Assembly (NCBI RefSeq): GCF_900537085.1
Contig: NZ_UNRE01000002.1
Coordinates: 186,289 to 250,288, forward strand
Source of the DNA: Agarivorans sp. Alg241-V36
GTDB taxonomy: Bacteria; Pseudomonadota; Gammaproteobacteria; Enterobacterales; Celerinatantimonadaceae
Length of the DNA stretch: 64,000 nucleotides
Reading direction: 5' to 3'
Shown here in pieces: positions 1-64,000 of the stretch (position 1 is its first letter; every line of letters starts with the position of its first letter). The notes under the pieces are model-generated. The model worked only from the letters and a program-made list of their open reading frames with translations. It was not told the origin of the DNA and searched no databases. The position numbers and the translations under genes were made by a program.

Positions 1-137
1 TTAAAGCGAAAGTCTTCCACTTTATCAATAAATGGTTCATCAGCACGGCCGTCTAGACCGGTCATTAGCTTAAGGCTCTGTAAAGATTCTTGGATGAAAG
101 GATGAAGAATTATTTTATGAATGGTTTCTACTGTCAT
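1..137 (-). CDS. N-terminal fragment of an unidentified protein
   Basis: A leftward reading frame starts with ATG at 137 and runs off the left edge after 45 complete codons. The visible protein begins MTVETIHKIILHPFIQESL and then reads SLKLMTGLDGRADEPFID. The pattern of a short N-terminus, a helix around HPFIQESL and then a Met-rich segment faintly recalls CheX-like chemotaxis phosphatases, but the fragment is too short to assign. An AAAAGGAAAA stretch just upstream of the ATG can serve as ribosome binding site. It diverges from the isomerase gene at 330, so the roughly 190 bases between them should hold both promoters. Confidence 0.55.
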   Translation of the reverse strand, partial: MTVETIHKIILHPFIQESLQSLKLMTGLDGRADEPFIDKVEDFRF

Positions 138-329
138 AATTTTCCTTTTAAATAGACTCAAGCTGAATTTGGTTTACTCTTCCTAGAGTATTTGTCATAT
201 CTTTGATAGCGCGAAACCACTCTAGGCAAGAAGCTATAGCGATTCAAGCAAACTGATCAAATGTGCGATCCCTGACCCGTAATGGCGAGGATTGAGTTAA
301 TGGAATACAACACAGATTAAGGAATCTCC

Positions 330-695
330 ATGCCACACTGCGTAATTGAATGTCCGGCTGATTTAGCCCGCATAGTAAATTTTGATGTATTGGTGGAAGC
401 GGTGCACGATGCGGCCGACGCCAGTGGGCTGTTTTCTGCGGGGGATGTAAAGGCCCGTTTAGTCTTAGCCAACCATTATCGGGTAGGTGGGAAGCGAGCG
501 CCTTATGTGCATACCGAAGTGCAGATATTAAGTGGCCGTAGTGAGTTACAAAAGAAAGCCTTAGCTAACGATATTGCTCGCGCAGTATGTGAGCTATTAC
601 CAAGGGTTGAAATGATCTCGGTTGAGGTGCGTGATATCGCGGTGCAAGCCTATGCTAATCGCGCCAGCTTAAATACCTTGAGCGAGGCGGTATAA
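330..695 (+). CDS. 5-carboxymethyl-2-hydroxymuconate isomerase family protein (CHMI)
   Basis: The 121-residue protein belongs to the CHMI family of the tautomerase superfamily. Its members isomerise 5-carboxymethyl-2-hydroxymuconate in homoprotocatechuate (4-hydroxyphenylacetate) breakdown. The N-terminus is MPHCVIEC, so removal of Met exposes Pro1, the catalytic base of the superfamily. The later blocks LFSAGDVKARL and HTEVQILSGR also fit the family, as does the length. AAGGA lies 6 bases before the ATG. No other hpa genes (dioxygenase, decarboxylase, hydratase) are nearby, so this is a solitary copy and its real substrate is uncertain. Cytoplasmic; active as a trimer in known relatives. Confidence 0.85.
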   Translation: MPHCVIECPADLARIVNFDVLVEAVHDAADASGLFSAGDVKARLVLANHYRVGGKRAPYVHTEVQILSGRSELQKKALANDIARAVCELLPRVEMISVEVRDIAVQAYANRASLNTLSEAV

Positions 696-809
696 ACATC
701 ACAGCTTAGAACATCTGCAAGCAAAGTTCTGGCCTTGCGCCAGGCTTTTGATTAGGCTGAATATTCGGCAGCATTGGCTGTGAGTTGTTACTTTTATAGT
801 AGGAGCGAA

Positions 810-1751
810 ATGCTAAAGCCTAAACAACATTCAAACCTTGAATTAGCCTTAGCACGAGAGAATGCTACTAGTGCTAAGGCTAGCTATATCACTGGCATTC
901 AACGCTTTTCTGCTAATGCCAATCACGCGCATCAGATTCAGCAAGACTGTTTAGCCATAGAAGAACCATTGCAGCTTAGTTTGCAATGGTTTTGTCAGCG
1001 TCGCCAGCAATATCAGCAACGTCCACTTAGCCTTACCATGCGCACCCCCGGTGATGATGTGGCCTTAGCCTTAGGTTTTCTGCAAAGCCAAAATATTATT
1101 GAGTCACTTAGTGATGTGCAGGATATTCGATTCGCTCAAGGCGCAACCACCAAGCAACCTTATGATTACAACCACTTAGAGCTAGAGCTGGCTCGGCATG
1201 TCCAGTTTGATTGGGCCGCGCTAGAGCGCAATTTTGCTAGCTATTCAAGCTGCGGTTTGTGTGGTGCAAGTTCGCTTAAAGCCTTGGCATTACGCCAACC
1301 CGCCGAGCTAGATATTCGCGAAGGCTGGCTGGCGGAGTCCCTTATATATCAATTACCTAGTTTGCTCCAAGAACAACAAGCCCTGTTTAAACAAAGCGGC
1401 GCGGTGCACGGCGCTGGGGTTTGGGCAAATGGCCAATACTTGAGTATTGCCGAAGATATTGGCCGACATAACGCCCTAGATAAAGTGCTAGGCCAGTTAT
1501 TGTTAGCACCAAAGCAGCTGGCGCGAAGTGTGTTGGTATTAAGTGGCCGCGTGAGTTTTGAATTAATGCAAAAAGCGCTGGTGGCTAAACTGCCAGTAGT
1601 AGTGGCTGTTGGTGCGCCGTCTAGCTTGGCTTTATCGGTAGCGAAACAATTTAATATCACCCTCATTGGCTTTACTAAAAATAGTCAATTTAACGTTTAT
1701 CATGCCCCGTGGCGAATAAGTAAAGAAGGTGGAAGCTTGTATGAGTCATAA
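810..1751 (+). CDS. fdhD: FdhD, sulfurtransferase for formate-dehydrogenase-type enzymes
   Basis: FdhD passes sulfur from IscS to the molybdenum bis-MGD cofactor, which formate-dehydrogenase-type enzymes need for activity. The 313-residue product carries the family CxxC motif in SSCGLCGASS (Cys148 and Cys151). It also shows the glycine-rich cofactor-binding segments AVHGAGVW, EDIGRHNALDKVLG and LSGRVSFEL. I chose the ATG at 810 because AGGAG lies 4 bases before it; an in-frame ATG at 774 would add 12 unlikely residues. The 3' end overlaps the start of the molybdopterin oxidoreductase at 1741 by 11 bases, so the two are almost certainly co-transcribed, and that enzyme is the likely client. Confidence 0.93.
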   Translation: MLKPKQHSNLELALARENATSAKASYITGIQRFSANANHAHQIQQDCLAIEEPLQLSLQWFCQRRQQYQQRPLSLTMRTPGDDVALALGFLQSQNIIESLSDVQDIRFAQGATTKQPYDYNHLELELARHVQFDWAALERNFASYSSCGLCGASSLKALALRQPAELDIREGWLAESLIYQLPSLLQEQQALFKQSGAVHGAGVWANGQYLSIAEDIGRHNALDKVLGQLLLAPKQLARSVLVLSGRVSFELMQKALVAKLPVVVAVGAPSSLALSVAKQFNITLIGFTKNSQFNVYHAPWRISKEGGSLYES

Positions 1752-4047
1752 ACCCTATCAAGGTGCAGCAGGTGGCTGGGCTGCCTTAGCGAGCACTGCT
1801 AAGCATTTGCTAAAAAGCGAAAACGTCGCTAAAAACCTGAAAAATTTGCTCAATACCAATCAAGATCACGGCTTTGATTGTCCCGGTTGCGCTTGGGGTG
1901 AAAAGGGGCACAAAGCCACTTTTCGCTTTTGTGAAAATGGCGCTAAAGCAGTTAACTGGGAAGCTTCTTCGAAGCGAGTTGACGCCAGCTTTTTTGCTCA
2001 GCACTCGGTGCAGTGGTTGGCCAAGCAAAGCGATTATTTTTTAGAATACCAAGGGCGCTTAGCTGAGCCGGTGGTGTTTAAGCCGGGTAGCGATCATTAT
2101 CAAGCCATCTCTTGGGATGATGCTTTTAAGTTGATTGCCGAACAGCTGCACCAATTAGCTAGCCCCGATCAGGCCGAGTTTTATACATCTGGGCGAGCCA
2201 GCAACGAAGCGGCATTTTTGTATCAACTGTTTGTGCGTCGTTACGGCACCAACAATTTCCCAGATTGCTCCAACATGTGCCATGAAGCGAGTGGCCACGC
2301 GCTAACGGCCAGTATTGGCATCGGTAAGGGCACAGTCACCATCGAAGATTTTGAGCTGGCCGACGCTATTTTTTTGTTTGGGCAAAACCCTGGTACTAAT
2401 CACCCTCGAATGTTAGAAACTTTGGCTCACGCGACTCAGCGTGGCGCCAAGGTGTTGGCATTTAATAACCTTAAAGAACGCGGTTTAGAGCGCTTTGCGA
2501 ACCCACAAAAGCCAGTAGAAATGCTGGGCGGCGCTGCTAGCCCAACAACTAGCCATTATTTTACGCCTAAACTCGGTGGAGATATGGCAGCGGTGCGTGG
2601 CATTGTGAAAATACTACTAGCCCGTCATCAGCAGGCCTTACGCCATGGTGATAGCGTATTTGATCAAGCTTTTATCGAGCAGCATTCGCAAGGCCTAGAA
2701 GCCTATTTAATAGACGTTGAGCAAACCACTTGGCAGCACATTGAGCAGCAATCAGGGCTGAGCAAAGCGCAGTTAGAAAGTGTTGCCGATATTTATCAGC
2801 AGTCGGAGCGGGTGATTATTGCCTGGGCGATGGGCATTACTCAGCATAAGCACTCGGTGGCCACCATTAATGAAATTACCAATCTGCAATTATTGTTTGG
2901 CCAAATTGGTAAGGAGGGGGCAGGGGTTTGCCCAGTGCGTGGCCACTCCAATGTACAAGGTGACCGTACCATGGGCATTAACGAAAAGCCCAGTGCAGCA
3001 TTTTTGAAAAGTATTGAAGACGTATTTGGCTTTGCTCCACCAAGTAAACCTGGCCATAACGTTGTGCAGGCCATTGAGGCAATGTTAAAGGGCCAAAGTA
3101 AGGTGTTTATTGGTTTGGGCGGAAACTTAGTCGCGGCTGCCCCCGACACTCGCTTAAGTGAGCAAGCTTTGGCTAATTGTGAGCTTACCGTAAGCATCGC
3201 TACCAAACTTAATCGCACTCATGTTACACCGGGCAAATACTCGCTTATTCTGCCCTGCCTTGGAAGAACCGATGTCGATATACAAGCAGCTGGTCCTCAG
3301 CAGGTCACTGTAGAAGATTCTTTCTCTATGGTGCATGCCTCCGCCGGTTTAGTGGATGAAAGCGCCGATAACATGCGCTCTGAGCCGGCGATTATTGCTG
3401 GTATGGCTAATGCGGTATTAGGCACTTCGCCCATAGACTGGCTAGCCTGCGTGCAGGATTACGCTAATATTCGAGATTATATTGAACAGACTATTCCCGG
3501 CTTTGAGCATTTTAATCAACGTATTCAACAGCCTGGTGGATTTTATCTAGGCAATAGTGCTCGACGACGAGAGTGGAATACTGCCACTGCCAAAGCTCAA
3601 TTTATTAGCCACCCCTTACCCGAAGATGTATTGCCTGCCGAAGTACGGGCGTTAAGTGACGACCGAGTATTAGTGCTGCAAACTTTGCGTTCCCACGATC
3701 AATACAACACTACCATCTATGGTTTTGAAGACCGCTACCGGGGCATCGTTAACGAACGAAAAATCCTGCTTATCAATCCAAAAGACATTCAAGCTCTAGG
3801 TTTTGAAGAAGGGGCATTGGTGGATATAGAGACGCTGTGGCCAGATAACGTAGAGCGCAAAGTTAGTGGCTTTAAGTTAATTGCTTATGAGATCCCTCAA
3901 GGCAATGCGGCTGCTTTTTTTCCTGAGGCAAACCCTCTAGTGCCGCTAGCCAGCAAGGGGGATTTTAGTGATACGCCCACCTCTAAGTCGGTCGCAATTG
4001 TGTTGAGTGCATCTAGCCAAGAGCGAATTGAGACAGCGCAAACTTAA
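1741..4047 (+). CDS. FdhF/YdeP-family molybdopterin oxidoreductase
   Basis: This 768-residue protein is a bis-MGD molybdoenzyme of the formate-dehydrogenase-like alpha subunit group (YdeP/TIGR01701 type). Visible features are DCPGCAW near the N-terminus (Cys47 and Cys50), FYTSGRASNEAAFL, NFPDCSNMCHEASGHA with Cys180 as probable Mo ligand, FLFGQNPGTNHPRM, and PVRGHSNVQGDRTMGI. The C-terminal barrel has LRSHDQYNTTIYG. The N-terminus lacks the full four-cysteine set for a [4Fe-4S] cluster. The substrate of this branch is poorly known; acid resistance has been suggested for YdeP. An AAGGTGG sequence lies 8 bases before the ATG. Translation is probably coupled to fdhD, and no electron-transfer partner gene is adjacent. 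Confidence 0.9.
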   Translation: MSHKPYQGAAGGWAALASTAKHLLKSENVAKNLKNLLNTNQDHGFDCPGCAWGEKGHKATFRFCENGAKAVNWEASSKRVDASFFAQHSVQWLAKQSDYFLEYQGRLAEPVVFKPGSDHYQAISWDDAFKLIAEQLHQLASPDQAEFYTSGRASNEAAFLYQLFVRRYGTNNFPDCSNMCHEASGHALTASIGIGKGTVTIEDFELADAIFLFGQNPGTNHPRMLETLAHATQRGAKVLAFNNLKERGLERFANPQKPVEMLGGAASPTTSHYFTPKLGGDMAAVRGIVKILLARHQQALRHGDSVFDQAFIEQHSQGLEAYLIDVEQTTWQHIEQQSGLSKAQLESVADIYQQSERVIIAWAMGITQHKHSVATINEITNLQLLFGQIGKEGAGVCPVRGHSNVQGDRTMGINEKPSAAFLKSIEDVFGFAPPSKPGHNVVQAIEAMLKGQSKVFIGLGGNLVAAAPDTRLSEQALANCELTVSIATKLNRTHVTPGKYSLILPCLGRTDVDIQAAGPQQVTVEDSFSMVHASAGLVDESADNMRSEPAIIAGMANAVLGTSPIDWLACVQDYANIRDYIEQTIPGFEHFNQRIQQPGGFYLGNSARRREWNTATAKAQFISHPLPEDVLPAEVRALSDDRVLVLQTLRSHDQYNTTIYGFEDRYRGIVNERKILLINPKDIQALGFEEGALVDIETLWPDNVERKVSGFKLIAYEIPQGNAAAFFPEANPLVPLASKGDFSDTPTSKSVAIVLSASSQERIETAQT

Positions 4048-5831
4048 GACTCGGCTATTAGCTTAGGGGCTTGTTCTGAGCTAATTAGTTGCTCTACTTG
4101 TTCGATGGCTAAGGGTTTAGCAAAGTAGTAGCCTTGCAGGTAATCCACTCCAAGGCTGCGTAGGATTTGCATTTGTTTTTGGGTTTCTATGCCTTCGGCT
4201 ACTACCGAGTAGTTTAAGGCTCTAGCCATATGCATTACCGCGGTAATAATGGCGTAGCCGTTAGTATCGATACGCTGCACAAAAGAGCGGTCAATTTTTA
4301 CCACATTCACCGCTAAATCTTGCATGATAGATAACGAGGAATAGCCGGTACCAAAATCATCAATCGATACCTTCACTCCTATGTCTTGTAGGGCTTTAAT
4401 TTGTTCGGCCAATAAACCAATGTCGCTGGTAAATACCGACTCTGTCATTTCAATATGCAGTAGCTCTGGTGCTAGCTGACTGTTTTGCAATGCGGTAGAA
4501 ACTATCTCTACAAAGTCATCATCTTCTAACTGAGCCACCGATACGTTAACGCAAATAGCAATGGTGTGGCGCTGCGCCCAAGTGCTGGCTGTTTGGCAGG
4601 CTTGCTCCAATACCCATTGGCCAATTCTTCGGATCAGACCATATTGCTCAGCAATGCTAATGAACTCATCGGGCGGGATCATTTCATCGTTCAAACGCCA
4701 GCGCAGCAAAGCCTCAAAGGAGACTACCTGGCAATCATTAGCATCAATAATCGGTTGGTACACTAAACTCAGCTGATGTTTATCTATAGCCTGGCTTAGG
4801 CCATCTTTTAATAGCAATTCACGATGAATCTGTTTTTCTAGTTGATCGGAGAATACGCCAACGGTAGATGGCGCTCGCTTTTTCTGCGCGTACATGGCGG
4901 TGTCGGCAAGGCGTATTAAGCTATGTTCATTTTCTGAATGTTGCGGATAAAGCGCGATGCCTACCGTGGCGCCAACCGAAAGACGATTATTAGCAAAGGT
5001 GTAAGCTGCTGATAAAGCTTGAATAATTTCATTGGAGCGGTCTTTCGCTAGTGATTCATCGCAATCTTCTATAGCAAGCAAAAACTCATCGCCACCCCAG
5101 CGGCATAACAGTTGATGGTTTTGGCAAAGATGTTTAAGGCGTTGCGCAGTATTGTTTAGCACTTGGTCACCAGTGTCATGACCAATAGCATCGTTAATCT
5201 TTTTAAAGCCATCTAGATCGATAAACAATACCGCTAATGACCGTTGATGTTGTTTGGCTTCAAGCAAACGAAGCTTTAAGTGTTGTAAAAACGCCGTGCG
5301 GTTAAACAAACCAGTGAGAGGGTCTAGGTTCGACAGCTCATAAATAGTATGAGTTCGTTGCTCTACTTTTTCTTCCATGTGGTGAACCAGCACCGCATTT
5401 TGATTTTTTAGTAACACCGCTTGGGCCGTGAACTCGGCATTTTTTTTAGCTATCACCACCATCACTATGCCAAATAATACCCCCAATATTCCGAGCATTT
5501 GGCGCTCGTAAATACCTGAGAACATTAAGCCCACTGAGGGAGGCGCGAGTAAAATAAAGGCGTAAGCCATGGCGGTGTACTTGTGCCCAGCTAGCACAGT
5601 GGCAGAGCCGCCAGCCATGGCAGAAATAATGATGATGTGGGTGCTTAAATCGATATCCCCACTCAGCGGATTAGAAATCACTTTGAGAATGTAAATCGAC
5701 CACATTACCGCGGTAATGTTAGCGCCTAGTATGAAGCGCCGAGTGGCGTTTTTTCCGTTGAATGCTGTAGCTTGTTCACGGTGTTTCCATACTCGCCAAT
5801 CAAGCAATCTAATTAGTAATAAACTCGTCAT
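4044..5831 (-). CDS. Membrane-bound GGDEF-EAL cyclic-di-GMP protein (start uncertain)
   Basis: The 595-residue product has about four membrane segments (residues about 35-130), a short coiled linker, a GGDEF domain with intact RWGGDEF at 245-250, and an EAL domain with SFEALLRW at 371-378. The EAL catalytic set looks complete: CVNVS, EMTES, DDFGTGYSS, VKIDRSF, AEGIET and QGYYFAKP. Phosphodiesterase activity is therefore likely, and cyclase activity is possible. No RxxD inhibitory site sits at the usual place before GGDEF. The frame stays open upstream of ATG 5831 as far as 6074. That stretch encodes another hydrophobic segment (AFSGIVISIIASSFLVFAF) but has no ATG, GTG or TTG. The 3' end overlaps the convergent oxidoreductase gene by 4 bases. 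Confidence 0.9.
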   Translation of the reverse strand: MTSLLLIRLLDWRVWKHREQATAFNGKNATRRFILGANITAVMWSIYILKVISNPLSGDIDLSTHIIIISAMAGGSATVLAGHKYTAMAYAFILLAPPSVGLMFSGIYERQMLGILGVLFGIVMVVIAKKNAEFTAQAVLLKNQNAVLVHHMEEKVEQRTHTIYELSNLDPLTGLFNRTAFLQHLKLRLLEAKQHQRSLAVLFIDLDGFKKINDAIGHDTGDQVLNNTAQRLKHLCQNHQLLCRWGGDEFLLAIEDCDESLAKDRSNEIIQALSAAYTFANNRLSVGATVGIALYPQHSENEHSLIRLADTAMYAQKKRAPSTVGVFSDQLEKQIHRELLLKDGLSQAIDKHQLSLVYQPIIDANDCQVVSFEALLRWRLNDEMIPPDEFISIAEQYGLIRRIGQWVLEQACQTASTWAQRHTIAICVNVSVAQLEDDDFVEIVSTALQNSQLAPELLHIEMTESVFTSDIGLLAEQIKALQDIGVKVSIDDFGTGYSSLSIMQDLAVNVVKIDRSFVQRIDTNGYAIITAVMHMARALNYSVVAEGIETQKQMQILRSLGVDYLQGYYFAKPLAIEQVEQLISSEQAPKLIAES

Positions 5832-6074
5832 TACTACCCACCAGGCGTGCTTAAACTGCTGAGTGCCACTAATGTTGAAGGCAAAAACTAAAAAACTGGA
5901 TGCGATGATTGAGATTACAATGCCAGAAAACGCATTGTCGTATAAGAGGTTGGCTCTATCTCTTTCATTGCACTGTTCTAATTCATTATTGTTGATAAGA
6001 GTTTCTCGTTTAAGCCTCGTTGAATGTACCAGCTCGATTGGCGGTATCTTTGCCTTTGGGTGAGCGCTAACAAC

Positions 6075-6507
6075 TTACGCTGGTGCTTATTACTGCAGCA
6101 AAATCAGAAGAGTTAGTTGCTTGCTATAAAAGCATAGCCAAGGATCTCTAGAATCTACCAGTACACCAATGGATTTTGTTTGCAAAACATAGAGCTAGCT
6201 TACGTTTTAAAGGGTTTGTCTAATCGGTCGCGCTTAAAAGCGCGGCTAGCTTACCTGAAGCACACTGCTTATTGATCTGTAAAATCCCAAATTTTCATCA
6301 CATTCGCTAAAAGCTTAAAGTCAATAAGTGGCCTGTTAGTGAACAAAAAAACATAGTGTTGGCTAGTCGATTTAGTCAACGTAGGCCAAATAGCCCTTGG
6401 CATGGGAGCATTAGTGATTGGCGTCTTGAAGACTTAGTCACGCTTTGTTGAATTGGCGCTTTACTCTGCGTTACTCGCTACATACATTGAACTAAGGAAT
6501 AGTTTTT
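6075..6507. other. Divergent intergenic region with short repeats
   Basis: About 430 bases separate the leftward GGDEF-EAL gene from the rightward LysR gene and should hold both promoters. I see a 7-bp inverted repeat, cgcgctt-aa-aagcgcg, at 6229-6244. The 10-mer gctagcttac occurs twice, at 6194-6203 and 6245-6254, flanking that hairpin. No convincing coding sequence was seen. Confidence 0.4.
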
Positions 6508-7473
6508 TTGAGGTTCATAGTTTTTGTGAATATTAGAAAGGTCGATTTAAACCTATTGGTTTACTTAAATGTGTTGCTAGAAGAGCGCAATGTTTCTAGA
6601 GCCGCTAGCAAGTTGGCGCTAACGCAACCTACTATGAGCAACGCACTTAAACGCCTTAGAGAGCTGTTTGATGATCCTTTGCTAGTGCGCACCGCAGAGG
6701 GCATGACGCCCACCGAAAAAGCTACAAAGTTAAAGCCAGAAATCGTTAGCTTATTGAGTATGGCGGAGAAGATCACTCAGCCAGACAAAGATTTCTCACC
6801 AGCACAAAGCAGCGTTACGTTTCGAATAATGTGTAACGACTACATAGAAGCAACCTTGTTGGCGCCTTTTATTCAGAGTGTGCTTAGAAGTGCGCCAAAA
6901 ATTAACTTTGATATTTATGCACCCGGCGATATTCGTTTAGGCGATATGGAAAAGGGCCAGATAGATTTAGCCATTAATCGTTTTACTAGCTTGCCTAAAA
7001 CCTTTCATCAATCAAGCATTTGGCGCGATAACTTTTGCTGCTTGGTACATAAAGACCATCCTTATGTAGAACACTTAGATTTACCTAGCTATTTAGCAGC
7101 AGAGCATGTTTGGTTAAACCGAGCTGGCTGGGGCGCAGAAACCAGTATTGGCAATCAAGCTGCTAGCCAAAAGCTGGGATGGGTAGATGAGGCTTTGGCT
7201 CAGCTAGAGCAAGTTCGTAATATTCGGGTGTATACTCGCCATTATGCGCTGGCCGGTTTATTGGTGGCTCAGCCTCAGCTAGTGGCAACCTTACCACGCC
7301 GACAAGCCATGCTTTATAAAGATAGCCCCAACTTGCGCATTGTTAGGGTGCCATTTCAAATTGTACCTATTGAGACCAAAATGATTTGGAGCCCACTGTT
7401 ACAGCACTCTAAAGCCCACCAATGGTTGCGTCGCTCGCTGACCGAATTTTCTACCACGGTATTAGATCGCTAG
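6508..7473 (+). CDS. LysR-family transcriptional regulator
   Basis: The product is a 321-residue LysR-type regulator. The N-terminal winged helix-turn-helix reads VDLNLLVYLNVLLEE, then NVSRAASKLALTQPTMSNAL and KRLRELFDDPLLVR, followed by a periplasmic-binding-like effector domain to the end. TTG at 6508 is a reasonable start because AAGGA lies 9 bases upstream. GTG at 6526, giving VNIRKVDLNLL, is an alternative that matches the usual LysR N-terminus better. The gene stands alone. Its target cannot be read from the sequence; the divergent region shared with the GGDEF-EAL gene is one possibility. The NodD-like N-terminus suggests an aromatic or acidic effector, but that is only a guess. Confidence 0.9.
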   Translation: MRFIVFVNIRKVDLNLLVYLNVLLEERNVSRAASKLALTQPTMSNALKRLRELFDDPLLVRTAEGMTPTEKATKLKPEIVSLLSMAEKITQPDKDFSPAQSSVTFRIMCNDYIEATLLAPFIQSVLRSAPKINFDIYAPGDIRLGDMEKGQIDLAINRFTSLPKTFHQSSIWRDNFCCLVHKDHPYVEHLDLPSYLAAEHVWLNRAGWGAETSIGNQAASQKLGWVDEALAQLEQVRNIRVYTRHYALAGLLVAQPQLVATLPRRQAMLYKDSPNLRIVRVPFQIVPIETKMIWSPLLQHSKAHQWLRRSLTEFSTTVLDR

Positions 7474-7725
7474 TCATTACGATAATTACTAAGCGCTACT
7501 GTTTTTTAGCGATATTGTTGGGTTGCTGTCAGACCTTTGGCTAGTATTCGCCAGTTTACTTAAGCTTATGAACTAGCTCTCATCATCGCTTGTCTAGCTG
7601 TGGCAAGTTAAACAGCTTAAGTAAAGGAAGGCATGCTTGCTTATCGCATATATTCAAATGCTTATGCCTTGTTTTCTTTGTTAGTTCGTAGCCTAAACCT
7701 ATGACTTAAGCAGTGAGATAAGATT

Positions 7726-8586
7726 ATGCGCACCTTGACACAATGGCTCAAAGTTTTAGCTTCAAAGTATACGCTTGGCGTAGTTGTTTTGAGCTCATGC
7801 TTGTTAGCCTGTAATTCTTCGCAACATGTAAACCAAGCCACTTCATCAGATTTGGAAGTGGAGTCTCAAGCGGCTGTTTTGCTGCAGCCTGCCTTAGCTC
7901 AACGTTTAAGTGACGACATGAGCCTACCGCATCAAATGTTACCCAGTGGGGTGCCTAGCTCGTATGATTGGTCACACGTTCCTCGCATTGGCTATGGAAA
8001 CTACCCAGGTGAATTTAGCGCTTTTTTAAGTTGGGGGCAGGCTTATTTGGCTGCGGGCAGTGAACCTGTTGATAATGTTCGAATTCAAATTGCGCATCTA
8101 ACAAGCTATGTACTAGATAGCGAAGATAGCCTTTGGTATGTGCTGCAGTCTTCTAGCGATATTGATGGTCATTATTACCGTGAAGACTTTGTTGATGATG
8201 AAAACAAAATCGCTGACTTACGAAAAGAGGAGTTAGGTAGTTCGGTTACTGTAACCGCGGACTATAACTTTCATTTTTGGCCCAAAACTAGCGGGCGAAA
8301 AGCCATCAGTGAGTCGCGTATTGCCGGCGTTATTTCTGTGGTTGCAGCCCGTTTGGTATTAGCGGATCCCAGTGGTCCCGATAATCGCGATCAAGCTCAA
8401 TACTTGATGAGTGTTGGTTCAGACTATTGGCTTGATAAACAAGCCGGATGGCAACAATGGACTACCAACGGTGATGTAGGCATTGGCAGATTTAGCTGTA
8501 TTGGTAATGATTGGCAGTGGTTTACCATGCATACCTTGTCTCAGCAGCAGCTAGCAAATGTGCTACCAGTGCTGCCTAGCCTGTAA
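7726..8586 (+). CDS. Putative lipoprotein of unknown function
   Basis: The 286-residue protein has a lipoprotein signal (VVVLSSCLLACNSS, lipobox LLAC), so it is probably anchored to a membrane through that Cys. The mature part is rich in aromatic residues and reads like a beta-sandwich: PRIGYGNYPGEFSAFLSWGQ, FHFWPKTSGR, ARLVLADPSGPDNRDQAQYL, SVGSDYWLD, GRFSCIGNDWQWF. I do not recognise a named family. The composition and the DPSGPDNRD segment suggest an extracellular carbohydrate- or surface-associated domain, which is inference only. It is monocistronic, with about 250 bases before it and 240 after. Confidence 0.7.
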   Translation: MRTLTQWLKVLASKYTLGVVVLSSCLLACNSSQHVNQATSSDLEVESQAAVLLQPALAQRLSDDMSLPHQMLPSGVPSSYDWSHVPRIGYGNYPGEFSAFLSWGQAYLAAGSEPVDNVRIQIAHLTSYVLDSEDSLWYVLQSSSDIDGHYYREDFVDDENKIADLRKEELGSSVTVTADYNFHFWPKTSGRKAISESRIAGVISVVAARLVLADPSGPDNRDQAQYLMSVGSDYWLDKQAGWQQWTTNGDVGIGRFSCIGNDWQWFTMHTLSQQQLANVLPVLPSL

Positions 8587-8829
8587 ATGATGAAGTAACA
8601 ATCAGTCAGCAAGTAAACCTTTCACTGTTCATTTCCTCTTTGAGCTAAACCTTCTCAATACAGGAAGTCAGAGGGTTCAAACTACTACTATTCATAAAAT
8701 CTATAGTTTGTATTGAAAACTACAATTTCATTTTATTTTGGTGGCGCGCTATCTTGAAGTTGAGGCTTAGTTAAACGAACGACTTAGCCAATAAAACAAT
8801 AACAAAATACCACCAGAAGGAATTTGACC

Positions 8830-9393
8830 ATGAATACAACACAACAAAGCGGTCAAGGTTACCAACACAAAGACAACCTATTTATAGACGCTCCCCTTGC
8901 GACATTTATTGAGCAAAAACTGCTAGGCAATAATACTGCTGATGCGGCTCAATTCTTTGAAGCGCTGTCTGTCTTGGTAGAAGAATTTGGTGGAACTTAC
9001 CGTAAATTAAACCAAAGCTGCCAAGAAATGGCCTGTGAGATCCACTTAAAACAGTGCCAAGCTAGTGCAGACAAGCCAAGCACAATCAACATTAGCCACG
9101 GCAGCAGCAAAGCCATTCTTGATGAGTACAGCTGTGCTATTCCAAGCTGTTTATTGGATGTGCTAACCACTACGGTAATCGCTAATAAGCAAGATATGAT
9201 GCTATTGCTTAGCACCACCAATCAAGCTGAAGCAGAGTTAATGGAAGCGGTGTTTGCTCGCGCGCATTGTTTAATGGGATTTGATTCGCAACATATAGAA
9301 GTGATTCGCCCAGTAGACAATGTAGCCTGTATTGCTCAAGCTAGGGAACGTGCTGAATACCACGATACCCCAGCTATGGTGAGCCATGGTTAG
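8830..9393 (+). CDS. Hypothetical protein
   Basis: This 187-residue cytoplasmic-looking protein belongs to no family I recognise. It has no signal peptide or membrane segment and contains scattered cysteines (SCQEMACEIHLKQC, YSCAIPSCLLD). ATG at 8830 is preferred over an in-frame TTG at 8824 because AAGGA lies about 8 bases before it. The region upstream is AT-rich and long enough for its own promoter. A strong bidirectional hairpin terminator follows directly and separates it from the convergent secreted-protease gene. Confidence 0.7.
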   Translation: MNTTQQSGQGYQHKDNLFIDAPLATFIEQKLLGNNTADAAQFFEALSVLVEEFGGTYRKLNQSCQEMACEIHLKQCQASADKPSTINISHGSSKAILDEYSCAIPSCLLDVLTTTVIANKQDMMLLLSTTNQAEAELMEAVFARAHCLMGFDSQHIEVIRPVDNVACIAQARERAEYHDTPAMVSHG

Positions 9394-9399
9394 AAGATA

Positions 9400-9427
9400 A
9401 AAAAAACGAGGCATTTGCCTCGTTTTT
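9400..9427. terminator. Bidirectional Rho-independent terminator
   Basis: The stem aacgaggc/gcctcgtt closes a small att loop and is flanked by an A-run on the left and a T-run on the right, so it can stop transcription from both sides. It sits between the convergent hypothetical gene and the secreted metalloprotease gene. Confidence 0.9.
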
Positions 9428-9441
9428 CTATTCACAGGGTT

Positions 9442-12213
9442 TTAGTAGCCCAGCAACAATGTCCAATAGATACGATAGCTACTGTTACTGTTTTCAGCAC
9501 TAGCACCACCAAAATCTTTATGGTTAGAATTCATTATGTGGCGGCAGTGACCTTCACTATTTAGCCAGCCGTTCATCACATCAGCAACTGAGCCATAACC
9601 AGCGCCAATGTTTTCACCTGCCCAGTACTTGTCGTAGCCGTGCTTACGAGCTCGGTCGTTGGAATCTGAACCATCCTGACCGGTGTGCGAGAAGAAGTTA
9701 TTATTGGCCATGTTGTCGGAATGCTCCTGCGCAGCCAGTTGCAAAGACTGATGAAATTGCACTGGAGTGGTAGCCGCATAATAGCTACTGCCGCAGTTGC
9801 GGCCGACGCTTCTGGCTTCATTAACTGCGGCGAGTAGTTCAGCCGAAATTGTACCTGTTTCTCCGCCATCACCAGGATTAGTAGGATCTGTTGGATCGTT
9901 AGGGTCAGTGGGTGTTTCAGCTTCTTGCCAGTCGTTTAGCTTGGCGTCATCAATGATAAACTCGGTGCCCGCACCGGGTCCGAAGAAGAATAGTTCTGCG
10001 CTTTGAATAGCACCTGTGGCTTGCACAGTGAAGTCGGCGGTTAGTTCTTGCCAGCTAGAGTTACCAGATACTTTGCCTAGCTTATACCAAGTATGGCCAG
10101 CGTCATCGAGAATCAATAAGCGTGACTCAATTACGCCAGTTCCTGAGCTCATGCGCACTTGAGCGGATAACAAGTAGCGTTGCCCAGCTTTTACCGCGTT
10201 GAACACGTCTTGCTTGGGACCGTGATACCACTGGGAACGGTTTTTACTGAGTAGTGCATAGTTGCTGTTGTAAGCGTTGGTAGTGATATTAGTGGTGGCA
10301 CTGTATCCAGACTTCCAATTAGTGGTTTGGCCGCTCTCAAAGTCACCATTTTTTAGCAGGTTAGTTGCTGGCTGTGGAGGCTCACTGCCGCCGCCATTGT
10401 CACCCCCATTATCGCCACCACTTCCATCTACAGGAATGAAGCGAACTTGGTCTAGGCGGGCTCCATCTTCGCGAACGTAGAAGGTAATTGTGTTGTCACC
10501 TTGAGTTAGCTCAACCTCGAAGGTTTCCGAAATGCCGCGCGCATTTACGTCTATCTCTTGGTACTCGGCTAGATTGTGGGTATCCCATAGGTGGCGCTCA
10601 CCGCCATTGATGCTAAACCAGAATGAGTCTGCGGTTGCGGTTGGCGCGTAGCTAGTGGCTTTTAAGCTGTAGAGCCCAGCACCGGTGGCATAAAAGCTTA
10701 GCTCGGCGCGGTTGGCGCTTACCGCATTGCCTTCGTAGTAGTTACCGTTTAGGGCTGAATCAATGTAGCTGCCTGCGCTAGCTACACTGTCGTTGCCTCG
10801 GCGGAAGATACCATAGAGCTGGGCATCTTCTGCTTCAATCACAATGGTGCTTGGCTCATTGCCGGTTTCGCCACCACCGTTATCTCCGCCACCATTATCT
10901 CCACCACCGTTGTCACCGTTATTACTATCGCCGATGCGAACTAAGCGGATTTGGTCCAAGCGAGCACCGTCTTCACGCGCATACACATTGATGTAATGCT
11001 CACCGCGGCTCAGGTCGACCTCAACGGTATCACTGACGTTGCGCGAGTTAATATCCATCTCATCGTAACTCGGAGTGCTTAAAGTATCCCATAAGTGCCG
11101 GGTGCCATTATCAACTTGCACCCAAAACGAATCGCTCTTGTTACTAGAAGAGTAAGCGGTACCCTTTAAACGGTAGATCCCAGATTGTTCGAGGGTAAAC
11201 TTCAGCTCGGCACGGTGTGTGCTAACCGTATCGTCGTAGTAGTTGCCTTGAAAAGCTGTATCGATGTAACCCCCCGCACTTGCTGCGTTATCGGTGCCGG
11301 TTCTAAACAAACCAAACAAGCTAGCGCTTTCGGCTTCTAAGATGACATCATTATTGTTGCCGCCATTATCACCACCATTGTCTCCGCCGCCGTTATCTCC
11401 GCCGTTGTCGCCACCACCATTGTCACCGCCGTTGTTGGCAGTTGGATACCATGCCGCTAGCTGCGGAGCGACCGCATTAATCGCGTCCACCGCTTCCGCG
11501 CCATTTGCAGTGTTCTTATCTACACCACAAGGGTAGCCGCGACAAGTAGAAACGGACGCATCAGAAAACTGACGAACGCGAGTGTAGGTGCTAAAGGCTT
11601 GAGGGTAGCCCATGATAGTACTAAATGAGCGGTCAACCCCGTAGCCTGTGCCGTAGTCAAATACGCCACCTAAACTGTTTTGTTTTCGAGAATGGCCAAG
11701 GCCCATGTTGTGGCCGAGTTCATGAGCAAAAGTAAGTGAGTCACAGCCCGAGCTGCCACCAACAAAGTTGTAAGCCCAATTTTTGAAATAGCCATCAAAA
11801 CGACCGTTGGAGCCGGTACCTACGTAGCCTAAACCGCAAGTACTGTTGCTGGGCATAGTGAGTAGGGTCACGATGTCGGCGCCATGCTCAGTGCGTAAAT
11901 TCATTACATTCTGATCTTGGCGAAATTGGTTTAGCGCGTTGCTACTCATCGCGGTAGCACCAGCCTTGTTATACTCACTGCTATGCACCAAGCGCACTTC
12001 TATATTCATACCGCTATTTTGATAGGCAGTATTTGTGGTGCTGATTAGGTGGCTAATATAGGTGTCCATGGCACCACTTTGTTCGGCTTTTACCGCGGGT
12101 GTGTAAAGCACCATCACATCAACAGTATGCGTGGCTTGTGCAACGGCAGAGCCGAGCAAGCCAACAAGGCAAATTCCTAGCTTTGCCGTAGCTTTTTTCT
12201 TTCCTTGAAACAT
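9442..12213 (-). CDS. Secreted zinc metalloprotease with carbohydrate-binding and CAP domains
   Basis: The 923-residue exported protein has these parts in order: signal peptide (about 1-27); reprolysin-like metzincin domain (28-257) with zinc site HELGHNMGLGH at 164-174 and Met-turn STIMGY; Gly-Asp-Asn linker (261-286); CBM6/35-like module (289-428); linker; second such module (457-597); linker; CBM4/9-like module (617-760) starting NLLKNGDFESG; Pro-Thr-Asp linker; and a C-terminal CAP/SCP domain (790-923) with FFSHTGQDG, AGENIGAGYG and EGHCRHIMN. The protease domain follows the signal peptide directly, without a pro-region. The neighbouring upstream gene may supply that part. Both CBM-like modules and the CBM4/9-like module recur in the gene at 13067-15508. 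Probably the last gene of a three-gene leftward operon. Confidence 0.92.
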   Translation of the reverse strand: MFQGKKKATAKLGICLVGLLGSAVAQATHTVDVMVLYTPAVKAEQSGAMDTYISHLISTTNTAYQNSGMNIEVRLVHSSEYNKAGATAMSSNALNQFRQDQNVMNLRTEHGADIVTLLTMPSNSTCGLGYVGTGSNGRFDGYFKNWAYNFVGGSSGCDSLTFAHELGHNMGLGHSRKQNSLGGVFDYGTGYGVDRSFSTIMGYPQAFSTYTRVRQFSDASVSTCRGYPCGVDKNTANGAEAVDAINAVAPQLAAWYPTANNGGDNGGGDNGGDNGGGDNGGDNGGNNNDVILEAESASLFGLFRTGTDNAASAGGYIDTAFQGNYYDDTVSTHRAELKFTLEQSGIYRLKGTAYSSSNKSDSFWVQVDNGTRHLWDTLSTPSYDEMDINSRNVSDTVEVDLSRGEHYINVYAREDGARLDQIRLVRIGDSNNGDNGGGDNGGGDNGGGETGNEPSTIVIEAEDAQLYGIFRRGNDSVASAGSYIDSALNGNYYEGNAVSANRAELSFYATGAGLYSLKATSYAPTATADSFWFSINGGERHLWDTHNLAEYQEIDVNARGISETFEVELTQGDNTITFYVREDGARLDQVRFIPVDGSGGDNGGDNGGGSEPPQPATNLLKNGDFESGQTTNWKSGYSATTNITTNAYNSNYALLSKNRSQWYHGPKQDVFNAVKAGQRYLLSAQVRMSSGTGVIESRLLILDDAGHTWYKLGKVSGNSSWQELTADFTVQATGAIQSAELFFFGPGAGTEFIIDDAKLNDWQEAETPTDPNDPTDPTNPGDGGETGTISAELLAAVNEARSVGRNCGSSYYAATTPVQFHQSLQLAAQEHSDNMANNNFFSHTGQDGSDSNDRARKHGYDKYWAGENIGAGYGSVADVMNGWLNSEGHCRHIMNSNHKDFGGASAENSNSSYRIYWTLLLGY
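11359..11436 (-). repeat. Gly-Asp-Asn linker repeat tract
   Basis: A run of near-identical 9- to 12-base units encodes repeated GGDNGG and GGGDNGG between the protease domain and the first carbohydrate-binding-like module. Similar shorter tracts separate the later modules at about 10860-10920 and 10380-10425. Such tracts can change length by slipped replication, so spacer length may vary between strains. Confidence 0.85.
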
Positions 12214-12245
12214 GTTGTGATTTCTCTTATAGATTTTGTAGTGAA

Positions 12246-12986
12246 TTAGTTAATCGGCGGCTTGGGAGTTACCACGGGCTCAGGCAATAGCTCGTCAGAG
12301 TGATTCCAGCTGCGTAGCGAACTCATTTCTCGACTCGATATGATCCAAGCTTCACCGCTGTGCCCCTGAATGAAGTAAGTTTCATAAGGGGTATCGATGG
12401 TGGCATATAGCGCATCTTGGCCAGAGGTAAGCGTGACTAGGTAGTTCTCACCGTTTCCGGTATCAAAACGAGAGATGATGTCTTTACCGCCATGATCTAG
12501 CGGCACAACACTGACAACTTCGGTGACGAAGTTCTCATCCAATTGCGGGACTGGGATGTCCAGTTGATCACCAACCCGTAAATCTTGCACATTGAGATTC
12601 GAATACTCGACAAAGCGGCGCTCGGTTCCGTCTTTTAGCAGTTCTTCAAATTGGGCAGGAACTTCTGGTAATACGTTCCAGGCGCGAACATGGCTTTCGC
12701 GCGGTAGGGAGTTGGCTACGCTACCTTCTTCGCTTGCCAGCTGAAGCGCTTGTTGCTGTTTCTCAGTGATGGGCGCCTGAGGCGTAATGGTCTTGCCGTG
12801 TTTAGCGCTTAGATCGCTACCTTCGGGTTGGTTTGTTTGCTCAGCGCTGCTGGTTGCTTTTTGCTGAGGTGGTGGAATTAAGGCTTGCTCTAAGTCTTGT
12901 TGAGGGCCATTGCTATTTAGGCTGTACAAGGCGGCTAAGCTCGCGGTCAGCAGAGCAAGTGCGCCTAAAGGGGCTGTCTTTTTCAT
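12246..12986 (-). CDS. Exported protein resembling a metalloprotease pro-domain
   Basis: The 246-residue protein starts at ATG 12986 (MKKTAPLGALALLTASLAAL), with GAGAA just before it. A longer frame from 13010 lacks a better ribosome site. After a hydrophobic signal segment and a low-complexity Gln/Pro stretch, the C-terminal half contains RFVEYSNLNVQDLRVGDQL, PLDHGGKDIISRF and TYFIQGHSGEAWIIS. This order of a basic strand, a GDxLxIPV turn, a long hairpin and a final YFI..G...I strand resembles the N-terminal pro-regions of bacterial reprolysin-like proteases. The next gene downstream, 32 bases away, is such a protease without a pro-region. I infer a separately encoded chaperone or inhibitor. 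The homology is not proven. Confidence 0.55.
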   Translation of the reverse strand: MKKTAPLGALALLTASLAALYSLNSNGPQQDLEQALIPPPQQKATSSAEQTNQPEGSDLSAKHGKTITPQAPITEKQQQALQLASEEGSVANSLPRESHVRAWNVLPEVPAQFEELLKDGTERRFVEYSNLNVQDLRVGDQLDIPVPQLDENFVTEVVSVVPLDHGGKDIISRFDTGNGENYLVTLTSGQDALYATIDTPYETYFIQGHSGEAWIISSREMSSLRSWNHSDELLPEPVVTPKPPIN

Positions 12987-13066
12987 GTCGTTCTCTTGTA
13001 TCAAATACAATTAAAGCGGTGCGAGGATGGGCTAGGCCGACGCAAGGTTGGCCAAGCCTCAAGCGT

Positions 13067-15508
13067 TTATTGCTCGGTCAGCGATACTTCATCAATGATG
13101 AAGCTCTTAGCTGCATCTGGGCCGAAGAAAAACAGCTCTGCATTGATCAGGCTACCACTCGCTTGAACGGTGAATTCGGCGCTGATCTCTTGCCAGGCAG
13201 TGCTACCTGATACCTGGCCTAGTTTGTGCCATACATGGCCAGCGCTATCTTGAGTAAGCAAGCGAGACTCAATCTTAGTGCTGCTGCCAGAAACCATGCG
13301 CACCATGGCGCTGAGTTTATAGCTGCTGCCCACGTTGAGCATGCTGATGACGTCTTGCTTGGGACCGTGATACCAAGCGCTACGGTCTTTACTTAACAAC
13401 GCATAATTGCCGCTATAAGCACTGGTTGTAGTGGTGGTGGTGGCTGAGTAGCCAGAAACCCAGCCTGTGCTGTTGCCTGTTTCAAAGTCACCATTTACCA
13501 GCAGGTTTACTTCTGGTTCAGGAATTGGAGGCTCTTCACCGCCGCCGTTCCCGTCTACGGGTAGTAAACGCAGTTGGTCTAAGCGAGTACCATCTTCACG
13601 AACATATACTGTGATAGTGTTTTGGCCTTCGTTTAGCTGAACTTCAAGGCTGTCGGTATTACCACGTGAATTTACGTCCATTTCATCATAAGCAGCGGTG
13701 GCTAAGGTGTCCCACAAATGAATGTCACCATCGTTTACTTGGATCCAAAATGAATCAGCGCTTTGGGTAGGCGAATAAGCAGTGCCTTTCACTAGGTAAC
13801 GCCCGGCGCCAGTGGCAATAAAGGACATCTTAGCGCGATGAGGATTACTAGTATTGCCCTCGTAGTAGCTACCGCTATAGGCGGAGTCGATGTATGCACC
13901 ACCTTGAGCAGCACTGTCACTACCTACTTTAAACTCACCAGACAAATTGGCGCTCTCTGCCTCAATAGTGATAGGGCGGGGAATACCGTCGTAGCCACCG
14001 TTTTCACCATCATCTTGGCCGCCATTACCCGCACCAATGCGAACCAGGCGCAGACGGTCTAAACGCGTGCCGTCTTCACGTACATAGACTACGATTTTGT
14101 GTTGCCCTGCTGAGATATCAATCTCAACTTGGTTGGCTTCGTTACGGTAGTTAACATCCATCTCCTCATAGTATGAGGTGTTGTTGGTATCCCAAACCTG
14201 ACGAGGGTTGTCGTTAACTTTTATGTAGAACGAGTCTGCTTGATTGTTCGGCGCAAAGGTGGTGCCTTTGAGGGCATACAAACCCGCTTTAGGAGCTGTA
14301 AAGCTAAGCTCGGCACGGTTAGCTTCTACGTTTTCGCTGTAGTATTTGCCTTGGTATTCAGCATGAATGTACTGACCGGCTGACGCGGCGCTATCGTTGC
14401 CTATTTTGAACAGACCAAAGAGTTGAGCATCTTCAGCCTCTATGATGATGTCGCTATCATTACCACCACCGCCATTATTGCCACCGAGCTCATTTTGTAT
14501 TTGCGCTTTGGCTGAGCTAGAGATACTCCAGCGCAGAGTATTTTCGAAGTATTGTACTTGGTCGCTGCGACTCGCTCGACTCACAATGCGATACCAGTTA
14601 TCTCGTGCTTGTTGGTGAGCAAAGCGGTTACTCAGACGTGGGTTGTTGTCTATTTGTTGATAAAGTCTTTGTACAAAAGCCTTGCCTCCTAAGGTGTCAT
14701 ACCACTCCAGCAAGACCGCTGACATTAGTGTGTTGATGGTACCGTTACGCCAAGGCAGTTTGCTGGTAGCCCAAACGTTATCAAAAGTATAAGCATTGTT
14801 GTTTAGGTACTTATTGAGTTCGTCTCGATGATCTTGGCGAAAGCGAGCATAGTCTTTACCGAAATAGTGCAGACCTACACCTAAATCATCAACAATCCAA
14901 AAGGCTGCGGCGTTGTTGAAGCCAACTGTCCAGTAGCCATAGGCTGAGTTATTACCGTCCATTGCCCAATCTATCCAAGCATTCCATCCGTTAGAACCGG
15001 TCTTGTAAAAGTTCCGATTCATTTCATATAACCATACTTGGTCAATGCTTATATTCCCTTGGCGTACTCGCTCATAAAAAGGGTTAAACAAACCGCTACC
15101 GACCGATAAGCCAAAGACGCCATGAGCAGCAAGACCGCCTGCACCATTATTGTCCTTGGGTATTTGAATGGTGGGTCGCCCTTTATAAGAACCATTCAAT
15201 GAGAGGTTGCGAAGGCCGGTGAATTCTTCGAAAGATGCTTTCGATGCAGCCATTAAGGCAACGATTTTTTCCATGGTAGCGCGTTCATAAGTGCTACCAG
15301 ACGCCCCTTCAATAGCAATTGCCATATTGTTGCTGTACCAAACCGTTGCGGTTCGGTTTCCTTGATTGGCGATATTGAAGTTGAAATTAACATTTTGGTC
15401 GATGTTAATTGCCACACCACCATTGTATCGAGCAGCAAATGAGTTACTCGACAAACACATTAAGATTGCACAGCACATAACCATACTGTGGCGCAGAATT
15501 TTAGCCAT
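13067..15508 (-). CDS. Secreted modular protein with peptidase-like and carbohydrate-binding domains
   Basis: The 813-residue exported protein has a signal peptide (1-26), an N-terminal domain of about 320 residues, two CBM6/35-like modules (about 354-492 and 513-652) and a C-terminal CBM4/9-like module (668-811). The N-terminal domain contains IDQVWLYEMNRNFY (about 156-168), where a gluzincin would carry HExxH; here it reads YEMNR, with no zinc histidines. It may be a non-catalytic or differently catalytic relative of such peptidases, which is tentative. All three C-terminal modules closely match those of the metalloprotease at 9442-12213. AGGGAAA precedes the ATG. The gene opens a probable operon with the pro-domain-like protein (80-base gap) and the protease. 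Confidence 0.85.
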   Translation of the reverse strand: MAKILRHSMVMCCAILMCLSSNSFAARYNGGVAINIDQNVNFNFNIANQGNRTATVWYSNNMAIAIEGASGSTYERATMEKIVALMAASKASFEEFTGLRNLSLNGSYKGRPTIQIPKDNNGAGGLAAHGVFGLSVGSGLFNPFYERVRQGNISIDQVWLYEMNRNFYKTGSNGWNAWIDWAMDGNNSAYGYWTVGFNNAAAFWIVDDLGVGLHYFGKDYARFRQDHRDELNKYLNNNAYTFDNVWATSKLPWRNGTINTLMSAVLLEWYDTLGGKAFVQRLYQQIDNNPRLSNRFAHQQARDNWYRIVSRASRSDQVQYFENTLRWSISSSAKAQIQNELGGNNGGGGNDSDIIIEAEDAQLFGLFKIGNDSAASAGQYIHAEYQGKYYSENVEANRAELSFTAPKAGLYALKGTTFAPNNQADSFYIKVNDNPRQVWDTNNTSYYEEMDVNYRNEANQVEIDISAGQHKIVVYVREDGTRLDRLRLVRIGAGNGGQDDGENGGYDGIPRPITIEAESANLSGEFKVGSDSAAQGGAYIDSAYSGSYYEGNTSNPHRAKMSFIATGAGRYLVKGTAYSPTQSADSFWIQVNDGDIHLWDTLATAAYDEMDVNSRGNTDSLEVQLNEGQNTITVYVREDGTRLDQLRLLPVDGNGGGEEPPIPEPEVNLLVNGDFETGNSTGWVSGYSATTTTTTSAYSGNYALLSKDRSAWYHGPKQDVISMLNVGSSYKLSAMVRMVSGSSTKIESRLLTQDSAGHVWHKLGQVSGSTAWQEISAEFTVQASGSLINAELFFFGPDAAKSFIIDEVSLTEQ

Positions 15509-15816
15509 TTAGTTTCCCTATTGACCGCTAGCAAATGCAGTGTTGTTGCTAGTCGCTCAAATCCTTTTGAGTTTATATTTATAGTAATTGTATGATTTTA
15601 AAGCAGGCTAATCATACTCCTACAATTAACAAAGTAAATAACAAGCATCAATAAATCTTTATAAATTAATAAGATATCGTTTTCAGATTTGGATTGGCAG
15701 GTAAGGGCGGCGATTTAAGCTGCTATCTGTGACATTCAGTTGCAAATTAAGCAAATCAAATAGAAACGCCGGAAACTGCTTTGAGGTTGGGTGGCTTTAA
15801 AGACTTGCATGTGAAT
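15509..15816. promoter_or_regulatory. Upstream region of the secreted-protein operon
   Basis: This AT-rich stretch contains no convincing gene. It must carry the leftward promoter for the operon that starts at 15508. I could not fix a specific -35/-10 pair or regulator site. Confidence 0.35.
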
Positions 15817-15849
15817 TTGACAATTACCTACTAATCTATAAGTATGAAC

Positions 15850-15962
15850 TTATGAGTATATTATTTAGCCAAGTTTCAGCGCGAATTATCATCATTCCAT
15901 AGGAATGGTGGGTTTGCTGATGTGCTTAGAAACTAGAAACCCGCCCTCGAGGCGGGTTTTCT
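15850..15962 (+). ncRNA. Candidate small RNA ending at an orphan terminator
   Basis: No gene reads rightward into this spot, yet it ends in a strong Rho-independent terminator. About 30 bases before the presumed 5' end lies TTGACA at 15817-15822, with TATAAG-like sequence at 15837-15842; the 14-base spacing is short, so the promoter call is weak. A second hairpin, cattcc-ata-ggaatg, lies at 15893-15907. Two hairpins plus a U-tract within about 110 bases is the usual shape of a bacterial small RNA. No coding frame is evident. Confidence 0.35.
15937..15962 (+). terminator. Rho-independent terminator
   Basis: A 9-bp stem, aaacccgcc/ggcgggttt, closes the loop ctcga and is followed by a T-rich end. 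It lies between two divergent genes, so it ends neither of them. It supports a short separate transcript or insulates the downstream kinase gene. Confidence 0.85.
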
Positions 15963-15999
15963 ATTTCTGCCTCTTGGGATTTTACTGTTAGGAGGTAAC

Positions 16000-16515
16000 A
16001 TGAAAAAAGTAGCGATATTTGGGAAACCAGGCAGTGGTAAGTCAACCTTAAGCAAGGCTTTGACTCAGGCAACACATCTCGAGTTGCATGCTTTAGATTC
16101 CATTTTGTTTAATGCCGATGGCAGCCAAATAGATCGCCAAGCTTACGACTACAAGCATCGCGCTATATTGCATTCTGAAAACTGGATAATTGACGGCTTT
16201 GGTCCAATATCTTCTTTTTATGAGCGCCTTGAGGCGGCCGATACGCTTATTTACATCGATTTACCCTATGCGGTGAGTTATTGGCTGGTGACTAAACGGC
16301 TATTAAAAGGAATATTTATTAAACCCGCAGGTTGGCCCAGTGGCAGTTCGGTGATTAAAGGAACGCTGCAAAGCTATAAAACCCTAAAGCTTTGTCCCAA
16401 GTTTTGGAATGATGAATTTATGCAGAAGCTGCAAGAGATAGCAAAGGGCAAAAAGCTCTATGTGATTCGCTCAGTAGCAGAGCTAAACCGCTTTGTTGAA
16501 CAACATCAAGAATAG
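16000..16515 (+). CDS. P-loop nucleoside kinase-like protein
   Basis: The 171-residue cytoplasmic protein has a Walker A motif GKPGSGKST at residues 8-16, an LDS segment at about 37-39 and WIIDGF at about 62-67, as in the adenylate-kinase-like topology-modulation (FlaR) family. Its middle part, YIDLPYAVSYWLVTKRLLKG, matches the nucleotide-kinase lid region of that family. The phosphate acceptor is not known for these proteins. A textbook ribosome site, TAGGAGG, sits before the ATG. It stands alone and ends 4 bases before the convergent icd gene. Confidence 0.82.
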   Translation: MKKVAIFGKPGSGKSTLSKALTQATHLELHALDSILFNADGSQIDRQAYDYKHRAILHSENWIIDGFGPISSFYERLEAADTLIYIDLPYAVSYWLVTKRLLKGIFIKPAGWPSGSSVIKGTLQSYKTLKLCPKFWNDEFMQKLQEIAKGKKLYVIRSVAELNRFVEQHQE

Positions 16516-16519
16516 AGGC

Positions 16520-17779
16520 TTAGCTGCTCATGTGTTTGATCACTTCGTCGCCAAAGGCTGAGCAGCTTACTTCGCTGGCATTATCTATCATTCGAGCAAA
16601 GTCATAAGTGACGGTGCGTGCGCCAATGGCGCCGTCTACACCTTGGCTGATCAGCTCGGCAGCTTTTATCCAGCCAATGTGTTTTAACATCATTTGGGCG
16701 CATAGAATAATAGAGCAAGGGTTTACTTTATCTTGCCCAGCTAGGCGCGGCACGGTGCCATGTGTGGGTTCGAAAAAGGCGACTTCGCTGCTCATGTTGG
16801 CGCCTGGGGCAATGCCAATGCCACCTACATGGGCTGCCAGTGCATCGGCCAGTAAATCACCGTTTTGGTTCATGGTGGCAATCACATCGTAGAGCTCTGG
16901 GTGCAAGGTCACCTGTTGGAACATACTGTCGGCAATGATGTCTTTGATCACTAACGGCGCTTGGCCGTTTTCGCGCGGGATCTCTAACCAATAGCCGTTG
17001 CTGTGAGTTTGAGCGCCAAATTCTTCTTCAGCTAATTGGTAGCCCCAGTTTTTAAAGGCGCCTTCGGTAAATTTCATAATGTTGCCTTTGTGCACCAAGG
17101 TTACCGATTCTCGCTGGTGGTCCAGTGCGTACTGAATCGCATGGCGGATCAGTCGTTTAGAGCCTTGTTCGGAAATGTGTTTGATGCCCACGCCACATTC
17201 TTCACTAAAGCGCATTTTAGTCACGCCCATTTCTTGTTGAAGAAAGTCAATCACCCGCTCTGCGCCTGGGCTGCCTGCTTTCCATTCTATGCCGCTGTAA
17301 ATGTCTTCGGAGTTTTCTCTAAACACTACCATGTCGGTTAGCTCAGGATGTTTAAGCGGCGAGGGGACACCTTGAAACCAGCGAATAGGGCGAATATTCA
17401 CAAACAGATCCATTTCTTGGCGCAAGGAAATATTCAGTGAACGAAATCCGCCGCCGATTGGGGTAGTGAGCGGGCCTTTAATCGCCACTTTGTGTTCGCG
17501 AATCGCCCCCAGCGTTTCTTGCGGAAACCAGTCGCCGTCATACATATTGGCGGCCTTTTCACCGTTAAAGACTTCCATCCACATAATTTTTCGTTGCTGG
17601 CCATAAGCCTTCTCAACAGCGGTATCAACCACTTTTAGCATCACCGGAGTGATGTCTACTCCCACGCCATCGCCTTCTATGTAGGTGATGATGGGCTTAT
17701 TGGGTACCAGCAATTCTTGTTGCTGGTTAATACTTATTTTTTCTCCGCCAGCGGGAATGCGAATATGTTGATAGGGCAT
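16520..17779 (-). CDS. icd: NADP-dependent isocitrate dehydrogenase
   Basis: The 419-residue enzyme oxidatively decarboxylates isocitrate to 2-oxoglutarate in the TCA cycle. The sequence shows the substrate-binding block [20 protein letters not shown], which includes the Ser that E. coli AceK phosphorylates. It also has [25 protein letters not shown], and the metal and cofactor regions IADSMFQQ and [17 protein letters not shown]. Length and order match E. coli Icd throughout. It is cytoplasmic and dimeric in known relatives. The promoter should lie in the 146 bases between it and the xylanase gene, where a xylanase terminator also sits. Confidence 0.97.
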
Positions 17780-17884
17780 GTAAAGCCTAAAAGTAACGAG
17801 TGCTTGGTCTTTACTCTACTTGGCGAATTAAACAGGGGCAACGCTGAGTGCTGCAAGAAGTGATGTGGTAAGGATTTAAAGCAA

Positions 17885-17918
17885 GAGAAAAGGCTAAGCG
17901 CTGGTGTAGTGCTTAGCC
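17885..17918 (-). terminator. Rho-independent terminator of the xylanase gene
   Basis: Read leftward, ggctaagc pairs with gcttagcc across an 11-base loop and is followed by TTTTCTC. It lies just after the xylanase stop codon and before the icd promoter region. Confidence 0.8.
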
Positions 17919-17925
17919 CAATAAA

Positions 17926-19050
17926 CTATTGAAGTGCGTTGGCGAAACCTTCAATGGCAGGTTTTTGTTTTAATTGCTCATCGAATAGCAGTGGCCAATC
18001 GTTATGACCAGTGAAGTTAGGGATCCAGCTGTCTGCGTCACTCACACCCCACACGCTAATGCCACCACGCTGGTTAGCTGGAACGTTGGCAAAATAAGCG
18101 GCAACAATTTCTTGGTAGCGCTCTTTTTGTTGTTGGGCCATTGATGCGGTGAAGTTATTTCTGTCACCATTGGGGTTCATTTTTATGTCTAGCTCGGTAA
18201 TTTTAACCTTCAAGCCTTTGGCAGCTACTTTGGCAAAAGAAGTCCCAATGGTTTCTGCACTTGGCCAATCGTAATTTACGTGCATTTGAAATCCAATGCC
18301 GTTAATTGGTACATCATCGGCCAGCAGTTCGTCTGCTAAACGTAATACCGAGTTTAGCTTAGCTCCGTCATCTTCAATGTTGTAGTCGTTGTAGTAAAGC
18401 TCTGCACTAGCGTCTGCTGCGCGCGCCATAGTAAAGGCTTTTGGAATAAAGTCTTTACCTAAATTACGATACCAAGGGCTACCATGGCCGCCGCTGTTTG
18501 CATCGGTATCACGGTAGCTGGCGTAGCCGTTGTCGTTATTGTCGTTAAAGGCTTCGTTTACCACATCCCAACTAAATACTTTACCGGCGTAGTGCTGAGC
18601 TACGGTGGTAATGTGGGCTTCCATCATGTCTTCCCAGTTACCACTGAAATTTATCATCCAGTCTGGCATTTGCGAGTGCCAGACCAAGGCATGAGCGTGC
18701 ACGGTAACGCCATTGTCTAAGGCCCAGTTCACCAAATTATCGGCATCTTCAAAGCTAAAGTTGCCTTGAGTGGGCTGTAAGTAAGAGGACTTCATGATGT
18801 TCTCTGCTGTAATTTGGTCAAAATGCTGAATCACTACATTTTGCAAATCAGGTCGAGATAAAATGCCGTTAGAAAACCAGTTTTGGTACTCAGCTGGAAC
18901 CGCAGCGCCTACATAGCTAGCTGTGAGATCTTTAAGGCTAGCTACTTCTGGGACTTCAATCGGCTCTCCTGAATCTGAGCTGGAGCCTCCGCAAGCAGCT
19001 AAGCTTGCACAAATTGCCGTTGAAATGAGTGCCATTGATAGTGAACGCAT
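17926..19050 (-). CDS. GH10 endo-1,4-beta-xylanase, lipoprotein
   Basis: The 374-residue enzyme hydrolyses internal beta-1,4 links in xylan. A lipobox, LAAC, places Cys20 as the lipid anchor, so it is probably held on the cell envelope. The GH10 barrel covers about residues 40-372. The acid/base Glu166 is in WDVVNEAFND and the nucleophile Glu286 in KITELDIKM. Substrate-site residues appear in VHAHALVWHSQ and GIGFQMHVNY. No carbohydrate-binding module is attached. AAGGATTAGGT precedes the ATG, and a LacI-type palindrome sits 17 bases upstream of the start, so induction by xylo-oligosaccharides is likely. The porin upstream may import the products. Confidence 0.95.
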   Translation of the reverse strand: MRSLSMALISTAICASLAACGGSSSDSGEPIEVPEVASLKDLTASYVGAAVPAEYQNWFSNGILSRPDLQNVVIQHFDQITAENIMKSSYLQPTQGNFSFEDADNLVNWALDNGVTVHAHALVWHSQMPDWMINFSGNWEDMMEAHITTVAQHYAGKVFSWDVVNEAFNDNNDNGYASYRDTDANSGGHGSPWYRNLGKDFIPKAFTMARAADASAELYYNDYNIEDDGAKLNSVLRLADELLADDVPINGIGFQMHVNYDWPSAETIGTSFAKVAAKGLKVKITELDIKMNPNGDRNNFTASMAQQQKERYQEIVAAYFANVPANQRGGISVWGVSDADSWIPNFTGHNDWPLLFDEQLKQKPAIEGFANALQ

Positions 19051-19067
19051 ACCTAATCCTTGATATT

Positions 19068-19081
19068 TGTTAGCGCTAACA
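19068..19081. promoter_or_regulatory. LacI-family operator before the xylanase gene
   Basis: tgttagcgctaaca is a perfect 14-bp palindrome of the form TGnnAnCGnTnnCA, the usual core of LacI/GalR-family operators. It lies 17-30 bases upstream of the xylanase start, where bound repressor would block transcription. No lacI-type gene is present in the window. Confidence 0.7.
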
Positions 19082-19132
19082 GCAACCTTTGATAAAACCT
19101 GTCGCCGAGAGATTTTCCTATTAAACCAAGAT

Positions 19133-19142
19133 AAAGCGCTTT
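19133..19142. promoter_or_regulatory. Second LacI-like palindrome
   Basis: aaagcgcttt is a perfect 10-bp palindrome with flanks (at...ca) that nearly extend it to the TGAAAGCGCTTTCA type seen for LacI-family sugar regulators. It is centred 63 bases from the operator at 19068-19081, so the pair could act together by looping. Confidence 0.4.
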
Positions 19143-19660
19143 CATGGGATTGCTAAAACACTTTATCGTTTTATAAGAAATTGCTTTTGTGACCTAGAAC
19201 GGAAGTTGGCAGTTTGGAATGACTAGTTGTCCCCTTAAATTTCCTTTAAATCAATGAGAAAGAAAGGTGGGTTAGGGCTTACCTCCGCTAATGCTATAGC
19301 TTTTAATCCTGCCTAGTTAGTCTTCTATAGAGTTAATGTTTGTTGTTATAAACTGGCGTTAGCGTTCGCTTTGAACTGTTGCTTTTCTGTATTCTCTGCT
19401 TATATCACCAATTAAGACTTTATATTCTTATTTTTATTGTTTGGTGATATTTAATGCTGCATTACGTTTTATAACAGCGCGATAGAATAAATTACAGCTT
19501 TTGCTTTCATTTGTGATCTGTATCTATGGTAAGGTTTTCATGCGTGATATTGCTCTCAATTTAGTCAATTTTTTGGATGTATATTCTGTTTCGTTGTCGC
19601 CAGCCCCATCGCGGCAAAATAAAAAGCATAAAAATATCATTATTCCAGGAGTTGTTTTAT
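19143..19660. other. Porin upstream region with a long inverted repeat
   Basis: About 520 AT-rich bases precede the porin start. A perfect 10-bp inverted repeat, atatcaccaa (19402-19411) and ttggtgatat (19441-19450), is separated by 29 bases. A TGTGA half-site at 19511 might be part of a CRP site, but the second half is missing. No gene is convincing; a short frame starting at 19501 overlaps the porin leader and has no ribosome site. Confidence 0.4.
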
Positions 19661-20950
19661 ATGAACGTGAAAGCGCTTACATCGGCAGTGGCAATTGCAC
19701 TTACTTGTTCACCTTTAGCTAGCGCAGCTGAAGATGAGGTTAACGCCGACCAGTTTCAACAAATTAAAGACTCACAACCGGTTGTTTTAGACCCTGACTT
19801 TCAAGTTGAAGAGGGCATTATTTTCTCTGGCTATGCGCGTTACGGTTTGCATTATTCCGATGACTTTCAAAAATATGTTCAAGCTGAAGGTGAGCTAGCG
19901 GGGCGTGCGACAGGTCGCTTAGGTAACGAAACCAATGGTGGCGAATTTCAATTTGCTAAAGCCTTCCAAAGTGACAGTGGCGCAATTTGGGATGTGGTAT
20001 TGATGCTAGAAAACTGGTGGAAGTACGAGTCAGAGCTGCAAAGTGGTGAAGAAATATCAGAGTATGGTGATATAGCGCTTAAAAAATTCTACGCCGGTGC
20101 CACTAACATTTTTGCTTCGCAACCTAACGCTTACATTTGGGCTGGACGAGACTTCCACCAACGTCCACAACAGGGCATAAATGATTACTTCTGGATGTCT
20201 CACGATGGTCAAGGTGGTGGTATTTATAACCTTGAATTGGGTGATATGGCAAAACTAGACTTCTCGGTAGTGGGTCAAGTTGATGGTCCTGGAGATAACG
20301 GCAACTACGCACTTACCTCTAAGTTACATGCCTTGCAACTGGCTGATTCATTAGCCTTAAGCTTTTTGTTCAACTACGGCTTTGAAAGCGACCAATATGA
20401 CGACAATGGCGTAATTGAAAACAAAGACAAGATCAATGCTTACCACTTAGCCGCAGTGTTAGATCAAAACTGGTCTAAAGGCCGCAATCAGTTTATCGCG
20501 CGCTATGCAGATAATGCCGATACCAGCGTATTCAATAAAACCGAAGACTTAACCACGCTGTATTTAAGCTTGGAAGGTGCGGTTAATTTTAATGAGAAAG
20601 TGGCCTTAGAGTACTTAGGTGCCTACCACAATTACGATGCTAACTCTTCAGAAGATGATCGTACTAACTACAGTGCCATTATGCGCCCAATGTACAACTG
20701 GAACGAAACGCACTCTACCTGGTTAGAAGCGGGTTACTCTGTGGTTGATTACGACCAAGGTGGTAAAAACAAAGCTTGGAAAGTGACCTTATCGCAAAAC
20801 GTTACCATTAACGCCTTTGCCAATGCTCGTCCAATGCTGCGCTTTTACGTGACAGCGGGTCAAGCCGATAACCAAGTTCGTAGTAACGAAGCGATTGCCG
20901 CCGAGCAAGATACTTTAGCCATGGGCGCAATGTTTGAGTCTTGGTGGTAG
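19661..20950 (+). CDS. LamB-like carbohydrate porin
   Basis: The 429-residue outer-membrane protein has a signal peptide ending near LASAAEDE and then the maltoporin-like barrel. It opens with FSGYARYGLHYSD, followed by GRLGNETNGGEFQFAKAF, and contains AYIWAGRDFHQRPQQGINDY and FWMSHDGQGGGIYNLELG. It ends on an aromatic residue (ESWW), as barrels do. Relatives pass malto-oligosaccharides or other sugars. The xylanase next door and the shared control region suggest xylo-oligosaccharides, which is inference. I chose ATG 19661 because CCAGGAG lies 8 bases before it and a proper signal peptide begins there; an upstream in-frame start at 19577 gives no signal. Confidence 0.88.
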   Translation: MNVKALTSAVAIALTCSPLASAAEDEVNADQFQQIKDSQPVVLDPDFQVEEGIIFSGYARYGLHYSDDFQKYVQAEGELAGRATGRLGNETNGGEFQFAKAFQSDSGAIWDVVLMLENWWKYESELQSGEEISEYGDIALKKFYAGATNIFASQPNAYIWAGRDFHQRPQQGINDYFWMSHDGQGGGIYNLELGDMAKLDFSVVGQVDGPGDNGNYALTSKLHALQLADSLALSFLFNYGFESDQYDDNGVIENKDKINAYHLAAVLDQNWSKGRNQFIARYADNADTSVFNKTEDLTTLYLSLEGAVNFNEKVALEYLGAYHNYDANSSEDDRTNYSAIMRPMYNWNETHSTWLEAGYSVVDYDQGGKNKAWKVTLSQNVTINAFANARPMLRFYVTAGQADNQVRSNEAIAAEQDTLAMGAMFESWW

Positions 20951-20998
20951 GGCTTAAATAAACCCTTAATGTTACACCTATTGTGTATTTGAGTTGTT

Positions 20999-21025
20999 GG
21001 GCGCAGTAAACCTGCGCCCCTTTTT
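20999..21025 (+). terminator. Rho-independent terminator of the porin gene
   Basis: The 8-bp stem gggcgcag/ctgcgccc closes a 5-base loop and is followed by CTTTTT. It lies directly before the convergent fadD stop codon. Confidence 0.9.
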
Positions 21026-21026
21026 G

Positions 21027-22688
21027 TTAGCGTAACTCTCTGCGGAGTATTTTACCCACATTGGTTTTGGGCAGCTCTTCTCGATAAATTATGTCTTTTG
21101 GCATTTTGTAGCCGGTTAAGTGTTTACGGCAATGCTTTTTAATCTCATCGCGTCCAACCCGCGCATTACACACCACAAACAAGCGAATGCGTTCGCCACT
21201 CACATCGTCTGGAACACCTACTGCTGCGGCTTCCACAATCGACGGATGTAGCGTTGCAACTTCTTCAATCTCGCTCGGAAATACGTTAAAGCCTGAGACT
21301 AAAATCATGTCTTTTTTGCGGTCTTCAATAAAGAAGTAACCCTGTTCGTCCATGCGGCCAATATCGCCAGATTTAATCCAACCGTCTTTGGTGATTACGT
21401 TGGCTGTTTCTTCCTCTTGTTTCCAGTAGCCCTGCATCACTTGCGGGCCCTTAATTTGTAGTTCGCCTATGCCACCAACATCTAGCTCATTGCCTTCTTC
21501 ATCTACCACCCGAATTTGGGTGCTAGGCATGGGCACGCCAATAGAAGGAATAAAGGCCTGTTGTTCATGGGTACCTGCGGCCACAACTGGTGAACACTCG
21601 GTAAGTCCATAGCCTTCAATTATCGGCATTTGGGTAAGCTCTTGCCATTGCTCGGCGATGTGCTTTTGAGTCGCCATGCCGCCAGCAATAGTGAAACGGG
21701 CTTTAGAAAAATCTAGCTGCCTGAAGCCTGCGTGATTAAGCAAGCCGTTAAACAAAGTATTTAAGCCAAAGATCATGGTAAACGGGTACTTACGTAGGTC
21801 GTTTACAAAGCCATTAAGATCTCGCGGATTAGTAATTAGCAAGTTTTTACCGCCAATGTACAAGATGAACATCATGCTCACGGTATTCGCGAAAATATGG
21901 TAAAGCGGCAGCGGTGTTACAGCATGTTCTTGGTCTAACAAAGTGCGAGGGGCAAAGTGATAATAAACTTGAATCACGTTAGCCAGCACATTGTGATGGC
22001 TTAACATTGCACCCTTAGCCACACCAGTGGTGCCACCGGTGTATTGCAAATAAGCAATGTCATCGCCGCTAATTTGAGGCTTTTGATAAGCCATGGTTTT
22101 GCCCTGAGTTAAGGCGCGTCGCATCGATATAGCGCCAGGCAAGTTGTATTTAGGCACCATTTTTTTAACGTACTTAACTACAAAGTTAACCAGCGTGCGT
22201 TTATGCACGGCCAGTTGGTCGCCAATACTGGTAAGAATAACGTGCTTAACTTGGGTGTCTTTAATCACTTGCTGCAGGCTGTTGCCAAAATTAGTCACAG
22301 CCACAATTGCGCTAGCTTCTGAGTCGCAAAGCTGGTGCTTTAATTCGCGAGGAGTGTATAGCGGGTTAACATTTACCACGACTAAACCAGCTCGCAGGGC
22401 GCCATATAGCGCAATGGGGTATTGCAATACATTAGGCATCATTAGGGCGATGCGCTCGCCAGCTTGCATGCCTAGTTCTTGCTGCAAGTAGGCGGCAAAG
22501 GCTAGTGATTTCTGGTCTAGCTCTTGATAGGTGAGGCTTTTACCCATGTTGATAAAGGCGGTTTGCTTGGGAAACTGTTTACAGCTGTGTTCAAACAGTT
22601 CCAGCAAATTCTCAAATTGCTCTGTGCTTATTTCTGCGGGCACATCGTCTGGGTAGCTTTTTAACCAAGGTTGGTCTGATGAATTCAT
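21027..22688 (-). CDS. fadD: Long-chain acyl-CoA synthetase
   Basis: The 553-residue enzyme activates long-chain fatty acids to acyl-CoA through an acyl-adenylate. The sequence shows the ATP-binding motif YTGGTTGVAKGAM, the adenylation motif GYGLTECSPV, the hinge KSGDIGRMDEQGYFFIEDRK and a C-terminal lysine in LPKTNVGKILRRELR. Length and order match E. coli FadD. It acts at the inner face of the inner membrane, where it also pulls fatty acids inward for beta-oxidation. GAGGATAG precedes the ATG. A FadL-like outer-membrane protein encoded at 49523-50773 could supply its substrate. No FadR-type site was clear. Confidence 0.95.
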   Translation of the reverse strand: MNSSDQPWLKSYPDDVPAEISTEQFENLLELFEHSCKQFPKQTAFINMGKSLTYQELDQKSLAFAAYLQQELGMQAGERIALMMPNVLQYPIALYGALRAGLVVVNVNPLYTPRELKHQLCDSEASAIVAVTNFGNSLQQVIKDTQVKHVILTSIGDQLAVHKRTLVNFVVKYVKKMVPKYNLPGAISMRRALTQGKTMAYQKPQISGDDIAYLQYTGGTTGVAKGAMLSHHNVLANVIQVYYHFAPRTLLDQEHAVTPLPLYHIFANTVSMMFILYIGGKNLLITNPRDLNGFVNDLRKYPFTMIFGLNTLFNGLLNHAGFRQLDFSKARFTIAGGMATQKHIAEQWQELTQMPIIEGYGLTECSPVVAAGTHEQQAFIPSIGVPMPSTQIRVVDEEGNELDVGGIGELQIKGPQVMQGYWKQEEETANVITKDGWIKSGDIGRMDEQGYFFIEDRKKDMILVSGFNVFPSEIEEVATLHPSIVEAAAVGVPDDVSGERIRLFVVCNARVGRDEIKKHCRKHLTGYKMPKDIIYREELPKTNVGKILRRELR

Positions 22689-22973
22689 ATTCTATCCTCA
22701 CCCATTAGTTAGCATTAATAGTCCTGTTTGGCGAACCAAGCGGTTTTACCAAGCAGATAATATGCTGTTTGGGCCTTATCTATTTTTGCCCGCAAGATTA
22801 GCTGATTGGGATAATAAACCCTAGCGTATTTTTGTGAATCGTTGAGCTAAATCATTAGCCAATTTCATCAAGTAACCAGTTTTGTGGATAAAGTGCCGAT
22901 ATGCACCGAGATTATTTGACCTTAGCAAAGATTTAAATAAGGGAGTGGGGTAGTGGAGAGAGCTTTTTGACTA

Positions 22974-23015
22974 GCAAAGCCTAAACCAACAATGGCAGTG
23001 GTGTTTAGGCTTTGC
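22974..23015. repeat. 13-bp inverted repeat
   Basis: gcaaagcctaaac at 22974-22986 is the exact reverse complement of gtttaggctttgc at 23003-23015, with 16 bases between. It lies just beyond the stop codon of the 52-residue leftward gene and could stabilise or end its transcript, but no T-run follows on either strand. Confidence 0.6.
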
Positions 23016-23037
23016 ATTGGTACCTAGTCATTAGTAC

Positions 23038-23196
23038 TTAGTCATTTTTCTGCTTTGTTTGAGTGTTTATGTTGTTAGCCAAAGCCTGCACTTCTGCGAC
23101 TTTGCGTTTTAAGTCTTCAGTCGCAAATTTGTTTAAGTTATTGCGTGAAGCTTCCAAGGTGATGCCGATTCCAATCATATCTAAAGTGTCGCCCAT
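23038..23196 (-). CDS. Small protein of 52 residues, unknown function
   Basis: A leftward frame from ATG 23196 to TAA 23038 encodes MGDTLDMIGIGITLEASRN, then an amphipathic, Lys- and Asn-rich helix to the end (LKRKVAEVQALANNINTQ). A strong ribosome site, GAGGAAA, sits 6 bases before the ATG, which is the main reason to believe it. The first 15 residues are mildly hydrophobic and the rest would form a charged helix, so it might bind a membrane or a partner protein. No family recognised. It lies alone in the 700-base gap between fadD and a LysR gene. Confidence 0.6.
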   Translation of the reverse strand: MGDTLDMIGIGITLEASRNNLNKFATEDLKRKVAEVQALANNINTQTKQKND

Positions 23197-23402
23197 GAGT
23201 ATTTCCTCTGCTTTATGACCTTAGCGATATTGCTAAAGCGTGCTTGCAGTGTAGATTGATAATGCGACACTAATAACTCTCTAAGCGATTTGATTTATAT
23301 CTCTTGGTGCGCGGGTGATATATTCCACTATCTACGGTGTGACTGGCAATCTTAATCAATTGCTAGAGAGTGTTGGAATTGAATCTTCGAAATAAAATTC
23401 TG

Positions 23403-24281
23403 TTATTTGTCGTCAAGCTTGCAGAAGTAGTCGGTGAAGGCTTGCATGGCGAGGTTTTGATGGCGTTCTTTTTTCCACACAACATCGCAGTGCCAGTGCT
23501 CTTTGCTCATTCCGTTTACCCACAATTCGCTAAGCTGTTGTTGTGCGAAAAGCGGCTCACATAAATAGCGAGGCAAAATAGCCCAGCCTAAACCAGCTTT
23601 TACTAACTCAATAATCTGCTGGCTATTGCTGGCGCGAATTTGACGGTGGCTAATGGATTGAGAGCTTGCTAAGCCCAGCTGGTTGAAAAAGTTAAAGCCT
23701 ATCTGCCTAAGCTGGCGTAGCTCTAGCTCTGAGACCTCTACTACTTGCTGAGAAGGCTCAGCTTTAATCGCACAGCACAACTCAAACTGATAGGCACGAG
23801 AATAAATTAACTGTGGTGAATACTCAAAGGTTCCCAGGCTAAATCCTATATCAACCTCTCCTTGTTCCACCCATTGGTGAATGCTCATGGTGTCGCCACT
23901 AAGTACGTCTATATCTAGGCTTGGATATTGTTGGTTGAGGATCTTTAGCCCTGTGGCAAATTGTTCGTCCATGAGGGATACATCAACCGCGATGTTGAGC
24001 TTATCGGGTTGTGCTTCAAGTAAAGCTTGGGACTTTTGCTCAAAGTAATTTAGCTCGCTAAGCACTGATTTAGCGTAGCAATATAGTGAGATGCCTGCTT
24101 CAGTAAGCTTTACTGATTTGGCCGAGCGCGTGAATAAGCTCAAACCAAGATCTAACTCTAGGTCATTCACCAAGTGGCTAACGGTGGTGCGGTGTTTACC
24201 TAGTTTACGTGCCGCTGGACCAAAGCCTCCATATTCTTTGGTATAAACAAATGCTTCGAGTTGCTCAATGGATGCAGGCAT
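23403..24281 (-). CDS. LysR-family transcriptional regulator
   Basis: The 292-residue product has an N-terminal helix-turn-helix (QLEAFVYTKEYGGFGPAARK, then HRTTVSHLVNDLELDLGL and LFTRSAKSVKLTEAG). A LysR effector-binding domain follows, ending near the C-terminus (AILPRYLCEPLFA). It is transcribed away from the solute-binding-protein gene, whose start lies 150 bases to the right, so that gene is the most likely target. The effector is unknown. Confidence 0.92.
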   Translation of the reverse strand: MPASIEQLEAFVYTKEYGGFGPAARKLGKHRTTVSHLVNDLELDLGLSLFTRSAKSVKLTEAGISLYCYAKSVLSELNYFEQKSQALLEAQPDKLNIAVDVSLMDEQFATGLKILNQQYPSLDIDVLSGDTMSIHQWVEQGEVDIGFSLGTFEYSPQLIYSRAYQFELCCAIKAEPSQQVVEVSELELRQLRQIGFNFFNQLGLASSQSISHRQIRASNSQQIIELVKAGLGWAILPRYLCEPLFAQQQLSELWVNGMSKEHWHCDVVWKKERHQNLAMQAFTDYFCKLDDK

Positions 24282-24431
24282 GGCTATCTAGGGAGGCCTT
24301 ATTAGAGGTCAATACTTATTACTATATCCTATTTAGTGCTAGCTTGTATTTGTTAGCTTTTACTGACTATAAGCTTGATTATAGCCTTGTTTTTACTAGT
24401 GTTAGCTTAGGGGAGAAGAAAGGAAGCAGCG

Positions 24432-25145
24432 GTGTTACGCATATTAATACTTTTTCTTAATTACTTAGTTATTGTCTCTGCGCAGGCTGCGTGTGAAACC
24501 ATTAGAGTTAATGGTGAGCATAATTGGTTTGATGTGTCATACAGAGAGAACTCGCAAGCTCCACTGGAGGGTTTGGCAGTAGATTTGGCTAACCGAGTAT
24601 TTGCTGATGTGGGTATTAAGCCCGAGTATCAAGCGATGGTGCCATGGAAGCGACAGTTTTTGCAGTTAGAAACCGGTGATTTAGATTTAATTGTAGCGGC
24701 ATTTCACAACCTGCAGCGAAGCCAAAAGTTTGTGTTTAGCGAAGCTGTGGGCGTGGAGTATAGCACTGCGTTTATACACAAAGAGCAAAGCGCTGCTTTT
24801 ACTGGTTTAGCTAGTTTAGAGGGCAAGCAGGGCATACACCTGTTAGGCAGTAGTTTTGGCGACCAGTTTGACAGCTTTGCGAAACAGAACCTTACTATTT
24901 CAACAATGGATGACTTAGACAGGGCCATTAAGCTTATTGCCTTAAAAAGAGCTGACTATTTGTTATATGCCACCCACGGAGGAAGGCTAAAGATTGCTGA
25001 TACAGAATATGCCGATATATTAGTGGATTTACAGCCTAGTATTAGTAAACAGCCAATTTATATGGTGATGTCTAAATCCTCGCCTTGCTTGGAACACTTA
25101 GATGAAATAAATAGCGCTATTAGGCGACATCGAGACGATTTCTAG
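24432..25145 (+). CDS. Periplasmic solute-binding protein, family 3-like
   Basis: The 237-residue exported protein has a signal peptide (LILFLNYLVIVSAQAAC) and a bacterial extracellular solute-binding fold of the amino-acid type. Visible parts are PLEGLAVDLANRVFADVGI, VPWKRQFLQLETGDLDLIVA and the second-lobe segment ALKRADYLLYATHGG. GTG 24432 is the start, with AAAGGAAG about 8 bases before it. There is no ABC permease or ATPase next to it, so it may be a sensor-like orphan or serve a distant transporter. The divergent LysR gene probably controls it. Confidence 0.85.
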   Translation: MLRILILFLNYLVIVSAQAACETIRVNGEHNWFDVSYRENSQAPLEGLAVDLANRVFADVGIKPEYQAMVPWKRQFLQLETGDLDLIVAAFHNLQRSQKFVFSEAVGVEYSTAFIHKEQSAAFTGLASLEGKQGIHLLGSSFGDQFDSFAKQNLTISTMDDLDRAIKLIALKRADYLLYATHGGRLKIADTEYADILVDLQPSISKQPIYMVMSKSSPCLEHLDEINSAIRRHRDDF

Positions 25146-25161
25146 GTGTCGTTTTTCAATA

Positions 25162-25189
25162 AAAAAGCAAGCCCTAAGGCTTGCTTTTT
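25162..25189. terminator. Bidirectional Rho-independent terminator
   Basis: A 12-bp stem, aaaaagcaagcc/ggcttgcttttt, with loop ctaa lies between the convergent solute-binding-protein and RND-permease genes. The A- and T-runs let it act in both directions. Confidence 0.93.
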
Positions 25190-25210
25190 AGTTTATATGC
25201 TAGCGCAATC

Positions 25211-28200
25211 TTAAGCTTCTTCGATTTCTTCCAGCTTAGTTGAGCCGCCATGGTGGACCTCTCTGCGACGCTGAATCATGGCGTAGAAACCTGGTATTAA
25301 GAAGGTACCTACTAGCAATACACAGAGCAAGCCGCCAACCAGCGAAATGCCCAAAGAGTTTTGGCTTATATGGCCTGCGCCATTGGCCAGTACTAACGGG
25401 ATCATGCCAAAGATAAATGACCACGAAGTCATGTTTACCGCCCTAAAACGCAGGGTGCCACCGGTTACCGCTGCTTGGTTAATCGGCATGTCGTTGTCTT
25501 CGCGCTGCATACGGGCAAATTCTACGATCAAAATGGCATTTTTAGCAGCGAGTGCTATCAGCAATACCAGGCCAATTTGCGCGTACAAGTTCATTGGCAA
25601 ACCTGCCAACGTTAACGCAATAAACGAGCCTAAGGTTGCCACCGGCACTACCAGGATAATCGCTAACGGGATAGTCCAGCTTTCATATTGCGCTACCATA
25701 AACAAATAGATGAACAGCAATGCTAGGGCAAAGGCATAAATGGCCATGTTGCCTGCCTGAATTTCTTGGTAAGCCATACCGGTCCATTCATATTGATAAC
25801 CGTTAGGCAGTTCTTCAGCGGCGATCCGCTCCATTGCGGCAATGGCATCACCCGAGGAATAACCTGGCGCAGGTTGGCCTTGCAATACCGCACTGCGATA
25901 TAAGTTGTATCGCCAAGCTACGTCGGGGGCAAACTGTTGCTCAATGCTAACCAGGGTGCTTAACGGCACCATATCACCACTGCTACTGCGAACATGAAAC
26001 TGGCCAAGGTTGTCCAAACGGCTGCGGTATTCATCCTCGGCTTGCATGGTTACGCGGAAGTTTTTGCCGTAGAGGGTAAAGTCGTTCACATACAAGGAGC
26101 CAAGGTTGGCCTGTAGGGTAGTGAACAAATCTCCTAGCGGCACGCCTAACTGTTTCGCCTTACTGCGGTCAATGTCTACATAAAAATGCGGCACATCGGC
26201 ACGGAAGGTACTAAAGGCGCTGCCAATTTCAGGCGCAGCATTGGCTTTAATGGTGATGTCTTGCATCACTTGGGCTAAGTCGCTGCGCGAACGGCCTAAA
26301 CCATCTTGCAATACAAACTCAAAGCCTGAAGCGGTTCCCATGCCTGGAACAGCGGGCGGACCAAAGGCGAAGATCATCGCATCTTGAATTCGCCCATAAG
26401 CTTGTTCATTGATCCGTTGGCTAATGGCAAAAGAGCTGTGATCGCCTTGCAAGGCGTTGCGCTCGTCCCAATGCTTTAACTTCACAAACATGGTTGCTGC
26501 GTTAGATTGAATAGCACCAGCGAGCAAACCGTAACCATTGGCTAAACTCACCGCTTCCACACCCGGCTCTTCAAGAATAATGTTATTCAAGCGTTGCGAG
26601 ACTTCGGCCGTGCGGCTTAGCGAAGCAGAATCTGGCAGTTGCACGTTTACCAGCAGTACGCCTTTATCTTCTTGTGGCACAAAAGCTTTAGAAGTGTTGT
26701 GATTCATCCACGCTACCGCTGCAATGGCTAAGCAGAAGAATACTACTAGCGCAGCACTGCGCCTTACCAACATGCCTGCGGCTTGCCCATAACGGGTGGT
26801 GACTGCCACTAAGCCGCGATTAAATAGCGCGAACCAACGTGCTTGTTTTTGTTTGCCGCGCTTTAGTACCAACGAACAAATAGCCGGAGAAAGGGTTAAG
26901 GCGTTGATCGAGGAAATCACTACCGAGATACAAATAGTAATCGCGAATTGGCGATACATTACGCCAGTAATGCCCGGTAGCATGGCCACCGGTAAGAACA
27001 CCGCCAGCAATACTAAGGTAGAGGAAACAATCGGCCCGGTAACTTCGCGCATGGCTTTTAAGGTGGCTTGACGCGGGTTGAGTTCTGGGTGTGCCGAGAG
27101 CTTACTGTCGACGTTTTCAATCACCAAAATAGCGTCGTCAACCACAATACCGATGGCCAGAATTAAGCCAAATAAGGTAATGGTATTAATGGTGAAGCCA
27201 GTGGCTAACATAATGGCAAAAGTACCAATCAATGATACTGGAATAGCTACTACTGGAATAAGCGTAGAGCGCCAGCTACCTAAGAACAGGTAGGTAACCA
27301 AAATTACCAACAAAATGGCCTCAATCAGGGTTTTAATTACCCCTTTCACCGACTCTTCCACAAATAGGGTGGTGTCGTAGGCAATTTCATAATCCATCTT
27401 TTCTGGCATATTGGCTTTGAGCTGGCCCATTAAAGCCATCACAGCTTCGCCACTTTCTAAAGCGTTAGCGCCGGTTTGCAGTGACAGGATTACCGATACC
27501 GAAGGTTGGTCTCTAAACTCACCAAATGCCGCATAGCCGCGCTTACCAAGCTCTACTCGCGCTACGTCTTTTAAATAGACTTTAGAGCCATCAGCGTTAG
27601 CTATTAGTAAAATGTTTTCAAAATCTTCTACGGTGTCTAAGCGCCCTTTAGTGAGCAAACTAAACTGCACATCGTTGTTAGCTTCGTAAGGTGGTGCGCC
27701 AATAGATCCCACAGCTACTTGCACGTTTTGTTCGGCTAAACTTGCGCGAATATCACTGGTGGTAAGATTAAGGTTGGCAAGCTTGAGTGGGTCTAACCAC
27801 ACTCGCATCGCGTATTCTGCTGAGCTAATAACCCGCACATCACTAATGCCTTTAACCCTTGCCAGTTGGTCTTCAATATTGAGTGTGACGTAGTTATTTA
27901 AGAAGGTATCGTCGTAGTGTCCGTCGGGCGAATAGAAGTTAAGTACCATTAGCAAATCGGGTGAGCGCTTGCGCACGGTGACACCCACTTGGCGTACTTC
28001 TGGCGGCAATTTTGATTCGATTTGGGTGACCCGGTTTTGCACATTAATTTGTGCCATGTCAGGGTCGGTACCAATATCAAAAGTCACCGTTAATGAATAC
28101 GAGCCGTCGTTGGCGCTTTTGGAGTTCATGTACAACATGTCTTCCACACCGTTTACCGAGCTCTCGATAACTTCGGCAACGGCTTCCTCTACGGTTTCGG

Positions 28201-28363
28201 CGCTGGCACCGGTGTAGTAAGCAGAAACGCTAACCGAAGGCGGACTAATTTGAGGGTATTCGGCCACTGGCAAAACCATTAGGGCAATTGCCCCTGCCAA
28301 TGACAGTAGAATTGAGATTACCAAAGCAAACTTTGGCCTTTGAATAAAAAAGCGACTAAGCAT
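25211..28363 (-). CDS. RND efflux pump inner-membrane permease (AcrB type)
   Basis: The 1050-residue protein is a hydrophobe/amphiphile efflux permease that expels drugs and other toxic compounds using the proton gradient. It opens [20 protein letters not shown] and has two halves with large periplasmic loops. The proton-relay pair of aspartates lies in [14 protein letters not shown] in TM4, and the partner segment [18 protein letters not shown] lies in TM10. Length matches AcrB/MexB. It follows the adaptor gene by 14 bases in one operon. No outer-membrane TolC-type gene is present here, so it probably uses a shared one encoded elsewhere. Confidence 0.96.
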
Positions 28364-28377
28364 AGTGATTAATTACC

Positions 28378-29505
28378 TTATCCTTGCTGCTTTTCAACAA
28401 CTTGCACTGGATGGCCGTGGCGCACACGCTGCAGGCCAGCAGTGATTACCTGCTCGTTACCTTGCAAACCCTTATGTATCACCACACCTTGTTCGAGCAC
28501 TGGGCCAATGGTGACATTGCGACGTTCTGCCTTGTTGTCTTCACCCACTAACATGACAAATTCGCCCTCTAGGTCACTTTGAACAGCGCGACGAGGGATA
28601 ACTGTAGCTTCAACTAAAGTGGTGCTAGTGAGTTCTACTTCAACATACTGGCCGGGTAATAGCTGTTGCTGAGGGTTATCAAATTGGGCGCTGATGTTGA
28701 TGGTGCCGGTGTGTAAATCGATGCGGTTATCAATGAAGTCCAAACGACCTTGATTTAAGTAGTTGCGGCTGTCGCTAATAATCAGATTTACAATGGTGGA
28801 GTCGGTTTGAGCGCTAGAGTGAGCATCAACGTGATCAAGCCCCATAGCTAAACGCTCACGTTCAGAAACGCGAAAGCTGGCGCGAATGGGGTTTAAACTC
28901 ACAAGGTTAGTTAAGGCGCCGCTGGTTATGGTGATTAAGTCACCCTTGCTCACCTTACTTTGGCCAATTCGACCATCAAAAGGGGCCACAATGTTGGTAT
29001 GTTTTAAATCCACTAAGCTGGCACTCAGTAAGGCTTCAGCTGCTTCTAGCTGAGCTTCGGCAGACAGTTTTTCGGCGGTTAGGCGATCAAACTCAGAGCG
29101 GCTAATATTTTTTTTCGGCAGTAAACGTTCGCCGCGTTGCCAGTTTATTTCAGCATTGGTTAAGGCAGCGTTTGCTTTTGCTAGGGAAGCTTTGGCTTGT
29201 GCGACAGCAGCTTGATAGCGGGTTGAGTCAATTTCATAGAGCAGCTGACCACGTTTTACCATTTGGCCATCTTCAAAGTGGCGTTTGACTAGATAGCCAC
29301 TCACCTGCGCTCTAATATCAACGTCTTGGTAGGCCTCAATACGGCCAACAAATTGCTGTGACGGCGCATATTTAAGGTTTTGTGCAGATTCGATATTAAC
29401 TAAGCTGGCAGGTACCTGAGCAGCAGATTCGGTGGACGAGTTACAAGCGCTAAGAAGAACTAATGCTGCGCCTGCCAAAAGCCTGCGAAGATGGGTGGGA
29501 AACAT
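28378..29505 (-). CDS. RND efflux periplasmic adaptor (AcrA type), lipoprotein
   Basis: The 375-residue adaptor joins the inner-membrane permease to an outer-membrane channel. Its signal ends with a lipobox, LLSACNSS, so it is probably lipid-anchored. The order is that of membrane-fusion proteins: lipoyl half (VDIRAQVSGYLVKRHFEDGQ), alpha-helical hairpin with AQAKASLAKANAALTNAE, second lipoyl half (TNIVAPFDGRIGQSKVSKGD), then beta-barrel and membrane-proximal parts (LLPGQYVEVEL, VQVVEK). GAGGATAG precedes the ATG. It is first gene of the efflux operon. Confidence 0.95.
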   Translation of the reverse strand: MFPTHLRRLLAGAALVLLSACNSSTESAAQVPASLVNIESAQNLKYAPSQQFVGRIEAYQDVDIRAQVSGYLVKRHFEDGQMVKRGQLLYEIDSTRYQAAVAQAKASLAKANAALTNAEINWQRGERLLPKKNISRSEFDRLTAEKLSAEAQLEAAEALLSASLVDLKHTNIVAPFDGRIGQSKVSKGDLITITSGALTNLVSLNPIRASFRVSERERLAMGLDHVDAHSSAQTDSTIVNLIISDSRNYLNQGRLDFIDNRIDLHTGTINISAQFDNPQQQLLPGQYVEVELTSTTLVEATVIPRRAVQSDLEGEFVMLVGEDNKAERRNVTIGPVLEQGVVIHKGLQGNEQVITAGLQRVRHGHPVQVVEKQQG

Positions 29506-29892
29506 GAAACTATCCTCAAACTATACAATGGTACGGAACAAATTGCCGAAAGAGTCGTGAACTCCCTGCATTGATATAGTTGGCGGATGCTAACTAGGAC
29601 GCGATCCTTGCGAAACGCCTCTCTGACGCCATTATTTTAGTATTTACTAAAAATAAAATAGAGGCTAAATATACACGTATACTTAGCAAAGATACCCTCA
29701 GTAATACCGAGGTAAAGCTTCGGTTTTTGTCCGCCTGTTTGATTTTTGCTTGAGGTTAGGTGGAGGTTGCACTCATTCGCAACAGTGACTAGCTTGATTG
29801 TTAACTAAACACACTTTTATGGAATAGGATAAAGCTCGGCATTCGCCTTGGCTTTACGCTATGATCTAGCAAAATTTTAGCGCGTAGAGGGC
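29506..29892. promoter_or_regulatory. Divergent promoter region of the efflux operon
   Basis: This 387-base gap must hold promoters for the leftward efflux operon and the rightward small gene. A short palindrome, tatac-ac-gtata, at 29670-29681 lies in an AT-rich patch and could be an operator for an unlinked TetR-type repressor. No regulator gene is adjacent, which is unusual for an RND pump. No gene was seen in the gap. Confidence 0.4.
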
Positions 29893-29895
29893 ATG

Positions 29896-30153
29896 ATGGC
29901 ACGCCAAATAACTTACAAATATAAACGTCAAACCAAAGTCATTAATTTTTCTTTTGACAAGTTTCATGATGCACATGAAGCAGTAGCTGCGGCTGAAGGT
30001 GTTGATATTTCTTCGTTTTTGCAAATGGAGAAACAGCTGGCTATGTCTACCAGAGATAAAGCTACCTTGAAAGAATACCGAGCAAAAGAGTTTCAGCGTT
30101 TGGGTTTTAGCGACATCCGCTTCTTAAAAGACGAAGAGAAAGAAGCTAAATAG
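29896..30153 (+). CDS. DUF2960 family protein
   Basis: The 85-residue protein matches, by memory of the family, the short DUF2960 proteins of Vibrio, Shewanella and relatives. It has an N-terminal basic strand ARQITYKYKRQTKVINFSFD, a central AHEAVAAAEGVDISSFLQME and a C-terminal RLGFSDIRFLKDEE. No function is known. Two consecutive ATGs (29893 and 29896) are possible; I took the second because GAGGG is then better spaced. It is probably monocistronic. Confidence 0.8.
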   Translation: MARQITYKYKRQTKVINFSFDKFHDAHEAVAAAEGVDISSFLQMEKQLAMSTRDKATLKEYRAKEFQRLGFSDIRFLKDEEKEAK

Positions 30154-30249
30154 TGATTTAGTGCTTGAAAGCGCTTTTCTATAAAGTGCCCCTATATTTA
30201 ACATGGTTTTTTATTAAGCTAGCTTGATAAACAACAGGGAATGTTAAAT

Positions 30250-31074
30250 ATGTCTGAATCTACCCACTTCTTGGCGCTGGTTGATGAGCTTTCTGCGCTG
30301 GCACAAGTTGATGCTATTCTTTTGGCAGGCTCACGAGCTAGCGGCTTAGCAGATGATTACTCTGACTACGATGTGTATGTTTATTTAAATGCCCCCTTGG
30401 CCGCTGAAACACGCCATGAGTTAGTGGCAAAGCATTGCCAGTATCTTGAGTTGAATAATCAGTTTTGGGAAACCGAAGACGACGGCGTATTGCTCGATGG
30501 GATTGAGATTGAACTGATCTATCGTGATTTTGCCTTCTTGGAAAATGAGCTGCATCACTTAGTTGAGCGCCATCAAGCGAAAGTAGGCTATAGCACCTGC
30601 TTTTGGGCAAACCTTCTGGATTCAAAAATCCTTTATGACGCAAGCGGTCAAGCCAAGCGCTTACAACAACGTTTTAAAGTGACTTACCCCAGCGCACTGC
30701 AACAAGCGATAATAAACAAAAATGCGCCGTTGCTTATGCAGCAAATGCCAGCCTACTACTTCCAATTAGCCAAGGCCTTAAAACGTCAAGATAGCGTTAG
30801 CTTGAATCACCGTTGTGCAGAGTTTTTAGCCAGCTATTTTGACATTCTTTTTGCGATTAACGCACTGCCGCATCCCGGTGAGAAACGGATGCTAGAGTAT
30901 GCTGAATTGCACTGCGATATTTGCCCAGACAAGCTGACTGAAAATGTAGAGCGTTTACTGGCCGAGGTAGGGCAAGTGGCAGACAGCTTATTAGATACTG
31001 TGAGTTTGTTAAGTGAAACCCTGCAGCAAGTAGTTACTACTCAAACATCCTTAACTTGGCCGGCTAAGCAATAG
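30250..31074 (+). CDS. Nucleotidyltransferase-fold protein
   Basis: The 274-residue protein has a polymerase-beta-like nucleotidyltransferase core: LLAGSRASGLADDYSDYDVYVY holds the GS motif and the metal-binding D-x-D pair, and a third acidic segment follows (IEIELIYRD). The C-terminal half is helical, as in DUF4037-type proteins. Such enzymes attach nucleotides to small molecules or proteins; the substrate here is unknown. I prefer ATG 30250 (MSESTHF), since AGGGA lies about 10 bases before it and is too close to the ATG at 30241. The TGAAAGCGCTTTTC palindrome at 30166 lies upstream. Confidence 0.82.
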   Translation: MSESTHFLALVDELSALAQVDAILLAGSRASGLADDYSDYDVYVYLNAPLAAETRHELVAKHCQYLELNNQFWETEDDGVLLDGIEIELIYRDFAFLENELHHLVERHQAKVGYSTCFWANLLDSKILYDASGQAKRLQQRFKVTYPSALQQAIINKNAPLLMQQMPAYYFQLAKALKRQDSVSLNHRCAEFLASYFDILFAINALPHPGEKRMLEYAELHCDICPDKLTENVERLLAEVGQVADSLLDTVSLLSETLQQVVTTQTSLTWPAKQ

Positions 31075-31172
31075 CAGATAAAGATAAACTACATTGATCC
31101 ATCTCTATTGATTAATATGATAATTAATGTGAGAGTAGCGCTAACTTAAGCTGTAAAAACAAGGATGTATTA

Positions 31173-32138
31173 ATGCCAATAGCTTATAAGGCTAAGTTCG
31201 GATTGCTTGCGCTAACACTATTTTCAGGCGCTTCTTTGGCTAGCCCTAATGTCGCCGTTCCCTATGTAGTCGGAGGCCAGGATGCGCCCAAAGGAGCCTA
31301 TCCGTGGATGGCTCAACTTAAAGCGGGTAGCAGCCACTGTGGTGCTGTGTTAATTGATGAGCAATGGCTGTTAAGTGCTGCGCATTGTACTTTCGATCAA
31401 TTTCAAGAAGGTCAGCATACTAAAGCCGAAGATATCATCGCGTTTATTGGTGAAGATGAGTTCAATTATTCTTATGAAGAAGGCTTGCCAGTGGCGGAGG
31501 TATGCCAACATCCAAATTACGTTGATTTTGATAGCACAGAAGAAGGCCAAGTTACTGGTGACTATGATCTAGTATTAATGCGTTTAACTAACGCTAGCTC
31601 CATTACGCCAATAGCAGTCAATCAAAGTGCTATTTTTGACCAATATAGCCCGGGTTTTGGTTTGCGAGTAATTGGCTATGGTCGAATAAACAACGATGCT
31701 GATAATCCCGAGTATCTTGATGAGCTTCAACAAGCCGATCTCTCTTTAACATCAGTTTCAGAGTGTAGCGACTTTTACGGAGCGGAATGGTTAACTGGGC
31801 AAATGTTTTGCGCGGATAGTGATATAGCCGATTCATGTTCAGGAGACAGTGGCGGCCCATTATTTATCGACGAAGGCACCCAGTATAAGCTGGCGGGCAT
31901 TGTGAGCTGGGGGACACGCAGTTGTGCTAATGCGCCTGGGGTTTACGCAGATGTTGGTAAGTTGTCTGCTTGGATTAATCAAGTGATCCAAGCCAGCGAG
32001 ACAGAGCGTACCGACCCAAGTTTGTGTTCTCAACTAGCCGCTGTTCCTCGACCTAGCTCTAGTGGAGGTGGAGCAGCAGGAGGCTTTATAGTGATTGCCT
32101 TATTAGCACTTTGCCGGTTCAGAAAAACCAAAAGTTAA
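31173..32138 (+). CDS. Secreted trypsin-like serine protease with GlyGly-CTERM anchor
   Basis: The 321-residue S1-family protease has a signal peptide (about 1-23) and activation site YVVGGQDAPKG. The catalytic triad is His71 (SAAHC), Asp132 (GDYDLVLMRL) and Ser226 (SCSGDSGGPL). Asp220, six residues before the Ser, predicts cleavage after Arg or Lys. The C-terminus carries a GlyGly-CTERM signal: a Gly-rich motif (SGGGAAGG), a hydrophobic stretch and a basic end (RFRKTK). Proteins with this tail are cut by a rhombosortase and go out by type II secretion in known cases. No rhombosortase gene is in this window. AAGGA precedes the ATG, and tagcgcta at 31137 is a small palindrome upstream. Confidence 0.94.
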   Translation: MPIAYKAKFGLLALTLFSGASLASPNVAVPYVVGGQDAPKGAYPWMAQLKAGSSHCGAVLIDEQWLLSAAHCTFDQFQEGQHTKAEDIIAFIGEDEFNYSYEEGLPVAEVCQHPNYVDFDSTEEGQVTGDYDLVLMRLTNASSITPIAVNQSAIFDQYSPGFGLRVIGYGRINNDADNPEYLDELQQADLSLTSVSECSDFYGAEWLTGQMFCADSDIADSCSGDSGGPLFIDEGTQYKLAGIVSWGTRSCANAPGVYADVGKLSAWINQVIQASETERTDPSLCSQLAAVPRPSSSGGGAAGGFIVIALLALCRFRKTKS

Positions 32139-32204
32139 ACCTTTCAAATAGTTAATGCACAGAAACCTGTTTTAACTATTTGTTTAAAAATTCTTCATGC
32201 ATAG

Positions 32205-32240
32205 GCGGGCGTTTTCTGATAGATTACGCCCGCATTTTTT
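32205..32240 (+). terminator. Rho-independent terminator
   Basis: The stem gcgggcgt/acgcccgc spans a 13-base loop and is followed by ATTTTTT. A weaker AT-rich 11-bp inverted repeat, caaatagttaa/ttaactatttg, at 32145-32182 precedes it. Both follow the serine-protease gene. Confidence 0.85.
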
Positions 32241-32351
32241 AATGCCACTAACAAGCTGTCTCATGGAATGCTGTTAAACAGTTGAGAACGTCCACCCCAA
32301 GGATTGGGCCAGCAATTTGGACGAACATTTTTGCTTGTTAATGAGAATTTT

Positions 32352-32615
32352 ATGCAAAGTATTTTTGCCGATATCGTTGGACTACTTGGTACTGCCTTAG
32401 TGGTAGGTTCGTTTTTTCTTTTACAGTTAGAGCGTTTAAACCCCAAACAACTTACCTATAACCTAATGAACTTAAGCGGTGCTATCTTACTGCTAATAAG
32501 TTTGTGCATTAATTTTAATCTAGCTAGCTTTGTAATTGAGCTATTTTGGATTGGTGCTTCAGTGGTAGGTATTGTTAAGTATTACAAACGAGAGCCTGCT
32601 GTCGCTCAAGCATAA
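32352..32615 (+). CDS. Small membrane protein, CBU_0592 type
   Basis: The 87-residue protein has three hydrophobic segments (DIVGLLGTALVVGSFFLLQ, NLSGAILLLISLCINF and FVIELFWIGASVVGIV) and a short basic tail. The pattern, with YNLMNLSGA between the first and second, matches the small CBU_0592-type inner-membrane family, which has no known function. I chose ATG 32352 because the protein then starts right at the first membrane segment; a longer frame from 32304 adds 16 residues that do not fit. Confidence 0.72.
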   Translation: MQSIFADIVGLLGTALVVGSFFLLQLERLNPKQLTYNLMNLSGAILLLISLCINFNLASFVIELFWIGASVVGIVKYYKREPAVAQA

Positions 32616-32783
32616 TCCTTTATGACTTAGCGGTGACCTTAAGAACTATCTGCTTTATTTTGCGGCGATAGTTCTTAATAAATCCTTAAAACCTTCTTTG
32701 CCTATTTGCAATTATCCCCCTTACATTTGCTCCAAATCATTGTGGTTTGAACCTGCCTATCACGTGACTTTAATTTTGACTGT

Positions 32784-33584
32784 TTAAGCGCTGGCATATA
32801 AGCAACGAAAAGTCGCCCCAATATGATAGCTGCCATCGTGGTTCTTAAATGGCGCTAAAGCCTGACGGTGAGCTTGGTCTAATGCCTGATGGCTAGTGTT
32901 TTCAACGGCCTTAGCTGCAACCCCAGAAGAGGCTAAGCCGCGCAAAGCAGTGTCTAAATCAGCGTATCGCCAGGGAGATTCAACGTCGAAGATTTCTATC
33001 GGTTTTAGTCCGGATTCAAGCGCAAATTCTCGCAACATTGTTTTGTTAGATAGGGCAAAAGGTCCCGGATCGCCTTTAGGAGGTGCTGGTAATAATGGTT
33101 TTAAAGCTGCCACTAGCGAGGCCGCTTGCATTCCTTCTGGCTCACCCCAGGTCATAATTAACACCGCAGCGCCAGGTTTAGCTACCCGTTTGGCTTCGCT
33201 CAAGGCGGCAATCGGATCCCCTGCATATTGAAAAGAATTAAAGCCGGTAATACAAGAAAAGCGACTATCTTCAAAGGGTAGCTTTTCGATATCAGATACA
33301 TGAAATGATCCATTTGGTGAGCGCTGCTCGGCGATTTCTATTAATGCTTGAGAAGCATCAACGCCATGCACTTTGGCTCCTTGCTGATAGGCCAAGGCTG
33401 CCGCCATACCAGAGCCACACCCTACGTCTAGGTAACAGCTTGTCTCGTTAAGGTTCAGTTTTTCAAATGCGGCTAGATAAACTGGGCGACAGGTTTGCTC
33501 TTGAATATTGGCCCAATCTTGAGATGACAATCCCCATAGCCGCCCATTAGTCTTGCCGGTTGTTGTGTGTTGCTTGGGATTCAT
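32784..33584 (-). CDS. Class I SAM-dependent methyltransferase
   Basis: The 266-residue cytoplasmic protein has the Rossmann-like methyltransferase fold. Motif I is LDVGCGSGMAAALA, the acidic turn reads VHGVDASQALI, motif II is LPFEDSRFSCITGFNSFQYA, and a later block contains AVLIMTWGEP. It belongs to the UbiE/Methyltransf_11 group, but the substrate cannot be read. ATG 33584 is preferred, with GGAG 7 bases upstream; an in-frame ATG at 33596 overlaps that site. It is transcribed away from the MoxR gene. Confidence 0.9.
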   Translation of the reverse strand: MNPKQHTTTGKTNGRLWGLSSQDWANIQEQTCRPVYLAAFEKLNLNETSCYLDVGCGSGMAAALAYQQGAKVHGVDASQALIEIAEQRSPNGSFHVSDIEKLPFEDSRFSCITGFNSFQYAGDPIAALSEAKRVAKPGAAVLIMTWGEPEGMQAASLVAALKPLLPAPPKGDPGPFALSNKTMLREFALESGLKPIEIFDVESPWRYADLDTALRGLASSGVAAKAVENTSHQALDQAHRQALAPFKNHDGSYHIGATFRCLYASA

Positions 33585-33873
33585 CTCAAGCTCCATTAGT
33601 TAGCCCGTTTAGACTTTAGTCTAGTGAGCCAGTCTTAAAGCCAGACAAGGCGATAAAAGGTAGAGGCTTGTGCAGCATTAGCTTTACAGCAAATGCTTTA
33701 CGCGGTGTAGCTGATTGCTTATTGGGAAGGACGCTTAGGGCTGCTCGGTTATCAACATTGGGTGAGACCACCGCTACAAGTTTTAGATAATCGCGATAAG
33801 TTTGACGACTTTGGCTGCACAAATGAGCAAAAGCTTTGTATGCTAGAGCGACTAAAAACAAGGCTTTACTTAT

Positions 33874-34785
33874 ATGAATCAAATACATCCTCAATTAGCT
33901 CCAATTTGTGACTACCTTGAGCAGCAATTGCTGGGCAAGCCCAAAGCGGTGCGCTTGGCCTTGAGTTGTTTGTTGGCCTCTGGTCACTTGCTGATTGAAG
34001 ATCTGCCTGGTGTGGGCAAAACCAGTTTAGCCAAGTGGCTTGCTGCAGGCTTTGGTTTAAGCTTTCAGCGAATTCAATTTACTAGCGATTTACTGCCAGC
34101 CGATATTATCGGAGTGTCGGTATTTGAGCCGCCTACTCAGCAGTTTAAGTTTCATCCTGGGCCTATTTTTCATCATTTGGTGTTGGCTGACGAGCTTAAT
34201 CGCGCCAGCCCTAGAACCCAAAGTGCGCTGTTAGAAGCGATGGAAGAACAGCAGGTGAGTACCGACGGTGAAAGCTATTCTTTAAAGGCGCCGTTCTTTG
34301 TTATTGCTACGCAAAACCCGCGTGAACAACTTGGCACCTTCGACTTACCCGAGTCTCAATTAGATCGCTTTGCGATGCGCTTAAGCATCGGTTTTCCTGA
34401 TTTAGATTCTGAAATGGCGATGCTTAAACGAGGCAAGCAAACCAGCCAATCTTTAGCGGCACTTTCTGTAGAGCAGCTGTTGAACTTACAACAACAAGTA
34501 AGTGAGCTGCATTGCAGTGATGCTTTGTTAGATTATTTATTGCGTTTAGTTCACTGCAGCCGAGTATTGGAAGGGGCAAGCCCACTGTCGCCACGTTGTA
34601 GTTTAACTTTGCTGGCTTGTGCCAAAGCCTGGGCCTTTGTTCACCATAAACAGCATGTCTCTCCAGAAGATGTACAAGCAGTATTTAGCGCGGTAAGCGC
34701 TCACCGCTTGGGCCGAGGAGATAGCGGTGAAGCCTATGCCAAACAAATTTTGGCTGAAGTAGATCCTTACAGTGATTTAACTTAG
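33874..34785 (+). CDS. MoxR-family AAA+ ATPase
   Basis: The 303-residue ATPase has a Walker A in DLPGVGKTSLAK, a Walker B in VLADELNRASPRTQSALLEAM, sensor 1 in FFVIATQNPREQLGTFDLPE and the arginine region ESQLDRFAMRL. This is the MoxR type, which acts as chaperone for protein complexes. It is the first gene of a tight MoxR, DUF58, transglutaminase operon seen in many bacteria. AAGG lies about 11 bases before the ATG. The next gene starts 2 bases after its stop. Confidence 0.95.
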   Translation: MNQIHPQLAPICDYLEQQLLGKPKAVRLALSCLLASGHLLIEDLPGVGKTSLAKWLAAGFGLSFQRIQFTSDLLPADIIGVSVFEPPTQQFKFHPGPIFHHLVLADELNRASPRTQSALLEAMEEQQVSTDGESYSLKAPFFVIATQNPREQLGTFDLPESQLDRFAMRLSIGFPDLDSEMAMLKRGKQTSQSLAALSVEQLLNLQQQVSELHCSDALLDYLLRLVHCSRVLEGASPLSPRCSLTLLACAKAWAFVHHKQHVSPEDVQAVFSAVSAHRLGRGDSGEAYAKQILAEVDPYSDLT

Positions 34786-34787
34786 GC

Positions 34788-35765
34788 ATGAAGTTCACAC
34801 AGCTAGAGGCGTTTAAACAATGGAAAGGTATTCGCAGCGCCGCTTGGCTAGCTAAACGCGTACCTAGCAGCGGCAGTTTACGTTTAACTCGCAAAAACCT
34901 GTTTATTCTACCTACTCGCTTTGGCTGGGGCTTTTTAATCGCCTTAGTGGTGATGTTGATGATGGGCAGCAATTACCAAAACAACCTAATTATTGCCTTA
35001 GGCCTATGGTTGTTGGCGCTTTGGTTGGTGTGCTTGGTGTTATGCCATCAGAACTTATCAGGAAGTACTGTGAGTTTATTGCAGCGGCCTGAAGGGCAAT
35101 GCGATAAACCGCTTCGTTTATTACTCAATATCGTTAACCACAAGCAGCCGCTGGCCTTGGCGGCCGAAATAAAAAGCTGGCCTGGCAAACAAGCCTCTGA
35201 ACAGCTCGATGGTCAGTTAGCTTTAGATCTAGAAGTAAAGCAGCGCGGGCGCCAATTACTGCCTCGCATCAGCCTATCCAGTGTATTTCCTCTAGGCTTA
35301 TTTAGATGTTGGACCGTGGCTGATTTTAATTGTGAATTGCTGGCTTACCCGGCGCCACTGGCTGGTTTTGCTTGCCCTTCTCAAGAGTGGGTAGAAGCCC
35401 ATGATGTGGAGCGTGCTGCCAGTGATAGCCAGCTACAAAGTGAGTTTGCAGGTCTTAAGGCTTATCGCAGTGGCGAGCGTAAAAGTTTACTGGCTTGGAA
35501 GCAGTTTGCAGCTGGGCGGGGTTTACAGACTAAGGCATTTACCGGCAACCCCAGTATTGATTTACACCTTAATGATCGCCGGCACAGCGGTTTAAACTAT
35601 GAACAAACTCTCTCGGTATTGGCTTTTTGGTTACGTCAGTTGGCCCAGCAACAGCAGAGCTTTAGTTTGCAAGTAGGTGCCGAGCAACTGGCTAGCGGCA
35701 GTGGTCATCAGCAACTAAAAGCGGGTCTACGCTTGCTTGCAGAGGCGCCGAGCATTGATGAATAA
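34788..35765 (+). CDS. DUF58 domain membrane protein
   Basis: The 325-residue protein has two membrane segments near the N-terminus (about residues 45-85: WGFLIALVVMLMMG and LWLLALWLVCLVL). A cytoplasmic or periplasmic part follows, with the DUF58 signature GLKAYRSGERKSLLAWKQFA at about 222-241. In operons of this type the DUF58 protein is the client or partner of the MoxR ATPase and has a von Willebrand A-like fold. Function is not settled. It overlaps the transglutaminase gene by 8 bases. Confidence 0.92.
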   Translation: MKFTQLEAFKQWKGIRSAAWLAKRVPSSGSLRLTRKNLFILPTRFGWGFLIALVVMLMMGSNYQNNLIIALGLWLLALWLVCLVLCHQNLSGSTVSLLQRPEGQCDKPLRLLLNIVNHKQPLALAAEIKSWPGKQASEQLDGQLALDLEVKQRGRQLLPRISLSSVFPLGLFRCWTVADFNCELLAYPAPLAGFACPSQEWVEAHDVERAASDSQLQSEFAGLKAYRSGERKSLLAWKQFAAGRGLQTKAFTGNPSIDLHLNDRRHSGLNYEQTLSVLAFWLRQLAQQQQSFSLQVGAEQLASGSGHQQLKAGLRLLAEAPSIDE

Positions 35766-37647
35766 TCTCAACAGTTCGCATATTCGTACGTCTTTGTTGT
35801 GCTACTCAGCAACAGCCCTGTTATTGCTGCAACATGTGCCTTGGCTGCTATTGCTTGTGGGTTTAGCTGCGGGTTGGTGGCGATTGCGGGTGATGCAAGG
35901 CTTAGCCACTTTACCTAAACCGCGCTGGGTAAAACTCACCTTAGTGCTGCTTATTGGCTTGGTGCTTTGGTTGGCTCGCTCCTTTGAGCTGTTTGATAAG
36001 CTGGTGAGCCTAGTCATGCTAGGCTACAGCTTAAAGTATATTGAGCTGCACAAGCGGCGTGATGTGGAAATGTTTAGCCTAACTGGCTTATTTTTGGTGG
36101 CATTTTCATTGGTTTTTTCTAGCCAACCTTTGGCGGCATTATTGGCCGCGCTGGTGGCATTTTTACACTTACTACTTTTGCTTAGCTTGGATGTGAAAGT
36201 AAGCTTTAACTGGGCTAAGCGATTGAGTTTATGGTTATTGGCTATTGCTCCCTTAGCTATCGCGCTGTTTATTGTGGCGCCACGCTTAGCGCCCTTGTGG
36301 AAAATGCCTACTCCAAGTAGTGCACAAACGGGCTTGTCGGATGTGGTTCGCCCTGGTGACATTAGCCAGTTGATTCGCTCAGATAAGTTGGTTTTTCGAG
36401 CGGAGTTTAGTCGCGCGCCAGAGCGTGATGAGCTTTATTGGCGAGCCATGGTCTTAGATGAGTTTGATGGTGAGCAATGGACGCGCAGCCAGATAGCTCA
36501 ACAAAAACAAGCGCCCAATGGCTCAAGTGCTATCAACCAGTATCAACTCTTGTTGGAACCAGCTAATCAGGCCTGGCTAGCAACTTTAAATCCTAGCCAA
36601 GTTCGTGGTGGTGGAGCTAACTATATGGCCGATGGTAGCTGGCAGCGAGAAGGTGAAAGCTTTCCCCGACAAATCTTAAATTTTAGTCAATTAGAGTCGC
36701 TTGCTAGTCCCACTATTCCGCCGGCCTATTTGCACTTTCTCACCCGTCTACCTGAAGGCGTTACACCAAATGTTAGCGAGTTGAGTGAGCAATTGCGTTT
36801 AGGTTTAAGCCCTCGTGCACCTAATTACCCGCAGCAAGTCATGGCGCGGGTACAGCAATGGTTTTTGAGTCAGCAGTTTAGTTATACCCTTAGCCCGCCT
36901 GCTTACCCAGGGCTGCTAGGGGTAGAGCGCTTTTTGTTAGAACAGCAAAGTGGTTTTTGTGTTCACTATGCGCAAAGCGTGGTGATACTGGCGCGTTTGC
37001 AGGGCATCCCAGCTCGCATGGTAACCGGCTTTTTAGGCGGAGAATGGGAGCAACAAGATAGCCTGTTAGCGGTACGTAACTACGATGCTCATGCTTGGAT
37101 GGAGTATTGGGATGGTGAGCGTTGGGTGCGGCTTGACCCCACCGCGTGGATCGCACCCGACCGGGTAGAAAATAACCTTCAGCAAAGCCAAGCTACTGCA
37201 GAGCAATGGCAAAGTATGAGCGCCTGGAGTCAAAAAATTTGGTACACCCAAGGTTTTAATCAAATGCGCTTATGGCTTGCTCAAGCTGATTATTGGTGGG
37301 CTAAGTGGGTGCTTAATTTTGACCACAAACGACAGCTAAATTTGTTTTCGCAATTGCTGGCATGGTTGCCGGGCAGCTCTTTGCTAATGTTAACTGCGGG
37401 AATGATTTTGCTGGGTTTATTCGCGACTGTTTTACTCATGGCTAAACCTTGGCAATGGCGCCTGCCGAATAAACAAGTTGTCGCGCTTAAATGGCAGTGT
37501 TGGCTATTAGCAAGGCGGGGCGTAGTTCGTGACAAAGGTGAAAGCTTCAGTCACTTTTTAAAACGGGTAGAGCAGCAAGCTCCGCAGCGAGCATTAGCCC
37601 TAGCACAAGCCATTAATAGCTATAACCAAAAGCGCTACCAGCCTTAA
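35758..37647 (+). CDS. TgpA-like membrane transglutaminase
   Basis: The 629-residue protein starts with about six membrane segments (the DUF3488 part, up to about residue 180), followed by a periplasmic transglutaminase-like domain. The catalytic triad is visible as Cys in QSGFCVHYAQS, His in YDAHAWMEYW and Asp in RLDPTAW. One more membrane segment (SLLMLTAGMILLGLFATVLL) and a cytoplasmic tail follow. TgpA of Pseudomonas aeruginosa has the same layout and is essential there, but its substrate is unknown. ATG 35758 overlaps the DUF58 stop as ATGAATAA, so translation is probably coupled. Confidence 0.93.
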   Translation: MNNLNSSHIRTSLLCYSATALLLLQHVPWLLLLVGLAAGWWRLRVMQGLATLPKPRWVKLTLVLLIGLVLWLARSFELFDKLVSLVMLGYSLKYIELHKRRDVEMFSLTGLFLVAFSLVFSSQPLAALLAALVAFLHLLLLLSLDVKVSFNWAKRLSLWLLAIAPLAIALFIVAPRLAPLWKMPTPSSAQTGLSDVVRPGDISQLIRSDKLVFRAEFSRAPERDELYWRAMVLDEFDGEQWTRSQIAQQKQAPNGSSAINQYQLLLEPANQAWLATLNPSQVRGGGANYMADGSWQREGESFPRQILNFSQLESLASPTIPPAYLHFLTRLPEGVTPNVSELSEQLRLGLSPRAPNYPQQVMARVQQWFLSQQFSYTLSPPAYPGLLGVERFLLEQQSGFCVHYAQSVVILARLQGIPARMVTGFLGGEWEQQDSLLAVRNYDAHAWMEYWDGERWVRLDPTAWIAPDRVENNLQQSQATAEQWQSMSAWSQKIWYTQGFNQMRLWLAQADYWWAKWVLNFDHKRQLNLFSQLLAWLPGSSLLMLTAGMILLGLFATVLLMAKPWQWRLPNKQVVALKWQCWLLARRGVVRDKGESFSHFLKRVEQQAPQRALALAQAINSYNQKRYQP

Positions 37648-37888
37648 GGCTCTAGGCTAAGCTCAAACAAGCTACAGGCGATTGTGATTCGCTTAAGCTT
37701 TTGATGCTTTGCCACCCCTTGGCTTTTCTTTAAAAATCAGGGTTTATTCACCAGTACTTTTCAACAAATTCAGTGAGTTTTCTTAAAAATCGCTAACTTA
37801 TTTGTCTTTTTGTGTGAGCTAACCAGATTATTAACTGCGCTGCTCGTAAAGTGAGCGACACTAAAAGCTCAGGCAAAAGGAGAAGTTT

Positions 37889-38506
37889 ATGGATTGGATC
37901 GAGTGGTTTGGTTACTTGGCGTCGGTGGTGGTGGCCATTTCGTTAACCATGAGTTCTATTGTAAAACTGCGTTGGTTAAACATGGTGGGTGCAGCGCTGT
38001 TTTCAACTTATGGATTTATTATTGGCGCAATGCCGGTTGCCTTGTTAAATCTATTTATCGTATTTGCCAATGTTTATTACCTGCAGGGTATTTACCGCAG
38101 CAAGGACCAGTTCAAATTAGTGGCAGTGGAAGCTAGCAGCCCTTTGCTTGGTTTTTGGATTGAGCACTATCAAACGGATATCGAGAAGTACTTCCCGCAG
38201 TTTTCAACAGATAGTTTATTGGGGCAGGGCTGTTATATGCTCATGCGCAATAGTGAGCCTGCAGGCATTTTGGTGGGCAAGCAGCAGCTGCATGAGTTTG
38301 AAATAAAGCTCGACTATGTGTTCCCAGCTTATCGCGACTTTAAAACTGGCGACTACCTTTACCATAGCTCAGGTTTCTTTGAGGCCTTGGGTGTTAAACA
38401 GCTAATTAGTTATACCGCAGTAGCGAGCCATCAACAGTACTTAGTGAAAATGGGCTTCAAACCTTCGGGCGATAATGCAGCACTATACCAATATAAACTT
38501 GCTTAG
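37889..38506 (+). CDS. YgjV-like membrane protein with a C-terminal soluble domain
   Basis: The 205-residue protein has three membrane segments in the first 75 residues (WFGYLASVVVAISLTMSS, LNMVGAALFSTYGFIIG and ALLNLFIVFANVYYL), as in the YgjV-type family. A soluble part of about 120 residues follows, with ILVGKQQLHEFEIKLDYVFP, FFEALGVKQLISYTAVASH and LVKMGFKPSG. This part resembles the latter half of a GNAT acetyltransferase fold, although I see no clear acetyl-CoA loop. A strong AAAAGGAG precedes the ATG. No function is known. Confidence 0.75.
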   Translation: MDWIEWFGYLASVVVAISLTMSSIVKLRWLNMVGAALFSTYGFIIGAMPVALLNLFIVFANVYYLQGIYRSKDQFKLVAVEASSPLLGFWIEHYQTDIEKYFPQFSTDSLLGQGCYMLMRNSEPAGILVGKQQLHEFEIKLDYVFPAYRDFKTGDYLYHSSGFFEALGVKQLISYTAVASHQQYLVKMGFKPSGDNAALYQYKLA

Positions 38507-38587
38507 CGCTAAGGCAGCAGAATAGCGCAACATGCTGTTAATTTTATGCTAGTGTGAGTTTTTGATTTGCCTTTAGGTAACTGTAAT

Positions 38588-39151
38588 ATGCGTTTGAAAT
38601 TGCTGCCGTTTTTGTTTCTGCCTTTGCTATTTGCTTGCGTTCCTGTCGAGCAAGCCCGTGCTCCTGAAACCCGCTCAACGACCGTTGTTACCGGTGATGT
38701 TGAGTATCTAAACAGCTCCAGTGGCCGATATGCTTGGCACCCAAGCCTTGGTAAAGCTCACTTGGGAAAAAGCGAAAATGAAAGCTTACTTTTAAGTGAA
38801 TTACGCAAAAACATAGCAAAAGTAATGGCAGAAAAGGGTTACCAACAAGTGTCTTTGCAGCAACAGCCGGACTTTTTGATTGGCGTTGGCGCAGCACTTG
38901 AATCGCAAATGAGCGACCAGCAAATTCTCGAACGTGCCGGTATGAAGGCTGGAATGTCTAGTGACTCGCTAGACCCCGAGTTATACCAAAAAGGGTCGAT
39001 TATGGTAGCGCTATTTCAAACTGAAGAGGGCGGCCCGTTTTGGCGTGCACTTGGTCAAGGAATGGCTCCAACCGAGTTAGCGCTTAGCGAGAGAAAACAG
39101 CGTATCGAACACGCTATTACCCGTTTGTTGCAATATATTCCTCAGCGATAA
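38588..39151 (+). CDS. DUF4136-type lipoprotein
   Basis: The 187-residue lipoprotein has a signal peptide with lipobox LLFAC (MRLKLLPFLFLPLLFACVPV). The soluble domain has LRKNIAKVMAEKGYQQV and PDFLIGVGAALESQ, typical of DUF4136 proteins, which are envelope lipoproteins of unknown role. I chose ATG 38588, which gives a proper lipoprotein signal; an in-frame ATG at 38567 adds 7 residues. It is followed 48 bases later by the MerR gene, which has its own ribosome site. Confidence 0.85.
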   Translation: MRLKLLPFLFLPLLFACVPVEQARAPETRSTTVVTGDVEYLNSSSGRYAWHPSLGKAHLGKSENESLLLSELRKNIAKVMAEKGYQQVSLQQQPDFLIGVGAALESQMSDQQILERAGMKAGMSSDSLDPELYQKGSIMVALFQTEEGGPFWRALGQGMAPTELALSERKQRIEHAITRLLQYIPQR

Positions 39152-39199
39152 TTATTGTTGAGTTATATTGCCTGAGCGAGTTTACCAAGGGAGGGCGTA

Positions 39200-39601
39200 A
39201 TGGCCGGGAACAAACCAAGTAGTTTTAGCGTAAAACAAGCGGCAGAGCTGGCGGGTATAAGCAGTGACACCCTGCGCTTTTATGAGAAAAAAGGTCTACT
39301 GTTTACGATTAATCGCTCTCCTAGTGGCCATCGGCGTTTTAGTTCGCAAAACATAGAGTGGCTGCGTTTTATTGTTTGTTTGAAGTCTACCGGCATGTCG
39401 CTTGATGCGATTAAACAGTACCGCGATATGCTGGATGCAGGGCCAAGTACCGAGCAACAACGTTTGCAGCTGTTGCTCGATCATAAACAGCAAACCGAGC
39501 AACAAATAGCCTGCCTAAACAGTAATCTAGAGCACGTAAAGCGAAAGATTGAGCACTATCAAACTGGCCGTGAACTGAGTATTAAGCTTAAGTCGCTTTA
39601 A
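39200..39601 (+). CDS. MerR-family transcriptional regulator
   Basis: The 133-residue regulator has a winged helix-turn-helix (SVKQAAELAGISSDTLRFYEK, GLLFTINRSPSGHRRFS) and a dimerisation coiled coil rich in Gln. It lacks the cysteine pair of metal-sensing members, so it probably senses an organic compound or electrophile through another route. The last 4 bases overlap the convergent aldo/keto reductase gene. A MerR-type operator in that gene's promoter (40590-40620) is the obvious target. GGAGG precedes the ATG. Confidence 0.93.
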   Translation: MAGNKPSSFSVKQAAELAGISSDTLRFYEKKGLLFTINRSPSGHRRFSSQNIEWLRFIVCLKSTGMSLDAIKQYRDMLDAGPSTEQQRLQLLLDHKQQTEQQIACLNSNLEHVKRKIEHYQTGRELSIKLKSL

Positions 39602-40536
39602 ACCGACTCGATCAAGGCTATATCTTGTTCGTCCAACTTAAGGTTAGCGCCTTTTATTACGCCATCTGCTTGCTCAGGGCTGCGCATGCCAACAATAGCG
39701 CCAGTTATTGCTGGGTGCTTTAGGGTCCAAGCGATGGCTACTTCAGCTGCCGACACTTGATGTCTTTCTGCTACTTGCTGCAGCGCGGCAACAATTTTTA
39801 AGTTATGACTGAGTTTTGGCTCGTTGAAATAATCGGCCTTTTTACGCCAATCATCATCACCCATTGCAGCTATGCGTTCGGCAGTCATTTTCCCAGTCAG
39901 TAAACCAGAGCCCATTGGCGAGTAACAAATCACGCCAGCATTGTGTTGTTGGCAATAAGGCAATAACTCGGCCTCACAATCTCTGTTAATTAAGCTGTAA
40001 GGTGGTTGCATACAATTAATTGGAGCGATTTTCTGTAGTCTTTGCATTTGCTCAACCGAGTGGTTAGATACCCCCAAATAGCGGATTTTTCCTTGTTGCT
40101 TAAGTTCTGCCATTGCTTGCCAGGCTTCTTCAATATCCTCAGCAGGGGTGGGCCAGTGAATTTGATATAGGTCGATGGTTTCTACTTGTAAACGCTTTAA
40201 GCTATTTTCTACTTCCTTTTTAACGCTGGCTGCTTTCAAACAAGGTTCTATGTTGCTTTTTGCATCCCAGTTAAAACCACATTTACTAAAAATAAGTGGT
40301 TTTTGAGCTAATCCTTTAATCGCTTTGCCAACCACTTCTTCACTGTGACCAAGGCCATAGACAGGCGCAGTATCAATCCAGTTTATGCCTAAAGACAAGG
40401 CATGTTGAATGGTAGCGATGGAGTCTTCGTCTTGTTGTGCTCCCCAGCCCCATTGCCACTTCCCGCCCATTGCCCAAGCGCCTAATCCAATGCGAGTAAT
40501 CTCTAGATCGCTGTTGCCTAACCGTGCCAATTCCAT
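39598..40536 (-). CDS. Aldo/keto reductase
   Basis: The 312-residue enzyme is an NADPH-dependent oxidoreductase of the aldo/keto reductase barrel family. The catalytic set is visible: Asp and Tyr in DTAPVYGLGHSEEVVG, Lys in LIFSKCGFNW and His in YQIHWP. The cofactor-binding end has AIVGMRSPEQ. It probably reduces an aldehyde or ketone, and the substrate is unknown. It ends on the adjacent MerR gene, and its promoter carries a palindrome with the long 19-base spacer that MerR activators need, so induction by a toxic carbonyl is plausible. Confidence 0.93.
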   Translation of the reverse strand: MELARLGNSDLEITRIGLGAWAMGGKWQWGWGAQQDEDSIATIQHALSLGINWIDTAPVYGLGHSEEVVGKAIKGLAQKPLIFSKCGFNWDAKSNIEPCLKAASVKKEVENSLKRLQVETIDLYQIHWPTPAEDIEEAWQAMAELKQQGKIRYLGVSNHSVEQMQRLQKIAPINCMQPPYSLINRDCEAELLPYCQQHNAGVICYSPMGSGLLTGKMTAERIAAMGDDDWRKKADYFNEPKLSHNLKIVAALQQVAERHQVSAAEVAIAWTLKHPAITGAIVGMRSPEQADGVIKGANLKLDEQDIALIESV

Positions 40537-40589
40537 GCTGACTCCTTAAAAGCCTTGTTGAGTGCTAAGTTAACAAGTAATGTAGGCAG

Positions 40590-40620
40590 AGTGTAAATCT
40601 TGGAGTTAACTCCAAGTCAA
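40590..40620 (-). promoter_or_regulatory. MerR-type promoter of the aldo/keto reductase gene
   Basis: Read leftward, TTGACT (40620-40615) and TACACT (40595-40590) are 19 bases apart, the over-long spacing that MerR-family proteins correct by twisting DNA. The spacer region holds a perfect 18-bp palindrome, cttggagttaactccaag, at 40599-40616. The transcript would start about 45 bases upstream of the ATG at 40536. Confidence 0.88.
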
Positions 40621-40807
40621 GTGCAAAAAGCAAGATCTGAAAAACCGCTCTAGCCAATGAAATTTCAACACATTCGGCTAGGATTAAACTAAGCCCTAAA
40701 CTTATTGAAAAAGAGGGCCTTATTTAGGTGAATCGGATTTGGCTTGCAACCTTGTGCTGACTACACTGAGGCGACAAATAAGCAATAAAAAAGAAGCAGG
40801 AACCTTT

Positions 40808-41806
40808 ATGTTAAAACAATACCCAATTACTGATTTGCACCGCCACTTAGATGGCACCATTCGCGCAGATACTATTTTAGAATTGGGCCGAAAATTTAAC
40901 GTAAATTTGCCTGCAAATACCTTAGAAGCACTTATCCCCCATGTGCAAATTACTAAGCAAGAACCTAATTTAGTCGCTTTTCTTTCTAAACTAGATTGGG
41001 GGGTGAATGTACTGGGTGATTACGATGCATGTGCCCGAGTAGCCGAAGAAAACGTGGAAGACTTGGTTAAGGCACAGATTGATTATGCAGAGCTGCGTTT
41101 TAGCCCTGGCTACATGGCAATGAGCCATAAGCTCAAGCCTGAAGGTGTAGTAGAAGCGGTTATCGAAGGTGTGCGTCGCGGCATGCAAAAGCATGATGTG
41201 CAAGTTAACTTGATAGGCATAATGAGCCGTACCTTTGGCCAGCAAAGTTGTAGTGACGAGCTAGCAGCTTGCATGGCATTTCGCGATCAAATTGTGGCAG
41301 TAGATTTGGCCGGCGATGAGCTAGGCTATCCGGGGAATTTGTTTGTAGAACAATTTTCTCGTGCTCGTGATGCTGGCTTTGCGATTACCGTTCATGCCGG
41401 TGAAGCGGCTGGCCCAGTGAGTGTATGGCAGGCAATTCGTGAACTTGGCGCTACCCGCATTGGTCACGGCGTTAAAATTGCCGAAGATCCAGAGTTAATG
41501 GAGTATGTGGCAAAACACAAAATAGGCGTAGAGTCGTGTTTGTCTTCTAACTTCCAAACCAATACCACCCCCGATTTAAGCCAACATCCGCTTAAGCGCT
41601 TTTTAGAGCATGGCATTCGAGCCAGCTTAAATACCGACGATCCTGGTGTATCGGCGATAGATTTACCCGACGAATATCGAATTGCTCGTGAGCAATTAGG
41701 CTTTGGCGATGAGCAAATTGCCAAGTTGCAAAGCAACGGTTTGAAAATGGCATTTATTAGCGAGAGTGCTCGCCAGGCCTTGCGCGAGAAAGCCTCGAAA
41801 CGCTAA
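40808..41806 (+). CDS. add: Adenosine deaminase
   Basis: The 332-residue enzyme deaminates adenosine, and probably deoxyadenosine, to inosine with a catalytic zinc. Metal and catalytic residues are visible: DLHRHLDG near the N-terminus (His11 and His13), [17 protein letters not shown], and [10 protein letters not shown] with the final Asp. [11 protein letters not shown] also fits the family. I chose ATG 40808 because AGCAGGAA lies just before it; an earlier in-frame start at 40739 has none. It is cytoplasmic and part of purine salvage, and is ended by a clear terminator. Confidence 0.93.
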
Positions 41807-41822
41807 ATTGAATAAAACAACA

Positions 41823-41848
41823 AGCCCGCAATAGCGCGGGCTTTTTTA
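41823..41848 (+). terminator. Rho-independent terminator of add
   Basis: The stem agcccgc/gcgggct has a short loop and is followed by TTTTTT. The T-run touches the stop codon of the convergent M48 gene. Confidence 0.9.
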
Positions 41849-43813
41849 TGGACGGCGCACACCCAAACTTATTTGTGGGCCGGGGCAATCCATTACTGCT
41901 GCTATACAGCGGATCATTTCATTTTCTAGTACCGTGAGCTGTTTATCTAGACAGACACAAGCAACCAAGGCACGCAGAATGCGTTGTTTTATTTGCGGGT
42001 AAGCATTGGCTAGTTTTTTAACCGCGGGGCCAAAATGTTCCACTTGGCACTGTTCTTTTGGCAATAAACCAATGGTATATAAACCGATGCTATTAGCGCC
42101 AATACCAAAGGCTCGTTGGATGTCTTTATCCTCTTCATGACCAAAGTAAGCCAAGCTGGATAACACCACCGAAAAGGGCGCTGCAATCTCAGGAATAGCA
42201 CTGAAGATAGGTCTACTACGTTCTACCTTTTCAAATTGATGCGACAAGTAGTGTTTGACCAAGTGATACAAACACCATTCATACATATCTACTTGTTGGT
42301 CGGCTTTTATTAAGCTGCGAAGGTTGTCCATAAAGCGTTGATACTGCTTAGCAGACATGCACTTTAAGGCGGGGAATGATAACTCAAGTAGCGGCAGGCG
42401 GTAGCTTTTGTCCACCGATACTATCCACTGCCAGGCCTTTAGCGTTTCTTCAATTCTTGATGACTTACTAAGATTATCTTTAATATCGTCTAACTGCTTG
42501 TTTCGCTGCGCCTCTTCATCGCTGAGTAGCAAGGCGTAAACCACACTAATTACACCACAAGGGTCGTGAGCTAAGCTCAGCAAGCCATCGGGAAGGTGAG
42601 CCAGCTCGCCGCTCACCGTTACGGTGTTTTCCGATAAACTAAATTCAGCCTTTTCTGATTTGTTTTCTAAGGCATCAATGGCTGCCTCTGCAGCGGCAGC
42701 CACAAATACGGTTTTTTTGAGTTGTTCCTGGCGGTGTTGATTAGCTTTCTGTTGGCTGGTTTTGCTGTAAATCGGCTTAGCGACTTTCTTAATATCTCGT
42801 TTAATTAGAGCGCCATCCCAGCGTGGAAGAATGCGCTTTATTCGAGATTTAATCGCTGGGTGAGTGGCAAAAAAACTGCCTAAGCGGCGGGCGTCGCCAA
42901 TAAACATGTGGCTGGCTTCTTGGCTAAGAGGAGTGCGTAACCCCGAGCCTGCATCATAACCGCCAATGATTTTTAAGGCGTCAGCTATACCATCAGGGTT
43001 GCGGGTAAATTGCACCGCCGATGCATCAGCGAGGTATTCACGCTGACGGCTAATTGCCGCTTTAATCATGTTGGCGAAAAACATGCCTATCCAACCTAGA
43101 GCAAGTAAACCTATTCCTGCCGCTGCTACGCGTACATCATTACTTTTTGTACGACTGGATGAGCTGCCACTGTAACGTTGAGTGTGTAAAAGAAACTCCC
43201 CAAGATTAGCAACAAACACAATGCCACTAAGTAAGGCTATTAAGCGCACGTTCAAACGCATATCACCGTTTAGTATGTGGCTAAACTCGTGAGCAACTAC
43301 GCCTTGTAACTGGTCTCTGTTTAACTGTTCTAGCGCTCCTTGGGTAATACCTATCACCGCATCGGCTGGAGTATGCCCAGCTGCAAAGGCATTAATGCCA
43401 ATTTCATCTTTGAGCAAATAAACCGAAGGAACCGGCATGCCAGAGGCAAGCGCCATCTCTTCTACTACGTTTAATATTTGTTGCTGTTCGGGATTTTGGC
43501 TATTAGGCAGAATACGCTGGCCGCCAAGAGATTCGGCGATTCTTCTGCCGCCATCTTTTAGCTGAAACCATTTAAAGGCAATAGCAAAGATAATGATGCT
43601 GGTCATTACCAAGCTAACAAATACCAAAATGTCGGCAGAAAAGAAGCTTCGATTATCTGGCAGATCTAATGGGCTAGTTGATTCAAACATCCACAAACAA
43701 GCGGCAATTAGTATATTGCTCAGCCCGATAAGAATGATCACCGCAATCACAAACAATAAAACTAACCATTTAGTGTTACGACGCGCATGGTCTTGTTCGG
43801 CAAAAAAGTTCAT
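41846..43813 (-). CDS. M48-family membrane metalloprotease with long C-terminal extension
   Basis: The 655-residue protein has two membrane segments at 18-43 and 61-82. An M48 zinc-peptidase domain follows, with VVAHEFSHILNGD (His175, Glu176, His179) and another two hydrophobic segments near 210-260. The downstream Glu ligand lies in ISRQREYLADASAVQF. HtpX-type proteins of about 290-300 residues end soon after this; here a further 300 or so helical residues of unknown function follow. It lies 15 bases after the LemA gene, a common pairing that suggests a shared envelope-protein quality role. Confidence 0.92.
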   Translation of the reverse strand: MNFFAEQDHARRNTKWLVLLFVIAVIILIGLSNILIAACLWMFESTSPLDLPDNRSFFSADILVFVSLVMTSIIIFAIAFKWFQLKDGGRRIAESLGGQRILPNSQNPEQQQILNVVEEMALASGMPVPSVYLLKDEIGINAFAAGHTPADAVIGITQGALEQLNRDQLQGVVAHEFSHILNGDMRLNVRLIALLSGIVFVANLGEFLLHTQRYSGSSSSRTKSNDVRVAAAGIGLLALGWIGMFFANMIKAAISRQREYLADASAVQFTRNPDGIADALKIIGGYDAGSGLRTPLSQEASHMFIGDARRLGSFFATHPAIKSRIKRILPRWDGALIKRDIKKVAKPIYSKTSQQKANQHRQEQLKKTVFVAAAAEAAIDALENKSEKAEFSLSENTVTVSGELAHLPDGLLSLAHDPCGVISVVYALLLSDEEAQRNKQLDDIKDNLSKSSRIEETLKAWQWIVSVDKSYRLPLLELSFPALKCMSAKQYQRFMDNLRSLIKADQQVDMYEWCLYHLVKHYLSHQFEKVERSRPIFSAIPEIAAPFSVVLSSLAYFGHEEDKDIQRAFGIGANSIGLYTIGLLPKEQCQVEHFGPAVKKLANAYPQIKQRILRALVACVCLDKQLTVLENEMIRCIAAVMDCPGPQISLGVRRP

Positions 43814-43828
43814 TGGGCTACCCGGTGC

Positions 43829-44422
43829 TTAAAAAGACACTTTTGGGGCACTTTGAATTTCTGCACTGTCGGCAAACTCAAGTAGGCTTGCATCTTTTTT
43901 ATGGCCAAATTGGGCAGCAAAAAACACAGGTGGGAAAGATTGACGGTATTCGTTGTACTCGGTGACTGAATCATTAAAAGCTTGGCGAGCAAAGGCAACC
44001 CGATTTTCGGTGGTGGTGAGCTCTTCGCTTACTTGCATCATGTTGTCGCTGGCTTTTAAGTCGGGGTAATTTTCCATCACGATGTTCATTTTGCTCATTG
44101 CACCTTGCAATAAACCTTCAGCGCTGGCCAGTTTGCTAAGGGTTGCGCCGGTAGGATCGCTAGCAGCGGCACGCAGCAGCGCAGAGGCATCGTTTCGGGC
44201 ACTAATTACTGCTTCTAGGGTGTCTTTTTCATGAGCCATGTAAGCTTTGGCTGTTTCAACTAAATTGGGAATAAGATCGTAACGACGCTTTAATTGCACC
44301 TCTATCTGGGCAAAGGCGTTCTGATAACGGTTACGTAAACTCACCAAGCGATTGTAGATACCTACAATATAAAAAATTACCGCTGCAATGATTACCAAAA
44401 TAACAATTAGTGATACATCCAT
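43829..44422 (-). CDS. LemA family protein
   Basis: The 197-residue protein has one N-terminal membrane segment (VILVIIAAVIFYIVGIYN) and a long helical domain. Its family blocks are IEVQLKRRYDLIPNLVETAKAYM, EGLLQGAMSKMNIVMENYPDLKASDNM and FNDSVTEYNEYRQSFPP. Relatives are anchored with the helical part in the periplasm or cytoplasm, and no enzyme activity is known. AAGGAAC precedes the ATG. It forms an operon with the M48 protease. Confidence 0.95.
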   Translation of the reverse strand: MDVSLIVILVIIAAVIFYIVGIYNRLVSLRNRYQNAFAQIEVQLKRRYDLIPNLVETAKAYMAHEKDTLEAVISARNDASALLRAAASDPTGATLSKLASAEGLLQGAMSKMNIVMENYPDLKASDNMMQVSEELTTTENRVAFARQAFNDSVTEYNEYRQSFPPVFFAAQFGHKKDASLLEFADSAEIQSAPKVSF

Positions 44423-44663
44423 CTGCCCAAGTTCCTTTATTTATTAAATACTTAATATCTGCATGATACTGATCTAGCTTAACAATGCTATGGCTTAATT
44501 AGCAGTTTACGCTTAAATGATTAAGTTATTGTTTGCGTGGGTTAAGTAAATGCTTCGACCGCTTCCACAGTGCTATGCTGGCTGAAGAAAAAGCAGTTTA
44601 GTTTAACCAGCGAATCATGCGATGCTAAAGTGATTCAAGGATGAAAATGGGAAAGGTAATACT

Positions 44664-45305
44664 ATGCATGAACTCGCGACACTAGCGGTGACGGTATTTA
44701 TGGGCTTTTTTGCGATGATGAATCCCATTGCTAATACAGCGGTGTTTGTTGGCTTAACCGGCAGCCAGAATGCTGTTCAGCGTAAGCGCACAGCTTTTCG
44801 CTCATTAGCGACAGCATTTTTTATCGTGGCAGCTTTTTGTTTGCTAGGTAAAGGTATATTCGAACTGTTTGGTATTACCCTTCCAGCGCTGCGCTTAGCG
44901 GGTGGGATATTAGTGTTTCTGGTGGGATATCACATGTTGCAGGGCTCTAGTTCAAAACTGCATTCTCATACGCCCAGCAGCGATAGCGAAGATACCGACA
45001 AAGACATTGCTGTGTCTCCATTGGCTCTGCCCATTTTAGCGGGCCCTGGAACCATTGCTACGGCGATGAACTACTCAGCGTCTGGTGGCATTATAAACAT
45101 CATCGTTACTGTTAGCGCCTTTGCCCTGCTGTGTTTAATTACCTTTGTTTGCTTTTTATATGGCCCCAAGTTGGTGAACAAAGTGGGTGAAGATGGAATA
45201 AACATCATCACCAGGCTGATGGGGCTAATTCTTACGGTAATTGGAATGCAAATGCTGATACAAGGCGTGCACGATGCTTATATGTTGTTTCAGAATGTTA
45301 GTTAA
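44664..45305 (+). CDS. MarC family integral membrane protein
   Basis: The 213-residue protein has six hydrophobic segments and the family blocks MGFFAMMNPIANTAVFVGLT, LAGGILVFLVGYHMLQG, SPLALPILAGPGTIATAMN and ITRLMGLILTVIGMQM. MarC proteins were once linked to multiple antibiotic resistance, but no transport activity is proven. AAAGG lies about 9 bases before the ATG, and a strong terminator follows the stop. Confidence 0.93.
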   Translation: MHELATLAVTVFMGFFAMMNPIANTAVFVGLTGSQNAVQRKRTAFRSLATAFFIVAAFCLLGKGIFELFGITLPALRLAGGILVFLVGYHMLQGSSSKLHSHTPSSDSEDTDKDIAVSPLALPILAGPGTIATAMNYSASGGIINIIVTVSAFALLCLITFVCFLYGPKLVNKVGEDGINIITRLMGLILTVIGMQMLIQGVHDAYMLFQNVS

Positions 45306-45322
45306 GCTCTAATTCAATCGAC

Positions 45323-45353
45323 TAAAAAAACCAAGGCATGCCTTGGTTTTTTT
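45323..45353. terminator. Bidirectional Rho-independent terminator
   Basis: The long palindrome aaaaccaaggcatgccttgg, continuing into a T-run, lies between the convergent MarC and TIGR02647 genes. A-run and T-run on either side allow it to act in both directions. Confidence 0.92.
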
Positions 45354-45369
45354 CGGTTATGGCTTGGAT

Positions 45370-45624
45370 TTATGCGAGAACTTGTTCAGGCTTGGTTGAT
45401 AATACCGCTAGTAGGCGCTGGGCATGTTCTGTCACTTCAATGCCTAAGTCGGTGAGGTAGCCTCCGTCGGGGAGGGTGCTTAAGCCTTTATCAAATAGGC
45501 TTTGAGCTGCAGCAACCACTTCTGGCGCTGCGTCATGGTGAACCTTAATCCCGGTTTGCAAACTGCTCATATCAAATTGCAGCAGTAGATTTAGTTCGGC
45601 GATAGTATTGGGAGTAAATTTCAT
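45370..45624 (-). CDS. TIGR02647 family protein
   Basis: The 84-residue cytoplasmic protein matches, by memory of the family, the TIGR02647 group of small gammaproteobacterial proteins: IAELNLLLQFDMSSLQTGIK, HHDAAPEVVAAAQSLFDKGL and LPDGGYLTDLGIEVTEHA. The GGYLTDLG end suggests a winged-helix DNA-binding fold, but this is not shown. AAAGGA precedes the ATG. It is monocistronic. Confidence 0.85.
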   Translation of the reverse strand: MKFTPNTIAELNLLLQFDMSSLQTGIKVHHDAAPEVVAAAQSLFDKGLSTLPDGGYLTDLGIEVTEHAQRLLAVLSTKPEQVLA

Positions 45625-45834
45625 CGTGCCATCCTTTATGTTTTTGTTAACTCCACATTAGAAAGCCCACACTTATTGCGCAAGCGGTCAGGATAAGAAC
45701 TGATACCTGACGCAATGTTTTATTTACTTAGCTAGCGCTGCAAAAATCTCTCAATGACCTAGCGCAATTTTGTTCAATAAAGTTTTCCGCTGAATCTCTA
45801 TAGTTTGATTTTTGCTAGGAATAGGACGTTCGCC

Positions 45835-46428
45835 GTGAATATATTTATGTCGATGCTGGTATTTGCTTTTATTGGTGCAATATCACCGGGGCCTGTGAAC
45901 ATTATTGCGACTGGGGCGGGGGCCAACTATGGTTTTCGCCAAGCCTTGCCACATGTTGTGGGGGCCAGTGTCAGTTATAGTTTGGTTGTGCTCACAACTG
46001 GTTTAGCTTTAAGCGCTTTGTTGCATTGGCTACCCAGTTTAACTGAGCTGCTAAAGTATTTAGGCGGTGCTTTTTTGTTATATATAGCGCTTAAGATTGC
46101 TCTGTCTCCGGTGGTTGCGCAAGGGGAGCAAGTGCTGACTAAACCACCCAGTTTATTGCAAGGCGCGTTGGCACAGGGTTTAAACCCAAAAGCTTGGCTA
46201 GTGGCGATGTCTGGGGTGAGTTTGTTTGTTTCCACGCAGCAGCCCGCATGGTTTTATTTATTGGTTTTTTGCACTATCTCTCTTATTGTTTGTTTAGCAG
46301 GAGTGGGCACTTGGGCAGCAGTTGGTTCGTTAATTTCCCGCTATTTGCAATCACCCAGGCGAATGCGAGCGTTCAATTGGCTAATGGCGCTATTGTTGGC
46401 GGCTTCGGTTTTATCTCTTTTTGTCTAG
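45835..46428 (+). CDS. LysE-family translocator
   Basis: The 197-residue protein is an amino-acid exporter of the LysE/RhtB type with about six membrane segments. The family opening is FAFIGAISPGPVNIIATGAG, followed by LKYLGGAFLLYIALKI and FVSTQQPAWFYLLVFCTISL. The exported compound is unknown. GTG 45835 is preferred because AGGA lies about 8 bases before it; an ATG at 45847 is the alternative. The AraC gene begins 18 bases after its stop, so they are one operon. Confidence 0.87.
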   Translation: MNIFMSMLVFAFIGAISPGPVNIIATGAGANYGFRQALPHVVGASVSYSLVVLTTGLALSALLHWLPSLTELLKYLGGAFLLYIALKIALSPVVAQGEQVLTKPPSLLQGALAQGLNPKAWLVAMSGVSLFVSTQQPAWFYLLVFCTISLIVCLAGVGTWAAVGSLISRYLQSPRRMRAFNWLMALLLAASVLSLFV

Positions 46429-46446
46429 TTTAATTGGTGAGGCTTT

Positions 46447-47265
46447 ATGACAAGCACTGCAAAGCATCTGTTAAAGCGAAGTAAGCAATTACCCTTTGTT
46501 GAGTTGCGCCAAGCCGAGCATTCGGTAGCTTGTTACCATAGCCACTCTCACGATGAGTTTTCCTTTGGCCTTATTGATAGCGGCGAAGCAATTTATAAGA
46601 ACATGCAGCGTCATCACCATATTAGCCAAGGACATACGGTAACCATTAACCCAGGGGATGTGCATTCTTGTAATCCTAAGCAGGGTGCGTGGTCTTATCG
46701 AATGCTGTTTGTAGACACTGCTTGGATAGGCCAATTACAACAAGAGATGTTAGCCCGTCCTGCCAGCGATTATTGCGCCTTTGAGCAGCACTACTTAAGT
46801 GATCAACACAGCTACCATCTACTTGATAAGGTGTTTAACAGCATCAGTTTTGAAAGTGATTCTCTGGAGCAAGAAAGCCTATTGATTGCGTTTTTAGAGC
46901 AGCAGTTTGTGGGGAAACATCCATTGCGAGCAGAGCTTCGTTGTATTGCAAAGCCGCAACTAAAAAGGGTTAAAGAGTGCATTCACGACCAATTAGATAG
47001 CCCGCTAAGTTTGAGCGACCTTGCCGAGGTAGCCGGGCTGAGCCGTTATCATTTAGTGCGAAGCTTCAAGCAAGTCTATGGTTTGTCGCCACATGCTTTT
47101 CAACTTAATCAGCGAATAAATCGAGCTAAAGCGCTACTGCGTGAAGGAAGCAGTATTGCTGATACTGCTCTGGATTTAGGCTTTGCAGATCAAAGCCATT
47201 TTCAACGTAACTTTAAAAAGCGCTTGGCACTTACCCCTAGGCAATACCAAGGCTTCTTTGTTTAG
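46447..47265 (+). CDS. AraC-family transcriptional regulator
   Basis: The 272-residue regulator has an N-terminal cupin-like effector domain (HSHDEFSFGLIDSGEAIY, TINPGDVHSCNP) and two C-terminal helix-turn-helices (SLSDLAEVAGLSRYHLVRSF, then IADTALDLGFADQSHFQRNF and TPRQYQGFF). AraC genes next to a LysE exporter usually control it. GAGG precedes the ATG. It ends 25 bases before the convergent peroxiredoxin stop. Confidence 0.93.
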   Translation: MTSTAKHLLKRSKQLPFVELRQAEHSVACYHSHSHDEFSFGLIDSGEAIYKNMQRHHHISQGHTVTINPGDVHSCNPKQGAWSYRMLFVDTAWIGQLQQEMLARPASDYCAFEQHYLSDQHSYHLLDKVFNSISFESDSLEQESLLIAFLEQQFVGKHPLRAELRCIAKPQLKRVKECIHDQLDSPLSLSDLAEVAGLSRYHLVRSFKQVYGLSPHAFQLNQRINRAKALLREGSSIADTALDLGFADQSHFQRNFKKRLALTPRQYQGFFV

Positions 47266-47290
47266 TTAACTTAAGTAACGCTAATTTTGC

Positions 47291-47941
47291 TTAGTTCTTT
47301 AAAGATTCCAATACTGGTAACAAGTCACTCGGCTCTTGGCGTTTGGTGTAATCGGCATCGATAAAGGCGCTGGCAATAGAACCGTCCTGCGCAATCACGT
47401 AAGTAACAGCCAGCGGTAAATCAAAATGGCCTGCTCCATTGTGCTGCTCAACTTCAATACCAAAAGATGAGTAAATAGGGCGAAGCTCTTCAGGCAAAGC
47501 AAACACAATGCCTAGGCTTTTAGCGTACTCGGCACCTTCGTCTGACAGTACCTGAAACTCTAAGTCATTTTTCTCGGTGGTAGTTAAAGATGCGTCAGGC
47601 AGTTCAGGAGTGATCGCAACCAAGCTAGCTCCAAGAGCTTTAATTTGTGGCAGAATCTGCTGATAGGCGCGCAACTCTAGGTTGCAGTATGGGCACCAAC
47701 CACCGCGATAAAAGGTTACCACGGCAGGGCCATCTTTGAGCAATTCTTCAAGGCTTACCTGTTTGCCACTTTGGTTAGGCAGGGAAAATGCTGGTAACTG
47801 CTGACCCTGCTGAGGAGCTTTAGCAGCAATGCCACTTTCGGCGAGGTTTTTAGTGGCTTGCTTCATTAGTTGTTGTACCTCTAATGGGGCTTTAGCCACA
47901 AAAGAAGCAATGTAATCGGCGATCTCTGTTTGTAAACTCAT
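47291..47941 (-). CDS. Peroxiredoxin-like AhpC/TSA protein
   Basis: The 216-residue protein has a thioredoxin fold of the alkyl hydroperoxide reductase group, with the cysteine pair in YRGGWCPYCNLELRAYQ and a cis-Pro region (FDLPLAVTYVI). The CxxC arrangement, in place of the usual single peroxidatic Cys in TPVC, marks the PRX-like2 branch. I took ATG 47941 because AAGGA lies 7 bases before it; an ATG at 47947 would be too close. The divergent TetR gene and three operator repeats between them suggest stress-induced control. Confidence 0.9.
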   Translation of the reverse strand: MSLQTEIADYIASFVAKAPLEVQQLMKQATKNLAESGIAAKAPQQGQQLPAFSLPNQSGKQVSLEELLKDGPAVVTFYRGGWCPYCNLELRAYQQILPQIKALGASLVAITPELPDASLTTTEKNDLEFQVLSDEGAEYAKSLGIVFALPEELRPIYSSFGIEVEQHNGAGHFDLPLAVTYVIAQDGSIASAFIDADYTKRQEPSDLLPVLESLKN

Positions 47942-47970
47942 GGTCATTCCTTAGAGGTGTTAGTAAGTTC

Positions 47971-48032
47971 TTGAATGAACATTCAAGCAGTGTTTGAATG
48001 ATTGTTCAAGTTTATTTTGAATAAACGTTCAA
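47971..48032. promoter_or_regulatory. Three evenly spaced TetR-type operators
   Basis: Three related 16-bp palindromes, ttgaatgaacattcaa (47971-47986), ttgaatgattgttcaa (47994-48009) and ttgaataaacgttcaa (48017-48032), begin exactly 23 bases apart. The first is perfect apart from its central AA; all share TTGAA-N6-TTCAA. They lie between the divergent peroxiredoxin and TetR genes and are the likely binding sites of that TetR. Confidence 0.88.
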
Positions 48033-48098
48033 AAAGATGTTTAATTAGTCATGCCAAGGTATACTGGCAAGGTGACTAACAGCAGAGCAGAGCAATTC

Positions 48099-48671
48099 AT
48101 GGCTAAGATGCAGTTTCAGCGTGAACAAGTATTAGAGCAATCAGCAAACTTGTTTTGGCGGGTAGGTTATAACGCCACCTCTATGCAGCAAGTGTTTAAA
48201 CACACAGGCTTAAAGCCGGGCAGTGTCTACTTGGCGTTTGGTAATAAAGAGGCATTGTTTAAAGAATCTTTAAGCCATTATGCACAACTCTCTAAACAGG
48301 GAATCGCAGCCAGTTTAGCGGCTGCTCAATCTGTTGAGTTAGGGATTTGCGAGATCCTCGAGGGAATGGTTGCTCAATCTGCAGCCAGTGATTACTGCAG
48401 TTGCTTTTTGGTAAAAAGCCAATTAGAGCTAAGTGATGAGCCTTCACTGCAAGCCTTTGTTAGTGAACAGCTTAAGCAAATTGAAGGTCTGTATGCCGCA
48501 AGATTGCGCGATATATATGGTGAGGAGCAAGCCAAGGCTAAAGCCTGCTCAATTATGCTGCATATATTTGGTATTCGTGTTTATAGCTATCATTCAGGCA
48601 GTGAGCTGGCGATGCGGCAGGCTTTGCGCGCTGGCCTGGCTTGGCTGCCTTGGCAAAGCTTAAACCACTAA
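48099..48671 (+). CDS. TetR-family transcriptional regulator
   Basis: The 190-residue regulator has an N-terminal helix-turn-helix (FWRVGYNATSMQQVFKHTGL, PGSVYLAFGNKEALFKESL) and a helical effector domain with several cysteines (YCSCFLVKSQ, KACSIML). The ligand is unknown. The frame is open from 48051, but ATG 48099 puts the helix-turn-helix at the usual distance from the start, and GCAGAGC lies before it. It probably represses itself and the divergent peroxiredoxin through the 23-bp-spaced sites. It converges with an SDR gene 14 bases away. Confidence 0.9.
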   Translation: MAKMQFQREQVLEQSANLFWRVGYNATSMQQVFKHTGLKPGSVYLAFGNKEALFKESLSHYAQLSKQGIAASLAAAQSVELGICEILEGMVAQSAASDYCSCFLVKSQLELSDEPSLQAFVSEQLKQIEGLYAARLRDIYGEEQAKAKACSIMLHIFGIRVYSYHSGSELAMRQALRAGLAWLPWQSLNH

Positions 48672-48685
48672 ACTTACTGTATCGC

Positions 48686-49393
48686 TTACCAGCTTAGTTG
48701 CTGGCCATCCCAAGACCAAAAAGTGCCGGTATCTACTGGGCTTAGTTGCTGCAGTTTGTTGAGCAGTAAACGGGCACTGTGCTCACTACTCAGCAGCTTT
48801 TCTGGAGCCACATTAGCTTGAAAGGGTTTGGACAATGCGGTGTCGGTTGTGCCTGGGTGCCAAGCCACTACACAAACCCTAGGGTGAGTGCGTTGCCATT
48901 CTATAGATACATTCTTTAAGGCCATGTTCAATGCAGCTTTGGCGCAGCGGTAACTATGCCAACCACCGATTTTGTTGTCGCTAATTGAGGCTAACTTGGC
49001 CGAAATAGTTAAGAAAACTCCAGATTGACTACCTTTTAAAGCTTTGGCCGCATGCTTGGCGAGTAACAGGCTGGGCAAAGCGTTGATTTGCATGCTTTGC
49101 ATAAAACTGTCGGCTTGGCATTGGCTTAGGCTCTTTTCGGGCTTTAAGTGCTCGGAGTGCAGAACTCCAGCGCAGTTAATTAGCCAATCCAGCTTTTCTA
49201 TCTGGCTTAAGCTTGCTGCAATCGCAGATTCATCACAAAGGTCGAGTCTTTGCCAGCTTAGCTTAGGATGCTCAAATGTGGGCTGTTTAGTGCACCACGT
49301 AGCGATTAATGAGTGGATGTTGTGTTGTTCTAACAGCTGCTTGACTAAAGCCAAGCCTATACCACCGCTACCGCCAATCACCAGAACGTTCAT
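48686..49393 (-). CDS. Short-chain dehydrogenase/reductase (C-factor-like)
   Basis: The 235-residue enzyme has the Rossmann NAD(P) site VIGGSGGIGLALVKQL, the NCAG motif in LINCAGVLHSEH, Ser in FLTISAKLAS and the active-site pair in WHSYRCAKAALNMAL (YxxxK). The C-terminal region (VVAWHPGTTDTALSKPF) resembles the CsgA/C-factor branch. The substrate is unknown. No clear ribosome site precedes ATG 49393. Confidence 0.88.
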   Translation of the reverse strand: MNVLVIGGSGGIGLALVKQLLEQHNIHSLIATWCTKQPTFEHPKLSWQRLDLCDESAIAASLSQIEKLDWLINCAGVLHSEHLKPEKSLSQCQADSFMQSMQINALPSLLLAKHAAKALKGSQSGVFLTISAKLASISDNKIGGWHSYRCAKAALNMALKNVSIEWQRTHPRVCVVAWHPGTTDTALSKPFQANVAPEKLLSSEHSARLLLNKLQQLSPVDTGTFWSWDGQQLSW

Positions 49394-49522
49394 TTTATAT
49401 AGCTTTGTTGAAGAGTTTATTGAGTTACGTAGTTAAGCGACAAGAAGTTTACTGGATAGAGCTAGGTGTTCGGGGAGGGGAAGAAGAGAATGGCAGGCCG
49501 CAGCCTGCCACTTAAAGCCAAA

Positions 49523-50773
49523 TTAGAATAAGTGGCTGTATTGCATAGAGTAGTAGATAGCGTCTGAGCGGGTATGGCCAACTACTTCTCCGGCAATCGC
49601 ACTGGTTTCACGTACTTCAACATCTTCGCCACGCACAAAGGCTAAACCAAAGTCGATGCTTGAGTTTTTGTTTAAGTGGTAGCTAGCACCAGCGGTGTAC
49701 CAGTTACGATCTGAATCAGGAATAGATAGTGAACTAATTTCGTCTACTACACCTTTGTCGTGCATGTAACCTGCGCGGGCTGTCCAGTTTTGGTTGATAG
49801 TGTAGGTACCACCTACGCTAAATAACCAAGAATTTTTCCACTGGTAGCTTTTAACTGTGGCATCAGGGTTTGAGCCAGTTGCGATAATATGTTCAAAATC
49901 ACCCCAACTGGTATGCTGTGCAGTATAGTGAACCGCCCAGCTTGGGTTTAACTCATGATAACCGGCAATCTGGAAAATGTTTGGTAGTGGAATATGAATT
50001 TCATCGTAGCTGCTGCTTACCGGAAAGCCATAGTCAACTTTACCGCTAGCTTTGAAGGTTGGGCTAACTCGGTAGCTCATACCTAAACGGTTTTTATCGT
50101 TGATTTCGTATGTAGCACCCACGATGCCACCAATCGCCCAACCATCTGCCTCTACGTCAACCAATGTAGATTGACCTGAGTTTACTGGTTCCCCAAAAAT
50201 TTCGCCTTGGCGTTTCAATTTACCCTCACCGTAAATGAAATCCACACCGGCACCAATGCTAAATTGTTGGTTAATCCGATAAGACACACTGGCGTTGAAG
50301 TTAGAAGTAATGATTTCGGTTTCGCCAAACAAGTCTACAGGCGTTACAGTTTTGCCGCTATTATTTAGCGAGCTAATATTAGTACCTGTACCAAAATTCG
50401 AAAATGCGCCTACACCCACGGCAAACGAGTCATTGATTGGGTGGATGTAGTAGATGTTAGGAATAACTTTGTTATCGGCAGCATCGGATTCACTGCCGTA
50501 ATTAATCGTTCCACCAAGGGCGCTAACATCTTTAATTGTTACATCTACGTCAGCGTAAGTTAAACCTAAAGATAGGGCTTTTTGGTCGAACATTGCCATG
50601 GCAGCTGGGTTACGAGATAACACTGATGCATTATCGGCGATAACTGCGTCACCAGAGAAAGCACGACCAATACCGGTGGCTGATTGGCTATTGAGTTGAA
50701 AACCAGCCGCTAAGCTTTGGCTAGAAAGTAGTGAGACACTAATTGCAATTAGACTTAGTTTACGTTTATCCAT
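49523..50773 (-). CDS. FadL-family outer-membrane long-chain fatty acid channel
   Basis: The 416-residue protein has a signal peptide ending at SLAAGFQLNSQ and the FadL/TodX beta-barrel. The plug region reads SATGIGRAFSGDAVIADNAS and SRNPAAMAMFD, and later strands include GMSYRVSPTFKASGKVDYGF. It ends with YYSMQYSHLF, whose terminal Phe is usual for outer-membrane barrels. It imports long-chain fatty acids or other hydrophobic compounds. Together with fadD elsewhere in the window it would allow fatty-acid use, although the two are not adjacent. AGAGA lies about 9 bases before the ATG. Confidence 0.92.
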   Translation of the reverse strand: MDKRKLSLIAISVSLLSSQSLAAGFQLNSQSATGIGRAFSGDAVIADNASVLSRNPAAMAMFDQKALSLGLTYADVDVTIKDVSALGGTINYGSESDAADNKVIPNIYYIHPINDSFAVGVGAFSNFGTGTNISSLNNSGKTVTPVDLFGETEIITSNFNASVSYRINQQFSIGAGVDFIYGEGKLKRQGEIFGEPVNSGQSTLVDVEADGWAIGGIVGATYEINDKNRLGMSYRVSPTFKASGKVDYGFPVSSSYDEIHIPLPNIFQIAGYHELNPSWAVHYTAQHTSWGDFEHIIATGSNPDATVKSYQWKNSWLFSVGGTYTINQNWTARAGYMHDKGVVDEISSLSIPDSDRNWYTAGASYHLNKNSSIDFGLAFVRGEDVEVRETSAIAGEVVGHTRSDAIYYSMQYSHLF

Positions 50774-51076
50774 AACTTCTTATCTCTAGAATGGGTGTTT
50801 CAGTTCGCAAGGCGTAACTGATTTGTTTTATTTTTGTAATATTTTGCGCATCTTAGGCAAGTGATCAGTCCTCCACAACTCCGACCAGAGCAAATATTCT
50901 AATGTTGAATTTGTTAAAACCAACTATCTTATCTAGCTGAAGCTAGCTAAGCGTATGGTTTATAGTGAATAATTTTGTAAATCGGTATCTGAACACTTGC
51001 TACCCTCAATTGACTTACAATGGGATAGACGATAATTAATTTCACAAAATGAGAGCTAAATACACAGGAGCAAATC
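50774..51076. other. Intergenic region upstream of the FadL-like gene
   Basis: About 300 AT-rich bases separate the leftward fadL-like gene from the rightward Dabb gene. It must hold both promoters. I see no strong palindrome, terminator or small gene in it. Confidence 0.4.
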
Positions 51077-51373
51077 GTGATACGCCATATTTTACTTATC
51101 AAATTTAAGGCAGATGCTAGTGAAACGAGCATTCAACAGGCGCAACAAAACTTTCTAGATATACCGAATAAAATCAGTGGGGTGCTAAGTGTAGAGTGGG
51201 GCAAAAACGATAGCCCAGAGGGGTTAAATAAAGATTATCAATACAGTGTATTAATGAGCTTTTCTGACGAGGCCGCTAGGCAAAGTTATTTACCTCACCC
51301 AGAACACGAAAAGCTAAAACAGCAATTTATCCCCCTGCTTGAAGACATCATTGTATTTGACTACACCCTATAA
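51077..51373 (+). CDS. Dabb-family (stress-responsive A/B barrel) protein
   Basis: The 98-residue protein is a single Dabb domain: IRHILLIKFKADASET, then SVEWGKNDSPEGLNKDYQYS, VLMSFSDEAARQSYLPHPEH and IIVFDY. Relatives dimerise into a barrel. Some are plant stress proteins, others bacterial enzymes or binding proteins. Role here unknown. GTG 51077 is the start, with CAGGAG 7 bases before it. Confidence 0.85.
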   Translation: MIRHILLIKFKADASETSIQQAQQNFLDIPNKISGVLSVEWGKNDSPEGLNKDYQYSVLMSFSDEAARQSYLPHPEHEKLKQQFIPLLEDIIVFDYTL

Positions 51374-51522
51374 TCCCGCGGATAAATACTAAGCTTTGGT
51401 AAACACTGTTTCGCTACTCAATTGTAATAATTAATGGTTTTAGGTCTTACCAGCATCGATTAGCTTGTTGCTGTGTTTTTAATCAATTATGCTTGATATT
51501 GAAAACAAACACATAAGGTGTC

Positions 51523-51534
51523 GCTAGCGCTAGC
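51523..51534. promoter_or_regulatory. 12-bp palindrome upstream of the DUF333 lipoprotein
   Basis: gctagcgctagc is a perfect 12-bp palindrome 36 bases before the preferred start of the lipoprotein gene. It resembles the core of the LacI-type site near the xylanase (tagcgcta) but lacks its flanks. A regulatory role is only a suggestion. Confidence 0.3.
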
Positions 51535-51570
51535 TAGTTAATGCGTTGTTGTATGAGGCTTAGTTTGCAA

Positions 51571-51798
51571 ATGAGAATGGTAGTAAGCGGCTTGTTGATG
51601 GCCGGTTTGGTAGCTTGTGGATCTGAGCAAGAAGATTCTGCCTCAGTAAGTATGGCTAATCCTGCTGCAGTATATTGTGTAGAGCAAGGTGGAGATCCGC
51701 AAATTAAGAAAACCGCCGATGGTGAAGTAGGGTATTGTCACTTTGCTGATGGGCGAGTGGTAGAGCAGTGGGACTTTTACCGCGCCAGCTTAGAGTAA
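51571..51798 (+). CDS. DUF333-type small lipoprotein
   Basis: The 75-residue lipoprotein has a short signal ending in lipobox GLVAC and a DUF333 domain: ANPAAVYCVEQGGDPQIKK, GEVGYCHFADGRVVEQWDFY. The two domain cysteines may pair in the periplasm. Function unknown; relatives include hemolysin-labelled but uncharacterised proteins. Three in-frame ATGs (51541, 51553, 51571) are possible. I took the last because it gives a normal lipoprotein signal and has GAGG 12 bases upstream. Confidence 0.8.
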   Translation: MRMVVSGLLMAGLVACGSEQEDSASVSMANPAAVYCVEQGGDPQIKKTADGEVGYCHFADGRVVEQWDFYRASLE

Positions 51799-51879
51799 GT
51801 ACCACTGTTTTTGCTGTTAGCTAATTGTCTTATGATGATTGATACTCGCTGATATGGCTGGTTGTGTGCAGGTTTAGTA

Positions 51880-52245
51880 ATGATAAAGCTAAGTGCAATA
51901 TTAGTGCTTGTGGGTGGTTTGTACAGCCTTAGCGCTTGCAAAGAAAAACCCGATGTTTACAGCGGCCATTTTGTATATGGTCATGAAGTAAGGGAGTTTA
52001 TTCCTTGTGGTCGCTCTGCTCTTTGGTGGCAAGCAGATGAAGAGGTGGTTGCCGACCTACTGGAGTTTTACCAAAGCAACATTACCCAGCCTTATCAAGC
52101 CATTTATGTTCAAACCGAAGCTAAGCTTCTTCCTGCCGCCACCGACGGTTACGCCCAAGACTATCCCGCAGTGCTGCGTTTAGATAAGATACTAGATTGG
52201 CAGCTTAGGGTACCGCCCAGTTGTCATGCATCCCCTCAGCAATAA
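51880..52245 (+). CDS. Small lipoprotein, NlpE-C-like
   Basis: The 121-residue protein has a lipoprotein signal (LVLVGGLYSLSACKEKP) and a domain opening SGHFVYGHEVREFIPCGRSA. The GHEV-F-PCG pattern resembles the small OB-like C-terminal domain of NlpE and related envelope lipoproteins. A second Cys near the end (PPSCHAS) could pair with the first. ATG 51880 is preferred over 51862, as the signal then starts with MIKLSAIL. The role is unknown. It leads a cluster of short genes running to 52991. Confidence 0.65.
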   Translation: MIKLSAILVLVGGLYSLSACKEKPDVYSGHFVYGHEVREFIPCGRSALWWQADEEVVADLLEFYQSNITQPYQAIYVQTEAKLLPAATDGYAQDYPAVLRLDKILDWQLRVPPSCHASPQQ

Positions 52246-52257
52246 AGGACTTTAGCT

Positions 52258-52605
52258 TTGCTAGCGCGTTTGATTTTTTCTGTTTGTACCGCTGTTACCT
52301 GTTTAAGCAGTTTGCTGGTTTTTGGTTTGAGCTGGTGGCCTTTGTTATTTTTGGCTCTTGCAGCATTTGTTAGCTTATCTTTGTACATTAAAGCCTTTGA
52401 CTATATAGCCATATTGTTGGCTAGAATTGGCGGAGTATTAGCGCTGTTAGGTTTGGCGTTGCTAATGTTAGCAGCAACCGTTGGTGGCAGCTTTCATTTG
52501 TCGCCAAGTAATTGGCTGATGGCGGGCTTAATGCTTACTATGTCTTTATCGGGATTGAGCGCTTTCTTTTGGCAACATGCTGAGCCTGAAACGGCAGAGG
52601 AGTAA
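52258..52605 (+). CDS. Small integral membrane protein
   Basis: The 115-residue protein has four hydrophobic segments (FSVCTAVTCLSSLLVFGLSW, LLFLALAAFVSLSLYI, IGGVLALLGLALLMLAAT and WLMAGLMLTMSLSGLSAFF) and a short acidic tail. No family recognised. It starts at TTG 52258, since AAAGGA lies 8 bases upstream and no ATG fits. It sits between the small lipoprotein and the VOC gene with gaps of 12 and 2 bases, so it is in an operon with them. Confidence 0.75.
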   Translation: MLARLIFSVCTAVTCLSSLLVFGLSWWPLLFLALAAFVSLSLYIKAFDYIAILLARIGGVLALLGLALLMLAATVGGSFHLSPSNWLMAGLMLTMSLSGLSAFFWQHAEPETAEE

Positions 52606-52607
52606 CA

Positions 52608-52991
52608 ATGTTTAAGGCATTTCATCATGTGGCGATTATCTGCTCTGACTACGGCCGTTCAAAACACTTTTATTGTGAATTGCTAGGCCTTGAGGTTGTC
52701 GCCGAACATTACCGTGAGCAGCGCGACTCCTACAAATTAGATTTAGCCTTGCCTAGTGGTGAGCAAGTTGAACTATTTTCTTTTGCCGATGCTCCTACAA
52801 GACCAAGCTACCCAGAAGCACAAGGCTTGCGACACCTGGCATTTGCGGTGGAAGATGTTGAACAAAGCGTTGCCCTATTAAGCGCTAAAGGAATTAAGGT
52901 AGAGCCGGTGCGAGTTGATCCCTACACCGGCAAACAGTTCACCTTTTTTAGTGACCCAGATGGCTTACCGCTGGAGCTGTATCAGCAATAA
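52608..52991 (+). CDS. VOC-family glyoxalase-like metalloprotein
   Basis: The 127-residue protein is a vicinal-oxygen-chelate fold of the SMU1112c/YaeR type. Four likely metal ligands are visible: His in FHHVAIICSD, Glu in EQVELFSF, His in LRHLAFAVED and Glu in PLELYQQ. The substrate is unknown; glyoxalase-I-like activity is possible. GAGGAG precedes the ATG. It ends 28 bases before the convergent SDR gene. Confidence 0.88.
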   Translation: MFKAFHHVAIICSDYGRSKHFYCELLGLEVVAEHYREQRDSYKLDLALPSGEQVELFSFADAPTRPSYPEAQGLRHLAFAVEDVEQSVALLSAKGIKVEPVRVDPYTGKQFTFFSDPDGLPLELYQQ

Positions 52992-53019
52992 CTGTGTTTT
53001 AAGCACTATGACTACTGTG

Positions 53020-53784
53020 CTAGTTTCGACCAGCCATTACTCCGCCATCTACATTCCACACCGCGCCGGTAACCCAATCGGCTTTATCACTCAGTAAAAA
53101 GCTCACGGTATTGGCAACATCAGCTACTTGGCCAATTCTACCGATAGGGTGAAAGCCATCGAAGCCAGCTAAGCTTTCATCTAGTGCTTCTGGTTCAATA
53201 AAGGCTTGGTAGATCGGCGTTTTTACTACCGCAGGTGCTACCGCATTTACTCGAATATCATATTCGGCTAGCTCCATTGCTAAGTGTTGGGTTAGCGCAT
53301 GCAAACCTGCTTTAGCCATAGAGTAGGCTGATGACGGTGTGGCTTTAACCGCTTGGTGGGCCCACATCGAGCCTATGTTGACGATACTGCCACCCTGATG
53401 CTTAATCATATTTTGCGCAACAGCTTGGGTAATGAAAAATAGCGCTTGGTTCAATTGCATGTATTGCAGATAGTCGCTTTCGCTGTGTTCTAAAAATGCC
53501 GTTGGCTTGAAGTAGCCGGCAGCATTGACTAGTTGGTTTATTGGCGCGTAGTCAGCAATCGTTTGTTGTAATTGGCTCACTTGCTCAGCTTGGTACAAAT
53601 CACACTGCCAAGTAATAAGCTCCCCCAGATCTGACAATTGTTGTTTGGCATCGGCGAGCTTCTGCTTCGAACGACCAACAATAATTACCGCTTTACCTTG
53701 TTCTAAAAGTTGTTTCGCTGTGGCGTAGCCAATGCCGCTAGAACCACCAATAATTAAACTGTAAGACTGAGTTGGCTGGGTCAT
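53020..53784 (-). CDS. Short-chain dehydrogenase/reductase
   Basis: The 254-residue enzyme has the NAD(P) site IIGGSSGIGYATAKQL, NAAG in LVNAAGYFKPTAF, Ser in IVNIGSMWAHQ and YxxxK in SAYSMAKAGLHAL. Its end, WVTGAVWNVDGGVMAGRN, is typical of the classical SDR group. Substrate unknown. I took ATG 53784 because AAGGA lies 7 bases before it; a longer frame from 53832 lacks a site. The divergent HxlR gene probably controls it. Confidence 0.9.
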   Translation of the reverse strand: MTQPTQSYSLIIGGSSGIGYATAKQLLEQGKAVIIVGRSKQKLADAKQQLSDLGELITWQCDLYQAEQVSQLQQTIADYAPINQLVNAAGYFKPTAFLEHSESDYLQYMQLNQALFFITQAVAQNMIKHQGGSIVNIGSMWAHQAVKATPSSAYSMAKAGLHALTQHLAMELAEYDIRVNAVAPAVVKTPIYQAFIEPEALDESLAGFDGFHPIGRIGQVADVANTVSFLLSDKADWVTGAVWNVDGGVMAGRN

Positions 53785-53862
53785 GCTAAATCCTTGATAA
53801 GTGTTTGAGTTCCAGTCCATCTTATGGAACATTTAACTACCAAGAAAAGTAGGCACAAATTC

Positions 53863-53875
53863 GTACCGTAGGTAC
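53863..53875. promoter_or_regulatory. Likely HxlR operator
   Basis: gtacc-gta-ggtac is an interrupted palindrome in the 107 bases between the divergent SDR and HxlR genes, a position common for HxlR binding sites. The longer matching parts aaaagta (53845) and tactttt (53873) flank it and may extend the site. Confidence 0.5.
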
Positions 53876-53891
53876 TTTTGAGTACATCTTA

Positions 53892-54227
53892 ATGAAAAAT
53901 AACGAGTTATTATTTTCACGAAAATCAGCTCCTGAGCGTAGTGCGCGCATGGTTGAAACCATTTATGGCTGTAAATGGTCACTAACGGTGTATCAATTAT
54001 TAGCTAATGGAATTAATCGACCAGGAGAAATGGTGCGCAATGTAGAGGGTTTATCTACTAAGGTGCTTAACGAATGTTTGCGCAAAAACTTAGAGTTTGG
54101 GATTTTGCGGCGTATCGAGTATCCAGAGGTTCCTCCTCGGGTGGAATATCAAGTTACCGAATTTGGCGACAAGTTCTTACGTATTTTGGAGCAGCTAGAA
54201 GAGCTACAGCAAGAGCTCGCTCAATAG
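53892..54227 (+). CDS. HxlR-family transcriptional regulator
   Basis: The 111-residue regulator is a single winged helix-turn-helix of the HxlR type: ETIYGCKWSLTVYQLLANGI, RPGEMVRNVEGLSTKVLNEC, LRKNLEFGILRRIEYPEVPP and RVEYQVTEFG. One Cys (GCKW) lies where some relatives sense electrophiles or oxidants. No good ribosome site precedes ATG 53892, so it might be translated from a nearly leaderless message. It is divergent from the SDR gene. Confidence 0.92.
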   Translation: MKNNELLFSRKSAPERSARMVETIYGCKWSLTVYQLLANGINRPGEMVRNVEGLSTKVLNECLRKNLEFGILRRIEYPEVPPRVEYQVTEFGDKFLRILEQLEELQQELAQ

Positions 54228-54297
54228 CATAATTGGTTGATCGTTTTAGCTTTTAGCTGCGTTAAACCTAGGTTGAAAAGATTTGTTAAGGCAAGCA

Positions 54298-55761
54298 ATG
54301 AGCACACAACTTCTCTGGTTTAGAAACGATTTACGCACGAAAGATAATCAAGCCTTAAGTACTGCAGTACAAAGTGGTGATGCTGTATTGGCGGTATATA
54401 CCTTGTGCACCAAGCAATGGCAGCAACATCACTTAGCGCCTATCCAGGCAGATTTAATCGTGCGTCGCTTAGTTCAGCTTCAACAAGATCTAGCGCTGCT
54501 TAACATTCCCTTGGTAGTGGCTGAGTTGGCTAGTTTTAAACAGGTACCAGAGTATTTGTTAGGCTTGTGCCAACAACATCAAATTACCGATGTACATTGC
54601 CATTATCAATATGAGTTAAACGAGCAAGTGCGCGATGAAGCAGTGGAGCACCTGCTTAACCAGCAAGCGATTAGCTTTAATCGTCACCACGGAGAGTGTG
54701 TGGTGAAGCCTGGTTGCGTACTCACTAAAAGTGGCGAGAACTTTAAGGTGTTTACACCTTTTCGTAAGGCATGGTTGGCTAGCTTAACTGAGCAGTCTTT
54801 TAGCCCCTTAGGTTCGCCTGCTGCGGTAAATAAAAGCTTAATCTCTCAGCCTCTCATGCAGCTGCTTGAGCAGCCGCCAGAGATAGGCTGCTCTTACCCG
54901 CGAGAGGATAGTAATGCTTGGGCTAGCGATGACCAAAAAATCATTCAGCAATTACGAGATTTTAGTGCAAGCAAGGCTAGCGATTACAAAGAACACCGCG
55001 ATATTCCAGCACTTGATGCTACTAGTGGTTTGTCGCCTTACTTGGCCTTGGGAATGTTATCGGCACGCCAATGTTTAGCTAGGCTTTATTTGGAGCATGC
55101 TGAGGATATTGCTTCGCAACAAGGCGGTGCGTTTACTTGGTTGAGCGAAATTATTTGGCGCGAATTTTACCGTCATTTAATCGCTGCTAACCCTCGATTA
55201 TGTAAAGGAGAGGCCTACCTAGGATGGACCGAGTCTGTAGCTTGGCAAAGCGATAAGGCCTTACTTGAAGCTTGGCAGCAAGGCCAAACGGGTTACCCGA
55301 TAGTAGATGCTGCGATGCAGCAACTTAAGCAAACGGGCTGGATGCACAATCGCCTGCGGATGGTGGTGGCCAGCTTTTTAAGCAAAGACTTACTGATTGA
55401 TTGGCGCGAAGGTGAGCGCTGGTTTTTGCAGCATCTCATCGACGGAGACTTTGCCTCGAATAACGGCGGCTGGCAATGGGCGGCGTCAACCGGCACCGAT
55501 GCGCAACCCTACTTTCGTATTTTTAACCCCACCACTCAGGCCCAGCGTTTTGATCCTGAGGGCGAATTTGTGCGGGCTTGGCTTCCTGAGTTAGCGCAAG
55601 TTCCCGGTAAACATGCTCACACCCCGCATACCTGGGCCGAAAAGAATGGCTTGTTGATAAACTACCCCTTGCCAATAGTTGACCACGGCCAGCAACGCAA
55701 ACAAGCGCTGCACTTATTTGAACAGGCAAAAAGCGCCGAGAAAGCTAAAAACACCGCTTGA
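54298..55761 (+). CDS. phrB: Deoxyribodipyrimidine photolyase
   Basis: The 487-residue enzyme repairs UV-induced cyclobutane pyrimidine dimers with blue light. The N-terminal photolyase domain opens with QLLWFRNDLRTKDNQAL. The C-terminal FAD-binding domain shows WLSEIIWREFYRHLI, GYPIVDAAMQQLKQTGWMHN, RLRMVVASFLSKDLLIDWR and GDFASNNGGWQWAASTGTDA. Length matches class I CPD photolyases with MTHF antenna. ATG 54298 has AAGG 6 bases before it; an earlier in-frame start at 54283 adds 5 residues. Its stop codon lies inside the -35 element of the downstream CueR promoter. Confidence 0.95.
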   Translation: MSTQLLWFRNDLRTKDNQALSTAVQSGDAVLAVYTLCTKQWQQHHLAPIQADLIVRRLVQLQQDLALLNIPLVVAELASFKQVPEYLLGLCQQHQITDVHCHYQYELNEQVRDEAVEHLLNQQAISFNRHHGECVVKPGCVLTKSGENFKVFTPFRKAWLASLTEQSFSPLGSPAAVNKSLISQPLMQLLEQPPEIGCSYPREDSNAWASDDQKIIQQLRDFSASKASDYKEHRDIPALDATSGLSPYLALGMLSARQCLARLYLEHAEDIASQQGGAFTWLSEIIWREFYRHLIAANPRLCKGEAYLGWTESVAWQSDKALLEAWQQGQTGYPIVDAAMQQLKQTGWMHNRLRMVVASFLSKDLLIDWREGERWFLQHLIDGDFASNNGGWQWAASTGTDAQPYFRIFNPTTQAQRFDPEGEFVRAWLPELAQVPGKHAHTPHTWAEKNGLLINYPLPIVDHGQQRKQALHLFEQAKSAEKAKNTA

Positions 55762-55788
55762 CCTTCCCCTTGCGGGAAGGTTTACACT
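55758..55788 (+). promoter_or_regulatory. CueR-type copper-responsive promoter of copA
   Basis: TTGACC (55758-55763) and TACACT (55783-55788) are separated by 19 bases, the spacing MerR-type activators need. Between them lies ccttcccc-ttg-cgggaagg, which matches the CueR box known before E. coli copA and cueO. The -35 overlaps the photolyase TGA stop. It drives copA at 55822. Confidence 0.92.
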
Positions 55789-55821
55789 GTACTCCAAGTG
55801 CTAATGCCTGTGGAGTAGCAA

Positions 55822-58212
55822 ATGACTCAAACTTTGGTTTTCCCCTTACGTGGCTTACGTTGTGCCGGCTGTGTTGGCAAGGTTGAAAAGCTCCTGTCTG
55901 GGCAGCAAGGTGTGTCTGAAGTCTCGGTTAACTTGGCCCTCAACCAAGTTCGCTTAGATAGTGCGACTCCTGCATTGTTACCCAAGCTTCGTCAGCTATT
56001 AGCTGAGCAGGGTTTTGATATTCCCTTTGTGCGTCATTGTTGGCAAATAGAAGGCCTAAACTGTGCGAGTTGTGTGAGTAAGCTGGAAAATGCCTTAGCC
56101 AAGCTTGAAGGCATCGATAAGGTCAATGTTAATCTCGCCTTAAACCAAGTTAGTTTTGAGCTATTGCCCGATGCTCAAGACCTCGCTCAAGTGAAGCAAG
56201 CTTTAACAAGCAATGGTTTCACCCTTAAGCAAAGCGCTACAAACTCAAGCAATCCTCCAGCTACCTCTTTACCTTGGCGTTTATTGTTGAGCATGGCTTT
56301 ATCTTTCCCCTTGGTGCTGCCAATGCTAGTGAGTAGCTTTACTGTGCCTGCCTTGTGGCAGTTTTTACTCGCTACTCCGGTACAGTTTTTTATCGCTAAG
56401 CCCTTTTACCGTGGGGCATTTCAAGCGTTAAAACAGGGCAGTAGCACCATGGATACCTTAGTGGTATTGGGCACAAGTACCGCCTATTTTTATAGTATTT
56501 ACCTGTGGATGAGTGGGCTGGTGGGGCATTTATACTTTGAAGCCGCAGCAGTGATCATTACGCTTATTTTGCTGGGTAAATATTTAGAAGAGCGAGCCAA
56601 GCAACGGGCTGCAAAAAGCATTGCCGAGTTGGTAAACCTTAGCCCGCAACGCGCCTTACGAGTTAACCAACAAGGGCTGAGCGAAGAAGTCGATGTCGCA
56701 GACTTGCGCATTGGTGATGTGATTTTGGTTAAGCCGGGCGAACAAATTGCCGCAGACGGTCAAGTTAGCTGGGGCAGTAGCGAGGTATCAGAAGCTGTTA
56801 TCACCGGCGAAAGCGTTCCTTTAGAGAAATCGCTTAATGACTCGGTACTTGCTGGCAGTTTAAATGGCTCGGGTTTATTGCAAGTGAAAGTCACGGCAGA
56901 AAACCAAGATAGTACTTTGAGTAAAATTATCCAATTAGTGAGTGAAGCTCAATCTGGTAAAGCGCCGATACAAGGTTTGGTGGATAAAATAAGCCACTAT
57001 TTTGTTCCAATAGTATTGCTAATCGCCTTAGCAACCTTGTTAGTCTGGACGGCTTTGGGCGATGTTAATCAAGGGCTGATTGCTGCAGTGTCGGTGCTGG
57101 TGATTGCTTGTCCTTGCGCGCTGGGCTTAGCAACCCCTACCGCCTTAGTCGCCGGCACCGGACGCGGAGCAAAGTTGGGGATTTTGTATCGCAACATTCA
57201 AGCGCTTGAGCTTAGCCATAAGGTTAGCGATGTGGTGTTTGATAAAACCGGAACCTTAACGCAAGGTAAGCCTAGTTTAGTCAAACTTGCAGTTAGCGAT
57301 AATATTAGCCAACAGGAATTAATTCGCTTGGCGGCGAGTGCTCAACAAGGAAGCCAGCATCCTTTGGCGAGCGCTATGTTAACCGCTGCAGAATCCCTTC
57401 CTCTAGCGCCATTAAATTACTTTAATAGTTATCCGGGTTTAGGCATAGAAGCTCAACTCCGCCTCGATGATGAAGCTGATTCAATCTTCTATCTCGGCAA
57501 TCTTAGCCTTATAGAGCAGCGTGTAGAAAACAGCATCGAGCAAGCTTTATCGCCTCAATTGCAGTCTAATGCCGAGCAATGGCTAGCTGAAGGCTTCACC
57601 ACTGTTTATGTGGCAAATCAACAGCAAGTATTGGGCGTGCTGGCCTTTAAAGATGAAATGCGAAGCAATGCTAAAGCTGCGGTAAAGGCCTTGCAAAGCT
57701 TGGCCTTAAACACGCATTTGCTCAGTGGTGATGCTAAACCGGTGACTCAGGATTTTGCTAAGCAAGTAGCGATTCCGCATTGGCAAGGCGAGTTGCTACC
57801 CGAGCAAAAGTTGGCGCAAGTTAGTCAGATGCAAGCGCAAGATTACGTAATAATGATGCTGGGTGACGGTGTTAATGATGCACCTGCTTTGGCTAAGGCC
57901 GATGTTGGCATTGCCATGGGAGGCGGTAGCGATATCGCCCTAAATAGTGCCGATATAGTGTTAATGAGAGACGATCCTTTGTTGATTGCACAGGCGATTG
58001 CCTTAGCGAAACAAACCTGGCGAACACTGCAGCAAAACTTGTTTTGGGCTTTTATCTACAACCTTATTGGAATCCCCATTGCGGCAATGGGTTTACTCAA
58101 TCCCGCTTTTGCTGGCGCGGCGATGGCCTTAAGTTCGGTGTGTGTCGTGAGCAATGCGGTGAGACTTAATTACTGGAAAAGTCCAATTACTCTCGGTGAA
58201 AAGGACGTTTAG
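55822..58212 (+). CDS. copA: Copper-exporting P1B-type ATPase
   Basis: The 796-residue pump exports Cu(I) from the cytoplasm. It has two N-terminal metal-binding domains (GLRCAGCVGKVE, Cys14 and Cys17; GLNCASCVSKLE, Cys81 and Cys84), then membrane helices, TGES at 328-331, the transport motif ACPCALGLATP with CPC at 430-432, phosphorylation site DKTGTLT with Asp474, and the hinge GDGVNDAPALAKADVGIAMG. Length and order match E. coli CopA. A CueR-type promoter lies just upstream, and cueR follows in the same operon, so the pair should be copper-induced and self-regulating. Confidence 0.97.
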   Translation: MTQTLVFPLRGLRCAGCVGKVEKLLSGQQGVSEVSVNLALNQVRLDSATPALLPKLRQLLAEQGFDIPFVRHCWQIEGLNCASCVSKLENALAKLEGIDKVNVNLALNQVSFELLPDAQDLAQVKQALTSNGFTLKQSATNSSNPPATSLPWRLLLSMALSFPLVLPMLVSSFTVPALWQFLLATPVQFFIAKPFYRGAFQALKQGSSTMDTLVVLGTSTAYFYSIYLWMSGLVGHLYFEAAAVIITLILLGKYLEERAKQRAAKSIAELVNLSPQRALRVNQQGLSEEVDVADLRIGDVILVKPGEQIAADGQVSWGSSEVSEAVITGESVPLEKSLNDSVLAGSLNGSGLLQVKVTAENQDSTLSKIIQLVSEAQSGKAPIQGLVDKISHYFVPIVLLIALATLLVWTALGDVNQGLIAAVSVLVIACPCALGLATPTALVAGTGRGAKLGILYRNIQALELSHKVSDVVFDKTGTLTQGKPSLVKLAVSDNISQQELIRLAASAQQGSQHPLASAMLTAAESLPLAPLNYFNSYPGLGIEAQLRLDDEADSIFYLGNLSLIEQRVENSIEQALSPQLQSNAEQWLAEGFTTVYVANQQQVLGVLAFKDEMRSNAKAAVKALQSLALNTHLLSGDAKPVTQDFAKQVAIPHWQGELLPEQKLAQVSQMQAQDYVIMMLGDGVNDAPALAKADVGIAMGGGSDIALNSADIVLMRDDPLLIAQAIALAKQTWRTLQQNLFWAFIYNLIGIPIAAMGLLNPAFAGAAMALSSVCVVSNAVRLNYWKSPITLGEKDV

Positions 58213-58214
58213 TG

Positions 58215-58604
58215 ATGATCAAAATTGGTGAAGCGGCCAAGCTTAGCGGTTTGTCGATAAAAACAGTACGTTATTACCACGACGTCGGTTTAGTTGAAGC
58301 GCTGAAAGCAGCAAATGGCTATCGCTATTACAATGAGCTGCAAATAAGGCATTTACGTTTTTTAGGTAATTGCAGGGAGCTTGGGTTTAGCTTAAGCCAG
58401 AGTCAACAATTGTTGTCTTTGTACGTAGATAAGCAGCGTAGCGCCAGCGAAGTAAAGCACATCGCGATTGAACATCTTAGCGAGATAGAGCAACGCATTG
58501 AGCAACTTCAACAGTTGCAGCATAGCTTAGCCAAAATGGTGGATTGTTGTCATGGCGATGCTCGCCCCGACTGCCCAATTATTGATGGCTTAGCGGAGAG
58601 ATAG
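58215..58604 (+). CDS. cueR: CueR, copper-responsive MerR-family activator
   Basis: The 129-residue regulator has a MerR helix-turn-helix (KIGEAAKLSGLSIKTVRYYH, NGYRYYNELQIRHLRF), a dimerisation helix, and the C-terminal Cu(I) loop CCHGDARPDCPI. Cys112 and Cys120 fall exactly at the positions of the two Cu ligands of E. coli CueR. It activates copA by untwisting the 19-base spacer at 55758-55788. ATG 58215 lies just past the copA stop, so translation is coupled. GTG 58212 is a less likely start. Confidence 0.95.
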   Translation: MIKIGEAAKLSGLSIKTVRYYHDVGLVEALKAANGYRYYNELQIRHLRFLGNCRELGFSLSQSQQLLSLYVDKQRSASEVKHIAIEHLSEIEQRIEQLQQLQHSLAKMVDCCHGDARPDCPIIDGLAER

Positions 58605-58611
58605 TGTTTGT

Positions 58612-58890
58612 TTAGCTGCGGCGCAGCCTCACCACCTTCATTATCTCAAACTCGAAGCCTGCACGCAGCTGCTGGCTTGGGTAGTAACTTAGGTTTACCC
58701 GAGCGCCTTTTAGATCTTGGTAGCGTTGCTTACGTTTATAGATAAAAGGCACATCGTAGCCCGCGATCATTAGGGTATGTAAGATCCAGTCTCCTTCCTC
58801 ACGCTGCACATGTGACGCCACTTTTACATTTTCTGAATGTATTAGTGCAGGGCGTTTTTTTAGTAAGCTTTCTGGATCTTTTTTCAGCAT
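58612..58890 (-). CDS. Conserved hypothetical protein
   Basis: The 92-residue basic protein has a helix-rich start (LKKDPESLLKKRPALIHSEN) and a beta-like second half, including GYDVPFIYKRKQRYQDLKGA, NLSYYPSQQLRAGFEFEIM and a basic end KVVRLRRS. I recognise similar short proteins in other gammaproteobacteria but no named function. The basic tail and YKRKQ segment could bind nucleic acid, as a guess. It lies 6 bases after ppnP in one leftward operon. Confidence 0.7.
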   Translation of the reverse strand: MLKKDPESLLKKRPALIHSENVKVASHVQREEGDWILHTLMIAGYDVPFIYKRKQRYQDLKGARVNLSYYPSQQLRAGFEFEIMKVVRLRRS

Positions 58891-58896
58891 GTTAGC

Positions 58897-59178
58897 TTAG
58901 CCGTAAACACATAGGTAGGCGGTTTCTGTTGGCACTTTTAGTTGAAACTTTGCATTGCCAGGTACGTTGAACTTGTCGCCATCTTTATAGCTGTTCCACT
59001 CAGTTTCACCAGGCAGTTTAACAATCAATTCGCCAGCTACTACAACCATTAGTTCTGGCTCAGCAGTGCCAAACTCGTATTCACCTACTGCCATTACACC
59101 AACAGAAGATGGCTTCTCTTTACCGGAGAATCCGATTGATTTCACTTGTCCGTCAAAGTATTCATTACTCTTTAACAT
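58897..59178 (-). CDS. ppnP: Pyrimidine/purine nucleoside phosphorylase PpnP
   Basis: The 93-residue enzyme cleaves many nucleosides with phosphate to free base and ribose-1-phosphate. The single cupin-like domain is clear: [51 protein letters not shown] and [16 protein letters not shown]. Length matches E. coli PpnP (YaiE). The second of two ATGs (59178) is preferred, with AAGGA 6 bases upstream. It is followed by a small unknown gene. Together with add it points to nucleoside salvage. Confidence 0.93.
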
Positions 59179-59265
59179 CATATTTCCTTGTCTGAATCGA
59201 TTGTGCGAAAGCGCAGGCTAGCATAATGTTAGGATATTTGGATCGACTAATGAGTTATTTGCACA

Positions 59266-59523
59266 ATGAATGAACAGTCCTTATCGGCAAATGAGCCTTT
59301 TGATAAAACCTTATTGCTTAAGGTAGCGCGTCATAAAATGCCATTTGGTAAATATGCAGGCCGGGAGATTATTCGCCTACCTGAAGAATACTTACTCTGG
59401 TTTGTTAATAACGATGGTTTTCCTAAAGGGGAGCTTGGTCAATTAATGGCATTAGCCCTTGAAATTCAAATAGCTGGCTTAGAAAAAATCATCTGGCCAC
59501 TTATTGATACAAAACATCAATAA
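59266..59523 (+). CDS. DUF3820 family protein
   Basis: The 85-residue cytoplasmic protein fits DUF3820: KMPFGKYAGREIIRLPEEYL, LWFVNNDGFPKGELGQLMAL and ALEIQIAGLEKII. Many relatives are small proteins with no known role; the first block resembles a motif seen in some putative quorum- or nuclease-associated proteins. It starts at ATG 59266, with no strong ribosome site. It is divergent from ppnP, with 87 bases between. Confidence 0.85.
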   Translation: MNEQSLSANEPFDKTLLLKVARHKMPFGKYAGREIIRLPEEYLLWFVNNDGFPKGELGQLMALALEIQIAGLEKIIWPLIDTKHQ

Positions 59524-59798
59524 CTTTAATTGCCAACTGGTTGTTTTTCGTTCATCTCTTTGCTAGCGTGTTAATTCTAAATGCTTTTGTTCAGAACTTT
59601 AATCAAAATTTAACAGTTTATTGATGGTTGAGGGCTGATCTTATTGAGTATTTAGTAGAGAATGTAAAACGCTTTAGCAATGCTTGTTGATAGTCCAAAG
59701 TTTTTCCTGGTTCTAAGTTATTTAGGTGTGGTTAAATTTTTGTCGCTGGCTTGCCTAGCAAATACGTTAAATTGCACTTGAAATATGAGAGGACGATA

Positions 59799-60011
59799 AT
59801 GTCAGGTCAGGGATTATCAGGAACCGTAAAATGGTTCAACGATGAAAAAGGTTTTGGTTTTATTGCACAAGAGAAAGGTCCGGACGTTTTTGTTCACTTT
59901 CGCGCTATCAACGGTAACGGTCGCCGTACCTTAACTGAAGGTCAATCGGTAACGTTTGATGTTGTTCAAGGCCAAAAAGGCCCGCAAGCTGAAAACGTAA
60001 CTGCCCTTTAA
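59799..60011 (+). CDS. Cold-shock protein, CspA family
   Basis: The 70-residue protein is a single cold-shock domain with both RNA-binding motifs: KGFGFI (RNP1) and DVFVHF (RNP2). It melts structure in mRNA and helps translation in the cold or in normal growth. ATG 59799 has GAGAGGA about 7 bases before it and gives the usual short N-terminus; a frame from 59751 would be too long. The 275 bases upstream are AT-rich and could carry the long structured leader typical of cold-induced csp genes. A strong terminator follows. Confidence 0.95.
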
Positions 60012-60037
60012 TTCACGCAGTTGTCTGTTTCAGTTAA

Positions 60038-60068
60038 AACGCTATCACTTAGATAGCGTTTTTTTTTG
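60038..60068 (+). terminator. Rho-independent terminator of the cold-shock gene
   Basis: The 9-bp stem aacgctatc/gatagcgtt encloses a 5-base loop and is followed by a run of eight T. Confidence 0.95.
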
Positions 60069-60228
60069 TTTACACATACGACTAAGGTTGAATACTTATA
60101 GTGTTGTCAGCGAGTTAGCTGCTTTGTTAATCTAATCCGGTGCAAAAGTTGAAAGATTTTTTAGCTGTTCAGGTCTGTGTAGGGCGATCCATTTCGACCT
60201 TATTCATTAAATAAGGATAGATTAGACC

Positions 60229-60711
60229 GTGATTTCAAAATCTTGTTTGGTGCCAGAAATGCAAACTATTGCCGATAGTTTTTGGCATTATTCGGAACAG
60301 GTTTATTCAAGACCTGAAGTGAAGAAGCTGTGTTTATGGTTACAAGAGCAACACACCCGTAACGTAAACTTACTGCTGTGGTTGAGCTTTTGCCAACAGC
60401 AACGCTGGACAGTTAATTTAGAGTTATTGCTCACCCAAATTAAACATAGCGAACAGAAAATTACCGAGTTCCGCCGCCATCGCAAAAAGATGAAGCTCTA
60501 CCTCAGTGAAACTCAATACCAGCTGTTACTTAAACACGAACTTAAGCTTGAACGCCGCCAACAACAATTATTAGTGCTCAGCCAGCAGCGCCACCCAGGC
60601 CAACAAACTGCCGACGTAGCCTTAACTAACTACCTAAATCAGGCTGATGCATCAGCCCAGTATTTAGCCACAATGAACTTAGCCATTCTGGACAGCAAGT
60701 TGCAGCATTAA
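60229..60711 (+). CDS. TIGR02444 family protein
   Basis: The 160-residue helical protein matches the small TIGR02444 (DUF2390) family of gammaproteobacteria: FWHYSEQVYSRPEVKKLCLW, NVNLLLWLSFCQQQRW, followed by basic, Gln-rich helices. Function unknown. GTG 60229 is the likely start, with AAGGA about 13 bases upstream; ATG 60259 is an alternative. Its 3' end contains a 16-bp palindrome, ggctgatgcatcagcc, that is partly repeated just after the stop codon. Confidence 0.78.
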   Translation: MISKSCLVPEMQTIADSFWHYSEQVYSRPEVKKLCLWLQEQHTRNVNLLLWLSFCQQQRWTVNLELLLTQIKHSEQKITEFRRHRKKMKLYLSETQYQLLLKHELKLERRQQQLLVLSQQRHPGQQTADVALTNYLNQADASAQYLATMNLAILDSKLQH

Positions 60712-60775
60712 CTAAGCCCTTAACTAGGCTGAGGTATCAGCCCAGAAAATTGCCACTATGGACTCAGTCACTATC
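60634..60775. repeat. Imperfect tandem copy of the gene end
   Basis: About 57 bases at 60634-60690, within the TIGR02444 gene, align with 60719-60775 just after its stop, at about 70 percent identity by eye. Both carry a palindromic centre, ggctga-tgca-tcagcc and ggctga-ggta-tcagcc. The 85-base offset breaks the frame. It looks like an old local duplication or a pair of related hairpins. Confidence 0.6.
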
Positions 60776-60808
60776 AACTAGCTCAAGGTTAACTTGGTTA
60801 TACTCGAG

Positions 60809-62602
60809 TTAGTTCTGATGCTGGTACAAGGTTTTGTATAAGCCGCTTTGTTCAATTAGTTGCTGATGTTCACCGACTTGGCTAATGGCGCCGTCATCTA
60901 ATACGTAAATTAGATCAGCTTGTTTAATCGCACTTAAACGATGAGCAATAATTAAGGTGGTTCGCTGGTCTAAAAAGCCTTGCAGGTTGCGGTGTAGTTT
61001 AGCTTCAGTATCAGTATCTAAGGCCGATGTCGCTTCATCCAGCACCACTACTTGAGGTTTAGCTAAGATCATTCTTGCAATCGCGAGGCGCTGCTTTTGT
61101 CCTCCCGAGAGCCGTACGCCACTTCTGCCCACTAGAGTGTCTAGGGTATCGGGCAGTTTTTCTACGGTGGTTTGTAGCTCGGCAATTGCCAGCGCTTGCC
61201 ACAGTTCTTCATCACTGTGTTGGCGGCCCATGTTGAGGTTTTCTCGCACCGAGGTATTAAACAAAATAGGCTGCTGCAAAACTGTTGAAATATTGCTGCG
61301 GATTGTGGAGTACCCGACTTTTTCTATGGGAGCTTGATCTAGCAGTATTTGCCCGCTGTCTTTTTGGTAAAGCCCAAGTAGCAGGTTCACTAAGGTCGAT
61401 TTACCTCCGCCACTGACCGACACCACTGCGACTTTTTTACCCGCAGGCAGGGTTAGGCTTATGTCTTTTAGTACTGGGGATTCTGCTGAATAGCTGAAGT
61501 TTACGTTCTTAAACTCAATATCAAAGTTTTGCTGCTTAGCAAAAGGGTCTACTTCGCAAGGGTAGTGTGGCTCCTGTTTTAGCTCAAACAGTTGGTTCAA
61601 GCGCGCTAATGCTGCATTGGCGCTAAAGTAGCTGTACTGAATGCTTAATATTTCTTGTACCGGTCCCATCATGAACCACAAGTAGCCAAATACCGCGAAG
61701 ATTTGCCCTACGGTTAAATCAGAGAAAACCACCATTAACATGGCGATAGCGCGAAAAACTTCAAAGCCAACCAGGAAGATAGTAAAGCTAAGGCGATTAA
61801 CCGCATCGGTTTTCCAATGAGAGGCAATGGCGTGATCTTTTAACTCACCAGCGGCGCTAATTACTCGCGAAAAGTAATGGCCTTCACGTTGGGTTGCGCG
61901 TAGTTGCTGAATACTGTCTAAGGTTTCAATTAAGGCCAGTTGGAAGGCTTCAAAGGCGGCATTTTCTTTCTTTTTTAGCTCTTTAACATGGCTACCAAAA
62001 GAGCGAGAAAAGTAGATAACGGCTGGATTCAGCAGCAAAATGATGAGTCCTAGCTGCCAATCAATCCACAGTAAGATTATCGCGGTGCCAACAATGGTAA
62101 GTAAAGCCACTAAAAACTTAGATAGGCTTTCACTAATAAACTTATCTAGGGTTTCTACGTCGGTGATACAGCGGGCACTAATTCCGCCTGAGCCTTGGGT
62201 TTCATATTCGCGCAGCTCAACCTTGGGCAGGTGATCTACAAGGCGCTGGCGAATTAGAAAGCTAATTTGCTTACCGATAAAGGTAAACTGCCTAGCTTGC
62301 AGCACGCCAATCACTAAAGACGATAAGCGCAAGCAAACGACCACCGCAAGAATCGACAGAATATAAGCTGTGGCGGTATGCCAAGCTTCTGGCAGCACTT
62401 GTTGTAATACTTCTATGGCTTTGCCCGGTTTTTCCAGTAGCACTTCATCAACCAGCAAAGGCATCATCAGTGGAATAGGTACGCTAACTAGCGTAGCCAT
62501 AATGGCAATTAGGTGGGCATACACTAAGGGCTTTTTATAGTGGAAAATTTGTTGGCGAATTGTTGCCCACGTAAAGGCAGCCGAGGGGGCGTTTGAATGC
62601 AT
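60809..62602 (-). CDS. ABC exporter, fused permease and ATPase
   Basis: The 597-residue half-transporter has a six-helix permease domain (about residues 20-320) and a C-terminal ATPase. The ATPase has signature SGVRLSGGQKQRLAIARMIL, Walker B KPQVVVLDEATSALD and switch His in TLIIAHRLSAI. The Walker A reads VVSVSGGGKSTLV, so the first conserved Gly of GxxGxGKS is Ser. It should dimerise in the inner membrane. Substrate unknown; MsbA/HlyB-like relatives move lipids, peptides or drugs. No second half-transporter is adjacent. Confidence 0.93.
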   Translation of the reverse strand: MHSNAPSAAFTWATIRQQIFHYKKPLVYAHLIAIMATLVSVPIPLMMPLLVDEVLLEKPGKAIEVLQQVLPEAWHTATAYILSILAVVVCLRLSSLVIGVLQARQFTFIGKQISFLIRQRLVDHLPKVELREYETQGSGGISARCITDVETLDKFISESLSKFLVALLTIVGTAIILLWIDWQLGLIILLLNPAVIYFSRSFGSHVKELKKKENAAFEAFQLALIETLDSIQQLRATQREGHYFSRVISAAGELKDHAIASHWKTDAVNRLSFTIFLVGFEVFRAIAMLMVVFSDLTVGQIFAVFGYLWFMMGPVQEILSIQYSYFSANAALARLNQLFELKQEPHYPCEVDPFAKQQNFDIEFKNVNFSYSAESPVLKDISLTLPAGKKVAVVSVSGGGKSTLVNLLLGLYQKDSGQILLDQAPIEKVGYSTIRSNISTVLQQPILFNTSVRENLNMGRQHSDEELWQALAIAELQTTVEKLPDTLDTLVGRSGVRLSGGQKQRLAIARMILAKPQVVVLDEATSALDTDTEAKLHRNLQGFLDQRTTLIIAHRLSAIKQADLIYVLDDGAISQVGEHQQLIEQSGLYKTLYQHQN

Positions 62603-62727
62603 AATCTAAATAAGAATCTTTTTCATCTGTAATTGGGCAAGTCTACGGAGACTGAGATGAAAAAGCTAGAGGCTGCAAACATTCTGGCTTGCAGCAGGTT
62701 TGGCTAGTTGCAGTAAGAAGTTAAGTC

Positions 62728-64000
62728 TTACTCTTCGCTAGTATCAATATCGCTGGCTTTTTGCGCCTTTTTCTGGCGAATAATCGGTGCATCACCCATC
62801 TCGGTGCCCGCTGCAAAGGTTTTATTGGTTTTAACCTTAGGCTTGCTAGTTTTGGCTTTTGGTTTGCTCTTAGCTTTTTGGCTATTTTTATTAAAGCTAG
62901 GTTTAGTGTTTTTAGCGCGTAAGCCTTTAAACTTGGCAGCTAAGCCTTCTAAGCTAATAAATTCCACTTTTTGCTCAAGCAAGGCTTCTAAGCTTTTAAA
63001 GCTATACCAATCTTTTGGCCCAACTAAAGAATATGCCTGCCCAAGATTACCTGCACGGCCGGTTCGACCAATGCGGTGCACGTATTCTTCTACGTGTTTG
63101 GGCATGTCGAAGTTGATCACGTGAGAGACTTGCACAATATCAAGGCCGCGTGAGGCGAGGTCGGTGGTAAACAATACCTTTTGGTGGCCACGGCTAAACT
63201 CGTCCATGATCTTGTTGCGCGCGCCTTGGTTTAAATCTGCGTTTAATGCCGAGCAACTTAACCCTTGCTCGCTAAAGGCATCGGCGAGGCGCTGGGTGTC
63301 GGCACGAGTTGCGGTAAACACAATGGCTTGTTTAAGCGAATCTTGTTTGAGTATCTCAGCAAGTTGCGCTTGTTTGTGATCGAGGTGGTCACTTAACAAA
63401 AACTGCTGATTAATGTCCTGGTGCTGGGTAAAGCTAAAGCCTACAGCAATGCGTTCTGGCTCATTGAGTAGTTCAAGCGCGAAAGAGTTAATCGCAGCAT
63501 CATCTAAGGTGGCTGAAAACATCAAGGTTTGGCGTTTACGGTGATTAGCGGCTTTATTAACAAAGTTAAGCTGTTCAGCAAAACCTAGATCGAGCATACG
63601 GTCTGCTTCGTCGAGGATCAGTAGCTCAAGCCCATCTAAAAATAAGTGGCGCTTGCTTAAGTGATCGGCCAAGCGACCTGGGGTTGCTACTACTACTTGT
63701 GGATCTTTACGTAGCAACTTACTTTGATCGTTAAAGTTTTCTCCGCCGGTGATAAGGCAAGCGCGGGTTTGTGTATTAGCAATTAGCAGACGAAGTTGAG
63801 CAAATACCTGCTTAGCCAGTTCACGGGTGGGCGTTAAAATTAGTGTGCGCGCATCACGCTTAGAGAGAGCTCGCGTTTTTAGCATTCGCTGCATGGCTGG
63901 CAGCAAATACGCTAAGGTTTTACCTGAACCTGTTTTAGATGATGCCAGTAGATCTTTGCCTACCATTGCTGCGGGAATTGCCCGAGCTTGGATCTCGGTG
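62728..64000 (-). CDS. DEAD-box RNA helicase, N-terminus cut by window edge
   Basis: This leftward gene runs off the right edge; about 423 residues are visible and the start is outside. The first visible residues (TEIQARAIPAAMVGKD) hold the end of the Q motif. Then come motif I ASSKTGSGKT, Ia PTRELAKQ, Ib TPGR, II DEADRMLDLG, III SATLDD and VI HRIGRTGRAGN. The C-terminus is a Lys-rich tail (KAKSKPKAKTSKPKVKTNK) likely to hold RNA. SrmB/RhlE-like cold or ribosome-assembly helicases are closest in layout. Confidence 0.95.
   Translation of the reverse strand, partial: TEIQARAIPAAMVGKDLLASSKTGSGKTLAYLLPAMQRMLKTRALSKRDARTLILTPTRELAKQVFAQLRLLIANTQTRACLITGGENFNDQSKLLRKDPQVVVATPGRLADHLSKRHLFLDGLELLILDEADRMLDLGFAEQLNFVNKAANHRKRQTLMFSATLDDAAINSFALELLNEPERIAVGFSFTQHQDINQQFLLSDHLDHKQAQLAEILKQDSLKQAIVFTATRADTQRLADAFSEQGLSCSALNADLNQGARNKIMDEFSRGHQKVLFTTDLASRGLDIVQVSHVINFDMPKHVEEYVHRIGRTGRAGNLGQAYSLVGPKDWYSFKSLEALLEQKVEFISLEGLAAKFKGLRAKNTKPSFNKNSQKAKSKPKAKTSKPKVKTNKTFAAGTEMGDAPIIRQKKAQKASDIDTSEE

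Follow-up and report, generated by a model that had tools for sequence, protein, structure and literature searches.

A Mep72/BamI-like gene pair and a putatively co-targeted exoprotein with an undescribed N-terminal domain in Agarivorans sp. Alg241-V36

Introduction

In Pseudomonas aeruginosa, the metzincin Mep72 (NF052434) has been reported to be type II secreted, and alginate has been reported to slow its autolysis. Its partner BamI (NF052435) was reported to bind Mep72 and to abolish Mep72 toxicity; Passmore et al. left the mechanism of this restraint as a question. According to PMC4334185, no evidence could be obtained that bamI is co-transcribed with its upstream gene. A second pair is described from Acinetobacter, where the metzincin CpaA (NF033511) is accompanied by a dedicated chaperone, CpaB (NF033512; PDB 6o38), which has an N-terminal transmembrane anchor and is encoded downstream of cpaA. 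In the parts of the CpaA-CpaB description used here, the blocking part is named as the tail and no aspartate is named. In the zymogens of astacin, meprin beta, fragilysin-3 and karilysin, an aspartate of the pro-segment blocks the metzincin zinc and, as described in PMC9629494, acts in cis.

Here we describe a three-gene locus of Agarivorans sp. Alg241-V36 that can be set beside these systems. The locus lies in a window of 64,000 nucleotides, the whole stretch of DNA that was analysed, and computation covered the domains, homology, order and conservation of its genes and the modules that are shared or private to this genome.

Results

Three genes in an operon-like layout

Three minus-strand open reading frames were confirmed in the ORF list at 9442-15508, in the order gene 1, gene 2, gene 3:

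15611..15638, minus strand: promoter-like hexamer pair with 9/12 matches, upstream of gene 1 (pattern scan)
13067..15508, minus strand: gene 1, exported modular protein of 813 aa with a signal peptide (by eye), the N-domain, two CBM6/35-like modules and a CBM4_9
12246..12986, minus strand: gene 2, BamI/CpaB-like, membrane-anchored protein of 246 aa from the ATG at 12986 (an alternative TTG start gives 12246-13010, 254 aa)
9442..12213, minus strand: gene 3, Mep72-type protein of 923 aa with a signal peptide (by eye), a metzincin domain, two CBM6/35-like modules, a CBM4_9 and a CAP domain
9400..9429, minus strand: strong terminator-like hairpin of 13 pairs plus a T run, just 3' of gene 3 (pattern scan, consensus match only)

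The gaps are 80 bases between genes 1 and 2 (with the ATG start of gene 2) and 32 bases between genes 2 and 3, and a pattern scan for consensus matches found no minus-strand terminator-like site in either, in agreement with an earlier note made on this DNA. The promoter-like pair is no evidence by itself, because nine such sites were found in the region and shuffles give 9.0 on average. From this operon-like layout we infer a single transcript. The GC content, 0.47-0.51 in the trio, 0.42-0.50 in 17 other genes and 0.455 in the window, does not clearly point to a foreign source. A GH10 gene and a LamB-type porin lie near the locus. The note had called all three products exported; signal peptides are seen by eye on both large proteins, and the small protein has a hydrophobic N-terminal segment.

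Genes 2 and 3 are related to BamI and Mep72

The features of gene 3 that bear on its relationship are:

11446..12132, minus strand: metzincin (M12B-like) catalytic domain, residues 28-256, directly behind the signal peptide, where a pro-domain of its own would not fit
11692..11724, minus strand: HELGHNMGLGH, residues 164-174 (sequence), which we take to be the zinc-binding motif
9457..9834, minus strand: CAP domain, residues 794-919 (Pfam PF00188, E 1.7e-16, 61.5 bits against a cut-off of 21.1)

Matches to M12B-type metzincin and CAP domains bear out the first description of this protein as a zinc metalloprotease with three modules and a CAP domain. The layout is Mep72-like, with an M12B-type domain containing HExxHxxGxxH, carbohydrate-binding modules behind it and a bamI-like gene adjacent upstream. 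Gene 3 matched the NCBIfam Mep72 model (NF052434) at E 2.9e-121, with 405.8 bits against a curated cut-off of 645. Gene 2 matched BamI (NF052435) at E 1.1e-6 (28.6 bits, below the cut-off of 180) and CpaB (NF033512) at E 9.9e-6 (25.7 bits, below the cut-off of 90). Because the scores lie under the NCBIfam curated cut-offs, the two genes are classed by homology as kin of BamI and Mep72 and not as certified family members.

As in P. aeruginosa, the bamI-like gene immediately precedes that of a metzincin with carbohydrate-binding domains at its end, with a signal sequence and a short gap (32 bp here, 77 bp there; PMC4713064, Table 1). Unlike Mep72, the protease adds a CAP domain and two CBM6/35-like modules, its modules recur in a third gene of the locus, and the scores lie under the curated cut-offs. 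Gene 2 also resembles CpaB-type chaperones in having a hydrophobic anchor at the N-terminus and a domain with homology to CpaB; a profile of seven bamI-like proteins matched the CpaB chaperone chain 6o38_G at 9e-5 (1.3e-5 in another search). The Acinetobacter pair differs in its gene order, with cpaB downstream, and in the protease domain of CpaA, which by model positions is at the C-terminal end. Collectively, these comparisons indicate that genes 2 and 3 belong to an already known kind of unit, the Mep72/BamI-type pair, which is also kin to CpaA/CpaB. The earlier statement that no described system has this make-up is thus not supported; what is new is the partner encoded by gene 1.

The pair recurs, and its small member is fused to metzincins elsewhere

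Two samples were searched, one of 60 related genomes (own included) and one of 369 genomes across the class. Among the 60, each of the seven bamI-like matches immediately precedes a close mep72-like one, and none of the seven close mep72-like matches (E <= 1.3e-53) lacks a bamI-like gene; ten further mep72-like matches are weaker. In flanks of about 1.5 kb around these ten, searching with the bamI profile gave a separate downstream gene at one locus (L029 of genome G033), marginal in-frame N-terminal matches at L018 and L019 (E 0.001-0.002) and no match at the other seven loci. The L029 protein is related to gene 2 and scores 94 bits against the CpaB model (NF033512, cut-off 90).

Across the class, the bamI profile matched the own genome and three others (G307, G313 and G201). 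In those three, the bamI domain is part of a single-chain metzincin, N-terminal of HExxHxxGxxH (27-43 bits, against 5 bits for the best of 3000 shuffles). These chains carry the same core domain and tail region as gene 2, ahead of the catalytic domain, and differ in that the domain is fused and that no CBM partner was seen in the fetched loci of about 3.2 kb. Because other genomes fuse the chaperone domain to a metzincin as a pro-domain, the idea of a split protease would fit genes 2 and 3 in an evolutionary sense, the BamI/CpaB-like domain standing there at the N-terminus of a single chain.

Two features of gene 2 suggest how it may act:

12918..12974, minus strand: hydrophobic N-terminal segment, residues 5-23 (mean Kyte-Doolittle 1.67), likely an inner-membrane anchor
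12294..12296, minus strand: Asp231 in the C-terminal tail (DELLPEP), identified from aligned relatives as a candidate aspartate switch

The tail aspartate is kept in 12 of 13 aligned relatives, separate and fused forms together; the fused form of G307 has Asn. The pattern D-x(2,3)-P occurs in 11/13 tails, against 6.6 expected, and 11 was reached in 15 of 2000 shuffle rounds; in the second copy of the own genome it is formed by an Asp other than the aligned one. The alignment thus makes the Asp-Pro motif weaker than Asp alone. Most likely, gene 2 is a dedicated helper that keeps the gene 3 protease inactive until export. Asp231 is a candidate aspartate switch in trans; the described switches act in cis (PMC9629494), whereas this one would act from a separate membrane protein.

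Genes 1 and 3 carry the same binding modules

Both large proteins carry three modules in the same order:

14036..14449, minus strand: first CBM6/35-like module in the gene 1 product, residues 354-491 (module alignment)
13556..13972, minus strand: second CBM6/35-like module in the gene 1 product, residues 513-651 (module alignment)
13094..13507, minus strand: CBM4_9 in the gene 1 product, residues 668-805 (E 1.6e-19 in Pfam)
10933..11346, minus strand: first CBM6/35-like module in the gene 3 product, residues 290-427 (module alignment)
10429..10845, minus strand: second CBM6/35-like module in the gene 3 product, residues 457-595 (module alignment)
9949..10362, minus strand: CBM4_9 of gene 3, residues 618-755 (Pfam and module alignment)

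Between the two proteins, the first modules are 54% identical, the second 58% (each about 138 aa) and the CBM4_9 modules 65%, as the note's reading of a shared set implied. In the own genome, a search for the two CBM6/35-like modules gave four matches, all of them in genes 1 and 3 and none elsewhere. The modules are under purifying selection (dN/dS 0.05-0.10). Against PDB sequences, the CBM6/35-like modules gave nothing better than E 0.32. A structural model of such a module, of modest quality (mean pLDDT 58, first 43 residues below 50), matched CBM35 2w3j and similar entries in Foldseek at 2.1e-4, with a best TM of 0.54. Because the modules are common to both, the products of genes 1 and 3 should be directed to the same target, as had been proposed, and they are best read as a co-targeted exoprotein pair. 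An alginate-like polymer is a lead for the predicted shared ligand.

Some bamI-mep72 loci have phosphatase neighbours whose repeats also resemble Mep72-type proteins of other genomes (30-36%). As a further case of shared modules, this is only a hint.

The N-domain of gene 1 appears to be an undescribed family

Ahead of its modules, gene 1 has an N-terminal region with one conspicuous motif:

14480..15433, minus strand: N-domain, residues 26-343 (318 residues), for which Pfam, NCBIfam and PDB sequences gave nothing significant
15011..15028, minus strand: YEMNRN, residues 161-166, which fits YE[MFL][NG]RN, present in 6/6 family members found

Profile searches of Pfam, NCBIfam and PDB sequences returned no significant match. 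The Pfam matches to Phage_tail_3 (0.024), DUF6016 (0.078), PRKCSH_1 (0.12) and OrfA (0.16), each in one of the six members, were taken as chance, as were the PDB matches of a three-row profile (mostly antibody light chains, E 0.019 upward) and the single match of a six-row profile (E 1.4). The alignment of the six members has 14 invariant columns, YE..RN included, and the distant members are 17-24% identical to that of the window. Against the same-genus genome G002, dN/dS is 0.025 (about 0.03), with dS saturated. Judged from these searches, the N-domain is an undescribed protein family and the new element of the locus.

A peptidase-like domain had been read into this protein. We rejected gene 1 as a peptidase: it has no significant family match, it has YExxRN instead of HExxH, and HExxH is absent from all six members. 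The domain might still be a degenerate zinc peptidase (pseudo-zincin) that serves the metzincin as a non-catalytic substrate-binding or decoy partner. By eye, YE[MFL][NG]RN resembles HExxH with both histidines replaced in 6/6 members, and an unreliable AlphaFold model from three sequences shows it as part of a helix that strands precede and further helices follow. However, that model is unusable (mean pLDDT 40), no profile links the domain to a zincin family, and the invariant columns and low dN/dS would equally suit an active site. We regard this possibility as doubtful.

The N-domain may resemble plant basic secretory proteins (BSP). For comparison, the BSP family (PF04450) was matched in 2/203 genomes, and both comparators were set aside: L050 is barely above the cut-off with its neighbours and its frame is antisense to a longer ORF, and L051 sits within an apparent M48-type peptidase. 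Two further zincin families, M60 (PF13402) and Peptidase_MA_2 (PF13485), were each found in 0/21 genomes, the latter with none in controls.

The N-domain is rare and, in this genus, close to the pair

In the searches made, the N-domain was found only in the own genome (two copies), in one congener (G002) and on three Bacteroidota plasmids; it occurs in 2/60, 1/369, 2/394 and 1/398 genomes of overlapping samples in which the own genome is counted. G002 excepted, it is absent from the five other same-genus genomes searched. Scans of genome contigs and viral contigs with short peptide patterns, which distant relatives can escape, gave no relatives, and the Hymenobacter relative had no match in a phage collection.

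The order of the trio, whose synteny the note had asked about, is kept in G002. Under the note's refuting condition, separate occurrence of the genes in relatives, the trio does not stand as a fixed unit, since 4/7 bamI-mep72 pairs have no gene 1 partner, while the pair itself holds. At the second own locus, the gene 1 paralogue is convergent and outside the operon, separated by about 2.5 kb from another mep72-bamI pair. It has two CBM4_9 modules and no CBM6/35-like modules, shares with its mep72 neighbour only a distant CBM4_9 (25-27% identity), and adjoins a PL7 alginate lyase gene.

The partnerless pairs and the rarity of the N-domain would suit a hitch-hiker, duplicated or recombined into the bamI-mep72 locus through similar CBM modules and having no joint function. 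We consider this quite unlikely: each of the three N-domain genes found in the genus is part of such a locus or no more than about 2.5 kb from the pair, the modules are under purifying selection and the order is kept in G002. Gene 1 could also encode a new polysaccharide-active lyase or hydrolase, with the protease merely clearing the associated protein matrix. Its carbohydrate-binding modules, the alginate lyase gene beside the paralogue and the GH10 and porin genes close to the window locus are consistent with such an enzyme. However, the N-domain has no significant match to carbohydrate-active families in Pfam, and in the Bacteroidota relatives the only extra domains recognised are PKD or Ig-like ones, if there are any, with no annotated carbohydrate enzyme in their fetched flanks, where many genes are "hypothetical". 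This proposal is tentative and rather less than probable.

Discussion

We think it likely that a co-targeted partner has been added here to a secreted protease unit of the Mep72/BamI type, with gene 2 as a detached pro-domain chaperone-inhibitor and both large proteins on the same polysaccharide-rich target. The gene 3 metzincin would be exported by Sec and then by a type II system; the own genome has GspD above the curated cut-off, which alone is no proof of a working type II system. Gene 2, evolutionarily a detached pro-domain, would fold the protease in the periplasm, and its C-terminal tail, probably via Asp231, would block the active site until the protease exits the cell. By the same CBM6/35-like and CBM4_9 modules, the gene 1 product would settle on the target of the protease, perhaps a uronic-acid polymer similar to alginate in algal walls or biofilm. 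At that site, the N-domain and the CAP-bearing protease may work together on a glycan-protein matrix. We infer this secretion route, the latency in trans, the shared ligand and the joint action from the sequence comparisons above.

A more far-reaching proposal, which we hold to be unlikely, is that gene 1 represents a new exoenzyme family whose zinc-peptidase-like helix was rebuilt from HExxH to YExxRN for other chemistry. It would be co-delivered to one polysaccharide target with a CAP-armed metzincin, whose latency would be imposed in trans through the aspartate switch of a detached pro-domain anchored in the membrane, a principle that BamI and CpaB would have in common.

In the likely reading of an enlarged Mep72/BamI-type unit, the putative N-domain family is tied to a protease through targeting modules of which the CBM6/35-like pair was found nowhere else in the genome. 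The tail aspartate would offer a testable mechanism for the restraint of Mep72 by BamI, the question left by Passmore et al. Because BamI and CpaB both match a domain that other metzincins bear in cis, with a tail aspartate in nearly all aligned relatives, two helpers that were described separately, BamI as an inhibitor and CpaB as a secretion chaperone, may be brought into one evolutionary frame.

The small protein and the metzincin form a pair of a known kind

Three consecutive minus-strand genes lie at the positions given in the earlier note:

13067-15508, minus strand: gene 1, an 813-aa exported protein with an N-terminal domain (N-domain) and three modules
12246-12986, minus strand: gene 2, a 246-aa BamI/CpaB-like protein
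9442-12213, minus strand: gene 3, a 923-aa Mep72-type metzincin with three modules and a CAP domain

Taking the ATG at 12986 as the start of gene 2, the proposed gaps of 80 and 32 bases were confirmed. The suggestion that no terminator separates the genes also held, as a pattern scan lists none on the minus strand in either gap. A strong terminator-like hairpin was found by pattern scan directly 3' of gene 3. Immediately past the trio are two genes (7726-8586 and 8824-9393) that gave no significant match in a Pfam search and are found as well in G002, a genome of the same genus. A GH10-family gene (17926-19050), just 77% identical to its G002 counterpart, and a LamB-type porin gene (19577-20950) also lie near the trio, possibly as a sugar-uptake neighbourhood.

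In gene 3, an M12B-type metzincin domain directly behind the signal peptide is followed by the three modules and the CAP domain. Its nearest NCBIfam family is Mep72 (405.8 bits, under the cut-off of 645). Gene 2 comes closest to BamI (28.6 bits against a cut-off of 180) and to the CpaB chaperone (25.7 against 90), in both cases scoring below cut-off. A profile of seven bamI-like proteins matched CpaB in the PDB (6o38_G) at E 9e-5, and at E 1.3e-5 with an eighth sequence added. The bamI-like profile also found a protein in genome G033 that exceeds the NCBIfam cut-off for CpaB (94 versus 90 bits) and is encoded 3' of a CpaA-like gene (468 bits against a cut-off of 750; both genes within L029:286-3359). 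A second CpaA-like match (L021) lies ~3.8 kb off on the same G033 contig.

Among 60 related genomes, this one included, seven bamI-like matches were found in five genomes, and the same five hold the seven close mep72-like matches; ten further mep72-like matches were weaker (E 1.3e-28 or worse) and were not counted as close. The coordinates place bamI adjacent to and upstream of mep72 in 7/7 pairs, which agrees with the BamI/Mep72-type identity of genes 2 and 3. A hydrophobic stretch at the N-terminal end (19 residues, mean Kyte-Doolittle 1.4-2.7) is present in all seven bamI-like proteins. P. aeruginosa Mep72 is reported to be type II secreted and to have carbohydrate-binding domains; its self-digestion is slowed by alginate, its toxicity in E. 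coli is absent when BamI is co-expressed, and it binds BamI, whose mode of action the authors left open (PMC4334185). Secretion of CpaA is reported to require CpaB, for which one transmembrane segment is predicted, at the N-terminus; the same paper lists the gene adjoining mep72 in P. aeruginosa, printed as PA2872, as a putative chaperone (PMC4713064). Genes 2 and 3 are a pair of this already known kind.

The domain of gene 2 also occurs fused to metzincins

A class-wide search of 369 genomes with the bamI profile gave matches in four, namely this one (two matches) and three others. In each of the latter (G307, G313 and G201; 3/3), one open frame encodes both the match and, C-terminal to it, a metzincin with HExxHxxGxxH. 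These fused parts score 43.0, 36.7 and 27.3 bits, compared to 5.0 for the best of 3000 shuffled ones, and marginal in-frame matches were seen in two further single-chain metzincins. The profile matches indicate that the domain can be encoded by a gene of its own, either upstream (BamI type) or downstream (CpaB type) of the protease gene, or can form the N-terminal part of a fused protein. In evolutionary terms, gene 2 would be a detached pro-domain. A literature search found no link of BamI or CpaB to fused pro-domains, which is no proof of absence.

Across 13 aligned sequences (8 separate, 5 fused), Asp231 in the gene 2 tail is Asp in 12, although the independent support is smaller than this implies because seven of the 13 are those where the residue was first noticed and the fused ones were positioned by the same alignment program. 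The sole exception is Asn in the fused G307 protein, and the column ranks in the top five for conservation among 142 gap-poor columns. Aspartate switches have been described in metzincins (PMC9629494), and we infer that Asp231 may be such a switch working in trans.

Gene 1 joins the shared modules to a rare N-domain

Sequence comparison showed that the three-module block noted earlier as common to genes 1 and 3 is real.

Shared modules (residues in gene 1; residues in gene 3; identity)
First: 354-491; 290-427; 54%
Second: 513-651; 457-595; 58%
Third: 668-805; 618-755; 65%

The first two look like CBM6/CBM35 modules (a Foldseek match to a CBM35 has E 2.1e-4), a likeness that is tentative because the model pLDDT is 58. 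Matches to these two modules number four in this genome and four in G002, all within genes 1 and 3; among the 40 genomes searched, the one other with a match is G027, with one weak hit (2.4e-4).

Searches of Pfam, NCBIfam and PDB sequences gave no significant match for the N-domain (gene 1 residues 26-343). This genome holds a second copy, which is 58% identical; the G002 orthologue is 88% identical, and three relatives are encoded on Bacteroidota plasmids (Hymenobacter tibetensis, H. qilianensis and Spirosoma oryzicola). Scored with a profile built from the three close members, the plasmid proteins reach 1.4e-12, 2.5e-5 and 8.3e-4, compared to 0.18 for the best of 3000 shuffles; the third has no single stretch significant alone (0.16) and is tied in via H. 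tibetensis at 7e-17. YE[MFL][NG]RN is present in 6/6 family members and HExxH is absent from all six. The N-domain is very rare, occurring in 2/60, 1/369, 2/394 and 1/398 genomes (overlapping samples, own genome included). Against G002, dN/dS (NG86) was 0.031 for the metzincin, 0.034 for CAP, 0.167 for gene 2 and 0.025 for the N-domain, the last being a rough value because its dS is saturated at 2.4. At the sequence level, the N-domain is conserved relative to G002.

Module sharing at a second locus and in other genomes

The second locus of this genome (L005) holds, in order, a PL7 alginate lyase, the N-domain paralogue, lookalikes of an FAD oxidoreductase and RidA (by eye), and convergent mep72 and bamI. 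The lyase gene (L005:6004-7062) is the next gene upstream of the paralogue, on the same strand at a gap of ~0.8 kb. The paralogue carries two CBM4_9 modules, the first of which clusters with Mep72-type modules of genomes G005 and G030 (at most 53% identity, group support 1.0), indicating that N-domain and Mep72-type proteins use modules of the same kinds. Flanking the second mep72-bamI pair on both sides is a 296-base direct repeat (94%; L005:11875-12170 and L005:15869-16164) that lies inside two RidA-like genes (by eye) and points to insertion or tandem duplication.

Two calcineurin-like phosphatases that share 54% identity and carry fn3-type repeats are encoded beside the bamI-mep72 pairs of G005 (L030:4813-6858) and G030 (L032:9055-10887). 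The former is secreted-looking and co-directional, 67 bases past the pair; the latter is divergent. The fn3-type repeats of the G005 phosphatase align with its Mep72 neighbour (24-34%), in whose repeats Pfam makes no fn3 call, but equally with Mep72-type proteins elsewhere, a looser hint of another module-sharing partner. Association of bamI-mep72 with a further exported protein that carries the modules of the protease may thus be a repeated pattern, of which the window and G002 offer the one clear example.

Proposed mechanism

Sec would export the products of genes 1 and 3, and gene 2 would be inserted into the membrane. Kept in the inner membrane, the gene 2 product would fold and silence that of gene 3, which a type II system would export, probably with that of gene 1; GspD is present in this genome. 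The modules would then place both exported products on one polysaccharide. Alginate is the lead ligand, because PL7 adjoins the paralogue and alginate affects Mep72. We consider the chaperone-metzincin part very likely and the picture as a whole reasonably likely. A literature search for the CAP, metalloprotease and CBM combination found nothing, again no proof of absence. New beside the known pair are the fusion to CAP, the set of modules and a partner from a new family.
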